Of a stretch of DNA of 42,030 nt, positions 1 to 42,030 are shown piece by piece (within the stretch, counting starts at the first letter, position 1; each line of letters begins with the position of its first letter). The notes beneath the pieces are model-generated. The model was not told where the DNA came from. It did not search any database and worked only from the letters and a program-made list of their open reading frames with translations. The position numbers and the translations under genes are program-made. Source of the stretch: a virus. Location of the stretch: positions 1-42,030 of IMG/VR virus record IMGVR_UViG_3300024348_000097. One strand, 5' to 3'.

Positions 1-572
1 CGGCAAGAGTTATGAGTGTAGACACCTTTTTCACCTTTCAAACATCTAGAGGTAATACCCCAAATGTCTTCATTATAGGTAAGGGGAATATTATATTTCT
101 CTTTCCACAGCAAGAGCAATTCCTTTACTGCTTGGATCTGAGCGTCTGTGTAATCGTGAAAGAACTTAAATCCTTTGTATGGTTTATCTAAAGTGCAAAC
201 TTGATCGGCTGGAACTACCTTATTTACGTAGTTATAAAACTTACCATCCTTTTGTGTAAGTTGCCCCCAATTGCAGATTTCAATTCCAATACTTGTTTTA
301 TCCAAACTTTTATATGGAACTCCATTAGCAGTAAATACAGAAGTTTTAAGTCCCAAATGATATGCCCAAAACTTTGAACTAAAGCCCTGTACCACTTCGC
401 CATCAGCACTAATGGATACACAAGTCGCAATCTTATCGGGGTTTGAGGCCCAACCTTGAAATACAATGTGAGCATTAGGGCCACCAGCAGTGTGATGCAA
501 GAAGATTTGAGTTTTAGGATGTTCTTCTGCAAAATATTGGTTTTTAGGGAAGTCAATTTGGGTCAGTTTCAT
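1..572 (-). CDS. N-acetylmuramoyl-L-alanine amidase (amidase_2 type), C-terminus cut by window edge
   Basis: I translated this from the reverse complement: it opens MKLTQIDFPKNQYF and stays open to base 1, so only the first 190 or so residues are present. Near residue 25 it has IFLHHTAGG, the first zinc-histidine motif of the T7-lysozyme/PGRP amidase fold. WAYHLGL (about residue 70) and SIGIEICNWG (about 93-102) follow, the usual second block of the family. Such enzymes cleave the bond between N-acetylmuramic acid and L-alanine of the stem peptide; in a phage this is an endolysin or a virion-associated lysin. It sits at the distal end of the leftward virion operon, 10 bases after the fibre gene. 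The last zinc ligands should lie beyond the left edge. Confidence 0.88.
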   Translation of the reverse strand, partial: MKLTQIDFPKNQYFAEEHPKTQIFLHHTAGGPNAHIVFQGWASNPDKIATCVSISADGEVVQGFSSKFWAYHLGLKTSVFTANGVPYKSLDKTSIGIEICNWGQLTQKDGKFYNYVNKVVPADQVCTLDKPYKGFKFFHDYTDAQIQAVKELLLLWKEKYNIPLTYNEDIWGITSRCLKGEKGVYTHNSC

Positions 573-582
573 TTGTTAAATA

Positions 583-1725
583 TTATCTTCCTAATGAATT
601 TAAAAAAGTCTTAAATATTGTGCTGATTGTATCACATTCTGCATTAGTTAAACCATAACCAACAGTAAATAAACCAAAGGAACGAGTTGTTCCCTCTGCT
701 GTTACATTATCAGTATTAAGAGCACCCATAAATAAATCCAAATTTGGTACGGGGCTAACTACACGATTTGATGTATATTCTGCTTTTTGAACACTATCGT
801 GTCTAACACGCAAGTCGTTCTGAGCCTTGGTCGTAGTGATATAATAACCACTATTACCGGGATCTAAATAATTATAAACTACCGCACGGCCAGCTACGCC
901 ACCATTTGCCCACATATCCGTAAAATAATTCTGTCCGGTACCATCAAACACAAAGGTCATACGATCATCGCCATCTACAATTAAAGCATCTTGAATAGCG
1001 CCCCAAGCGATGTTTCTAGCAACAGTATTTGCATCAGGAGTATAAAATGATATGTGTATATCAACAATTGTTGAATATCCTAAAGTAGCAAAGTTTAAAT
1101 TTAAATCTCCAAAGCCATTTGTAGTTCCATCAAAGTCAACCCCTTTTGTAACAGAAGAAGCGCCTGTTCCCCAACCTATTTGATGTTTTGAGATATTAAC
1201 AATGTTAAATGTTTTAGCCGATAAATCAGCCCCAACAAAAGGATATATTGCATGAAACTTAGTCCATAATCCTGCGGCTTTTAAGGCCCTAACCATTTTA
1301 TTTAATTCATCAATTTCAAGAAGACTCTTCGTCTTATTTACTGCAACAAACTTTTTAACATCAACATCTAAATCGTCAAAGGCATCAATAATTTTTAAAC
1401 CACCGGCCGTTCCCACAAAAGCAGCAATTTCTGCCGCTGAGATGACACAATCTCCACAATTTTTAGAGTACCGATTTGCAATGCTGATTAATTTATCTTG
1501 TTCGATATCTTCGTTACATTCAATATTTTCAAGAGCAAATTTTAGAAATAGACCTTTTTTAATATTTGATTCATATGATTTACAAGGTTTATCATATTTC
1601 ATATCTGCATATTGCTCTTCTATGAGTGTACAGATAGTCTTATCTACAGCCAAATAAGCCTTGATATATTGTTCTGTTGAATATTTAACAGCCACAACTT
1701 GTTCGTATTGAAGATGCACAACCAC
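583..1725 (-). CDS. Putative receptor-binding / tail fibre tip protein
   Basis: This 380-aa protein has two parts. The first 110 or so residues are charged and helical, with Cys pairs (ICTL, CNED, NCGDC). From about residue 145, after a stretch reading LNKMVRALKAAGLWTKFHAI, it continues YPFVGADLSAKTFNIVN and becomes a Gly/Asn/Thr-rich beta-strand domain. I associate the 'LWTKFHAIYPFVG' transition with putative tail-fibre or receptor-binding proteins of Bacteroidetes phages; the C-terminal part resembles a lectin-like sandwich. Its place between the tail genes and the lysin supports a distal virion role. The start is uncertain: the ATG gives a 41-bp overlap with the upstream gene, and an in-frame GTG eleven codons in would shorten that overlap. 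Confidence 0.6.
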   Translation of the reverse strand: MVVHLQYEQVVAVKYSTEQYIKAYLAVDKTICTLIEEQYADMKYDKPCKSYESNIKKGLFLKFALENIECNEDIEQDKLISIANRYSKNCGDCVISAAEIAAFVGTAGGLKIIDAFDDLDVDVKKFVAVNKTKSLLEIDELNKMVRALKAAGLWTKFHAIYPFVGADLSAKTFNIVNISKHQIGWGTGASSVTKGVDFDGTTNGFGDLNLNFATLGYSTIVDIHISFYTPDANTVARNIAWGAIQDALIVDGDDRMTFVFDGTGQNYFTDMWANGGVAGRAVVYNYLDPGNSGYYITTTKAQNDLRVRHDSVQKAEYTSNRVVSPVPNLDLFMGALNTDNVTAEGTTRSFGLFTVGYGLTNAECDTISTIFKTFLNSLGR

Positions 1726-2224
1726 TCAGAGCATCATTGATGTCTGCATAGATTTCTTCAGCAAGAACATATTCCTCACACTCCATCACTTGTAACATTT
1801 TATCATAAAGCAACTTTAAATCAGCATAATCATTACAACCCATGTCACCCAAGGCAAGTTTACCCAATGCACATTTGATGCTTGCATCTCTAAAGGTATA
1901 AGTGGTAACAGATTCGCTATTTCCACTTACTGTAAAAGTTGTTACAAATTTCCAGATACCATCAACTAAAGTTAAAGTAGAAGAAATATTTTGAGATCGT
2001 ACTAAATCATTATCGAAATCACCAGCCGTCATTGTAACAGTGACTGCTGTTCCATTTGGACTAGTTGCTATTGTGCTGATTGCTGTAAGAGCTGATCTTG
2101 CTTCGTTCGGAGACCCCCAAGCTGTAGGGTTTGTCACCGCATTGTAGTCACCAGTAGAATCGACAATAATCAATTTACCGGTAGAATGAGTAAAGGTTAC
2201 TATTGGATTTACACTTAATGCCAT
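1685..2224 (-). CDS. Small structural protein with Cys-rich C-terminal domain (unknown)
   Basis: This 179-aa protein has a Thr/Ser/Val-rich beta N-terminal half, like an Ig-type or fibre-shaft fold. Its C-terminal half is compact and helical with spaced cysteines (KCALGKLALGDMGCND, MECEEYVLAEEIYADI, ending CASSIRTSCGC). I do not recognise the family precisely; the position, sandwiched between the giant virion protein and the fibre, suggests a tail or fibre-attachment protein. A TATCTTTG box lies only 4 nt before its ATG, so it may start its own leaderless transcript together with the fibre gene. It overlaps the next gene by 41 bp. Confidence 0.6.
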   Translation of the reverse strand: MALSVNPIVTFTHSTGKLIIVDSTGDYNAVTNPTAWGSPNEARSALTAISTIATSPNGTAVTVTMTAGDFDNDLVRSQNISSTLTLVDGIWKFVTTFTVSGNSESVTTYTFRDASIKCALGKLALGDMGCNDYADLKLLYDKMLQVMECEEYVLAEEIYADINDALSGCASSIRTSCGC

Positions 2225-2228
2225 ATAT

Positions 2229-2236
2229 CAAAGATA
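2229..2236 (-). promoter_or_regulatory. TAnnTTTG -7 box, 4 nt before the start at 2224
   Basis: Read on the minus strand it is TATCTTTG, matching the Bacteroidetes -7 consensus, followed by ATAT and then ATG. No TTTG sits at the expected upstream distance, so it is a weaker candidate than the promoters at 13942 and 24169. Confidence 0.4.
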
Positions 2237-2247
2237 CAAAAAATGAT

Positions 2248-5200
2248 TTATTTTCCCCCTATGTCTGTGAGTTTTTCATAGTCCTCTTTGTTTATGAGAC
2301 CTTTTTGCTTCATTTGCTCAAGTATATTTCTTTGACGGTTCTTAAAGTCTTTTTCATAATTTACATTGGCTGCTGTTCTCGCCTTCGCATAAAGATTAAA
2401 GAAGTTCTCGATTGTCTGCTGGGCCATAAATAAATTACCATCTCTAATATAACTCTGTGTAGTTCCAATAACACCTTTTTCAACAGCGTTGTCAACATCT
2501 TGCATTGCGTAAAACTTAAGTTCGCCTCTCTTTTTTAATTCTTCACGATATGTTTCCATAGGTAAAGAATAAGTAGCACTATACTTCTGTCTTATTTCAT
2601 TCATGCCTTGTTGTTTTCTAGTGTCTCCAGTAGAGAAGACGAATTCATTTTTCTTTTGATCCGCAATCAAAGACATCAAATCCATTTTTTCTCCTTCGAA
2701 TTCGTATATGAATTCTGAACCCGTCATTTCTGTATATGCCAAAGCCAAATTAACCATAGTAATATGGATGCTCATTGAACGTCTATATAACTCTTTTTGC
2801 TTTTCGACTTGTGTAGGAGTCAAAGTAAAACCACCTTTGTAAGTTCTAGATGCAAATGGGTTAATCATAGTTTCCAAATAGGCCATTGCGGTTCCAGGCT
2901 CAGATGTAGTTGTTCTATACTGCATATCCTCACCAAATGGTCCAATCGCTGCTTCATAGTACTGATTTTTAGCCAAGAATGATACGTTACGATTTAACTT
3001 CTGTACAACATTGGCGAAAATTTTACCGATAGTCCTAGGCATCAATCCATATACACCTTCATTCATGCTTGGTTCATATTCAGGATGCAATTGGCTAAGA
3101 CTTTGAATTGACTCTGCATTGCCCTTACTGATGACAGATAGAATAGACGGAGAAAATACAGAAAGTGATGCGGCTGCTGTGCCTGAGGCCCAATTCGTAA
3201 ATTTAGCACCTTTTTCATCTGTAAAAGCCGAATAAATTCTTGAAAATCCTTGCATCATTGGAAGCTGCTTTGCCCCACTAGTCAACAACTCGCCAAATAA
3301 AAGACCACCCATACCATAACTAATTCCTTTTAGTTTACTGCCAGTCGTAGTCATTTCTTCATTATATGCTCTATAGGCAGAACTATATGCACCCAAAGCA
3401 TAACCACTGATACCCATGTTATTAAAGGCATTTATTTTATCGCCTTTTAAAACCGCACCGCCTCTACGGATTGCAAAATTGTCTAAAGGTTTGCCGCTCA
3501 AAAGTGCCTTGAGATATTCCTCATGAAGAGTTCTATTATAATTACCAGCCCTCAAATTTGCGGCAGGATATAATTTGTCCTTATCGTCCCCTGGCTCAGA
3601 AGAAGCAATTATAGCCCCGGCAAGAACAGCACTCAAAGCAAATGCAGCAACTCCAAAAGATACCTCAATTTGAGCAAAATCATATGTTACTTGACGCTTT
3701 AACTTGGTCAGTTCCATCTTAGCCTCTTCATAGGCTTTTTTCTGAGAATCTGAAGCAAATTTCTTTACTGCTTTAGGGTATCTCTTATCGAATTCTTTTT
3801 GTTTCTTATCGTATGTTCTCTGAGACCCATAGTATATCGCTAAAGCAGCAGGAGGAAAACTCTTTTGAGTTGCTACATATATCACGTTTGCAGGAACTTT
3901 TGCAAAAGGAGCAACACTCCAAACAAGAACATCGGCACTTTGCAAAGCGCCTAGAGTAGCTCTTTTGCCAAATTCTATTTCATTACTTGTCTTTATTGTT
4001 TTATAATTAGCTTTAATATTCTTACGAATTTTTCCTCTAACTGCACTAAGTCCTTTTGATAAGAAGTTATCTCCTAAGAATACTTTTTTCAAACCTTCTT
4101 GTTCAAATGGATTATCAGCCTCAAGGCCATAATCAACTACAGATAATAATTTCTTCAGAGTATTTCTATCAAGAGCAAGGTCTCTATCTGCCATATAATC
4201 CTCAATAAAACCACCCGTAGCACCGCTTGTAGCCGTGTTTTTGAAATAGTCAATCATTGCTCTAGTGGTATAGGCATTGGCAAATGCTTTATCGCCACCC
4301 AAAGCCATCAAACGACCAGTGATTTCTGTGGCTTGTGGAGCAAGCGTCCAACCCCAAAATAAACTAGTTAATAGTTTATATGTCTTACCATCAGCAAGTT
4401 CCAAACTACCATCTTTAGTTTTATATATTACTTGATTAAACGCATCGGCATATTCCTCATCCGTCATCTGCCATAACTTTTTACCATTGATTTTGCCCAA
4501 GATTGACCCCATCATTTTATAACCCAAATGGGTATCCTTAAAGAAGTTAATTTGAGCCAACCCATCGTAGAATTTTTCAATATAATTAGGATCGCTCTGA
4601 AAACCATATTGTAACATCTCGGCCATCTCACCTAGAGTTTTATCCCTAGACAATGTTGCTGCGTTCCACCAATTTCTAATACTAAATGTATCTGATTTAA
4701 CACCGCCTAATCCTGCATCATATGCTTTTCTTGTTGCAGCTACAATTATATTTTGGTTAAACATAGCATTTTCTACGTTTGCAAGTACAGAAAGACCAAC
4801 AGTTTGAATACCCAACAAAGCACGGCTACCACCAGAAGTAAGTCTATCATTCCAAAACTTAGGTTTAAAATTATCCAAGAAGTTCATCATTTCTCTAGCA
4901 GCATTTTTTACTTGCTTTTCTACTTTCTTTGCCTCGGCATAATCCTCATCTGAAAAACTATCCATAAATTTATCGGCAGCCGCATCTAAATTATCTTTTG
5001 ATGTATTTAACTCCGATACTAATCTTTCTAAATTCTCTTTTTGTTTTGGAGTCAATTGGATTCCATCACGCTCTAGGCTTTTTGCAATCATGTCACCCAT
5101 CTTTTTAGGGAATAGGTTTCTTCCTAATTGCAACATAAAACCAGCATTTGATAAAAGCGCACTGAAGGTCACTAGACCATCTCTAAGCCCTTCTTGGGTA

Positions 5201-8200
5201 GTTACCCCCTCCAACTCCTTACGCATCGCTACAGCGGCCTCTGCCATGCCTTTTTCTTCAAATGCATCAGCATATGCCTCAACCATAGAAACAGCATCTA
5301 CGAAATCCATACCTGCTCTCTGCCAAGTTTCGTATAAATCCTCTGCTACCTTCTTCTTTTTGATTGTACGAGTATCGGTTGTTAGCTCCTCAAGATAATC
5401 ATCGCTAAAATTCTCTGACTCAATCGCATTTTTTATTGTTTGGCGATAATCTACTCCAAAGGCATCTTGGTATTCTTGAGCAGTTCCAATATCCATATTG
5501 TACATGGTTCTGAATATCTCGTAATGACTAAAGCCTTGAGACAATAAACCAGCAACTTGATCTGCCATAGGCATCATATAGTTGGCATTGATTAAATTCT
5601 CAATCTCAACAGCAGTATCTTTTTTGCTATTGTTTAGTTTTTCAATGCTTTCTAAAGCCAAAGCAGCGTGTGCTTCTTTGTATTTAGCCTCGTCTACATA
5701 TGGCAATCCCAATTGGTCTTTGATATCGCCCAATAAATAACCTTCTTTTACTATATTTTTAAGAGCTTCTGCCTCAGTAAGACCTGACATAATATCAGAT
5801 TGGAAAGCAGGACTAATATCAGTAGGATTCAATTGAGACTTATTTGTAATTTCTGCTTTCTTAGTAATGATTACACCAGCTGCACCAAAGGAGTTGTCCT
5901 TAGTTACATTTGCTTTATCGCCTAATAAAGATTGAACGTAATCAACTAACTCGTTTCCGTCAAATCCTTTTTGGAATACTTCTACATTTTCGCCTTTTTG
6001 TTTACGGGTGATTATAAGACTCTTTTCTTCTGCTCCAGGAATGGCATTCTTAGCACCATTTACATCGCCTGACCATTTACGGGTACTGATTACTGCCTTA
6101 CCATCAACATTTAATTTCTCAAAGATATCTGTAACGATAGCATCACGGATGTCCTTTGGTACTACGTTTAATACATTCAATGATACAATACCATCGTACT
6201 TCTTATTGATTTGATCTGAGGCCGTATATGTAGCCTCCTCCTTACCTTTCCATCTTTCTGGATTAGGTTCGTAAGAATCAACCTTGCGACCCAAAGTATT
6301 TGACATTGCATCTGTTCCGAGACCCAAACCTGCACCATAATCCAAAACATCACCTTGAATATTTTTAATTAAATTAGCCGCTTTTTTATATGATCCAATT
6401 GTTGTTGCAACTTGAGTTGTACCACTAGATTCCTCAGAACGAACCTTTTGGGATTTGTTTATTGTTTCATCAATTTTTTTAGCTCTTTCGATAATATCAG
6501 AAACTTGACCTTTTCTAGTCCTAGGATACAAAGACAATGCTGCTGATGCTTGCACGGGTATCTCTGCTCCACCTTTTTTATCAGAAGCAACGAATCGTGC
6601 CTCTGGGAACATTTCATTTACATAGTATTTACCATTCAACACAAAAGCATCACTTCCGTAAAATTTAGAATTGAATTGTTTATGTTGATATGTTCCTTTT
6701 TTGCTCTTATCTATAAAATCTTGTTTTTCAAGATTAGGGTCAACAAAGAAACCTGTCATTGTAAAACCACTATCTTCCAATCTCTTTCCGGGCGTTTCTC
6801 CTTGGAGATTGTTCATAATATTTTGGTCTACATACTTACCATAAAAACTTTCTTGACCAAAACCTTTTTCTTTCAAATAATTTCTTAATTGATTTGCTGG
6901 TTGACTACTATTTGCTTTGCCTGTACCAACAAAGAATTTTTCAAAAAATGCTCTTCTTGCATCAAAGCCAAATCGCTTATTATTTTCAGATATAATAGCT
7001 TGACTTGTACCTGCAGGAAGACCTCTTTTCTTTTCTGTAATTAGTATGTTTGTAATTTTATCTATTGACTGAGGCTTTGTAAAATCTGTATTTCTAATAA
7101 TGCTAATTAATTCTGCAAAAGCATCGTTATACTTTCTACCATACTCATTATTGGTTCTGAAATCATTAATGAATTCTACTAATTCATTTTTAGCCTTGGT
7201 GGTTTCATAATTTCTATCCTTGCTAATAGCCTTTAGAACATTTCCAAAATAAGTAGCCGCATAAGCATTGCCAAAAGTAGCAGCTGGTGCTTGAACCATT
7301 ACAAAAACAGCAACGGGATTGCCAGCCATTTCAGGATTTTGTGCATCACGTAATCGGGCTGCTTCTTGAGCCGATTCCCAAATCGATGGTATTTTAGCAT
7401 CGTCACTAGCGGCAAAACCAACATTATCAGCTATGTTCTGATTTATAAAACTATAACCAATACCCCCTTGGAGAATTTGACCATCTACAACTTTACCAAT
7501 TCCTGTACCATCTGAATTTGCTACAAGTATTGCTCCTCCGCTTGTAGAAACAACATCATACATTGATTTTCTTTCTTCTGGAACTTGCAATGTAATACCA
7601 GAGTTTGGATCTACTTCCCAAGAAATATCAACGGGCTGAAATACTTTAGCAAGTTCTGATTTATTCTTTATTTCTTCGGGATTCACATAACCACTTAACA
7701 AAATATCTCCTACTTCTCTTTCTCCATTGTTTTCATTAACAACTTGAACTTGCGCATTTTCAATTTTTGTTTCAGTTGGTTGTGGTACACCACTTACTTC
7801 TTCTTTTTGACCTTCTTTGGGAGTGACTTGAGGTTTTGCTTGGGGTTTTCCTTCGACCACTTCTTCGCCAACTCTGGCTTCTGGCTGTACAGAAACTTCA
7901 TTTGTGCTTTGCTTTTGAACGGCATTTGTTTCTAATTTTTTATTTACTTGACCTGACTTAATAGAATCGGACAAAGCGTTAAAGAAGTCACTTACTTCAA
8001 CAACATCCGCAGTATTCTTAAATGGAGTAATAGTACCAAATGTAACGGTAGATACAAATTTATTGATGAGTGTAGCAATTTTTTGCAATAAGGTCGGGTC
8101 TAATTTAGTACCTTGTGCTGCCATCATTGCTGTCAATTGAACTAGATATTCCTCTCCTTGTTCTACTTGCTTGTACTTGTTAACAAAGTCAGTCAGTACT

Positions 8201-11200
8201 TTATTGTCTGAGTCCGAAACTAAAGCAGACAAACTATTTTTGAAATCAGCAAATAGTTCTACATCTTGTCCAAATACTTTTAACAAAATAGCGTGAGTAA
8301 CTTCGTGAGCAACTGTGGTATCCTTTGCTGTATCAAGGTTTACTTGAATTTCAGCACCATATGTACCATCAGAATACCTTACTGAAGTTTGATTACCAAT
8401 TGATCTATCACTTCCACCAATTTCAGCCATCTTCGCCATATATGAATCATTGGTATGGAGAAAAATTCTAACACCTGGCAAAAGTTTATCTAGTACCTTT
8501 TGAGCATTTTTAGTTTGTTGAACAATGTTATCTACTTCTACTTGATTACGAGTGCTAGATGCCATCAATTGATTCAAATCATATTGATTATCAGCAGTTG
8601 CCGCATTTAAATTATCACCCGTATCATAAAATTTAACTTGCTTACTGCCTTTTTTACTAGCAGTATCCTTGGTCATTTCTTGTACGGTTGCATTGATATC
8701 AGTATCTTTGGTATTAACCTTGATTAAACCTGTCTCAATGGCTTCTTTATTTGTTTCGATGATTTGTGCTGCTTTCTGTTTGTCAGTTACATACTTAAAA
8801 CCACCTTTGTTTTCAAATACAACAAAGTCCACATCTTTACCGGACACAAGGTCTTTCATTGTGGTCTTAATTCCTTCAATTTTATTTTGAATAAATTCTC
8901 TAAGCACATTGCCTTCGGGAATCTGTTCTAAACTACTCTCTAACTCTTTCTGTTGGCCCATCAAGTCAACATAATACTTACTCTTGTTATCGTCTTTAAT
9001 TACGCTCTTGGCCCCAGGGTAAGTAGCTGCAATATCTACTACTCCTTGTTTTACTGTTTGGAACTCTTCCATAGTAATCTGACCCGTCTGTAATAAATAT
9101 TCTGGAATGGCTGTTGCCGCATTTGGACCTACTACATCGATAGCACTTGCAATCATTTGATCCAAACCTCTTTGTCCTGTAAATTCTTTAAAACTAGCAA
9201 GTCTCTTTTCTCTCTGAACAGATTCGTATCGTGAACTTACTACTCCTGCACCAGACATAACTGCAACACTAGGCAAAATTTCTAAAGCCAAAGTAGGCCC
9301 CTCTGCTTTTGCGTATTCAATAAAGGTCGCATTCTTGTATTTTGGATCATTATTTAGTTTAGCAGCAGTGTAATTTTGAACAAGTTCTGTTGCCAATTCA
9401 GGAGCATATTCCACACCAGCTAGTGTAATCACATCTTGAATTACTGCCTTAGCACTAATTCCTCTTGCTGTTTTTAAAACACCACTAACAAAAGGAGCAA
9501 ATTGAACTGCATATAAAGGCAACATCGCTGATTGTACTTGAAGCGTTACCTTTGCTGAATTTCTTGCTTCTATTTCTGAGCCCGTTTCTGCAAATTTATC
9601 TTTATAGTTTTGACCTACTTGATCAGCAGTATCTTGAGCCCAAGAAATCATACCACCGATATAAGGGTTTTGTGTAAGAACACCAACAGAAATACCCAAA
9701 GCCAAGTTAGGAGTCTGATCTAAAATACTAGAAAGCGCTGCTTCTGTAGACTCAGCAAAACCATTAGCACCTGCAAAAGTAAGATTTGACTTCTTATTAT
9801 TTACCTCTACAAACTTCATATACTTAAGCATTCCAGTAAGAGGATTATTTTCATATCCTACTGTTGCATTAAGAGCCTCAATTGCATTATCAAAGGTTCT
9901 AGCAGATGCAGCTTGAATTCTGTCTCCAGACCACTCTAAAAGAGCACCTACCTTAAAATCAGAATCAGATATTCTATTTGCTAAACTTTGATTTGTGCGT
10001 CTTTGATTTTCTCTGCCGTCCATAAACTCAGTATATGCATCTTTCTGCATCTGAGTTAATTTTTCCATTGCGGCAAAACTTATCTTTCCATCCTTTACAG
10101 TTGCATCATATTTAGCATACAATTTCTGCAATTCAAGATTTTTAGTTTTTTCTACTTCAGATTTCTTTAATTTGAAATTCTGTTCTGCTGTACTAACTAA
10201 TTTATTTCTAAGTTCTACTCCTTCAGATGTTGCTTGTGAGACCATTCTCGCATAAATCTCAGCATCAGCCAAGGCTTCTTCTTCAGACATATATTCGCCT
10301 TTTTCTTGACGACTTTTAATCTCATTTGCAAAACCATCTAATTCAATTTGTTTTTGATTAGTAAAATTACTTAGTTGGTTAGTGATATTTTCAACGCTTG
10401 AATTTTGTAGATCTTGTAAAGATGTAAAACCATAATTAGCCAAGTTGCGAACTTCTGATTCAAACTCTTGAGGAATTTTAGTATAATCAAATACTGATTT
10501 GCCTTCCTTTGCTAATTTAGCATCAAATACTTTTTTCTGACCTTCGCTAATCAAACGATTTTCTGATTCTTGTTCTACAAGTCTAGTCAAACGTCTAGTT
10601 ACGGCTGGTTTAATTTCTTCGGGAACTCCGCTCATTGAACTACGAACAAATTTCTCAACTTGATCTGCTACCTTCAAAGGATTAACTTCTACAATACCAT
10701 CATCATTCGTAAACAAAAATCCTCCAGGATTGGGGTTATTTGCAGTTGGCTGAATCCACACACCATCTGTAATTAAATTTTTAGCATCTTTAGATAACTC
10801 TCCGTCTAATTTCTGATTGGCAATTTGTTCTTCTTCGGGTGTTTTAACAGGTGTATTTTGAAATTCACTATAAGACGAAAATACCTTTGCTCTTTCATCT
10901 TTGGGAAGAGTTGTAGCCTTTAATATACTTGGAACCTTAGGCTGGACTTTTAAACTTTCTGGAGTAAAACCTGTAGCACTTGTAATAACGATTCCAGATT
11001 CTTTTAGTGATTTTTGTACATCTACTTTATCAAAAAGACCTTTGCTTTTAGTATAAATATTTTTGCCAAAAGAATCACTTATTTCTTTGATTTGATTATT
11101 AAAATAGCCTTTATCCTTAAGTTCTTTGTATTTCGGATCAACACCGAGTCTTTGAAAATCTTGCAAAGCACGAAAAGAACCTTTGTCAATTTCACTCTTA

Positions 11201-11643
11201 TACTGATTGAGTTTTTGTGAATATAAATCAACCATCTCCTTGTCCTTTGGATTGACAGCAGGAGCCTTTATAGGCGGTGCTATATTAGACTGGAAGGATT
11301 TACCATACATAGGTACTTCAGGCATTACATCGCTGTAAACACCGGCCATAGAAATACCTTGAGCCTCAGCTCCTTCCGGACTTACAACTTGATTGTCTTG
11401 CGGAACTCCCACCTCTGGGGTAGGCTCATTCCCAGCCAATTGCAAATTCGATAAAGAATCGCTTTCTTCTTTTTTTTTTAAGTATGATGTTGCATCCTCA
11501 ACACCATAATGGATTTTCATATCCTCATTTGCATCGGGAGATTTTGCCAAATAGTCTTCAAAATCCTTTTTGGTTGTAAAAGAGTTATTAAATCTGTAAT
11601 CAGATTTTAACTCATCGTAGAGTTCTTCGAAATTATTGGCCAT
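2248..11643 (-). CDS. Giant polyvalent virion protein (3131 aa) with zincin and methyltransferase domains
   Basis: This protein takes up 22% of the window. Visible parts in order: a short N-terminal domain (FEELYDELKSDYRF); long coiled-coil-like Lys/Glu segments (about residues 100-520); a hydrophobic region near 640-800 (LALGISVGVLTQNPYIGG); a HEVTH zinc-metallopeptidase motif (HExxH) near residue 1111; Pro/Glu linkers near 1250-1300; a large globular region near 1330-1720; a class I SAM methyltransferase-like domain near 1750-1930, with glycine motif DYGAGLGLG and acidic SYEPNP; then long helical and hydrophobic segments to the end. This matches the polyvalent proteins described for phages and conjugative elements, which carry several enzyme domains into the host with the DNA. 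It lies downstream of two internal-virion-like genes, where T7-like phages encode their internal core. Exact activities are inferred. Confidence 0.85.
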   Translation of the reverse strand: MANNFEELYDELKSDYRFNNSFTTKKDFEDYLAKSPDANEDMKIHYGVEDATSYLKKKEESDSLSNLQLAGNEPTPEVGVPQDNQVVSPEGAEAQGISMAGVYSDVMPEVPMYGKSFQSNIAPPIKAPAVNPKDKEMVDLYSQKLNQYKSEIDKGSFRALQDFQRLGVDPKYKELKDKGYFNNQIKEISDSFGKNIYTKSKGLFDKVDVQKSLKESGIVITSATGFTPESLKVQPKVPSILKATTLPKDERAKVFSSYSEFQNTPVKTPEEEQIANQKLDGELSKDAKNLITDGVWIQPTANNPNPGGFLFTNDDGIVEVNPLKVADQVEKFVRSSMSGVPEEIKPAVTRRLTRLVEQESENRLISEGQKKVFDAKLAKEGKSVFDYTKIPQEFESEVRNLANYGFTSLQDLQNSSVENITNQLSNFTNQKQIELDGFANEIKSRQEKGEYMSEEEALADAEIYARMVSQATSEGVELRNKLVSTAEQNFKLKKSEVEKTKNLELQKLYAKYDATVKDGKISFAAMEKLTQMQKDAYTEFMDGRENQRRTNQSLANRISDSDFKVGALLEWSGDRIQAASARTFDNAIEALNATVGYENNPLTGMLKYMKFVEVNNKKSNLTFAGANGFAESTEAALSSILDQTPNLALGISVGVLTQNPYIGGMISWAQDTADQVGQNYKDKFAETGSEIEARNSAKVTLQVQSAMLPLYAVQFAPFVSGVLKTARGISAKAVIQDVITLAGVEYAPELATELVQNYTAAKLNNDPKYKNATFIEYAKAEGPTLALEILPSVAVMSGAGVVSSRYESVQREKRLASFKEFTGQRGLDQMIASAIDVVGPNAATAIPEYLLQTGQITMEEFQTVKQGVVDIAATYPGAKSVIKDDNKSKYYVDLMGQQKELESSLEQIPEGNVLREFIQNKIEGIKTTMKDLVSGKDVDFVVFENKGGFKYVTDKQKAAQIIETNKEAIETGLIKVNTKDTDINATVQEMTKDTASKKGSKQVKFYDTGDNLNAATADNQYDLNQLMASSTRNQVEVDNIVQQTKNAQKVLDKLLPGVRIFLHTNDSYMAKMAEIGGSDRSIGNQTSVRYSDGTYGAEIQVNLDTAKDTTVAHEVTHAILLKVFGQDVELFADFKNSLSALVSDSDNKVLTDFVNKYKQVEQGEEYLVQLTAMMAAQGTKLDPTLLQKIATLINKFVSTVTFGTITPFKNTADVVEVSDFFNALSDSIKSGQVNKKLETNAVQKQSTNEVSVQPEARVGEEVVEGKPQAKPQVTPKEGQKEEVSGVPQPTETKIENAQVQVVNENNGEREVGDILLSGYVNPEEIKNKSELAKVFQPVDISWEVDPNSGITLQVPEERKSMYDVVSTSGGAILVANSDGTGIGKVVDGQILQGGIGYSFINQNIADNVGFAASDDAKIPSIWESAQEAARLRDAQNPEMAGNPVAVFVMVQAPAATFGNAYAATYFGNVLKAISKDRNYETTKAKNELVEFINDFRTNNEYGRKYNDAFAELISIIRNTDFTKPQSIDKITNILITEKKRGLPAGTSQAIISENNKRFGFDARRAFFEKFFVGTGKANSSQPANQLRNYLKEKGFGQESFYGKYVDQNIMNNLQGETPGKRLEDSGFTMTGFFVDPNLEKQDFIDKSKKGTYQHKQFNSKFYGSDAFVLNGKYYVNEMFPEARFVASDKKGGAEIPVQASAALSLYPRTRKGQVSDIIERAKKIDETINKSQKVRSEESSGTTQVATTIGSYKKAANLIKNIQGDVLDYGAGLGLGTDAMSNTLGRKVDSYEPNPERWKGKEEATYTASDQINKKYDGIVSLNVLNVVPKDIRDAIVTDIFEKLNVDGKAVISTRKWSGDVNGAKNAIPGAEEKSLIITRKQKGENVEVFQKGFDGNELVDYVQSLLGDKANVTKDNSFGAAGVIITKKAEITNKSQLNPTDISPAFQSDIMSGLTEAEALKNIVKEGYLLGDIKDQLGLPYVDEAKYKEAHAALALESIEKLNNSKKDTAVEIENLINANYMMPMADQVAGLLSQGFSHYEIFRTMYNMDIGTAQEYQDAFGVDYRQTIKNAIESENFSDDYLEELTTDTRTIKKKKVAEDLYETWQRAGMDFVDAVSMVEAYADAFEEKGMAEAAVAMRKELEGVTTQEGLRDGLVTFSALLSNAGFMLQLGRNLFPKKMGDMIAKSLERDGIQLTPKQKENLERLVSELNTSKDNLDAAADKFMDSFSDEDYAEAKKVEKQVKNAAREMMNFLDNFKPKFWNDRLTSGGSRALLGIQTVGLSVLANVENAMFNQNIIVAATRKAYDAGLGGVKSDTFSIRNWWNAATLSRDKTLGEMAEMLQYGFQSDPNYIEKFYDGLAQINFFKDTHLGYKMMGSILGKINGKKLWQMTDEEYADAFNQVIYKTKDGSLELADGKTYKLLTSLFWGWTLAPQATEITGRLMALGGDKAFANAYTTRAMIDYFKNTATSGATGGFIEDYMADRDLALDRNTLKKLLSVVDYGLEADNPFEQEGLKKVFLGDNFLSKGLSAVRGKIRKNIKANYKTIKTSNEIEFGKRATLGALQSADVLVWSVAPFAKVPANVIYVATQKSFPPAALAIYYGSQRTYDKKQKEFDKRYPKAVKKFASDSQKKAYEEAKMELTKLKRQVTYDFAQIEVSFGVAAFALSAVLAGAIIASSEPGDDKDKLYPAANLRAGNYNRTLHEEYLKALLSGKPLDNFAIRRGGAVLKGDKINAFNNMGISGYALGAYSSAYRAYNEEMTTTGSKLKGISYGMGGLLFGELLTSGAKQLPMMQGFSRIYSAFTDEKGAKFTNWASGTAAASLSVFSPSILSVISKGNAESIQSLSQLHPEYEPSMNEGVYGLMPRTIGKIFANVVQKLNRNVSFLAKNQYYEAAIGPFGEDMQYRTTTSEPGTAMAYLETMINPFASRTYKGGFTLTPTQVEKQKELYRRSMSIHITMVNLALAYTEMTGSEFIYEFEGEKMDLMSLIADQKKNEFVFSTGDTRKQQGMNEIRQKYSATYSLPMETYREELKKRGELKFYAMQDVDNAVEKGVIGTTQSYIRDGNLFMAQQTIENFFNLYAKARTAANVNYEKDFKNRQRNILEQMKQKGLINKEDYEKLTDIGGK

Positions 11644-13174
11644 TTAGATATAGATTATTTATGTAATCGTTAACTCCTTGATAATCGTTTTTTTCCTTTA
11701 ATTTTAGGTAAACTGGATCTCCTAATTTTTGATTGAATAATGTAGTTGCTTTAGTAGCATCTGCTTTTTGTGCGGCTATATTGTCTTCGACAATACGAGA
11801 CTCCATTTTATTTCCTATCAATCCTTGAGCACTAAAATTCTTAGCAGGCATATATAAATATTGTCCTGGTTCTCCAAACATAATAAAAGGTTGAACACCT
11901 AAGATATTCTTAGCGGTATACTTTCCTACTTTTTGTATTGGAAATATTCTAGTAACTCCATTAACTGTTTCTTGCCCATAAGGTAATACTACAGACTGAA
12001 CAACTTTCTTATCGGTTAGTACAGCACCCGATGCTACACTACCATCTGCATTAGAAGTTTGGCCTGTGACAGCACCACTATAACCATCGGCTGGTAAACC
12101 ATAAGTGTCGTGAGTATAGTATTCAATGTCAACACCAGCTGGAGATTTTCCTAATTTAAGCATATCTTTAGTCTTAGTTCTGCTTATCACACTTTGTTCT
12201 TCTGGACCTCCAAAATTATTGATTGTTCTACCTCTTACCGTAGTAGCCTTAACTGTAGGATTAGCGTACTCAGTAACGTACTTCATCAAGTAGTCTTTAA
12301 GTTTCCTTTGGTCCTCCAAAGTATAGTAACCAGTTTGTTCATCAACTTTAAATCCTAAATTTTTAGAATCTACCAATTGAACCAAAGCCTCTGGATTTTG
12401 ATCCATATAATTCAAAACCAAATCTTCAATAGCCTTTGGTCTTCCGCTAGGATACAGAGATGGATTATCTTCAAATGCTTTTTGGGCTGCTGCCATAGTA
12501 ACTGGTCTTTCTTGAACAGTAGTTGTTCTAACACCGCCCTCTCCAATAGGAGTATTGTATGTAGAAGCAATAGTCTTATCAAGAGTTTTTACATCAGACT
12601 CAAGTTCTTTTTCTACAGGAATAATGCTAGCCCCTCTGTACTTAGGAACACCATCTGCATTTAATTGAAAGAATGGATCATTTGGAATTGAACTTTTTGC
12701 TAACCTAGCTTGTAATTCACTATGTGACTTTGCTTTACCATTCTCCACTAAATACTTTTTAAAGTTTTGAGTAAAGTAAACCTTGTTTTTATCCAAACTT
12801 CTAGTTTGCTCATCAAACTTGTTATACTCATCGCTTAGTGATTTGTACTTAATCAACTCTAAGTCGAATTCATTTGCTAATTTATAACCTTCATTAATCC
12901 AAGCAGGGTTTCCGCTAGTTTTAAGTTCGTGTAATTTATTTACATATTCGCCAGCAACTTTAATCAAATCAGGCGCAACTAAGCGATTATAACTACCATC
13001 AATCTTAAAATTCTTTTCTAATTCTTTGCTAGCATTTGCAGCCGCAACATCTGCCTTAGCAGCACGAGTTTTATCTGCTTGAGCAGATTGGAAAGCAAGA
13101 CGACCAACTCTTTGAGCGCTATCTAGTTTTCCTTGTAATGCTATACCTTGTCCTAAACTAGTTGGGGTTGCCAT
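11633..13174 (-). CDS. Putative internal virion / DNA-injection protein (513 aa)
   Basis: The N-terminal 100 or so residues are Ala/Gln/Lys-rich and helical (AFQSAQADKTRAAKADVAAA), then come mixed segments rich in Lys, Tyr and Asn with no catalytic motif I can see. It overlaps the giant protein gene by 11 bp downstream and the preceding gene by 1 bp (TAATG), so the three are probably translationally coupled. A long helical soluble protein between a small Gln/Met-rich protein and a giant polyvalent protein is the arrangement of the ejected internal core proteins of podoviruses. That is inference from position and composition; I do not recognise the family. Confidence 0.6.
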   Translation of the reverse strand: MATPTSLGQGIALQGKLDSAQRVGRLAFQSAQADKTRAAKADVAAANASKELEKNFKIDGSYNRLVAPDLIKVAGEYVNKLHELKTSGNPAWINEGYKLANEFDLELIKYKSLSDEYNKFDEQTRSLDKNKVYFTQNFKKYLVENGKAKSHSELQARLAKSSIPNDPFFQLNADGVPKYRGASIIPVEKELESDVKTLDKTIASTYNTPIGEGGVRTTTVQERPVTMAAAQKAFEDNPSLYPSGRPKAIEDLVLNYMDQNPEALVQLVDSKNLGFKVDEQTGYYTLEDQRKLKDYLMKYVTEYANPTVKATTVRGRTINNFGGPEEQSVISRTKTKDMLKLGKSPAGVDIEYYTHDTYGLPADGYSGAVTGQTSNADGSVASGAVLTDKKVVQSVVLPYGQETVNGVTRIFPIQKVGKYTAKNILGVQPFIMFGEPGQYLYMPAKNFSAQGLIGNKMESRIVEDNIAAQKADATKATTLFNQKLGDPVYLKLKEKNDYQGVNDYINNLYLNGQ

Positions 13175-13935
13175 TAGAAATATTTAGAGTTAAATGGTTT
13201 TGGTTGAGAATATAAACCTTGTCTTGGGTTCATTGCTCCGGTTGAAAATGCTGGAATGCCTCCTGTTTTGTATTGGCTCGGAGTCCCAAACTTTCTATAT
13301 AAAGATAATGGATTTCCTAAGTCATAACTTGGTGCGTCTTGACTCGTATTCGATACACCATTTATATCTCTGTACATTTGTCTATCAGCATCTGCATTTT
13401 CCATAGACATTTTAGATGTCGCATATCCTTCTAAAGCACCCACACCGCTGTAAACAGCATCTTGTACACCTTGACCAAAGGTAGCTTGCCTTCTGTCGTA
13501 AGAAGACATCTTATCTCTAACATCAGCTTGTTGCAAACCGCTTATTTGTTGATTTGCTTGCATTTTCATACTCAAACCTCGGTCAATTGCCGATTGATTC
13601 ATAGCACCAATTTGCTGTCCTAATCTACTTGTATTAAATGCACCAATTCGTCCCAAAGCAGAACTCAATTGACCTCCGGACATATCTGTAAATTGTCTGT
13701 ATTGTCCTGCTGTCTGAGACGCTTGCGTTTGTTCTGCGATAGCTCTAGTAGTAGCATCTACACCCGTCTTAGCCATTCGGTCTCCAATAGCCTTATTCTC
13801 TTGAATGGGTCCAGCAGCGTCCATAAATTGTCCCCTGTCTTCACCCTTCATACCTACAAGTCCTTGAGCACTTTTGACACCTCTGTAAATACTTGTTGCT
13901 AATTGTACTCCTGCTAATATTGCTGGTAATGCCAT
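13174..13935 (-). CDS. Putative small internal virion protein (T7 gp14-like in character)
   Basis: This 253-aa protein starts with an Ala/Leu segment (MALPAILAGVQLATSIYRGV) that could insert in a membrane. A Gln/Met/Ser-rich helical middle follows (AMNQSAIDRGLSMKMQANQQ), then a Gly/Pro-rich tail ending FNSKYF. Small ejected proteins of podoviruses have this make-up: a short hydrophobic start, low Cys content and repetitive Q/M/A helices. It opens the block that continues into the 513-aa and 3131-aa genes. A complete TTTG-N20-TAAATTTG promoter ends 6 nt before its ATG, inside the end of the tail hub gene, so this block can be transcribed separately. Confidence 0.55.
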   Translation of the reverse strand: MALPAILAGVQLATSIYRGVKSAQGLVGMKGEDRGQFMDAAGPIQENKAIGDRMAKTGVDATTRAIAEQTQASQTAGQYRQFTDMSGGQLSSALGRIGAFNTSRLGQQIGAMNQSAIDRGLSMKMQANQQISGLQQADVRDKMSSYDRRQATFGQGVQDAVYSGVGALEGYATSKMSMENADADRQMYRDINGVSNTSQDAPSYDLGNPLSLYRKFGTPSQYKTGGIPAFSTGAMNPRQGLYSQPKPFNSKYF

Positions 13936-13941
13936 ATATTA

Positions 13942-13973
13942 CAAATTTAGTTAATTATTATTGATTATACAAA
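13942..13973 (-). promoter_or_regulatory. Bacteroidetes-type promoter for the internal virion protein block
   Basis: On the minus strand TTTG (13970-13973) is followed after 20 nt by TAAATTTG (13942-13949), then 6 nt, then the ATG at 13935. Both boxes match the consensus. The upstream box overlaps the last codons of the tail hub gene. Transcription would begin at or next to the start codon. Confidence 0.65.
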
Positions 13974-16900
13974 CGAACCATCGCACGGAACTTGACAATA
14001 AAATTAATCAACTTCTGTTTACCACTGCTCGCCTCAAAGGTCATTTTCACTTTCAACCACTTGCCCCACAAACGAGATGTATCCCCATTGTTAAGTCCAG
14101 TTGAAGCTGAATCATTTTTAATAGGACTATACCAAAGGTCCTCCCTCTTCTCAAACTCGGTTTCATCTAAATACGATACGTGGTTTGTGGTTGTCAAATA
14201 TACATCATAAGGTTGTGTATCCGTTACAAATTGTAACGCTTCAAAATTCTTACTGATATTTGGTTCGTAATTCATAACACCCGTAATTGAAGGTATTGCG
14301 TATGAACCATAGTAGGTTGATTCTGCGCCCCTATCGTGCAGATATAATTGTTGGGGTAGTGATGGATTTGGAGACCAATATAAATTCTTATATTTTAAAT
14401 AAATATCAGGCCAGTAAGAGTGAAAACAAACAAAGCCATTTTTTATTTCATCATAAACCAAGGTAAACTGTTTGTTCGATGACCCATCATTATATTTAAA
14501 AGTAAAAATAGCTTCGCTATACTTATCATTCCATACACCATGTACTCCTAGTCCTGTCAAATGATAGTCTTGATTACTAACATACTTGCCATTATTTGTC
14601 AAGTAAGATATCATACCCTTGTCTGAAATAACACGAGTTCCGTCTTGTCCAAAACGAACAAATTTCTGTAATTGATCATTATACCAATAGAATGTTTCTT
14701 TTCCGGTTGGAGTCTTACCTTTTACATGGCTCCATTTCTTAAACATACCTATTGATGTTAATTCTTGCCCACGAGAAGCCAAGATAGAACCACTGCCTAC
14801 AACAACATCTGTTCCCTCTTGCGCTCCAACCAAAGAGGCATCACGGAAGTATTGTCTCTGTACACTATTTGGTTGCCATGTATAGAAAGAAGCGTTTATA
14901 ATATCATGGTGTACAATAGGACCAAGTGTTAAATCTAAATCTGCAAAGTCTAGTGGCTTAAATAATCTATAGTTATCTTTCTGAGACCCAATTACTTTTT
15001 TAGCAGACCAAGTAATACGAGATGGTAAAAAACCATTATATTTTAAATTTGTATTATAGCCACTTTCTATAATCGAATCATCTTTGTAATTATAAGATCT
15101 ACTATAATTATTTTGATTACTAACTTCTGGCCATTGCTCTAACCAATAAAACAACCCAGTACCAACCGAACCATTGGGTAAAGCTGTCATTACTGGAGCA
15201 CCCAAATAATCAACCCAATAATTTCCGGTAGCATCTTTGGCTAGATATTGGGGAAATACATAACCTGGACCTGTAAAAGTATCATCATGCTCTAAAATAT
15301 TAAACATCTGAAGATTTCCTGCGTTCTGTGAATAGAAAGATACTCCATAGCCCATTCCCCACAATAAATCATTATGCGGCATTCTCATGATTGCCATATG
15401 TGATTTTTGTATAAAAGAATCTCCTCCATACACAGAAATTGAATTTAATATTCCATTTTGGCCATCTGATAAAATATAATAGTGCCCAGTTGATTCATAA
15501 ATGCTTAATTCTTTATTAATAGGGTATTTTTTATTACCGCCCAAATCTCTGAACAATTGACCATACCACATACCATTGTCAGTTAGGGCTGTGTTAGTAT
15601 GCGCAGTGGTATTAATTTTAAAAACTTCACAAGCACTATTTTGACTATATACTTGTCCAGTCCCAAATTCATATGAGTTAGATACAGTATTTGAATCTAA
15701 AGATGCATTTTTTCCAGTTTCTAAATGGGTATGAAAATTAACATTGAATTGTGTATAATCTTGATTAGTTGCACCAAAGTATCCTCCATAATCTTGGTAT
15801 GAACTGTTATTGCTACCATTGGCGGCTCTTTGATTTGCTCTTGAATGGCCAGAAAATATTGCGTGTTCAAATGGAGCAGCAGCAAGCCTTATTTTATCCG
15901 TGCCTGCATTGGCAGTGTATGTTGTATTATTAAAATATAAATCTGGACTATAAAAAAATAAATAATTAGATTTATCTACAGTGCTCGTACCTCCACAGCT
16001 TGCTGTAATTGAACTAAGAGTAGTATAGCCAATTGCTAATGTTTGTGCTGTACCAAAAATATAACCAGCATTGTTTCTCATCAAGGGGTTTGCAACTCCA
16101 GAAGTAGTTCCATTTACAATTCCCAAAAAAGGAACGAGTACGGGAGTGGCAAAACGATTATCACCATGTGTTGCAGCAGCATAAAAAATTCCTGTTGCTA
16201 AAACTTCTGGTATCCTTTTAGATCTTACAATTCGAAAAGAAGAAATCAAATCCCTTACATAATTTCCACTTACAACACTATTTAAATTAATGTTGTGAAA
16301 CTTTACATAATAATATTTACTTCTATTATTTGAAGTGTCTTGTAAATTAATATCAACTCCACCAATAGAAGAATCTCGTCTTGTGCCTACAACATTTGTA
16401 GCACTTCTATCAATTCGAATATCATCTACCCAATAAGGAGAGCTCCACTTACCAGTATTTTTCCATTGAACTTGAATACCAAAACGATAGGTATCATTGT
16501 ATACATAAGAAGTATAATTTAAAGTATTTAGCGGATTTAAATACTCTCCGTATTTATGGTCGGTATATGAATTAACTAAATTATTATTTTGTTCAAATGA
16601 TTTACCTATACTGTCTATAAATCCTTGTTCAATAGTGTGACGAATAGCTTGCGCCCAAGTAGACATATCTAAATCAATTTGCTCGGTTAAATTACTTAAT
16701 GTTAAACGATTATCAAAAACTTTAACAGACTGAGCAGTTAGATATCGAGATGTAATTGCAACTAGTTCATTATTACCTAATTGTATATTTTCTTGACCTA
16801 AATTTGTGTGTTGTACTGTAATTTCTGTTTGGTCGTCCAACAACTTAGAACGCTGTACAATCTTTGATGTAAATGTAGCATCTGTATATTCAATAGCAAC

Positions 16901-18103
16901 CAACTCAAAATATTTATATAAACCAGGAATAATATTTTTAACAGTTAATGAAACTGATTTATTCGTATTTGCACCATTGGCATCACCTCTAATTTCTGAA
17001 GGTATGTTTGTTTTAGCAACATAAATGTTAATTGGATTTGTTGGATATAAAAAATCTGTAGGTATAAAATCTTCTGTTAAAAAACGACCTGTATATCTTT
17101 TGTTTCCTGGAGTCAAAAATCCTCCTGTTTCTTCTACTAGAATATTATCAAGATAAGATTTAGTATTGTTATAAAACAAAGTTGATTCAAGATCTATTGT
17201 CTCTAATTCATATCTTCCGTTACTTGTAAATAAAAAAGCGTCTGTTGTGGTAATTAGACTATACTTAAGATACATAGCACGTGGCTTATTATATCCATCT
17301 GTCCAATACAAATTTACCTCGTCCCCATTTCTTTCTATTTCGGCTTCTATTCTTCTTTGAGTTGAGAATCCCATTTTTTTACTGCGCAGTAAACGCACAT
17401 AAGTAAAAGTAGAATCTGCGTTTGTACTATATATAACTCCTATCTCGCTTACCTCTGATGTAATACCACCACTCACCACAGTTCCTGCGCACCATACGAA
17501 TAAGTAATTTTCTAATTGCTGAGACCCAATTACTTTAAAATCTCCACCCGTAGCATAGTATTCTGATAGCAATTTAATGCTACATAAAGTTGCTGTAATA
17601 TTATTTACCCGCAATACAAAATCTGTATCAGAAGCAGTGGTTATATCAAAATAACCTGTATAAGTTCCTGTTGCTACAAAAGGAGTAGCAAGTGGAAATA
17701 CTGCTGTAAAGCCTGCTGAGGAAAATAAAGAAGTATAAAATGATTTTAATGAGGTAACATAAGTAGCCAAAACCGAAGTTGCAATATTTAATGTAACCGG
17801 ACTAGTAGGATAAATTGTACCCGTAGAAGTTTCCAAATAAAGAACGCCCTCGTTTGCACTTACACTACCATCTGCAATCTTGCTTGCGTCAACATATATA
17901 CGATATGTTTTTGTAGAAGATGTATAAGATGGAATTGCTTTTAGCATTTGATTTCCAGTAGTAGACATAATACCACCAAAGGTATTGCCATCAGTCTGGC
18001 GGTGTCTAATATCATTTGCGTCTACATAATTTCCTTGGTTTACATAAGCCAAGTCGGTATCTTTATCCATGATACCACTAGGAGTAACTCTAATAGTAGG
18101 CAT
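13958..18103 (-). CDS. Large tail hub / stabilisation-type protein (1381 aa)
   Basis: The N-terminus MPTIRVTPSGIMDKDTDLAY continues with NQGNYVDANDIRHRQTDGN. I associate this opening with the large tail stabilisation or hub proteins of Bacteroidetes podoviruses (comparable in role to P22 gp10). The rest is beta-rich, full of Tyr/Asn/Thr/Gly strands, without transmembrane segments or catalytic motifs, as expected of a tail propeller or hub. It ends in KLINFIVKFRAMVRLYNQ. It overlaps the upstream 174-aa adaptor-like gene by one base at 18103, and follows the three adaptor-sized genes, the usual order from capsid connector to tail hub. Confidence 0.7.
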   Translation of the reverse strand: MPTIRVTPSGIMDKDTDLAYVNQGNYVDANDIRHRQTDGNTFGGIMSTTGNQMLKAIPSYTSSTKTYRIYVDASKIADGSVSANEGVLYLETSTGTIYPTSPVTLNIATSVLATYVTSLKSFYTSLFSSAGFTAVFPLATPFVATGTYTGYFDITTASDTDFVLRVNNITATLCSIKLLSEYYATGGDFKVIGSQQLENYLFVWCAGTVVSGGITSEVSEIGVIYSTNADSTFTYVRLLRSKKMGFSTQRRIEAEIERNGDEVNLYWTDGYNKPRAMYLKYSLITTTDAFLFTSNGRYELETIDLESTLFYNNTKSYLDNILVEETGGFLTPGNKRYTGRFLTEDFIPTDFLYPTNPINIYVAKTNIPSEIRGDANGANTNKSVSLTVKNIIPGLYKYFELVAIEYTDATFTSKIVQRSKLLDDQTEITVQHTNLGQENIQLGNNELVAITSRYLTAQSVKVFDNRLTLSNLTEQIDLDMSTWAQAIRHTIEQGFIDSIGKSFEQNNNLVNSYTDHKYGEYLNPLNTLNYTSYVYNDTYRFGIQVQWKNTGKWSSPYWVDDIRIDRSATNVVGTRRDSSIGGVDINLQDTSNNRSKYYYVKFHNINLNSVVSGNYVRDLISSFRIVRSKRIPEVLATGIFYAAATHGDNRFATPVLVPFLGIVNGTTSGVANPLMRNNAGYIFGTAQTLAIGYTTLSSITASCGGTSTVDKSNYLFFYSPDLYFNNTTYTANAGTDKIRLAAAPFEHAIFSGHSRANQRAANGSNNSSYQDYGGYFGATNQDYTQFNVNFHTHLETGKNASLDSNTVSNSYEFGTGQVYSQNSACEVFKINTTAHTNTALTDNGMWYGQLFRDLGGNKKYPINKELSIYESTGHYYILSDGQNGILNSISVYGGDSFIQKSHMAIMRMPHNDLLWGMGYGVSFYSQNAGNLQMFNILEHDDTFTGPGYVFPQYLAKDATGNYWVDYLGAPVMTALPNGSVGTGLFYWLEQWPEVSNQNNYSRSYNYKDDSIIESGYNTNLKYNGFLPSRITWSAKKVIGSQKDNYRLFKPLDFADLDLTLGPIVHHDIINASFYTWQPNSVQRQYFRDASLVGAQEGTDVVVGSGSILASRGQELTSIGMFKKWSHVKGKTPTGKETFYWYNDQLQKFVRFGQDGTRVISDKGMISYLTNNGKYVSNQDYHLTGLGVHGVWNDKYSEAIFTFKYNDGSSNKQFTLVYDEIKNGFVCFHSYWPDIYLKYKNLYWSPNPSLPQQLYLHDRGAESTYYGSYAIPSITGVMNYEPNISKNFEALQFVTDTQPYDVYLTTTNHVSYLDETEFEKREDLWYSPIKNDSASTGLNNGDTSRLWGKWLKVKMTFEASSGKQKLINFIVKFRAMVRLYNQ

Positions 18104-18627
18104 TATATATTTGCTAATTTTTGGGTTTGGAATTCACGCTGATAGTTTTGCATTAGACCAACGCCATAATCTTTTAAATATCTGCGGCTGTATTTCCAAC
18201 CAATATATGCTACAAGCATGCGTTCCCAATCTTCAGGTACAATAAATACACCATCTTCATCGGTATATAAACCAAAATATTTTACAACTATTTTACTACC
18301 ATCGGGAACTATACTAACAAAAGTATTATCAACAACAGCTGAGTATTTAACAAATATCAAACAATCTCCTTGAATAGTATAATCAATCTCAGGACAATAT
18401 TTTTCTCCGCTTATGCAATGATAAACTTCAATCATTTTAGCAACATCGGCTGGCAAAGTTGTTTTTTTATCGTTGACTTCTAATGTCACATTTTTTTCAA
18501 TCAATTTGCTCATTGATTTGTGTGTCCGAACCGCTTGGTTAATCAAAACCTCAAACCATAAAGCATTGGCCTCATAACTACAATTGAGTTCCTCACAGGC
18601 TGCCGCTATTACATCATCCATTTTCAT
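18103..18627 (-). CDS. Head-tail connector / ring-like protein (174 aa)
   Basis: This small alpha/beta protein begins with a helical MKMDDVIAAACEELNCSYEA and ends in an aromatic helical segment (MLVAYIGWKYSRRYLKDYG). The length, the start with an acidic helix predicted to pack in a ring, and the 1-bp overlaps with the genes on both sides fit the stacked adaptor proteins that join portal to tail in podoviruses. I cannot say which ring position it occupies. No enzymatic motif is seen. Confidence 0.55.
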   Translation of the reverse strand: MKMDDVIAAACEELNCSYEANALWFEVLINQAVRTHKSMSKLIEKNVTLEVNDKKTTLPADVAKMIEVYHCISGEKYCPEIDYTIQGDCLIFVKYSAVVDNTFVSIVPDGSKIVVKYFGLYTDEDGVFIVPEDWERMLVAYIGWKYSRRYLKDYGVGLMQNYQREFQTQKLANI

Positions 18628-19265
18628 TATCTAGGTATTTCGGTTTGATTGGTATTAGATATTTCCACAGGCCTTTGAGTCTTTCTCATAAGATCGCCTG
18701 TAACAAGTTCTACGATTTCTCTTTTCAAGTTAGAATCAACTGGGTAGTGATCAATCGTTTTATCAAAATTAGGAATGGTTGTAGGATTATTAAACATCGC
18801 ACGCACCATAACATAAACCAAATGAGTATTATTAAAAAACTGAAGTACCATTGCGTTTTGCTCTAAGTGTTTGTAATCCCACATCACTTCTTTTTTCTTA
18901 GCGAATAAAGAATGTCTAGTTAAAGTAGAATATCCTTTGCGAATTCTAACGAATGGCTTAAGACCATCTGTGTGTCCTACATAAACAAAACCATCGTTCT
19001 GTCCATCAACAGAGATTACATTAGGGCACTCGAAAGTAATAACCGCACAATCTTTCTCCCGTGTCTCAAATGAAATGTCTAAAGTTTGTACCCAGGCATC
19101 ATTGATAAACTTACCAACCTTAATCATATACTGACCAATTAGAGTGGCTCTAGCATTATGTATTTTGGTTTCTAGGTATTGATCATCCCATCGGGAATCA
19201 TTATAACCCATACCGCTATTCAAGTCGCTACGAATCTCCTCTACTATTTCTGATAAAAAAATCAT
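18627..19265 (-). CDS. Head-tail connector / tail tube-like structural protein (212 aa)
   Basis: It starts MIFLSEIVEEIRSDLNSGMG and has an N-terminal helix pair followed by beta strands (DISFETREKDCAVITFECP, DGQNDGFVYVGHTDGLKPF) and a C-terminal helix. Placement between two other adaptor-sized genes, joined to both by 1-bp overlaps, supports a head-completion or connector role. I recognise no specific family. The C-terminal PVEISNTNQTEIPR is polar and probably disordered. Confidence 0.5.
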   Translation of the reverse strand: MIFLSEIVEEIRSDLNSGMGYNDSRWDDQYLETKIHNARATLIGQYMIKVGKFINDAWVQTLDISFETREKDCAVITFECPNVISVDGQNDGFVYVGHTDGLKPFVRIRKGYSTLTRHSLFAKKKEVMWDYKHLEQNAMVLQFFNNTHLVYVMVRAMFNNPTTIPNFDKTIDHYPVDSNLKREIVELVTGDLMRKTQRPVEISNTNQTEIPR

Positions 19266-20056
19266 TATGGGTTTTCAATTATATCTTGTTGAGCCATTTG
19301 CCGAGTCATTGAGTCTTTTGTCTGAGTCCCAAAATTCAACACACATTCGTCCATTAAACGATATAGAAATTTACTAACGTAAAAATCTTCCAGAGTAGTA
19401 GCTGTATTCGCTACGTCAATCACCAAGGGTGCTGTACGAATATAATCTACGCTTATTGTAACCAAATCAGTAGAAGGAGAAATTTTAAAAGACTTAGGGG
19501 TACTAGTTCCATCCGTCTGAGGCTCAAAACGAGGCGTAACAATACTTGCTTTGTGAAAGGGACTTCCCTTACGGTCAGACTGCATCTGTTTTACATCTCG
19601 AACTAAAACTCTTTTGTATGTACCAGTAGTCAAACCTCCAGTTCCCAAATCAAAGGTATCGCCTTTTACTTTGGTTACAGTGTATGAAGTTGAACTAAAC
19701 TTAACTGTGTCTCCCTTTCGCAAGGTATGATTGGCAGCAGTTAGAGTAGTTCCGCTTACGGCAGTAACTGTGAATGATTGCTCGTAATTTGCTGTCATAT
19801 ACATAATATGCATATAGTTAGGTAGAAGAGTACTAATCTTAACTACCCCAGCAACAGGAGTAACGGTCTGAGCCTTAACCAAGAATGGTATCATCTCATC
19901 GGCATCAACTTCTAAAGATTCCTTACGCCAATACTTATTTATTAAACGCTGTGTGCTCTCTGCAATCAGAGCATTGGCCTTTGCGTTATCTAAGTAAGCA
20001 GAATACGCCTTGTCTATCTTTTGCTGAAGATATGTCCAAAATTGTGCACCTGTCAT
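19265..20056 (-). CDS. Adaptor / head-completion-like structural protein (263 aa)
   Basis: I place the start at MTGAQFWTYLQQKIDKAY. The frame could be extended eight codons upstream, but those codons are made from the TATCTTTG promoter-like box at 20062-20069, so the shorter start is preferred. The N-terminal 60 residues are helical. A central beta domain follows (TVTAVSGTTLTAANHTLRKG), which looks like an inserted SH3- or Ig-like fold. The C-terminal helix reads DFYVSKFLYRLMDECVLNFG. Position first in the connector gene group suggests contact with the portal. The family is not identified. Confidence 0.55.
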   Translation of the reverse strand: MTGAQFWTYLQQKIDKAYSAYLDNAKANALIAESTQRLINKYWRKESLEVDADEMIPFLVKAQTVTPVAGVVKISTLLPNYMHIMYMTANYEQSFTVTAVSGTTLTAANHTLRKGDTVKFSSTSYTVTKVKGDTFDLGTGGLTTGTYKRVLVRDVKQMQSDRKGSPFHKASIVTPRFEPQTDGTSTPKSFKISPSTDLVTISVDYIRTAPLVIDVANTATTLEDFYVSKFLYRLMDECVLNFGTQTKDSMTRQMAQQDIIENP

Positions 20057-20061
20057 TATAT

Positions 20062-20069
20062 CAAAGATA
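20062..20069 (-). promoter_or_regulatory. TAnnTTTG -7 box, 5 nt before the start at 20056
   Basis: The minus strand reads TATCTTTG then ATATA and ATG, nearly identical to the sequence before the gene at 2224. There is no clear TTTG about 19 nt upstream; the terminator hairpin of the preceding gene occupies that space. Confidence 0.4.
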
Positions 20070-20085
20070 CAAAAAAACAAAGAAA

Positions 20086-20114
20086 GAAAAAAGGGGACAT
20101 TTCTGCCCCCTCTT
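20086..20114 (-). terminator. Hairpin terminator after the 282-aa structural gene
   Basis: On the minus strand AGGGG pairs with CCCCT (20107-20111 with 20092-20096), extended past one mismatch, and is followed by a run of T residues. It lies 26-50 nt after the stop of the gene ending at 20140. Confidence 0.6.
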
Positions 20115-20139
20115 AGAATTTATTCTACACTCATCAAAT

Positions 20140-20988
20140 TTAAATCTTGCCTGCTCTCTTCTTAGCACTAGCAGTTACCACAGGAATCAAATCTTTTAAC
20201 TCGCTTGGTAATTCTAAACTCTCTTCAATATTTGTCTTTGTTTCAACCATTTCCGCTTTTTCCATACGATCAACTTCTGGTTTAACATAATTCTCAAACA
20301 TATCAACATCGCTTAACATGGCAGCAACTACAGAATCAACACTTGTTCCAGCATTTCGTCCTCCGACCTTAAATACCGGTCCATCTTTTTCAACAATACC
20401 ATATGTAATTGCTTTATTTGCATATACCGTAGCCAATCTTTCATTTGAACGAACCCCCAAATAGTTTTTAACGTAGTCCTTACGAGCTATCGCTATACCA
20501 TTAAGGGTAAGACCTACCAAGTGCAAATATACCTCCATAGCGGACATATTACGTGGATTAGAGCCCAAAGCAAAAGCCAAGTTCATCTGCTCCTCGTAAC
20601 TCATACTAGAAACTTGTCCAATACACTCCAAACGACCAATCAGTTCATCAAATTCATTTTGAATCCTTTCCTCTTTGATTTCAAATTTAAATTGTTGCGC
20701 AATCAAGTTTGGATTAACATAACCATCTGTAAATACCAAAGGGTGATTTTTCCAAAATTGAATTACCGCTTTTTCTTGAAAATCTTCATTGTCTAAGTTT
20801 AAAGTCAAAGGAAAACCTTCTTCAAAAGTGTATTGATATACACGATCTGATTCTTCTAACATAGTAACAACTTTTTTACCTGACATCATCAAGTACATTT
20901 CTTTGTCTGTTTTTTTGTCACGATACGAACCGACAATGCTTACATTGCCTTTCGTCCTTTGTGGAATTAATAATGCTTTGATTCTCAT
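20140..20988 (-). CDS. Virion-module protein of unknown function (282 aa)
   Basis: The N-terminal third is beta-rich (MRIKALLIPQRTKGNVSIVG). A helical middle follows (NEFDELIGRLECIGQ), then a predicted helical bundle with VGLTLNGIAIARKDYVKNYL and an acidic C-terminal tail ending KKRAGKI. No catalytic or membrane motif is visible. It forms its own small transcription unit: a TATATTTG box 11 nt upstream and a hairpin terminator just downstream. Such isolation between the capsid and connector genes suggests a structural or assembly role made at its own level. Confidence 0.5.
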   Translation of the reverse strand: MRIKALLIPQRTKGNVSIVGSYRDKKTDKEMYLMMSGKKVVTMLEESDRVYQYTFEEGFPLTLNLDNEDFQEKAVIQFWKNHPLVFTDGYVNPNLIAQQFKFEIKEERIQNEFDELIGRLECIGQVSSMSYEEQMNLAFALGSNPRNMSAMEVYLHLVGLTLNGIAIARKDYVKNYLGVRSNERLATVYANKAITYGIVEKDGPVFKVGGRNAGTSVDSVVAAMLSDVDMFENYVKPEVDRMEKAEMVETKTNIEESLELPSELKDLIPVVTASAKKRAGKI

Positions 20989-20999
20989 AATAGTTTTTA

Positions 21000-21031
21000 C
21001 AAATATAAATTATTTTAATCATATAAACAAT
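21000..21031 (-). promoter_or_regulatory. Promoter for the 282-aa structural gene
   Basis: The minus strand carries ATTG (21028-21031), a 20-nt spacer, then TATATTTG (21000-21007), a perfect -7 box, 11 nt before the start codon at 20988. The upstream box abuts the terminator of the preceding gene. Confidence 0.55.
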
Positions 21032-21061
21032 AAAAAAGAGGGAGATTTTACCCTCCCTCTT
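21032..21061 (-). terminator. Strong Rho-independent terminator after the capsid genes
   Basis: A perfect 9-bp stem AAGAGGGAG (21036-21044) with CTCCCTCTT (21053-21061), an 8-nt loop, and on the minus strand a TTTTTTA tail. It sits 24 nt past the stop of the 250-aa gene and would end the capsid transcript. Confidence 0.8.
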
Positions 21062-21084
21062 AAGACAATAAAGTTAAACTAAGT

Positions 21085-21837
21085 TTACTTAACCAATAAG
21101 GTAGTCAAAGCAGTAGTTAACGCTGCATTGTTACCAGTAGGAACTAGATAGATGTAATTCTTTTCTACACTTCCGGCACCGCTAACAGTAGCATCAGTTC
21201 CAGAATATGTTTCGAACATAAATACACTATAGTTAGTTCCAGAAACTGGAAGACCTACTGTAGCATTGAAGTTACCAGAAGCCAACAAGTCTGCACCTTT
21301 AGCACCTAATTCTACGTTACCAGCAGTTGTAACTACCGCAGCCAAGTTAGCACCTACTCCAGCACTGAAGATAGGAGTACCAGTAACAGCAGTAAGGACC
21401 AAAGTAGTAGTACCAGATGCAACAACACGACCTCCCCAGAAAGGGTGGTTGTTAATTGCAGTACGGAAAGCATCAGCAATAGTAGTCGCAGTTGCACCTG
21501 AAGCGGCAGTAGTGTGAGTAAAAGTAGCTTGTACTTCGTTAGGCAAATTGTTACTGAAAGTTTGACCTTTCTCAGCACTCAAGATAATACGATAATCAGT
21601 ACTATTCGCAGCAGTTGGAGTAATAGTAACAACACGATTCACCGCAGCAGTGTACACTTTGTAAACTCCGTTTTTAATTCCCAACAAAGGAATTTGGAAG
21701 TTTTGCAAAGCAGCTGGAGTAACGACAAGTGTGTTAGTTCCACCAATTTTTAAATACCCACCTTTGTTTACGGCAGTACCATCATCGGCAGTACCAGCGA
21801 TGGTAGGGATACAATAATATTTTTGTGATTGTGACAT
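21085..21837 (-). CDS. Putative capsid decoration / minor head protein (250 aa)
   Basis: This protein is rich in Ala, Thr, Gly and Val (ATFTHTTAASGATATTIADA), with few charged residues, and reads like an all-beta surface protein. It follows the major capsid gene by 12 bp and precedes a strong terminator, so the two share a transcript, as capsid and decoration proteins often do. Its codon use is biased toward a few codons, consistent with high expression. I do not recognise a named family; a head fibre is an alternative. Confidence 0.55.
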   Translation of the reverse strand: MSQSQKYYCIPTIAGTADDGTAVNKGGYLKIGGTNTLVVTPAALQNFQIPLLGIKNGVYKVYTAAVNRVVTITPTAANSTDYRIILSAEKGQTFSNNLPNEVQATFTHTTAASGATATTIADAFRTAINNHPFWGGRVVASGTTTLVLTAVTGTPIFSAGVGANLAAVVTTAGNVELGAKGADLLASGNFNATVGLPVSGTNYSVFMFETYSGTDATVSGAGSVEKNYIYLVPTGNNAALTTALTTLLVK

Positions 21838-21848
21838 AGTTGTAAATA

Positions 21849-23195
21849 TTAGATAGCGAATTCAATCAGACCCATTTTGTCTGCAATACAATACAAACCA
21901 CAATCAGAAAGAATGTGGAAGTCAACACCATCAACATCAGAAGTACCCAAAGATACAGACTGACCGCCACTCAAGGCAGCTTTAATAGTTGAAGGATCGC
22001 TAGACTCAAGACCAATCATACCAGGAACGTAGTTCGCAATCAACTCATCTTGGTTGAAGTGGTATTTTTGAAGAGCAGCGATATTTCCAGAACCATCAGC
22101 TGCAGGAACAGCAGTAGTATCGATGAAGTAGATAGAGTTGCTCATGCGAGGCTTACCATTAATAGTAGACAATTCACCACGGAACATCTCGTCATCCAAT
22201 AAAGCCCAACGTACGAATTCGATTTCCAAACCAGCGTAAGCATACTTCATTACGTTCAAACCAGTTACAGAAGCACCACCAAAGGTGTTTGCAGTACCAG
22301 CGAATTTGATGTAGTCACCCAAGATAGTTTGTAAACGAGCCATAGCAGAAGATCCCATCAAAGCAACCAATTTGCGGCCACCTTCAGCAGAGATACGTAC
22401 CATTTGCTCCAAGAAATCGTTGAATACAGATTGAGTCAATTCAGAAGTCAAAGACAAGTAAGAACCACCATTGTTGATGATAGACCAACGAAGACCACCG
22501 GTAGTATAATACTCACCATGAGGACCTTGTTTGATTTGACGCTCAGAGAAAGCATATTTGTACTCCAACTGTTTAGCGAATGCTTTCAAAGTTAGATCGT
22601 CATAAGACCTCCACCAGAAATCACCATTCCACTTAACAAAAGAAGCAGTACGATCTCTACGAGATTGGTGAGAACTTTCACGAGTTACAGAAGTCAAAGC
22701 ATAATCTGTATCAGGAGTGTAGTTCAAAGTGCTCTTACCTGTACTAGAACGGTTAGCAGAAGCATCAAAGAAACGCTTTGCGTGTTGTCCAGCCAAGAAA
22801 TGAGTACCAGCAGTAAAAGAACTTACACTATGAGGAGCAATAGTCAAAGCATTAGCAGCAGTATCAACTGCAACAACAATACCTTGAAACAAGTTACCAT
22901 CAGCAACGATATCGCTAACACGGAATTTGCTTGCATCAGATACTGGAACCAATAACATACCACTTCCAGCAGCAGTACCATTACTAACAATTTTAGAGTA
23001 AACACCCAAGTTACCCAAAGAAGAAATCTCTACTTTACTCTGAGGAGTAGAAATAGAAGAAGCCAACTTAGAAGTAAGCTGAGTCAACACGTTATAACCA
23101 TAATCTTGGCTATACACCATTGCCATTTTATTAGGCAAAGAAAGTCCCTTAAGCAATAAAGATTGGCTTAAAGGAAGATTTGAAATAGTTGACAT
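21849..23195 (-). CDS. Major capsid protein (HK97-fold type)
   Basis: This 448-aa protein is assigned by position directly after portal and scaffold and by its pattern. An N-terminal arm is followed by a beta barrel insert (SDIVADGNLFQGIVVAV). The helical P-domain segments include FVKWNGDFWWRSYDDLTLKA and SVFNDFLEQMVRISAEGGRK, and then comes LVALMGSSAMARLQTI, which resembles the spine of podovirus capsid proteins. The C-terminal half ends with a Cys-containing strand (HILSDCGLYCIADKMGL). Usual capsid proteins of this type are 350-500 aa. An A-rich leader precedes the ATG, typical for efficient Bacteroidetes translation. Confidence 0.75.
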   Translation of the reverse strand: MSTISNLPLSQSLLLKGLSLPNKMAMVYSQDYGYNVLTQLTSKLASSISTPQSKVEISSLGNLGVYSKIVSNGTAAGSGMLLVPVSDASKFRVSDIVADGNLFQGIVVAVDTAANALTIAPHSVSSFTAGTHFLAGQHAKRFFDASANRSSTGKSTLNYTPDTDYALTSVTRESSHQSRRDRTASFVKWNGDFWWRSYDDLTLKAFAKQLEYKYAFSERQIKQGPHGEYYTTGGLRWSIINNGGSYLSLTSELTQSVFNDFLEQMVRISAEGGRKLVALMGSSAMARLQTILGDYIKFAGTANTFGGASVTGLNVMKYAYAGLEIEFVRWALLDDEMFRGELSTINGKPRMSNSIYFIDTTAVPAADGSGNIAALQKYHFNQDELIANYVPGMIGLESSDPSTIKAALSGGQSVSLGTSDVDGVDFHILSDCGLYCIADKMGLIEFAI

Positions 23196-23233
23196 TTTTT
23201 AGTTTTTTTTGTTTTTTTGTTGTCCCTTTTTCA

Positions 23234-24160
23234 TCAGCCAGGGAACATAGCTGCAAAAGCCTCTTGTGCGGCCTCAAGTCCTGAACCAACGCTACGAGAA
23301 CTCGAACTCATGTTTTTACTAGGATTACTCACTTCAAGAATAACCTGTTCTTTACCTTCGTTACGAGCCTTTGTTACATTGGCCTTTACTAAGTCTTTTC
23401 CATATTTCATCCATAGAGATACAGAATAAACTTTTTCGATGTCGAAACTACCATCTTCATTTTGAAGTGTAAATTCTTCATTGATGAATTTTTTCAAATC
23501 ATTTGACATTTCGTCCGTGATTTTTAATCCATAAACTTCTTTACCTACTACTTCTTTAGAATAATTGTCTAGTTCGACTTCGTATTTTTTAGCAATAGCC
23601 TCTTGAACTTCGGATGTCTGTTTATTATTTGCTGTCAATTGTTTCAATTTATCAGCATTTTTATTATCAAACTTCTGTTTAAAGTTTTCGGCCCATTGTT
23701 TCTTTTGGAAAATAGACGCTGAATCATATTCGTAATTTGCTTGTTCAATTTCTTCCTCTGTAAGATTCATAAATTCTTTCAAGCCCTCTTTTACGATTTT
23801 ATCATCCGCCCATTGTGCATAATCATCAATTTGATATTCCTTTACAAAGTCAGCAAGTGTTTTGCCTGATTTTTTGTATTCGGAAATAAGTTTCAAATCA
23901 TCATCTAATTCAAATTTTGGTTCTGCTACCTTTGGTTCGGCAGGCTTAAGATTACCAGTATTTGGTTCATCAGAATTATCCCACCACTCTTGAGTATTGG
24001 GTGTTGGTTCTGCTTCATTTGGTATTGCTTCTGCTGGGATAGGTTCAGCAATAATTGGTTCTTCTGTGGTAGGTTCTGCCATAGCAGGTTCTACTACAGG
24101 CACGGTTACAATCTGATTTCTTAACTCATCAGCAAGGTCATTCATGAATTTTTCGCTCAT
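23234..24160 (-). CDS. Scaffolding protein (308 aa)
   Basis: The protein is very acidic and mostly helical. Residues about 22-85 are a Pro/Glu/Ala repeat region (AEPTTEEPIIAEPIPAEA) and so probably disordered. The middle and C-terminal parts are charged helices (FMNLTEEEIEQANYEYDSA), ending GLEAAQEAFAAMFPG. Low complexity, acidity and the place between portal and major capsid gene are typical of phage scaffolds, which direct procapsid assembly and then leave. It has its own TTTG-N20-TAAATTTG promoter whose upstream box lies just past the portal stop codon. Confidence 0.75.
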   Translation of the reverse strand: MSEKFMNDLADELRNQIVTVPVVEPAMAEPTTEEPIIAEPIPAEAIPNEAEPTPNTQEWWDNSDEPNTGNLKPAEPKVAEPKFELDDDLKLISEYKKSGKTLADFVKEYQIDDYAQWADDKIVKEGLKEFMNLTEEEIEQANYEYDSASIFQKKQWAENFKQKFDNKNADKLKQLTANNKQTSEVQEAIAKKYEVELDNYSKEVVGKEVYGLKITDEMSNDLKKFINEEFTLQNEDGSFDIEKVYSVSLWMKYGKDLVKANVTKARNEGKEQVILEVSNPSKNMSSSSRSVGSGLEAAQEAFAAMFPG

Positions 24161-24168
24161 ATTTGTAT

Positions 24169-24200
24169 CAAATTTAATTATTTATTATTAATATTACAAA
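24169..24200 (-). promoter_or_regulatory. Promoter for the scaffold/capsid genes
   Basis: Minus strand TTTG (24197-24200), 20-nt spacer, TAAATTTG (24169-24176), then 8 nt to the ATG at 24160. Both boxes are perfect matches to the Bacteroidetes consensus. It lies in the short gap after the portal gene. Confidence 0.7.
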
Positions 24201-24204
24201 TTTA

Positions 24205-26427
24205 TTATTGTTGTGGTGGTTGTTGTTCTTGTCCTCCGCCCATAATTTGTTGCATCAAATCGTTCGGCATTTCTTCTCCATTAGCTGTTGATTTTTCAAC
24301 CATAGACGAAGCCATTTTTCCTTGCACATCTAATTCTTTACGATAATTAGCACCCTCTTCTTTCATTACGGCTGCGTTTTGTTGTTGGGCCATTTGCTGT
24401 TCTTGTTGTGCCTGTTGCATCATTTGCATCATGGCTTGTTGTTTTTCAGCATCTCTCTTTTTCTTATTCAAAGAGTATTCCAATTCACTCATCAACTCAG
24501 TATAGGTCTTCGCTCTTTCAATTCTCAAATAGTCAAGCATATCAATCATTTGATTTTGCATAGCTGCTTGAGCCAAACCTAATAGACGTTCTCTTGATGC
24601 ATCATCAATAAAGTCTTTTACTTTAATATAAATGCCAAGTTCTTCGAATTGAAAATCTTTAACAATCTTAAGCCATTGTTTGCCACGAGTTCCAATTACT
24701 GGAATTTCTTCTTCACTCTCAGCCATTAAAGAAACTTTAAATTGATTTAAAGCAAAACCCAATTCTTTTTGTATGAACTGAATAAAGCCTTGATATAAAT
24801 AAGTAGTACCCAAATTAGATTGAGCAATTGTGCCTGCTTGGGTTTTAGCACCCACATAACCACTTTGTTGTCCCAAAGCAATTTTTGGAACTGAAACAAT
24901 TTCTTCCATTAATCTTTCTTCTTCATTCCTTAAAGAAATAAGAAGATTTACATTAGGATCTAAAGTCATATCTACAACCTCTACCATCTTGGCTTCTTGA
25001 CCAGATACAAAATCTTCTCCTGTAGCAGAGCCATCTGTGATGTGAATACCAATACGCTCAAAATCAGAAATAACATCTTTAGCAGTAGAAGTACCAAGTT
25101 TCTGTCTATTAATTAAATAAACCTTTCCCTTACTGCGAGTCATCATTTTTGTAATTTCATTGGTAATGTAATCGATGCGATCTTGGTGCTGGTGCAAACG
25201 AGCAACTACTGAGCGATTTTCACCCATTACCATATTAGGTATAAATACTTTTAGTGGTAATTCAACGTCACCAGGATTATCATGCTTGCGAACTTGATTT
25301 GTAATTTCCTCAAAGTCAACTACATATTTGTTACCAATCAATGTTCCTTTATAAATTGTTTTAGTCCAATATTGACTTTTGCGACCATTACGAATCTTCG
25401 AGTAGTGAGTATTACCAAACTTGTCACCAGATTTCTCATAACCTAAATCTTTCATTCCAATCCAATATCCGGTTACACAAGCCAAGGTTGGAAGATTGTT
25501 GACGTTAAAAGCCCAGTTGGTTGCGTAGGGGTGTGTAGTCAAATCCAATAGCTGATACAGATTGTTCATATTAATCTGTTTAATCTCCTCTAGTTCGGCA
25601 GTAGTTAAAGAGTCTTGATATCTTTCTACGATATCAGTAATATTCAACCAATCAATTTTTCCTACAAAACGAGCATCTGTATTAAAATCGTCATCTTTCG
25701 CCCTATCTACAATAAGATTGTGAGGAAGGATAACATCAAAATATTGTTTTCCATTTTCTATTCTGTTTTCAAGTCCTACGTATCCCCCAAGTAGAGTATA
25801 CAAAAAGGCTTGTTTAAATTTTTCTAAATAACCATTACGCAATAAAATATCTTCGCACATGGTAGTTGCTATAATTTCTGAATACTCTTTATAGTCATAC
25901 TCCATATATCGATATACATCTTCGGGTATTTCGAATTTTTGGTCAGCATTGCCTAAAGGGTTATATTGAATTCCAAATTGCGCCATTCTCTCAAATAGTT
26001 CTGGCATATCAAATTTCAATAAGGACTGATCCAATAATTTTGTTTTTTTATTGATAGTCGCCTTGCTTTGAGATTTAACACTTGGTTCAATATTCTCAAT
26101 CATTTTAATGGCGTTACCCACCATATAGTCAACCAAAGAAGTTACCTTCTGTCCATTAATCCATACTGTAGGCAAATCACAAGAATTTTGGTCTTGTGTG
26201 GTATAATAATAATCTTTGTTATATTGTCTTCCTAAGTAGTAGGTAAACATTCTCACCACCTCATCAATGGGGTTTTCTAAATCATCTTTTTTTCTAATTC
26301 TAGAAATCCTATCGTGTCTCTTATTAAAGTGAGACATAATAAACTTGATGTTATTTTTGTACCAGTCCTTATTCTTCTCTCCAGTAGATAGAAATTGATT
26401 TGGTTGATTGGTTATAGTAAATGCCAT
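24205..26427 (-). CDS. Portal protein (740 aa)
   Basis: Assigned by size and layout: first gene of the virion module, directly before scaffold and capsid. It has the charged N-terminal wing, aromatic-rich core (ADARFVGKIDWLNITDI is typical of portal clip/stem neighbourhoods), the segment IALGQQSGYVGAKTQAGTIA that fits the tunnel region, and a long C-terminal Gln/Met helix (QQAMMQMMQQAQQEQQMAQQ) resembling the barrel or crown helices of podovirus portals. The portal dodecamer is the DNA entry channel and terminase docking site. No terminase gene is seen next to it. A promoter-like box lies 6 nt upstream of the start. Confidence 0.8.
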   Translation of the reverse strand: MAFTITNQPNQFLSTGEKNKDWYKNNIKFIMSHFNKRHDRISRIRKKDDLENPIDEVVRMFTYYLGRQYNKDYYYTTQDQNSCDLPTVWINGQKVTSLVDYMVGNAIKMIENIEPSVKSQSKATINKKTKLLDQSLLKFDMPELFERMAQFGIQYNPLGNADQKFEIPEDVYRYMEYDYKEYSEIIATTMCEDILLRNGYLEKFKQAFLYTLLGGYVGLENRIENGKQYFDVILPHNLIVDRAKDDDFNTDARFVGKIDWLNITDIVERYQDSLTTAELEEIKQINMNNLYQLLDLTTHPYATNWAFNVNNLPTLACVTGYWIGMKDLGYEKSGDKFGNTHYSKIRNGRKSQYWTKTIYKGTLIGNKYVVDFEEITNQVRKHDNPGDVELPLKVFIPNMVMGENRSVVARLHQHQDRIDYITNEITKMMTRSKGKVYLINRQKLGTSTAKDVISDFERIGIHITDGSATGEDFVSGQEAKMVEVVDMTLDPNVNLLISLRNEEERLMEEIVSVPKIALGQQSGYVGAKTQAGTIAQSNLGTTYLYQGFIQFIQKELGFALNQFKVSLMAESEEEIPVIGTRGKQWLKIVKDFQFEELGIYIKVKDFIDDASRERLLGLAQAAMQNQMIDMLDYLRIERAKTYTELMSELEYSLNKKKRDAEKQQAMMQMMQQAQQEQQMAQQQNAAVMKEEGANYRKELDVQGKMASSMVEKSTANGEEMPNDLMQQIMGGGQEQQPPQQ

Positions 26428-26433
26428 TACTTA

Positions 26434-26466
26434 CAAATTTAGTAAAATTTAATGATAAAACACAAT
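26434..26466 (-). promoter_or_regulatory. Late promoter in front of the portal gene
   Basis: Minus strand ATTG (26463-26466), 21-nt spacer, TAAATTTG (26434-26441), 6 nt, then ATG at 26427. Upstream of it lies the 13-bp tandem repeat at 26486-26509, a possible activator site. Confidence 0.6.
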
Positions 26467-26485
26467 TATGGCATTTAGTTATTCG

Positions 26486-26511
26486 TAGTCTCTGGTCCTA
26501 GTCTCTGGTTA
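26486..26511. repeat. Tandem 13-bp direct repeat upstream of the late promoter
   Basis: TAGTCTCTGGT occurs at 26486-26496 and again at 26499-26509, a 13-bp period. TCCTAGT also recurs beside it and again near 26518. It lies about 20 bp upstream of the predicted -33 box of the portal promoter, where a phage late activator could bind two adjacent sites. Confidence 0.6.
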
Positions 26512-26745
26512 TCTTCGTCCTAGTAACACTATTTTCTTGGGTGAACCACTATTTAAACCATACCCCCCTTTCCCCCCTTTCCTTTAAACAACTAAAAAAA
26601 AGTCGTTTGTGAAAATTGGTTCAGGTGTGGTAGTGGTTGTGATTCCCAAGATACTTTCTCGTTCATCCCCACACAGTCCATCAAGACATACCCCCATCAA
26701 AAAGTAAGGACTGCGGTGCAAACATAATATGCTTTTCTTAAAAAA

Positions 26746-27117
26746 TCAAGAATCTTGTAATTTTTTTATTGTGTATTCTATAAACTCCCCCCCTTTGGTT
26801 ACAATTACCTTATCTACGATCAAACGGAAAATATACTTGTCGTTGAAGTTATAACGCTTCTGAAGTATGTCTATAAATGGTTTAACTGCATTGTCGATAT
26901 CTGAGGCCACATTGGAAAACCCAATACGCAAATGAAGTTCTATGGGAATCTTGTCCCAATTAATTTTACAAGGGGGTAAAGAGTACAAAAGCAGTTTTTC
27001 GTACAGTTTATATTTTTCTGATTTGAATCGTCTGCCTTGCCAAGCTTCGTTAACTGATAAAGGCTTAACCTCTATTTTGTTTGAAAAGATTACTGTACTC
27101 TTTGGAGAGGTTTTCAT
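26746..27117 (-). CDS. RusA-family Holliday junction resolvase
   Basis: This 123-aa protein fits the family length of about 120. It has the N-terminal LSVNEAWQGRRFKSEKY, where RusA enzymes read 'SxNxxWR..R', and the catalytic acidic block SDIDNAVKPFIDILQKRYNF ending NDKYI, matching the D-N-xxKPxxDxL...D/N pattern with the key aspartates. RusA cuts four-way junctions during recombination and before packaging. It would work with the YqaJ exonuclease and SSB-like protein encoded on the other side of the divergent promoter. Its start overlaps the preceding gene by 53 bp; no other ATG precedes the conserved region. Confidence 0.85.
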   Translation of the reverse strand: MKTSPKSTVIFSNKIEVKPLSVNEAWQGRRFKSEKYKLYEKLLLYSLPPCKINWDKIPIELHLRIGFSNVASDIDNAVKPFIDILQKRYNFNDKYIFRLIVDKVIVTKGGEFIEYTIKKLQDS

Positions 27118-27478
27118 AATTCACTTCTAGATCGTGGAATAAGAATAATTCCACCGGCAATCCGAAGAATTCAGAAACAATGTACGCCTGCTTTAAGGAG
27201 TAGAGTCCTTTGTCTTCGTACAACACTTTATTGATGCTAAGATCAATCTCAACCCCCATAAATTCTTTAATTTTTTGAGCCGAACACCCTTCCCCGTGGA
27301 TACGATTGAGGAAGCGAACATTTTTCCTGAATCTATCCGATAGGTGTTGTACTTGTTTTTCGATTTGCGCATCGTAGTATTCTTTTCTTACTCTAGATAT
27401 CAATTCATTTTCAATTAGGATATTCAGTCCTCTTTTTTTGATACCAATGGTTTTACTTTCAAGCTCATCAAAAGTCAT
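27065..27478 (-). CDS. Candidate DNA-binding (XRE-like HTH) protein (137 aa)
   Basis: The N-terminal half is Lys/Arg-rich and helical (KEYYDAQIEKQVQHLSDRFR). The C-terminal half, SAQKIKEFMGVEIDLSINKV followed by LYSLKQAYIVSEFFGLPVE, reads like a helix-turn-helix of the Cro/CI type with the 'AxxFGxPxxxLF' ending. It is the second gene of a three-gene leftward unit starting at the divergent promoter. That place, facing an early operon, is where phage regulators usually sit. The fold is inferred, and no direct test of DNA binding is possible here. Confidence 0.5.
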   Translation of the reverse strand: MTFDELESKTIGIKKRGLNILIENELISRVRKEYYDAQIEKQVQHLSDRFRKNVRFLNRIHGEGCSAQKIKEFMGVEIDLSINKVLYEDKGLYSLKQAYIVSEFFGLPVELFLFHDLEVNYENLSKEYSNLFKQNRG

Positions 27479-27720
27479 CAGATAGAAATTTTCATTTCGA
27501 ACTCTTGGAGGTATCTTTCGTTTTCTTCAATGCATCGTTTAACTTCTTTCATAACGATGATTAATTTTTGATGATCGATTAAAGATTTTCCGTTCAAGAT
27601 ATTGTATACGTCATATTTTTGAATTCCCAAACGAGAAGTTCTTTCTACGATACGGGCCATATCGCCCCGCTTTAACTTGTTTTTTAATTCAAGCACTCTG
27701 CTTTTTAATTCGTTGTTCAT
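27478..27720 (-). CDS. Candidate small HTH regulator (80 aa)
   Basis: KLKRGDMARIVERTSRLGIQ then KYDVYNILNGKSLIDHQKL has the spacing of a minimal XRE-type helix-turn-helix: the NILNGK piece corresponds to the recognition helix end and following turn. The rest is a charged helix (VKRCIEENERYLQEFEMK). It is the first leftward gene from the divergent promoter and shares one base with the next gene. A transcription regulator of the switch region is the natural guess; confidence in the fold is moderate. Confidence 0.5.
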   Translation of the reverse strand: MNNELKSRVLELKNKLKRGDMARIVERTSRLGIQKYDVYNILNGKSLIDHQKLIIVMKEVKRCIEENERYLQEFEMKISI

Positions 27721-27746
27721 AATATTCTACAATTTTACAAAAAAAA

Positions 27747-27777
27747 TTTGTAATTTCAAAATTATATAGTATATTCG
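27747..27777 (+). promoter_or_regulatory. Rightward early promoter
   Basis: TTTG (27747-27750), 19-nt spacer, TATATTCG (27770-27777), one base off TAnnTTTG, with a 21-nt A-rich leader to the ATG at 27799. It drives the SSB/exonuclease/methyltransferase operon and is interleaved with the leftward promoter. Confidence 0.6.
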
Positions 27778-27786
27778 CCTCACAAA
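27757..27786 (-). promoter_or_regulatory. Leftward promoter interleaved with the rightward one
   Basis: On the minus strand TTTG (27783-27786), 18-nt spacer, TAATTTTG (27757-27764). It points to the gene starting at 27720. Its boxes alternate with those of the rightward promoter inside 40 bp, so polymerase cannot occupy both. Confidence 0.5.
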
Positions 27787-27798
27787 TAGATAAAAATC

Positions 27799-28404
27799 AT
27801 GGGTTTTAAAAATGGAATGGGTAGTAAAATCTACCTTACAATTCGGGAGGGCAAAATTGCCCACAAACAAGGAGATGCTTATGTTTTGTATGATTCTTTC
27901 GAGGGTCAAATCGTAGGTATTAGCACACGTGAAGGTAAGTACGGCACAGATTTGTGTTTAGACTTATTAGACAATGACAAGGTGTATCAATTGCAAATCA
28001 AGATGAAAGGTGAAGAGCCTACTAGTAAGCAGACTTCTTACTTCATTGCTTTTGCACATTGTTGCCCTGGTATTGACCCTAGCAAAAAGGTTGAGTTTAT
28101 TCCTTCTTTGAAGATTGTTGAAGACAAGAAAAGGTCGGCTTTGTTTATCAAGCAGAACGGACAAATTCTTAAGTGGTCTTTTAAAGTAGGTCAAGATGGT
28201 GTTCCTGCACCAGAGGAATTGAAGAACAAAAAGGGGGAAGTGATTTCTACTGATTGGTCAGAAGTTGAAGCGTATCGAGTTGACAGAGTAAATGAGTTTA
28301 CTAAAAAGGTAATTCCTTTTGAGCCTGTACACGATATTGTTGCTGATCATGCAATGAATCCTTACGTAGAGTCTTCTCAAGACGATGATGATCTTCCTTT
28401 CTGA
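27799..28404 (+). CDS. Single-stranded DNA-binding protein-like (201 aa)
   Basis: A beta-rich N-terminal part (SKIYLTIREGKIAHKQG, YQLQIKMKGEE) has OB-fold character. The protein ends SSQDDDDLPF, the acidic tail with terminal hydrophobic tip that SSB proteins use to recruit replication and repair partners. The start MGFKNGMGSKIYLTI follows an A-rich leader after a clear promoter. It is the first gene of the early rightward operon and is joined to the next by TGATG. Other phages use such non-canonical SSBs next to an exonuclease, as here. Confidence 0.7.
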   Translation: MGFKNGMGSKIYLTIREGKIAHKQGDAYVLYDSFEGQIVGISTREGKYGTDLCLDLLDNDKVYQLQIKMKGEEPTSKQTSYFIAFAHCCPGIDPSKKVEFIPSLKIVEDKKRSALFIKQNGQILKWSFKVGQDGVPAPEELKNKKGEVISTDWSEVEAYRVDRVNEFTKKVIPFEPVHDIVADHAMNPYVESSQDDDDLPF

Positions 28405-28643
28405 TGCCACGTGGTGTAAATAATACAAAATTGGCCGAGAAAATTGGAACTAAAGTTGAACCTGCTCATATGAAACATTATGGGCAGGAACAAAAGGCTA
28501 TAATTCGGCAGTCTTCGTTAAAAAGTGCCGTTTCTTTGGTTGAGTCCATTGTTCCAAGATTGCAAGTCGATTTCACGGTTACAGATATTCGTAACCTTAC
28601 TTTGGAAACTGCTGAGTTGTTCGAAGAATGGGTCTTGAGATAA
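28404..28643 (+). CDS. Small unknown protein between SSB and exonuclease (79 aa)
   Basis: Its basic, polar N-terminus (MPRGVNNTKLAEKIGTKVEP) is followed by two helices (SLKSAVSLVESIVPRL; LTLETAELFEEWVLR). Translation is coupled on both sides: it starts in the TGATG at the SSB stop, and the exonuclease start lies 16 bp inside its end. No family is recognised. Position in the recombination operon suggests an accessory to the SSB or nuclease. Confidence 0.55.
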   Translation: MPRGVNNTKLAEKIGTKVEPAHMKHYGQEQKAIIRQSSLKSAVSLVESIVPRLQVDFTVTDIRNLTLETAELFEEWVLR

Positions 28644-29611
28644 TTCAAATCAATAAGGATAAGAGCTACGATGAATGGATTCAGTTCCGTACTCGTGGGC
28701 TTGGGGCCTCAGAGATTGGTACTCTTATGGGTGTCAACTCTTGGAAATCTCCTGCTGAATTATACTATCAGAAGATAGGATTGATTCCACAGAAGACAGA
28801 ACAAAACATTCCTATGTTCATGGGAACTATCTTGGAAAAGACTGTTGCTGAGATATTTGAGTATTGGGATGGTGATGACGAAAGTATGCTAAGGAACTAT
28901 GAAAGCCAAACTAAAGTACGTACTTTGTACGAGCCGGTTGGGTATGTGGTTAATCCACAATATCCTCATCTTTTTTTCTCGCCTGACAGATTACAAATCA
29001 AATCAAAAAACTTAAGAATAAGAGATGGTAGAATTAACTTGGAAAATGTGGAAGCTGTTATTGAGATTAAAACGATTAGTGGATGGAGTAGCAAGCAGTG
29101 GGAGGGCGGTATTCCACCGTCTTATTACTTGCAGCTGCAAACCTACTTAATGGGTCTCGGAATTGATACTGGCTACTTAGTCGCTCTAGAAGATGGAAGA
29201 AACTTAAAGGTTCACAAATTCGATAGGGATCAAGAAATGATAGATATGATTGGTAGAGTAACAGCAGACTTCTGGTCATGTGTAGAAGCAGGTCGCCTTG
29301 CTTTAGAACTAGGAGAGGACTACGAGCAATATGCTCCACCGCCAGATGGCACGGAAGCCTACTCGGAGTTTTTAAATAAGAAGTTCGCCAATCCTGAAGA
29401 TAACACGATTGTGTCTACACCAGAGATAGATGAGTGTATACTCCAGTACAAGGTGAAGAACTCAGAGATGTCTATTCTAGATGACGAGAAGAGGGAAGCA
29501 GCTAATTTCATTAAGAACTATATGGGTAACAATACGACTATACAATCCGAGGAAGGTAAAGTAACTTGGAGACCCAATGCTAAAGGAACTAGAATTTTCA
29601 GAGTTGGATGA
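28628..29611 (+). CDS. YqaJ-type viral recombinase exonuclease (lambda-exo fold)
   Basis: This 327-aa protein has the family signature at the start: WIQFRTRGLGASEIGTLMGV, then NSWKSPAELYYQKIG. The PD-(D/E)xK nuclease core follows: GTILEKTVAEIFEYW (acidic helix), FFSPDRL (Asp) and AVIEIKT (E-x-K), followed by the Gln-rich helix QWEGGIPPSYYLQLQTYLMG. Such nucleases digest one strand of duplex ends for phage recombination, working with an SSB or annealing protein. A dispersed TGGGTCTCGGA motif copy lies inside the gene at 29151. The next gene begins in the ATGA at its stop. Confidence 0.9.
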   Translation: MGLEIIQINKDKSYDEWIQFRTRGLGASEIGTLMGVNSWKSPAELYYQKIGLIPQKTEQNIPMFMGTILEKTVAEIFEYWDGDDESMLRNYESQTKVRTLYEPVGYVVNPQYPHLFFSPDRLQIKSKNLRIRDGRINLENVEAVIEIKTISGWSSKQWEGGIPPSYYLQLQTYLMGLGIDTGYLVALEDGRNLKVHKFDRDQEMIDMIGRVTADFWSCVEAGRLALELGEDYEQYAPPPDGTEAYSEFLNKKFANPEDNTIVSTPEIDECILQYKVKNSEMSILDDEKREAANFIKNYMGNNTTIQSEEGKVTWRPNAKGTRIFRVG

Positions 29612-29892
29612 AAACAAAGGATATCGAATGGTATCGGGCTATGTGGGAGTCACGTCCACACAAATGCCAGGAGTGTGGTATACATCTACAACACTTCAGT
29701 CCGATGTACATCTCGCATATCATAACAAAAGGAAGTTATCCGAGTCTGAGGAATCATCCCGAAAACTTTATGATCTATTGTTCGCAATGTCATCAGTTAT
29801 GGGAATTTGGGACTCGGACGAAGATGAAGACTTATGATGAGGCTATGGAGATAATGGATAGACTAAAAAGAGAGTATCATGAATCACGGTAG
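29608..29892 (+). CDS. HNH endonuclease (94 aa)
   Basis: The zinc-finger-like frame is complete: CQEC (about residue 20), ISHII (the first H of HNH), HPENF with Asn, then YCSQCHQLWE (second CxxC and final His). Small HNH proteins nick or cut DNA; in phages they help packaging, act as mobile endonucleases or pair with methylases. Here the gene overlaps the methyltransferase gene by 14 bp and starts in the ATGA of the exonuclease stop, so a restriction-like or protective partnership with the methylase is possible but not shown. Confidence 0.8.
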   Translation: MKTKDIEWYRAMWESRPHKCQECGIHLQHFSPMYISHIITKGSYPSLRNHPENFMIYCSQCHQLWEFGTRTKMKTYDEAMEIMDRLKREYHESR

Positions 29893-30805
29893 TTTATTTA
29901 GTGGAATAGGTGGATTTGATTTAGCAGCCGAGTGGATGGGGTGGGACAATAAGTTCCATTGCGACATCAACCCCTTTAGTAGAAAATTATGTAGTTTTTA
30001 TTGGCCCAAGGCCGAAAGTTATGACAATATCAAGACAACTGACTTTACAATTTGGCGAGGAAGAATCGATGTCCTCTCCGGTGGTTTTCCATGTCAACCA
30101 TTTTCCCACGCTGGAAAAAGGATGGGAAAAGAAGATGAACGCCATCTTTGGCCTGAGATGCTCCGGGCAATCAGAGAGATTAGACCCAAATATGTCGTGG
30201 GGGAGAATGTTCGTGGAATCCTTAGTTGGTCGGACGGATTGGTTCTCGAAGAGGTGTACGCTGACTTGGAAGGCGAGGGTTACGAAATCCAAACGATTGT
30301 ACTTCCAGCTGTCGGCATCAATGCACCACACAGAAGGGACAGAGTCTGGATTATTGCTAAAGACACCAGCAGCGATGGATGCCTACTCGGAGGGACTATC
30401 GAAGAAGCAGCAGGTATTCGGGAACTCTGGAACACTAGCTCAAGAGGTGGCAACGGGGTTCATATACAAGAGGGGTTTATTACCGACCCCGAACGCTTGC
30501 GATTGGAACTCGGCCAAGATGCCACAGACTTACATCGCCTCAGTTCTCAGACACAAGGAGAAAGGAGTCAATCAGCAGTTAACATTACGCCAGATGACAA
30601 TGTTCATTCCGAACAAGGTGGACCATCCGAAATTTGGAACGGCTTCCCAATTAAATCCCCACTTTGTAGCGGAGATGATGGGCTTCCCACTGAATTGGAC
30701 GGACTTGCCCTTCCTAAGTGGAGAAAAGAAAGTATAATGGGCTATGGCAATGCCATTGTTCCTCAAATTGCTTATCGTATATTTGCAACTATAGATAAAA
30801 TATGA
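29879..30805 (+). CDS. C5-cytosine DNA methyltransferase (Dcm-type)
   Basis: All main motifs of the family are present in order: motif I SLFSGIGGFDLAAEWMGW; motif IV GGFPCQPFS with the catalytic Cys72; motif VI VGENVRGI; motif VIII INAPHRRDRVWIIA; motif X GYGNAIVPQ near the C-terminus, after KWRKESI. It transfers a methyl group from SAM to cytosine C5. The segment between motifs VIII and X (about residues 165-265), normally the target recognition domain, is unusually low in familiar pattern (Ser/Gly/Glu-rich), and exactly there another frame reads a conserved-looking protein. It is coupled to the HNH gene upstream and, by ATGA, to the GroES-like gene downstream. Confidence 0.93.
   Translation: MNHGSLFSGIGGFDLAAEWMGWDNKFHCDINPFSRKLCSFYWPKAESYDNIKTTDFTIWRGRIDVLSGGFPCQPFSHAGKRMGKEDERHLWPEMLRAIREIRPKYVVGENVRGILSWSDGLVLEEVYADLEGEGYEIQTIVLPAVGINAPHRRDRVWIIAKDTSSDGCLLGGTIEEAAGIRELWNTSSRGGNGVHIQEGFITDPERLRLELGQDATDLHRLSSQTQGERSQSAVNITPDDNVHSEQGGPSEIWNGFPIKSPLCSGDDGLPTELDGLALPKWRKESIMGYGNAIVPQIAYRIFATIDKI
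30021..30737 (+). CDS. Nested +1-frame gene inside the methyltransferase gene (238 aa)
   Basis: The ORF lies wholly within the methyltransferase gene, shifted +1, and runs 238 codons without a stop. Its product has a pattern I recognise from phage proteins found with C5-methylases: DWFSKRCTLTWKARVTKSKR, LYFQLSASMHHTEGTESGLL, LLPTPNACDWNSAK with GVNQQLTLRQM, and at the end QLNPHFVAEMMGFPLNWTDL. The W-x-S-x-x-C-x-L-T-W-K, PTP-x-x-x-D and LNP-x-F-V-x-E-M-M-G-F-P blocks are hard to explain as by-products of another frame. Function is unknown; a partner or specificity factor of the methylase is a guess. The start could also be an internal ATG at 30069. Whether it is translated, and how, cannot be seen. 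Confidence 0.6.
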   Translation: MTISRQLTLQFGEEESMSSPVVFHVNHFPTLEKGWEKKMNAIFGLRCSGQSERLDPNMSWGRMFVESLVGRTDWFSKRCTLTWKARVTKSKRLYFQLSASMHHTEGTESGLLLKTPAAMDAYSEGLSKKQQVFGNSGTLAQEVATGFIYKRGLLPTPNACDWNSAKMPQTYIASVLRHKEKGVNQQLTLRQMTMFIPNKVDHPKFGTASQLNPHFVAEMMGFPLNWTDLPFLSGEKKV

Positions 30806-31086
30806 AATACACAGTAAGAGGGCCACGAGTTATTTTAACTCCCCCAGTAATTAAACAGAGTGTGATCGAAGTAGACGATAAGTTGAAAAGAGAACTGATG
30901 GAAAAGGAAATGAAGAAATGGTGGAATTTGACAGTTCTAGCCGCTGGAGATGAGGTTGTAGGAATTGAAGTGGGTGACGAAGTTTATGTCAACCCTATCT
31001 TCTTGCACAATGCCGAGAGAATTGAAATAGATGGCGTAGAACGCATGATTGTGCGTGCTGCTGATATATCTATCGTTTGGAAATAG
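30802..31086 (+). CDS. GroES-like co-chaperonin (94 aa)
   Basis: The second half, TVLAAGDEVVGIEVGDEVYV followed by NPIFLHNAERIEIDGVERMI and VRAADISIVW, follows the GroES core (G-xVLAVG, VKVGDxV, IxIDGExxLIVxExDIL-V). The N-terminus RGPRVILTPPVIKQSVIE replaces the usual 'KPLxDRVLVK' strand, and the segment that should form the mobile loop is a charged helix-like stretch (KLKRELMEKEMKKWWN), so binding to host GroEL may differ. Phages use such proteins (as T4 gp31) to fold their capsid protein. It is the last gene before a terminator and starts in the ATGA of the methylase stop. Confidence 0.7.
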   Translation: MKYTVRGPRVILTPPVIKQSVIEVDDKLKRELMEKEMKKWWNLTVLAAGDEVVGIEVGDEVYVNPIFLHNAERIEIDGVERMIVRAADISIVWK

Positions 31087-31104
31087 TATCTTCGTATAGA
31101 ATGT

Positions 31105-31147
31105 CCCCACCTGCATACCGTAAGATCTGCTCGTGGGGCTTTTTTTA
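31105..31147 (+). terminator. Hairpin terminator ending the early rightward operon
   Basis: CCCCAC (31105-31110) pairs with GTGGGG (31133-31138), with GCA/TGC pairing inside the 22-nt loop, followed by CTTTTTTTAT. It lies 19 nt after the stop of the GroES-like gene. Confidence 0.8.
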
Positions 31148-31437
31148 TACTCACAGTATCAATTTGCGCCCGTTTTTAAACTATTGCGCCTACTTTACTT
31201 ATTTTTCACACTATAATGTGATTTTCTTATTTATTTTAATGGCTATCGTAGTTATTGACGCATAAATCATATCATAATGTTAGTTAAGGGTCCACAAATG
31301 CTAGTAAGCTGAAAAAGTGGCAAATGTTTGCACAAAGTAGTGAAAAGTAATACCTATTGCAAAACAATTATAGTTTTCTTTAGTTAGTCTCACGAAACAC
31401 CGAGCTGAGACCAAAAAAACTAGAGTACCCTACAATT

Positions 31438-31530
31438 ATACCCCCTGGTATAATACCGTTCGGTAAAAATATACCCCCCCATACCAATATCAAGGCTAAA
31501 TATTCCCTTTCGGTAAAAAATAGCCCCCCT
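31438..31530. repeat. C-tract repeats with a 50-bp spacing
   Basis: CGGTAAAAATATACCCCCCC starts at 31461 and CGGTAAAAAATAGCCCCCCT starts at 31511, exactly 50 bp apart, both preceded by TT. A shorter related element, TATACCCCC, begins at 31437. The same ATACCCCC core occurs in the other large gap at about 26569 and 26690. Function unknown; protein-binding iterons are one possibility. Confidence 0.6.
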
Positions 31531-31770
31531 ACCTAAAAATATAGTTTATGCTTGGTGTGGAGGTAATATATCGTTGCAACCAGACCGGCTGTCAAAAAAA
31601 AACACCCCCCGCCCTATCTCATTGGTGATCAACGATTTAACACCGACCTCATTGCCAGGCCTACCTTCATCGCTTTTTTACAATAATAAAATCCACATAA
31701 TCCATCACTAATCGTGTACACATTCGACCGAATGTAAACGCTCTCAGCCCAAGCCTAGCAAGGATCTACG

Positions 31771-31786
31771 CTGGAAGTGTCCACTA
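31771..31786 (+). repeat. 16-nt direct repeat, copy 1
   Basis: CTGGAAGTGTCCACTA here is identical to 32806-32821, about 1 kb downstream. Both copies lie in non-coding DNA and both are followed within 12 nt by a G(G)CACA or GACACA word. Confidence 0.7.
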
Positions 31787-32070
31787 AACTGGGCACAGCT
31801 CACACATAAGGAACGCATGCGCATACGCCCTCGATTCCATAAATCGCAAAAGGGATTTCTCCATGCCTATGCCATAGGTAAGCATCCACCACCAAATCAA
31901 ATTTGCGATTCATCTGATGCATCAAATATCGAATTCTCTTTTTTTCTTTGCCATGTCCTAAACCCATGCAAAATCTATCTGATGCACAAAACTGTCAAAT
32001 CGGTGAAATTATTTTTCCCAATGTTTACTAGGGCTGACGATACTATTTTCACTTTTTTCAAAAATAATTC

Positions 32071-32102
32071 TTGCATATTAAATTCTTTTACCATTATCTT
32101 TG
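32071..32102 (+). promoter_or_regulatory. Promoter for the accessory gene block
   Basis: TTG (32071-32073), 21-nt spacer, TATCTTTG (32095-32102), a perfect -7 box, with a 41-nt A/C-rich leader to the ATG at 32144. Confidence 0.6.
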
Positions 32103-32143
32103 TGGCATAGAAAAACACAACCAAAACACAAAACAAACAAACC

Positions 32144-32635
32144 ATGAAAAACACAATCGCAACCCCAATCACTATGAAAGCACAAATCATCTTATCTCAA
32201 ATTGTTGATGGTCAAACCATCTATTCTCACTCTGTTACCATGAATGATTCATTCGATGGCAAGAAACTAGGTCAAATCGTAGGTGCTTTGGCACATCGTT
32301 ACTACCAACAAATCATTGCTACCAAGATGAACAATGGTGGGAAAGGCTTGAACCTACGCACCCCATTCGACATTCAATTCCTTATTGATGGCGAGACCTT
32401 GGTTGACTCAGTAACTTTTGACGAGGACATCAAGGCTCGTATCATCATGGGTACTACCAAGAAAGGCCAAATGCGTTTTGCTCGTCTCCTTGCTGTATCT
32501 CTCTACCATGGCATGAAAGGTGAATTCCTTCCGACCAAGCCTATGGTTGACTTACTTGATGAGTGTAATACATTCGATGTCGAGCAATTGATGGCCGATG
32601 TTCGCACTCTACTAGATATGCCATTCGGGGCGTAA
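32144..32635 (+). CDS. Unknown early accessory protein (163 aa)
   Basis: An alpha/beta protein beginning MKNTIATPITMKAQIILSQI, with a central DSFDGKKLGQIVGALAHRYY and a C-terminal helical part (DLLDECNTFDVEQLMADVRT). No membrane segment, Cys motif or known catalytic signature is seen. It is the first gene after the 1-kb gap, has its own promoter with a longer leader than the virion genes, and is isolated from the next gene by 349 bp. The codons are more GC-balanced than those of its neighbours, suggesting strong expression. An anti-host early protein would fit, but this is only inference. Confidence 0.6.
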   Translation: MKNTIATPITMKAQIILSQIVDGQTIYSHSVTMNDSFDGKKLGQIVGALAHRYYQQIIATKMNNGGKGLNLRTPFDIQFLIDGETLVDSVTFDEDIKARIIMGTTKKGQMRFARLLAVSLYHGMKGEFLPTKPMVDLLDECNTFDVEQLMADVRTLLDMPFGA

Positions 32636-32984
32636 TCTAACCAAGGTGACCCAAGTGGGCATATAGTGTAGGAGCGTTACCTACATCACCTACAAAATCG
32701 TTCTGATTCTTGCATCTGAGACCCAATGTACATGACCAAGGTCATGCTCAGCGAACTGAAAAGTTGGCACATTGCAGATGTATCGTTCCTTGAAATATCG
32801 TAATTCTGGAAGTGTCCACTATTTTAGACACACCAATCACGACACAATATCTTCCGCCAATATGCAGAATCCAATGAAATGGTATGGCATATTGGGTAAT
32901 ATTGTTATGCATACTAATGTCGAGGCAAGCCTCACACATGGTGCAAGTTCCATGGCATTAGCCAAAAAATAATTCACTCATCAC
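32636..32984. other. Non-coding gap rich in short inverted repeats
   Basis: Contents: CCCA-AG-TGGG (32650-32659); TGTAGG-7-CCTACA (32667-32685); one exact dispersed motif TCTGAGACCCA (32715-32725); CATGACC-AA-GGTCATG (32731-32746); copy 2 of the 16-nt repeat; GAGGC-AA-GCCTC (32922-32933). No stem is followed by a T run, so these look like binding sites or RNA structure rather than terminators. An open frame at 32772-32972 has no coding character. Confidence 0.55.
32806..32821 (+). repeat. 16-nt direct repeat, copy 2
   Basis: CTGGAAGTGTCCACTA identical to 31771-31786. The two copies flank the 163-aa gene at 32144-32635. About 50 bp upstream the gap also has CTGAAAAGTTGGCACATTG, similar to CTGAAAAAGTGGCAAATG near 31310, so the two gaps appear related over a longer length. 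Confidence 0.7.
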
Positions 32985-33140
32985 ATGAAAAACAATCTCA
33001 AATTTATCATGCCTTTCCTATTCGGAATGCTAGGCACAATCGTATTCATCCATGCAGTTTTCACTTGCCAATTCGATGTGGCTCTGCCATCAATGATATT
33101 CGCATCTTTTTGGATTATCCTTTTAACTAAAATTAAATAA
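32985..33140 (+). CDS. Small membrane protein (51 aa)
   Basis: Two hydrophobic segments are visible: about residues 6-27 (KFIMPFLFGMLGTIVFIHAV) and 36-47 (SMIFASFWIILL), separated by CQFDVALP, with a basic C-terminus TKIK. The leader TTCACTCATCAC just before the ATG is nearly the same as that before the gene at 33825. It ends 8 bp before the next gene, whose leader AAGACCATG recurs at 33579. Function unknown; small two-segment phage proteins can be holins or host-membrane modulators. Confidence 0.6.
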   Translation: MKNNLKFIMPFLFGMLGTIVFIHAVFTCQFDVALPSMIFASFWIILLTKIK

Positions 33141-33148
33141 ACAAGACC

Positions 33149-33463
33149 ATGACTAACGAAATCAAATCTTTCTATTGGAACGCCAATGCTCAAAATTGCA
33201 TCGCAATCCTTAATTATGAATTCCAAGAAGTAACGAAAGTAAGTAACGATTCATACGGAAACGATGAGTCACCATCCGCCAGTTTTACTATAGATGAGGT
33301 AATTTACAAGTTATTTTTCCCATCTGACTACCAAGGTGACTATTCTGTATTCCTCCTACTAGACGAGACAAATTACGATGATAATTTTGAGTTCAAAGTA
33401 TTGGGTCAGTTTGTCACCATTGCTGATGTCCTTACCTATTTTAAGAACCTTAATATAATCTGA
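33149..33463 (+). CDS. Unknown acidic accessory protein (104 aa)
   Basis: A compact, acidic alpha/beta protein starting MTNEIKSFYWNANAQNCIAI, rich in aromatic and Asp residues (DYQGDYSVFLLLDETNYDD). No motif is recognised. The start is supported by the AAGACC leader shared with the gene at 33579 and by short spacing after the small membrane gene. Its TGA stop is itself part of a dispersed TCTGAGACCCA motif copy. Confidence 0.6.
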   Translation: MTNEIKSFYWNANAQNCIAILNYEFQEVTKVSNDSYGNDESPSASFTIDEVIYKLFFPSDYQGDYSVFLLLDETNYDDNFEFKVLGQFVTIADVLTYFKNLNII

Positions 33464-33475
33464 GACCCAACACTA

Positions 33476-33574
33476 ATGAAGATCCTACAAGAGATGCTGA
33501 TTGCTACGGCATTACTTTCCACAATGATTTACGGCATCTATTGGATGCTTGACATTAAAAACCTAAAAAAATAA
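33476..33574 (+). CDS. Tiny membrane peptide (32 aa)
   Basis: MKILQEMLIATALLSTMIYG plus IYWMLDIKNLKK: one hydrophobic segment of about 18 residues with a basic tail. It fits exactly between two genes (12 bp after one stop, 4 bp before the next ATG), has the ATG-rich spacing of its neighbours, and ends in the AAAAAATAAGACC leader of the next gene. A real gene is likely but the size makes it uncertain. Confidence 0.45.
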   Translation: MKILQEMLIATALLSTMIYGIYWMLDIKNLKK

Positions 33575-33578
33575 GACC

Positions 33579-33806
33579 ATGAATAACTTCTATGATTTCC
33601 AAATTGACAATGTTGATTTCACTTGCGAAACTCCTTTCGAATCAGTAAACGATGTATTTGCTTACGCCAAACAAATTAAGGCAACCTTCGTCCGTCAAAA
33701 CTATCGTGACTGCACCCCTTGGATGCGTAAGGTAGTTGGTGAGTATGGCGAATGGTTGAGCCTAGACGAATTCGAATCTGCATTGTACGAGTATAACCAC
33801 AAGTAA
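33579..33806 (+). CDS. Unknown small protein (75 aa)
   Basis: MNNFYDFQIDNVDFTCETPF, then helical DVFAYAKQIKATFVRQNYRD, then WLSLDEFESALYEYNHK. Aromatic and acidic, no transmembrane segment. The AAGACC leader links it to the gene at 33149. I do not recognise a family. Confidence 0.6.
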   Translation: MNNFYDFQIDNVDFTCETPFESVNDVFAYAKQIKATFVRQNYRDCTPWMRKVVGEYGEWLSLDEFESALYEYNHK

Positions 33807-33824
33807 TTCACTCATCATCCTACC

Positions 33825-34544
33825 ATGAAAAATCGTATCATATATCGCCAAGGTGATACCATCACCATCGTAACTTCAAACACAACTTCAAATAAGAAGA
33901 TTGCCGAGCCTAAAGAAAAGATTATTCAGACCTACCATTTTTCCAGAAGTCAGTACGAGAATGCCCAAGCAAAGACGACCATGCGAGAATTCTTTTCTCA
34001 CGATGGGGCTGTGTGTATGGATTGCCCTTTTGCTGTCAGTAATGGTGCATCTTTATCTGCTTGCTATACACATAAGATGATGCAGTATAGTGGATTCTTA
34101 TCCTCGCTCCGTTCTATAGGAAAGGTGACAGAAAGCTTTGATGACATACCCGAATTATGTATCGATATGTATAACGATATTGTAAACCTATGTTGGAATC
34201 GATATGTGCGATTTGGTACATATGGTGAGCCATCCTTGATGCCTATAGATTTGATTGAACGAATTTGTATGTATTGCAAGAATTGGACGGGATACACCCA
34301 CCAATGGAGTAAGAAACCCGAATATGCACCTTACTTCATGGCATCCACCCACACCGAGGACGAGGAAAGAATTGCATCGCTCATTGGATATAGATCCTTC
34401 GTGGCATCGCCCATCAGCATCCCTAAATTTATATCATGTCCCGCATCAGAAGAGATGGGATTCAAATCGAATTGTAGTAAGTGTGGCCTATGTTCTGGCA
34501 CTAAAGGAAAAGGAACTAAATCAGTAATAATCTTAGAACACTAA
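33825..34544 (+). CDS. Cys-rich, possibly metal- or Fe-S-binding phage protein (239 aa)
   Basis: Cysteines are arranged as CMDC, CYTHK, ELC, NLC, CMYC, SCP and a final CSKCGLC. The strongly patterned segments VRFGTYGEPSLMPIDLIERI, KNWTGYTHQW, FMASTH and SCPASEEMGFKSNCSKCGLC recur in phage proteins I have seen without assigned function. The FGTYGEP and WTGYTHQW pieces resemble strands around a barrel. The final CxxCxxC could hold zinc or an iron-sulfur cluster, but the classical radical-SAM CxxxCxxC is not present. The leader resembles that of the membrane protein at 32985. Confidence 0.7.
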   Translation: MKNRIIYRQGDTITIVTSNTTSNKKIAEPKEKIIQTYHFSRSQYENAQAKTTMREFFSHDGAVCMDCPFAVSNGASLSACYTHKMMQYSGFLSSLRSIGKVTESFDDIPELCIDMYNDIVNLCWNRYVRFGTYGEPSLMPIDLIERICMYCKNWTGYTHQWSKKPEYAPYFMASTHTEDEERIASLIGYRSFVASPISIPKFISCPASEEMGFKSNCSKCGLCSGTKGKGTKSVIILEH

Positions 34545-34549
34545 AAAAT

Positions 34550-34741
34550 ATGAACACAGAAGAATTTTACCAATGGGTAGTCAACATGATGGGAGCATTC
34601 CCTACAGATGCTGACAAGAGAAACCAAATCAAAGAACTTTACTACTTAGCCCTCAGCGAAATCGAAGAGGGTGGATCCGAACGAAACGAAATTGACCACG
34701 CAGTAAATGACATCAATTCACTCATCAACGAAAACCTATGA
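34550..34741 (+). CDS. Unknown small acidic protein (63 aa)
   Basis: MNTEEFYQWVVNMMGAFPTD followed by two acidic helices (LYYLALSEIEEGGSERNEID). It begins 6 bp after the Cys-rich protein and overlaps the next start by ATGA, so it is part of a coupled run of four genes ending at 35827. No family recognised. Confidence 0.6.
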   Translation: MNTEEFYQWVVNMMGAFPTDADKRNQIKELYYLALSEIEEGGSERNEIDHAVNDINSLINENL

Positions 34742-34959
34742 CCTACCTAAAATTAACTAGAGTACACCTTACTATACAAGGCGAACTAAAAGAAGATTAC
34801 TTGTATGTAAATCCTCAGCACATCAGAGTATTCAGCGAACACTATGAAGATAACTTTGAAATGTTTGTAACTGCAATCAGTTGGGCACATCCACAATACA
34901 TGGAAATCTATGTAAAAGAAACACCTTACCAAATAGAACAACAACTAACCCTATCATGA
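34738..34959 (+). CDS. FlbD-like small beta protein, copy 1 (73 aa)
   Basis: The order of elements is L-x-x-V-H-L, EDYLYVNPQHIRVFSE, a central strand (FEMFVTAI), then MEIYVKETPYQIEQQL. The next gene has the same layout (LTLTKRKEFLYVNPNQIGHC ... FEVMETPEQIIKLI), so the two are tandem paralogues. The 'YVNPxxI ... VxETPxQI' pattern resembles FlbD-type proteins (small beta domains annotated in flagellar loci and common in phages). Role here unknown. Confidence 0.65.
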   Translation: MTYLKLTRVHLTIQGELKEDYLYVNPQHIRVFSEHYEDNFEMFVTAISWAHPQYMEIYVKETPYQIEQQLTLS

Positions 34960-35168
34960 AACTAATCAAACTAACTTTGACAAAAAGAAAAGAATTTCTG
35001 TATGTCAACCCCAATCAAATCGGTCACTGCTATCGAGTACCCGAAAAAACAGAATACTCTATAGTAATTGCAGAACATACAAGAGTTGGTATAACCACAC
35101 ACAATAATGGGGGCTTTGAAGTAATGGAAACGCCCGAACAAATCATCAAACTAATAGATAAACTATGA
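34956..35168 (+). CDS. FlbD-like small beta protein, copy 2 (70 aa)
   Basis: I use the ATG that overlaps the previous stop (ATGA) rather than an in-frame ATG 75 bp upstream, which would bury 79 bp in copy 1 and add residues lacking in the paralogue. Starts MKLIKLTLTKRKEFLYVNPN and ends ETPEQIIKLIDKL. Paralogous to the gene just before it. The following methylase-like gene starts in the ATGA at its stop. Confidence 0.7.
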   Translation: MKLIKLTLTKRKEFLYVNPNQIGHCYRVPEKTEYSIVIAEHTRVGITTHNNGGFEVMETPEQIIKLIDKL

Positions 35169-35827
35169 GACAACTTAATGTATTAATCGCTTGCGAGTTC
35201 AGTGGTACTGTTCGCAATGCCTTCCGTAAACTTGGTCACAATGCTTTCTCTTGTGACCTTGAGCCATCAGATGACGATTCGCCTTACCATCACAGAGGTG
35301 ATGTGCGTAATTTACTAACAGCATACCAATGGGACTTGCTCATCGCTCACCCACCATGTACCTACCTTACCTTGGCTGGAAATAGATGGTTCAAGCCCGA
35401 ATACGCTGAGAGATTCCCTACTCGTATTCAAGACAGACAAGATGGTGTTGACTTCTTTATGGAACTTATGAACGCTAACATACCACACATATGTGTAGAG
35501 AATCCTATTGGGGTTATGTCCTCTATCTTTCGTAAGCCCGATCAAATCATTCAGCCTTGGCAGTTCGGAGACCCATTCCAAAAAAGTACTTGCCTATGGT
35601 TGAAAGATTTGCCACAACTAGAGCACACCAAAGTAGTTGACAAAGGTGAATTCTTTGAATGGACTGATAAGAAAACCGGCAAGGTTAAACGCCAAGCCCA
35701 ATGGTATATGGATGCCCTCATTGGCAAGTCATCATACGAGAGACAGAAGATTCGTAACAAGACCTTCCAAGGTATCGCTGATGCCATCGCTGATCAATAC
35801 TCACAATACATCATTAGTAAAAAATAA
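35165..35827 (+). CDS. Reduced C5-methyltransferase-like protein (220 aa), ENP type
   Basis: It begins LNVLIACEFSGTVRNAFRKL (motif I-like, but with EFSG in place of FSGIGG), then LLIAHPPCTYLTLAG with the PPC catalytic loop, HICVENPIG (ENP in place of ENV), IIQPWQFGDPFQKSTCLWLK, and ends with RNKTFQGIADAIADQYS. This set is common in phage proteins labelled as cytosine methylases. At 220 aa it has little room for a target recognition domain, so the natural substrate may not be long DNA sequence, or it may need a partner. A dispersed motif copy (35565) sits in the GDPFQK codons. Confidence 0.75.
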   Translation: MRQLNVLIACEFSGTVRNAFRKLGHNAFSCDLEPSDDDSPYHHRGDVRNLLTAYQWDLLIAHPPCTYLTLAGNRWFKPEYAERFPTRIQDRQDGVDFFMELMNANIPHICVENPIGVMSSIFRKPDQIIQPWQFGDPFQKSTCLWLKDLPQLEHTKVVDKGEFFEWTDKKTGKVKRQAQWYMDALIGKSSYERQKIRNKTFQGIADAIADQYSQYIISKK

Positions 35828-35858
35828 TTTGATATTGTATTATATTATACTATATTTG
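35828..35858 (+). promoter_or_regulatory. Bacteroidetes-type promoter
   Basis: TTTG (35828-35831), 19-nt spacer, TATATTTG (35851-35858), a perfect match, then a 29-nt A/C-rich leader to the ATG at 35888. It follows directly after the methylase-like gene and starts the next run of genes. Confidence 0.8.
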
Positions 35859-35887
35859 CACAACCTAAACACATAAAAAAAACACAT

Positions 35888-36142
35888 ATGAACAAGAAAC
35901 AAGCAATCGCAATTATCAAGAGTAACAAATTCTTCTCTGCTGAATTCCTTAAAAAGGATGGTACAATCAGATTCATCACCGCTAGGGCCGGTGTAAAGAA
36001 AGGTCTTAAGCCCGATGCTAAACCCAAAAGCTACAATCCAACCGAGTTGGGTTATGCTACTGTATGGGACTTAAAAGAAAAGAACTATCGCCTTATCAAT
36101 CTTCAAACACTCATCAAGGTTAATCAACAAATCGTTAAATAA
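35888..36142 (+). CDS. SH3-like beta-barrel small phage protein (84 aa)
   Basis: MNKKQAIAIIKSNKFFSAEF, then LKKDGTIRFITARAGVKKGL, then YNPTELGYATVWDLKEKNYR and LINLQTL. The 'FF-V/A-EFxKKDGTxR ... GVKKGLK ... LGxxTVxDxxxxxYRxINLxT' pattern is that of the small SH3 beta-barrel fold proteins frequent in Bacteroidetes phages and prophages. Biochemical role unknown. First gene behind a strong promoter. Confidence 0.75.
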   Translation: MNKKQAIAIIKSNKFFSAEFLKKDGTIRFITARAGVKKGLKPDAKPKSYNPTELGYATVWDLKEKNYRLINLQTLIKVNQQIVK

Positions 36143-36150
36143 AAAGCACT

Positions 36151-36846
36151 ATGCCAAACCATGTTCAATACCAATTCATCTGTGCTGAGTTAAGTGCAGA
36201 GCAATTAGAAAAGTTAAATGTAATCTCCCAGACTCTGAATGGATTCTGTGGGTACTACCGCCCGATGCCCGATGATATCCGTGACACGACATCCCCTTGC
36301 CGTATTGTAACTCAGAAGGAGTACAATAAACAAATGAAGGAGAACGAGAAGATCGATCGGACTCAGCCTTGGTATCACGAACCTAAGCCAATCACCAAGA
36401 AGATGCAGAAAGCATTGATTGATAAGTATGGCACAGACAATTGGTACGATTGGGCTTACAACAATTGGGGTACTAAGTGGGGATGTTATGACCTTGAGAG
36501 AGATGGTAACAACCTCAGTTTCTCTACCGCTTGGAATCTATTCGATACCTCTCTGCTTACAGAGATAGCAGTTGACTTCCCTACATTCGTCTTAGCCTAT
36601 GAAGAAGAGCAAGGATGGGGTGGTGAGTTTGTATTCGAGGATGGCGAATGTATTGAACGCACAGAATACGATGCACCTACATGGCACTCTACTGATATCG
36701 AAACAGAAGATGGAACTATCACGCAGTTGTTGTTCCCAATATCTGAGTCCCATTTCAATGAAGAGGCTAGCCCAGGCTACTACTACTACTATGACACCAA
36801 CCAGCCCGTACCCGAAAGTTTCTTAACACAATATAACTTAAACTAA
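36151..36846 (+). CDS. Api92-like ferredoxin-fold protein (231 aa)
   Basis: MPNHVQYQFICAELSAEQLE followed by FCGYYRPMPDDI and YGTDNWYDWAYNNWGTKWGC, later FSTAWNLFDTSLL and FPTFVLAYEEEQGWGGEF. The MPNHV start, the 'MPxDI' and 'WYxWxxxNWGTKW' blocks and the 'Y.E..G' piece match the Api92-like family (ferredoxin-like fold) carried by many phages and plasmids. Activity unknown. The Tyr run in SPGYYYYYDTN near the C-terminus is unusual. A dispersed motif copy (TCTGAGTCCCA, 36742) encodes part of SESHFN. Confidence 0.75.
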   Translation: MPNHVQYQFICAELSAEQLEKLNVISQTLNGFCGYYRPMPDDIRDTTSPCRIVTQKEYNKQMKENEKIDRTQPWYHEPKPITKKMQKALIDKYGTDNWYDWAYNNWGTKWGCYDLERDGNNLSFSTAWNLFDTSLLTEIAVDFPTFVLAYEEEQGWGGEFVFEDGECIERTEYDAPTWHSTDIETEDGTITQLLFPISESHFNEEASPGYYYYYDTNQPVPESFLTQYNLN

Positions 36847-36858
36847 ATAAAAATAACT

Positions 36859-37377
36859 ATGGGACAATATTATTATGCAGTCATCTTGAATGACAACAAA
36901 ACAACAATTAAACATTGGATGTATTCACACGATTATGATAGTGGATTAAAACTAATGGAACACTCTTGGATTAAAAATCCATTCGTATTAACCTTTGAAA
37001 CTCTATTAGATGAGACACCCCAAAGAGTCGTATGGGCTGGTGATTATGCTGATCAATGTAAAAGACGCAAGACCAATGTACACGATCGATGCTTGGACTC
37101 GACTAAGGTTCGCCCATGGGTCAAAGAAAACTTCTATCGTTATGTTGTTAATCACTCAAAAGGTTTATTCATAGACAAAAAAGAAATACCAGAAGTTGAT
37201 GGGTGGAAAATTCATCCTTTGCCTCTTATGACTTGTGAAGGTAATGGCAGAGGGGGTGGAGACTATCGCACAGAACATAATGATTTAATTGGTTCTTGGG
37301 CTAGAGATGTAATATCTGTTAGTAATACCAAGCCAAAAAATATGTCTAAAATAATCTTTAATCTAACCGAACAATAA
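36859..37377 (+). CDS. Conserved phage protein of unknown function, MGQYY type (172 aa)
   Basis: MGQYYYAVILNDNKTTIKHW, then SHDYDSGLKLMEHSWIKNPF and VVWAGDYADQC. This combination (MGQYY, HxxxxGLKLMEHSW, VWAGDYAD) is one I have seen repeatedly in unrelated phages with no function given. The C-terminal part has PLPLMTCEGNGRGGGDYRTE, a Gly loop with Cys and His nearby. The fold is probably mixed alpha/beta with several invariant aromatic residues, suggestive of an enzyme, but I cannot name it. Confidence 0.7.
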   Translation: MGQYYYAVILNDNKTTIKHWMYSHDYDSGLKLMEHSWIKNPFVLTFETLLDETPQRVVWAGDYADQCKRRKTNVHDRCLDSTKVRPWVKENFYRYVVNHSKGLFIDKKEIPEVDGWKIHPLPLMTCEGNGRGGGDYRTEHNDLIGSWARDVISVSNTKPKNMSKIIFNLTEQ

Positions 37378-37380
37378 ACT

Positions 37381-37605
37381 ATGAACTTATATCAAATTAA
37401 AACGACCGCTTACGATGAGGAGGATATGCTCCTTGTAACTGATGCACCTGATGATGCTATCGAGAGAGTACTAGAACCTATGGTAAAAGCAGAACGAGAA
37501 GAAGACCAATGGTTTGATCACGATGATTATCTGATAGCACTACGCACAGAATTACCTCAATTTACTTTCTTTTATTACACCGAACCTCATGTTATAGACC
37601 TATGA
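37381..37605 (+). CDS. Unknown acidic small protein (74 aa)
   Basis: MNLYQIKTTAYDEEDMLLVT, then a helix (DDAIERVLEPMVKAEREEDQ) and a strand ending FFYYTEPHVIDL. Strongly acidic. It starts 4 bp after the previous stop and overlaps the next gene by ATGA. Not recognised. Confidence 0.6.
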   Translation: MNLYQIKTTAYDEEDMLLVTDAPDDAIERVLEPMVKAEREEDQWFDHDDYLIALRTELPQFTFFYYTEPHVIDL

Positions 37606-37883
37606 ATAAAACAACACTCATCGAACAACTCCTCAAAAAATATCCTAAAATGTTAATCTTTGCCGATGGCAACGGATGGACTGAAAACTCACCCGATTGT
37701 TTCTCAGTCTCAGCAGAAGAGCCGGTGATGGACTCTCGTGGATACGATATGTTCAACTATTGGACAGAGAACTACACCCACTACGATCTAGGTGTAAGTA
37801 CAGAACTAACAGCCTTCCTTGAAAAGAGTGGCTACTTTGCTCAGTGGGTTAACCCGGGCGTTATTGGAATCTATAAAGACTAA
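37602..37883 (+). CDS. Unknown small protein (93 aa)
   Basis: MNKTTLIEQLLKKYPKMLIF, then FADGNGWTENSPDCFSVSAE and a C-terminal LTAFLEKSGYFAQWVNPGVI. Predicted helix, then beta strands, with many aromatic residues. Coupled to the gene before by ATGA. Not recognised. Confidence 0.6.
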   Translation: MNKTTLIEQLLKKYPKMLIFADGNGWTENSPDCFSVSAEEPVMDSRGYDMFNYWTENYTHYDLGVSTELTAFLEKSGYFAQWVNPGVIGIYKD

Positions 37884-37895
37884 ATAAAAAAAAAT

Positions 37896-38279
37896 ATGAT
37901 ACACCAAATTATTGCACAAGTAGAAGAATCAGATCGCAACATCTATCTAACCATTAAAGATGGTGCTCTGGCATCTGTTAATTACTCACAAGGACTTGGA
38001 GACATCGACCTCCACTTCCTCACTACTCACAATCAAGGAATCACATCGTTCGTTATTCGTGAACTTGACAAACAAGGAGATGACTTGTACTCACCAGAGT
38101 TCTTCTTTCCATCGCCATATTGGGATGAGCAAGTTAAGGTTATTGATGATGCCATTTGGAGTTGGGTAAAAATATACAACAAGAAAGCCGAAGTAATAGA
38201 ACGCATCGAGTGGTTGGAAAAGGGAATAGATAATCTAAAAGCTGAAATTAAAATAATCGATGGCACTTATGGAATTTAA
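37896..38279 (+). CDS. Unknown protein with C-terminal coiled coil (127 aa)
   Basis: The N-terminal 85 residues are mixed (MIHQIIAQVEESDRNIYLTI ... SPEFFFPSPYWDEQVKVIDD). The C-terminal 40 residues form a charged heptad-like helix (EVIERIEWLEKGIDNLKAEI). It has an A-run leader (AAAAAAAAATATG), and overlaps the next start by 11-20 bp. No family recognised. Confidence 0.6.
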   Translation: MIHQIIAQVEESDRNIYLTIKDGALASVNYSQGLGDIDLHFLTTHNQGITSFVIRELDKQGDDLYSPEFFFPSPYWDEQVKVIDDAIWSWVKIYNKKAEVIERIEWLEKGIDNLKAEIKIIDGTYGI

Positions 38280-38592
38280 GATAACACATACACCAATGCA
38301 ATCTCCTGAATTGGGAGTACAAAAACCAAAGGAGATTACTTTTTCCTTAGGTCAGATTGAACAGATGTATGAAGGCAGAGGTAATTGCTGTCGGTGTGGA
38401 TGTGCTGGTAATTACCACACCTTAGAAAACAATTCTCGCAAGATTATCAATGCACTACAAAAAATGGCATCAGGCAAATACCATGTAGAATCTATTGATG
38501 ACTACATCTTCGAGATTGTCCTCAAAGAATACACAAACAGATGGGGAGAGTTCAGTAGAAACAAAGTACAAACAATCTATCTAAACAAATAA
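38260..38592 (+). CDS. Small Cys-cluster phage protein (110 aa)
   Basis: EITFSLGQIEQMYEGRGNCC followed by RCGCAGNYH gives a C-C-x-C-x-C cluster ending in GNY and His, a motif I know from small phage proteins of unknown function and probably a metal site. The rest is a helix (SRKIINALQKMAS) and strands ending VQTIYLNK. The start may instead be the second ATG at 38269 (MEFKITHTP), which fits the beta start better. Confidence 0.65.
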   Translation: MALMEFKITHTPMQSPELGVQKPKEITFSLGQIEQMYEGRGNCCRCGCAGNYHTLENNSRKIINALQKMASGKYHVESIDDYIFEIVLKEYTNRWGEFSRNKVQTIYLNK

Positions 38593-38601
38593 AAAAAAGA
38601 C

Positions 38602-39225
38602 ATGAAAGTATTAGAATTATTCGCTGGTAGCCGTTCAATCGGTAAGGTATGTGATGAGTTAGGTCACGAGGTATTCTCCTCAGATTGGACTCCCTTTGAT
38701 GGCATTGACTATGTGGCTGATATCAATCAGTTCAATGCGGATAAAGTACCCTTCATCCCGGATATGATTTGGGCCTCACCTCCGTGTACTACATTCTCTG
38801 TTGCCTCTATAGGTAAACATTGGGATATGAATCGGAGACCCAAAACAGAGGCAGCTCTGATGGGTTTGCAAATCCTTAAGAGAACGATTAGCATCATCGA
38901 GTATTTTCAAAAATTAAATCCTAATCTGATATGGTACATTGAGAATCCTCGTGGTATGATGCGTAAGATGGATGTATGGGGTGAGATACTTCACATCCGT
39001 AACACCGTCACCTATTGTCAGTATGGCGACAGCCGTATGAAACCCACAGATATCTGGACCAATAACTACCAATGGCAACCTCGCCAAGCGTGTAAGAATG
39101 GTATGTCTTGCCATGTCTCAGCACCTCGTGGTAGTCGTACCGGCACTCAAGGTTTATCCGGTTCATACTTAAGATCACAACTTCCACAACAATTATGTAA
39201 GGAGATAGTAGAATGTACTTATTAA
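38602..39225 (+). CDS. C5-methyltransferase-like protein, ENP type, second paralogue (207 aa)
   Basis: MKVLELFAGSRSIGKVCDEL is a motif I-like start; IWASPPCTTFSVAS carries the catalytic PPC loop; IWYIENPRGMMRKM has ENP in place of ENV; TVTYCQYGDSRMKPTDIWTN and APRGSRTGTQGL follow. This is another compact phage methylase-like type, differing from the one at 35165 by FAGSRSIG and the CQYGD...KPTDIWTN block. The two are related but not close copies. At 207 aa the target recognition domain is minimal. A dispersed motif copy (38832) encodes part of NRRPKTE. Confidence 0.8.
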   Translation: MKVLELFAGSRSIGKVCDELGHEVFSSDWTPFDGIDYVADINQFNADKVPFIPDMIWASPPCTTFSVASIGKHWDMNRRPKTEAALMGLQILKRTISIIEYFQKLNPNLIWYIENPRGMMRKMDVWGEILHIRNTVTYCQYGDSRMKPTDIWTNNYQWQPRQACKNGMSCHVSAPRGSRTGTQGLSGSYLRSQLPQQLCKEIVECTY

Positions 39226-39599
39226 TAGCAGACGAACTAAAGAACAGAGGGGCTGTTGTATACAACCCCTTTCACTATGGCACTAAGCCAGCAAGGTATG
39301 TATTACCTTTGCCCTTGGAATTTTCTACACCAATCGATGAGATATCAGTGGAGGACTATTTGATATCTTGTGAAGATAGGATATCTGAGACCCTTGCCTA
39401 TATCAACGAACACTCATCTCTTGTCTCTAATGATTCAATTTATTTTGAAATCTTTGCTGAGGATTCCTTCTACAATTGGACGGCAGACATTTATTTTGAT
39501 GATCTTCAAGAAGCCATTAAGTTTGCTTGGGTATTTGACCAAAATGAAATCTATGACTCAGTTGAACAAGAAATTATTTACTTAGATGAAATGGATTAG
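39213..39599 (+). CDS. Unknown acidic protein (128 aa)
   Basis: MYLLIADELKNRGAVVYNPF, then a long acidic, aromatic region (FYNWTADIYFDDLQEAIKFA) ending YLDEMD. It overlaps the methylase-like gene by 13 bp. It has no Cys cluster or membrane segment, and its net charge is strongly negative, as in DNA-mimic proteins, although that comparison rests on charge alone. Confidence 0.6.
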   Translation: MYLLIADELKNRGAVVYNPFHYGTKPARYVLPLPLEFSTPIDEISVEDYLISCEDRISETLAYINEHSSLVSNDSIYFEIFAEDSFYNWTADIYFDDLQEAIKFAWVFDQNEIYDSVEQEIIYLDEMD

Positions 39600-39686
39600 G
39601 GGCATATTCTATTGTTTATTTTTTGTGATAATCATCTTTATTTATTTTGCCATGATGGAACAATTTATTTATATGACAAAGAACAG

Positions 39687-39974
39687 ATGAAATCAATAGA
39701 GGTAAATCTACCAATGGATGTCTATGACAAACTGGTAGCAAAGTTTGGGTCTCAGAAAAGAATCGAAGATTTATTCACCATTAAATTGGAAAATAGATTG
39801 AAGGCTGAAGTGTATCTATCTCGCAAGAGAGTCAAGGAATTTGAACTGACTAAGACACTGACGATATATGTCAAGGACGGTCTGTACCCACACTTAAACG
39901 AGTATTGTATTCACCGATCCGTAACCAAAGGAGAGATGTTAATGAAGATGATTAAAAAAGTATTAAGCAGATGA
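39687..39974 (+). CDS. Ribbon-helix-helix type regulator, possibly double RHH (95 aa)
   Basis: I choose the ATG at 39687 (MKSIEVNLPMDVYDKLVAKF), because the frame can be extended only through a TTG further up. SIEVNLPMDVYDKLVAKFGS reads as the ribbon strand and first helix of an RHH domain. A second similar block ends the protein: KTLTIYVKDGLYPHLNEYCI then HRSVTKGEMLMKMIKKVL. Two RHH-like units in one chain could fold together without dimerising. The gene is coupled by ATGA to the serine recombinase, so it may control that gene or direct it to sites. A dispersed motif copy (39746) lies in the FGSQKR codons. Confidence 0.6.
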   Translation: MKSIEVNLPMDVYDKLVAKFGSQKRIEDLFTIKLENRLKAEVYLSRKRVKEFELTKTLTIYVKDGLYPHLNEYCIHRSVTKGEMLMKMIKKVLSR

Positions 39975-40660
39975 AAAACGCAGTAGGATACATCCGGGTA
40001 AGTACGGATATGCAAGCAGATAAGGGTACATCCCTTGACAACCAGATAGCACGCATCCAAGAGTATGCTAACTCAAAAGGCTTTTCTTTGGAAAATATTT
40101 TCGAGGATGCTGGTTATAGTGGAAAAAATACCAAGAGACCTGGCTTTCAGTCTATGTTTAATCGACTAAGAAGTGGTGGGGTAGATGCTGTAATCGTATG
40201 GCACACTACACGATTTGCTCGTAACCTCAAGGATAATATCGTACACATGGCGGAGTTGGAGCAGAGAAAGATTAAGTTCTACTCTATAGAAGAACCTATG
40301 ATGTCTGGCTCCTCAGGTAAGGCTATGCGAAATCTGATGGCCGTTTTTGCCGAGTATCAAAGCGATGTCACCGGAGAACATACACGATCCGTTAAGAGCA
40401 ACTTGAAGAAGACATACAAAGTGTATTGTCCTTATCCTCCCCTTGGGTTTAAGAATGAAGATGGTAAATTGGTCCGAGACCCAAAGGCATATCAAATTGT
40501 CGATCAGATTAAAGTATATCACAATCAAGGTTTATCATTACGCACTATTGCTCAAATGATTAATATGATGGGACATACGGGTAGTAAAAATGGAAAATTT
40601 CATGCAAGTACAATTCAAAAAATACTAAATAATAATATCTATAATGAACATAGAAACTAA
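39971..40660 (+). CDS. Short serine recombinase (229 aa)
   Basis: VGYIRVSTDMQADKGTSLDN gives the resolvase/invertase start with the catalytic Ser11 (in RVST). VIVWHTTRFARNLKDN has the TRF-R helix residues, and FSLENIFEDAGYSGKNTKRP is the usual insert of large serine recombinases. After the long helix comes a recombinase-type DNA-binding domain (PPLGFKNEDGKLVRDPKAYQ ... GLSLRTIAQMINMMG ... STIQKILNNNIY). It stops there: the zinc-ribbon and coiled-coil of large serine integrases (usually 450-600 aa) are missing. The stop lies in the overlap with the next gene. It could be a reduced integrase, a DNA invertase, or a remnant. Confidence 0.85.
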   Translation: MKNAVGYIRVSTDMQADKGTSLDNQIARIQEYANSKGFSLENIFEDAGYSGKNTKRPGFQSMFNRLRSGGVDAVIVWHTTRFARNLKDNIVHMAELEQRKIKFYSIEEPMMSGSSGKAMRNLMAVFAEYQSDVTGEHTRSVKSNLKKTYKVYCPYPPLGFKNEDGKLVRDPKAYQIVDQIKVYHNQGLSLRTIAQMINMMGHTGSKNGKFHASTIQKILNNNIYNEHRN

Positions 40661-40997
40661 ATACGATAAAGAACTACGATATAAAATCTTAGAACTCTTA
40701 GAAGAAATTGTTGGTGTACCTAGAGAGTATTGGGAAGTCATGCGAACAAAGGAATCAGACGAGGTATTGATTAGACAAATCTATTGCTATTTACTTAGCG
40801 AGTATACTGATTTTAATCTACAGAAGATTGCCAATATCCTTGGCTTTAAGTATCACACCTCTGTCATGAGAACCATTACCATAGTTAAAGAATGGCAAGC
40901 AATCAATACCCCTAATCACAAGGGCAACCACATCATCAATCAATTCAAAGAAGCATATGAAAAACGACATTCAAGTATTATTAACATATCTGCTTGA
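40644..40997 (+). CDS. DnaA domain IV-like DNA-binding protein (117 aa)
   Basis: The core VLIRQIYCYLLSEYTDFNLQ followed by KIANILGFKYHTSVMRTITI matches the C-terminal domain of DnaA: 'R-x-I-A-M-Y-L-x-x-x-x-T-x-x-S-L-x-x-I-G-x-x-F-G-x-R-D-H-T-T-V' with the H-T-S/T-V recognition turn. No AAA+ ATPase part is present, so it is a stand-alone origin-binding-type domain. Phages of this group may use it to mark an origin or to compete with host DnaA. It overlaps the recombinase gene by 17 bp and the next replication-like gene by 41 bp. Confidence 0.75.
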   Translation: MNIETKYDKELRYKILELLEEIVGVPREYWEVMRTKESDEVLIRQIYCYLLSEYTDFNLQKIANILGFKYHTSVMRTITIVKEWQAINTPNHKGNHIINQFKEAYEKRHSSIINISA

Positions 40998-41268
40998 CAA
41001 GGCAAACCCTTCGTGGCAGTTTAATGAAACCTTAATGGAGGCATTCGATAATCTGAATGCTCCTACCTCTAAACGATTTGAGCCTCCAGCACTGCATGAA
41101 GTTGCCACGGAACTTAAGAGACAGAATGTTCGTCATCCTAATGTACAAGCGGATAAGTTTTGGAACTTCTATGAGTCTAAGAATTGGATGATCGGAAAGA
41201 ACAAGATGAAGAACTGGAAAGCTGCCATCAAAACTTGGAACTTTGAAAAAGATAATTTAATATTGTAA
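40957..41268 (+). CDS. Replisome-organiser-like C-terminal domain protein (103 aa)
   Basis: The end of the protein, VQADKFWNFYESKNWMIGKN followed by KMKNWKAAIKTWNF, is the motif found at the C-terminus of replication initiation or primosomal proteins of Bacteroidetes phages and mobile elements (F-x-x-x-Y-x-x-x-x-W-x-x-G-x-x-K-M-x-x-W-x-x-A-x-x-x-W). The N-terminal half is helical without the winged helix expected of a full protein, so this is a short form, perhaps working with the DnaA-like protein encoded just upstream. Confidence 0.65.
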   Translation: MKNDIQVLLTYLLDKANPSWQFNETLMEAFDNLNAPTSKRFEPPALHEVATELKRQNVRHPNVQADKFWNFYESKNWMIGKNKMKNWKAAIKTWNFEKDNLIL

Positions 41269-41286
41269 CCCTTTATAAGAATTTAT

Positions 41287-41781
41287 ATGAATTACTATTT
41301 GGACTCAGACCTTAATTTAATCCCCCAACCTAAGAAACCTTGGGGTAAAATATTAATTGTATTATTGATGTTATTAATTGTATACTTATTGATGAAATTA
41401 GTTACAACTACACCAACTTTTAAAGTTGTGTATAAATATATTCACCCTACAGAACAGCAAGATATTGAATTGTCTGAAGAGGCAATTGTTAAATGTTTGC
41501 ACGACAATGGTTGCGTTCTAGCCAATGTGGCTGTGGCCCAGGCGAGATTAGAATCAAATCTTGGAAAGAGCAATGTAGGAAAGCAAGCCAAAAATATGTT
41601 CGGCATCACTCATCACAAATGCAAATATGTTTCTGGTAAACATGGGGTGTACGCCAAGTATAAAACATATGAGGATAATATTAAATGCTACATTCACATT
41701 CAAGATCGATATTTGCAGAACATCAACGGTGTGTATGCAACTGATCCAACTTACATTACTAAAATAAAAGAACAGAAATGA
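41287..41781 (+). CDS. Membrane-anchored glucosaminidase-like peptidoglycan hydrolase (164 aa)
   Basis: After a short polar start there is one transmembrane helix (about residues 21-42: ILIVLLMLLIVYLLMKLV), so the rest lies outside the cytoplasm. The domain from about 63 on, VLANVAVAQARLESNLGKSN followed by KNMFGITHH, then VYAKYKTYEDNIKCYIHIQD, has the FlgJ/glucosaminidase pattern (AxxQAxLES-xxGKS, NxFGIK, F-x-x-Y-x-x-x-E-x-S-I-x-x-Y) with the catalytic Glu in LES. It may be a signal-arrest type lysin or an entry-related enzyme, and is the second cell-wall hydrolase in the window after the amidase at the left edge. Confidence 0.8.
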   Translation: MNYYLDSDLNLIPQPKKPWGKILIVLLMLLIVYLLMKLVTTTPTFKVVYKYIHPTEQQDIELSEEAIVKCLHDNGCVLANVAVAQARLESNLGKSNVGKQAKNMFGITHHKCKYVSGKHGVYAKYKTYEDNIKCYIHIQDRYLQNINGVYATDPTYITKIKEQK

Positions 41782-41981
41782 CAAACAATAAACAACAAAC
41801 GGCAGTGGAGCAATTAATAAACCACTTAATGGAATATGGGTTTGATTTATCACTTCATAAAATAGAAATTGAACATTTTAAAGAGATGCAAAAAGACCAA
41901 CACATAAAAAGTTGGGAGGCTGGTCTAATGAAAGTTGACTTTAATGAATACTACGAACAAACCTACGGAGGCAACAAATGA
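41778..41981 (+). CDS. Unknown small protein (67 aa)
   Basis: MTNNKQQTAVEQLINHLMEY then helical and acidic to YYEQTYGGNK. The opening 'QTAVEQLI..L' recurs in small phage proteins of Bacteroidetes, of unknown function. It starts in the ATGA at the lysin stop and overlaps the next start in the same way. Confidence 0.6.
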   Translation: MTNNKQQTAVEQLINHLMEYGFDLSLHKIEIEHFKEMQKDQHIKSWEAGLMKVDFNEYYEQTYGGNK

Positions 41982-42030
41982 AAAACACGATAAAAGGGAA
42001 TTTTGTAGGGTTTACAAACGGTGACCCTAC
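41978..42030 (+). CDS. Start of a further gene, cut by the right edge
   Basis: Begins in the ATGA at 41978 with MKNTIKGNFVGFTNGDPT and is open to the last base. Too short to identify; the ATGA coupling used by its neighbours supports the start. Confidence 0.45.
   Translation, partial: MKNTIKGNFVGFTNGDP

Follow-up and report, generated by a model that had tools for sequence, protein, structure and literature searches.

A predicted C5-cytosine methyltransferase gene (alpha) in the virus DNA studied here contains a second gene (beta), wholly nested in its +1 frame, and it is highly probable that alpha and beta are the two subunits of one C5-cytosine DNA methyltransferase, with beta, the second of these, encoded over alpha in the overlapping frame. 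Conserved dual coding, a distribution of methylase motifs over the two products, exchange of modules and one-chain relatives with a matching order of parts were observed. Alpha would supply the AdoMet-binding and catalytic large domain (motifs I to VIII) and motif X. Beta, with translation presumably starting at its own internal ATG (30021), would supply an N-terminal part with a hairpin possibly docking on alpha, a row of exchangeable modules that probably read the target, of which this phage has two, as well as motif IX. By analogy with M.EcoHK31I, alpha and beta would come together as a single enzyme that methylates the DNA of the phage, and the simplest role of such methylation would be to shield this DNA from host restriction.

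Coordinates and context of the nested gene pair

The DNA studied was a 42-kb IMG/VR virus record, and the window denotes this whole stretch of 42,030 nucleotides. The portal and virion structural genes lie on one strand, and genes for a RecE-like exonuclease, an HNH protein and the methylase lie on the opposite strand. The largest ORF of the window is 2248-11643 (- strand), a single frame of 3131 aa. The gene pair is located as follows.

29879-30805, + strand: alpha, predicted C5-cytosine methyltransferase catalytic subunit, 308 aa, with motifs I to VIII and X
30021-30737, + strand: beta, nested +1-frame gene with an ATG start, 238 aa, putative subunit with target-recognition domain (TRD) and motif IX
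30021-30023, + strand: ATG start of beta, formed with the help of the third, synonymous position of a Tyr codon in alpha

The original prediction, a 238-codon ORF in the +1 frame inside the methylase gene, was exact in its coordinates, and the sequence blocks quoted for it were present. The position of the beta ATG was identical across all close relatives, and at one locus (L022) it had moved along with the frame. Upstream, an HNH-type protein of 94 aa is encoded at 29608-29892, so that its end lies inside the start of alpha, and in the close virus lineage this gene and a RecE/YqaJ-like exonuclease gene (28628-29611) are kept adjoining alpha. The HNH gene was rejected as a partner or cognate nuclease, as it was absent beside most of the distant alpha/beta loci checked.

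Alpha as the predicted catalytic half

Alpha matched PF00145 (E 2.8e-38) over model positions 2-164 only and phrog_363 (3.8e-65). M.HhaI was matched both by sequence (2.7e-17) and by fold in Foldseek (6e-15), and the sequence alignment to Pfam DNA_methylase and M.HhaI ended at motif VIII. Three parts of alpha are relevant here.

30080-30106, + strand: alpha motif IV, GGFPCQPFS, with the codon of the catalytic Cys72 at 30092-30094, assigned by sequence
30380-30676, + strand: alpha residues 168-266, opposite the modules of beta, predicted to be unstructured, pLDDT below 50 throughout
30746-30766, + strand: alpha motif X, GNAIVPQ, directly after the beta stop and at the alpha C terminus, with G290, N291 and P295 invariant

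Residues P71, C72 and Q73 and E109-N110-V111 were invariant in the alpha alignment (A3) and represent core motifs with PCQ and ENV. The structural model of alpha was confident through motif VIII and at motif X, with helices at residues 279-290 and 295-307, and the unstructured stretch is the place where a TRD would be expected. The core motifs I to VIII, motif X and the M.HhaI fold of the model indicated that alpha is a C5-cytosine methyltransferase, and alignment and model both pointed to an enzyme that is without a TRD and motif IX.

Modules and a motif-IX-like segment in beta

Beta matched phrog_1008 (E 9.8e-19) over residues 20-229, which is most of the protein, and hence represents a protein family; no accepted Pfam or NCBIfam model matched it. 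The following parts were distinguished in beta.

30255-30323, + strand: beta residues 79-101 (CTLTWK...YFQLS), predicted beta hairpin overlapping the alpha motif VII-VIII region
30357-30479, + strand: beta module A (LKTPAAMD...), 41 aa, exchangeable, putative target-recognition module
30480-30647, + strand: beta module B (LPTPNACDW...), 56 aa, extending to motif IX, exchangeable, putative target-recognition module
30651-30698, + strand: beta motif-IX-like segment LNPHFVAEMMGFPLNW, pattern LNPxFVxxMMGFPxxW, near the end of beta

Residues 81-100 of the hairpin had a pLDDT of about 82-85; W83 was invariant and L81 and L97 were nearly so. Our guess is that this hairpin docks on alpha. Between the hairpin and motif IX, betas held about 1 to 6 modules according to a simple count of the pattern 'LPTPxAxD'. 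The close group contained seven module types in nine arrangements, namely, A-B (the window), A-C-B, A-D-B, E-B, A-D-C-B, E-F-B, A-G-D-C-B, A-F-C-B and E-F-D-B. Module insertions left both frames open, the one exception being an alpha stop in L022 that lies outside the modules. Comparison of these sequences indicated that modules are gained, lost and swapped among relatives and that the window has tandem exchangeable modules (A-B) between motifs VIII and IX. As they resemble the TRDs arranged in tandem in multispecific enzymes of Bacillus phages, the modules probably set specificity.

In the motif-IX-like segment, P213, V216, M220, G221, P223 and W226 were invariant across 61 betas. Alignment of beta by hhalign with the one-chain enzymes of mycobacteriophages Starcevich, MilanaBonita and Philonius gave values of 97% and E 9.8e-11; the sole alignment with canonical monomers fell on motif IX and was non-significant. 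An AlphaFold model of beta alone had a mean pLDDT of 55.6, and a Foldseek search of the PDB with this model detected no match (best E 2). Sequence searches of the PDB gave no match for beta itself, for either of two beta profiles or for the last 36 residues. The poor fold of beta alone, the absence of a structural match and the non-significant similarity to canonical motif IX count against the two-subunit reading.

One-chain and partly split relatives

The three mycobacteriophage enzymes carry motifs I to VIII, LPTP modules, the motif-IX-like segment and motif X in one chain, and the module type of beta A and B occupies the TRD position. The phrog_363 match of Starcevich gp69 ran along the protein and its phrog_1008 match covered residues 203-366, and the single chain of MilanaBonita has five LPTP modules. 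In Zimmer (gp81/gp80), MadKillah (gp6/gp5) and Jumbo, the enzyme is split after motif VIII, and the modules, the segment and motif X are found in an overlapping +1 ORF. As the same modules and segment lie between motifs VIII and X in the mycobacteriophage single chains, beta is most likely the subunit with the TRD and motif IX, and it is through these relatives that its segment is linked to motif IX. The +1 frame over motifs IV to VIII in Starcevich (L289:1595-2131) and Philonius (L297:1820-2335) still encodes a beta-like N-terminal half, which is unannotated and contains at least one LPTP module; that of Starcevich matched phrog_1008 (2e-14).

The methylase specificity region had been proposed to be tied to a separate second protein. 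This proposal requires revision, since the putative TRD modules and the motif-IX-like segment belong to beta itself and alpha is predicted to be unstructured there; judged by sequence, the second protein is most likely the missing half of the methylase.

Distribution of beta

A tblastn search with beta matched 65 phage records, and the beta match was the +1 frame of a C5-methylase gene in all eight records examined, one of which (L007) had a frameshifted alpha N terminus. The expectation that the nested protein is conserved itself, with relatives inside phage C5-methylase genes, was thus borne out by both the phrog_1008 and the tblastn matches. Many more beta loci were obtained in scans of IMG/VR and GTDB contigs, the bacterial ones mainly from Bacteroidota and Firmicutes. 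Among the matches listed, which were found mainly through beta, beta was in the +1 frame of alpha at 205 of 207 loci, the exceptions being an N-gap (L136) and an alpha frameshift (L045). An interpretation of L136 as alpha and beta in a single frame was rejected as an N-gap artifact. In a search based on alpha, all 79 new loci among the matches listed kept beta in the +1 frame (with a match to part of beta only in L285 and L286), and no homologous methylase with a broken +1 frame was found among them. The two sets of loci overlap, with some contigs recurring, and the counts are to be read as "at least" among the matches listed and not as a census. Neither search detected a beta without an alpha gene or alpha remains among the loci listed.

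Alpha was interrupted and beta was open at four loci. The alpha stop sits in the variable region in L167, L168 and L174 and in motif IV in L022. These stops may be due to decay, sequencing error or a split alpha.

Dual-coding tests

Of 20,000 synonymous-codon shuffles of the window alpha, which preserved its protein and codon use, a fraction of 1e-4 left the +1 frame without a stop, the mean being 6.1 stops. The same shuffle on 60 diverse loci, including the window's own copy (L009), almost never left the frame open. Identity between the window beta and its homologues exceeded the frame-shadow expectation, derived from synonymous reshuffles, with z values of 1.7 to 16 in 25 pairs (z ≥ 2.6 in 24 of these), and hence the homology of beta goes beyond what a frame shadow would produce. 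The lowest value, 1.7, was that of a distant pair with L180 and is near shadow. At the beta start, the ratio of xAT to xAC in alpha was 88:10 versus 2205:1505 elsewhere, an odds ratio of 6.

The location of constraint was examined in the close group. All omega values are naive, each frame being treated as if alone, and kinship of the sequences inflates the P values for dual coding. The single-coded flanks of alpha varied mainly at alpha position 3, with an apparent omega of 0.06-0.09. Alpha dominated over beta residues 1-100 (apparent omega of 0.23 for alpha and 0.91 for beta), and beta dominated over residues 101-238 (0.19 for beta and 1.3 for alpha), where the third, unused frame had an apparent omega of 1.67. 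Within residues 101-238, variation was highest at alpha position 1, corresponding to position 3 of beta (chi-square versus flanks, P = 1.8e-7). The constraint flips between frames along the overlap, and therefore the two proteins largely alternate along the gene. The substitution patterns indicated that alpha opposite the beta modules evolves as if merely kept open, before motif X, and that beta residues 1-100 are weakly constrained in the close group. A dual-coding pair had been predicted, and the shuffle, shadow, omega and start-codon tests agreed with this; the case for dual coding is exceptionally clear and extends over many loci. The constraint expected on both frames at the 3' end was unequal, with the beta frame dominating.

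Alternative explanations

Beta could be an independent protein, such as a regulator, an inhibitor or an unrelated anti-host factor, whose gene just happens to overlap that of the methylase. A separate polypeptide is predicted, with its own start and without an accepted Pfam or NCBIfam model, as such a protein would have. However, in Starcevich, MilanaBonita and Philonius the C-terminal half of beta forms part of the methylase itself, beta was always accompanied by alpha or its remains among the loci listed, and beta has exactly what alpha is without; this explanation is therefore improbable. Production of one enzyme by a ribosomal frameshift from alpha into the +1 frame, with no start of beta's own, was judged to be very improbable. 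Such a shift would be possible 5' of the ATG because the beta frame is open there for 32 codons (270 codons in total), and many loci have no strong Shine-Dalgarno sequence before the ATG, but the ATG is kept through synonymous choice in alpha and is identical in all close relatives. Furthermore, a single chain with motifs I to VIII, IX and X would need two shifts, as motif X is in the alpha frame.

There is hardly any likelihood that the +1 frame is open by chance or as a shadow of the amino acid and codon composition of alpha. The omega near 1 of beta residues 1-100 and the L180 pair would accord with a shadow, but all four dual-coding tests contradict it, whole modules are inserted with both frames open, and the one-chain enzymes carry the same sequences in the methylase frame. 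For the preferred reading of beta as a methyltransferase subunit, further adverse points are the placement of the TRD in M.EcoHK31I (PMC3404938), the omega of beta residues 1-100 and the four loci with an interrupted alpha and an intact beta.

Comparison with known systems

To our knowledge, fully nested, deeply conserved dual-coding genes have seldom been documented in DNA phages and bacteria. M.EcoHK31I (YGGCCR) shares with the window a beta gene that lies within alpha in a different frame; the alpha of M.EcoHK31I is about 309 aa, and that enzyme needs both chains for activity. M.EaeI is similar to M.EcoHK31I. The larger chain of M.EcoHK31I contains motifs I to VIII and X and the smaller chain motif IX, and the predicted TRD was assigned to the large subunit (PMC3404938). 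Likewise, the window alpha appears to have motifs I to VIII and X without IX (PF00145 positions 2-164 only, residues 168-266 unstructured). For the motif-IX-like segment of beta, similarity to motif IX is strong via the one-chain relatives and non-significant versus canonical enzymes. The comparison with M.EcoHK31I is one of described motif layout. In contrast to M.EcoHK31I, the putative TRD modules of the window are in beta, and no restriction enzyme was recognized here, whereas M.EcoHK31I is part of a restriction-modification system. The layout was already known from this one studied bacterial enzyme; what is new is how broad the family is and that its modules occur in shuffled arrays.

The pair also resembles the M.AquI-type split into two chains cut after motif VIII, an appearance shared by Zimmer, MadKillah and Jumbo with their overlapping +1 ORF, but M.AquI-type enzymes have motifs IX and X in the small chain, whereas the window keeps motif X in alpha and has the whole of beta nested. 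The C5-methyltransferases of Bacillus phages SPR, SPbeta, phi3T, rho11 and H2 have several tandem recognition domains between the catalytic motifs and motif IX (PMC8936443). Beta resembles these in its tandem modules before motif IX; the Bacillus phage enzymes differ in being single chains with TRDs that look unrelated, and multiple specificity of the window enzyme is putative.

An identical nested layout, with both genes annotated and the arrangement unexplained, is present in Shelly (gp55/gp56, 'g55 internal gene'), K1ind3 (methylase/'Mte8-like') and PhiXhv-5, and many other records annotate one frame only (e.g., Lc-Nu, BS-TP4 and N15). Descriptions of nested methylase pairs in phages were looked for in the open-access literature and none turned up, which argues only weakly that none exist. 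As many records annotate one frame and Pfam and NCBIfam are without the beta half, specificity predicted from alpha alone would miss the likely determinant. We see about an even chance that these loci form a large phage-borne class of C5-methyltransferases with specificity in an overprinted frame, in which beta holds interchangeable target-recognition modules arrayed as cassettes, targets are gained or swapped by modules open in two frames, and many alpha-only annotations are half-annotated, possibly multispecific enzymes. The alpha/beta pair has hundreds of viral and bacterial homologues and a clear division of labor between frames, its relatives with a single chain or a partial split are relevant to how an enzyme can be divided and one part then written over its own gene, and the module arrays are testable parts for methylation specificity.

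Several further loci had unusual features. A longer beta (L260:2640-3490) has a frame that continues beyond the alpha stop (3280). Inside the methylase gene of Klebsiella phage BUCT711 lies a divergent +1 ORF (L294:1349-2044) that is unannotated and matched the beta profile with E 4e-14. The +1 ORF (L292:1577-2059) of a canonical single-chain methylase from a streptococcal phage, an enzyme that includes a motif IX itself, weakly matched the N-terminal half of beta (E 5e-5), and an ORF resembling it occurs in L293. Within about 1 kb downstream of alpha/beta, two Bacteroides phages and phage C72C1 (L002, L003 and L005) have genes resembling phosphoadenosine phosphosulfate reductase.
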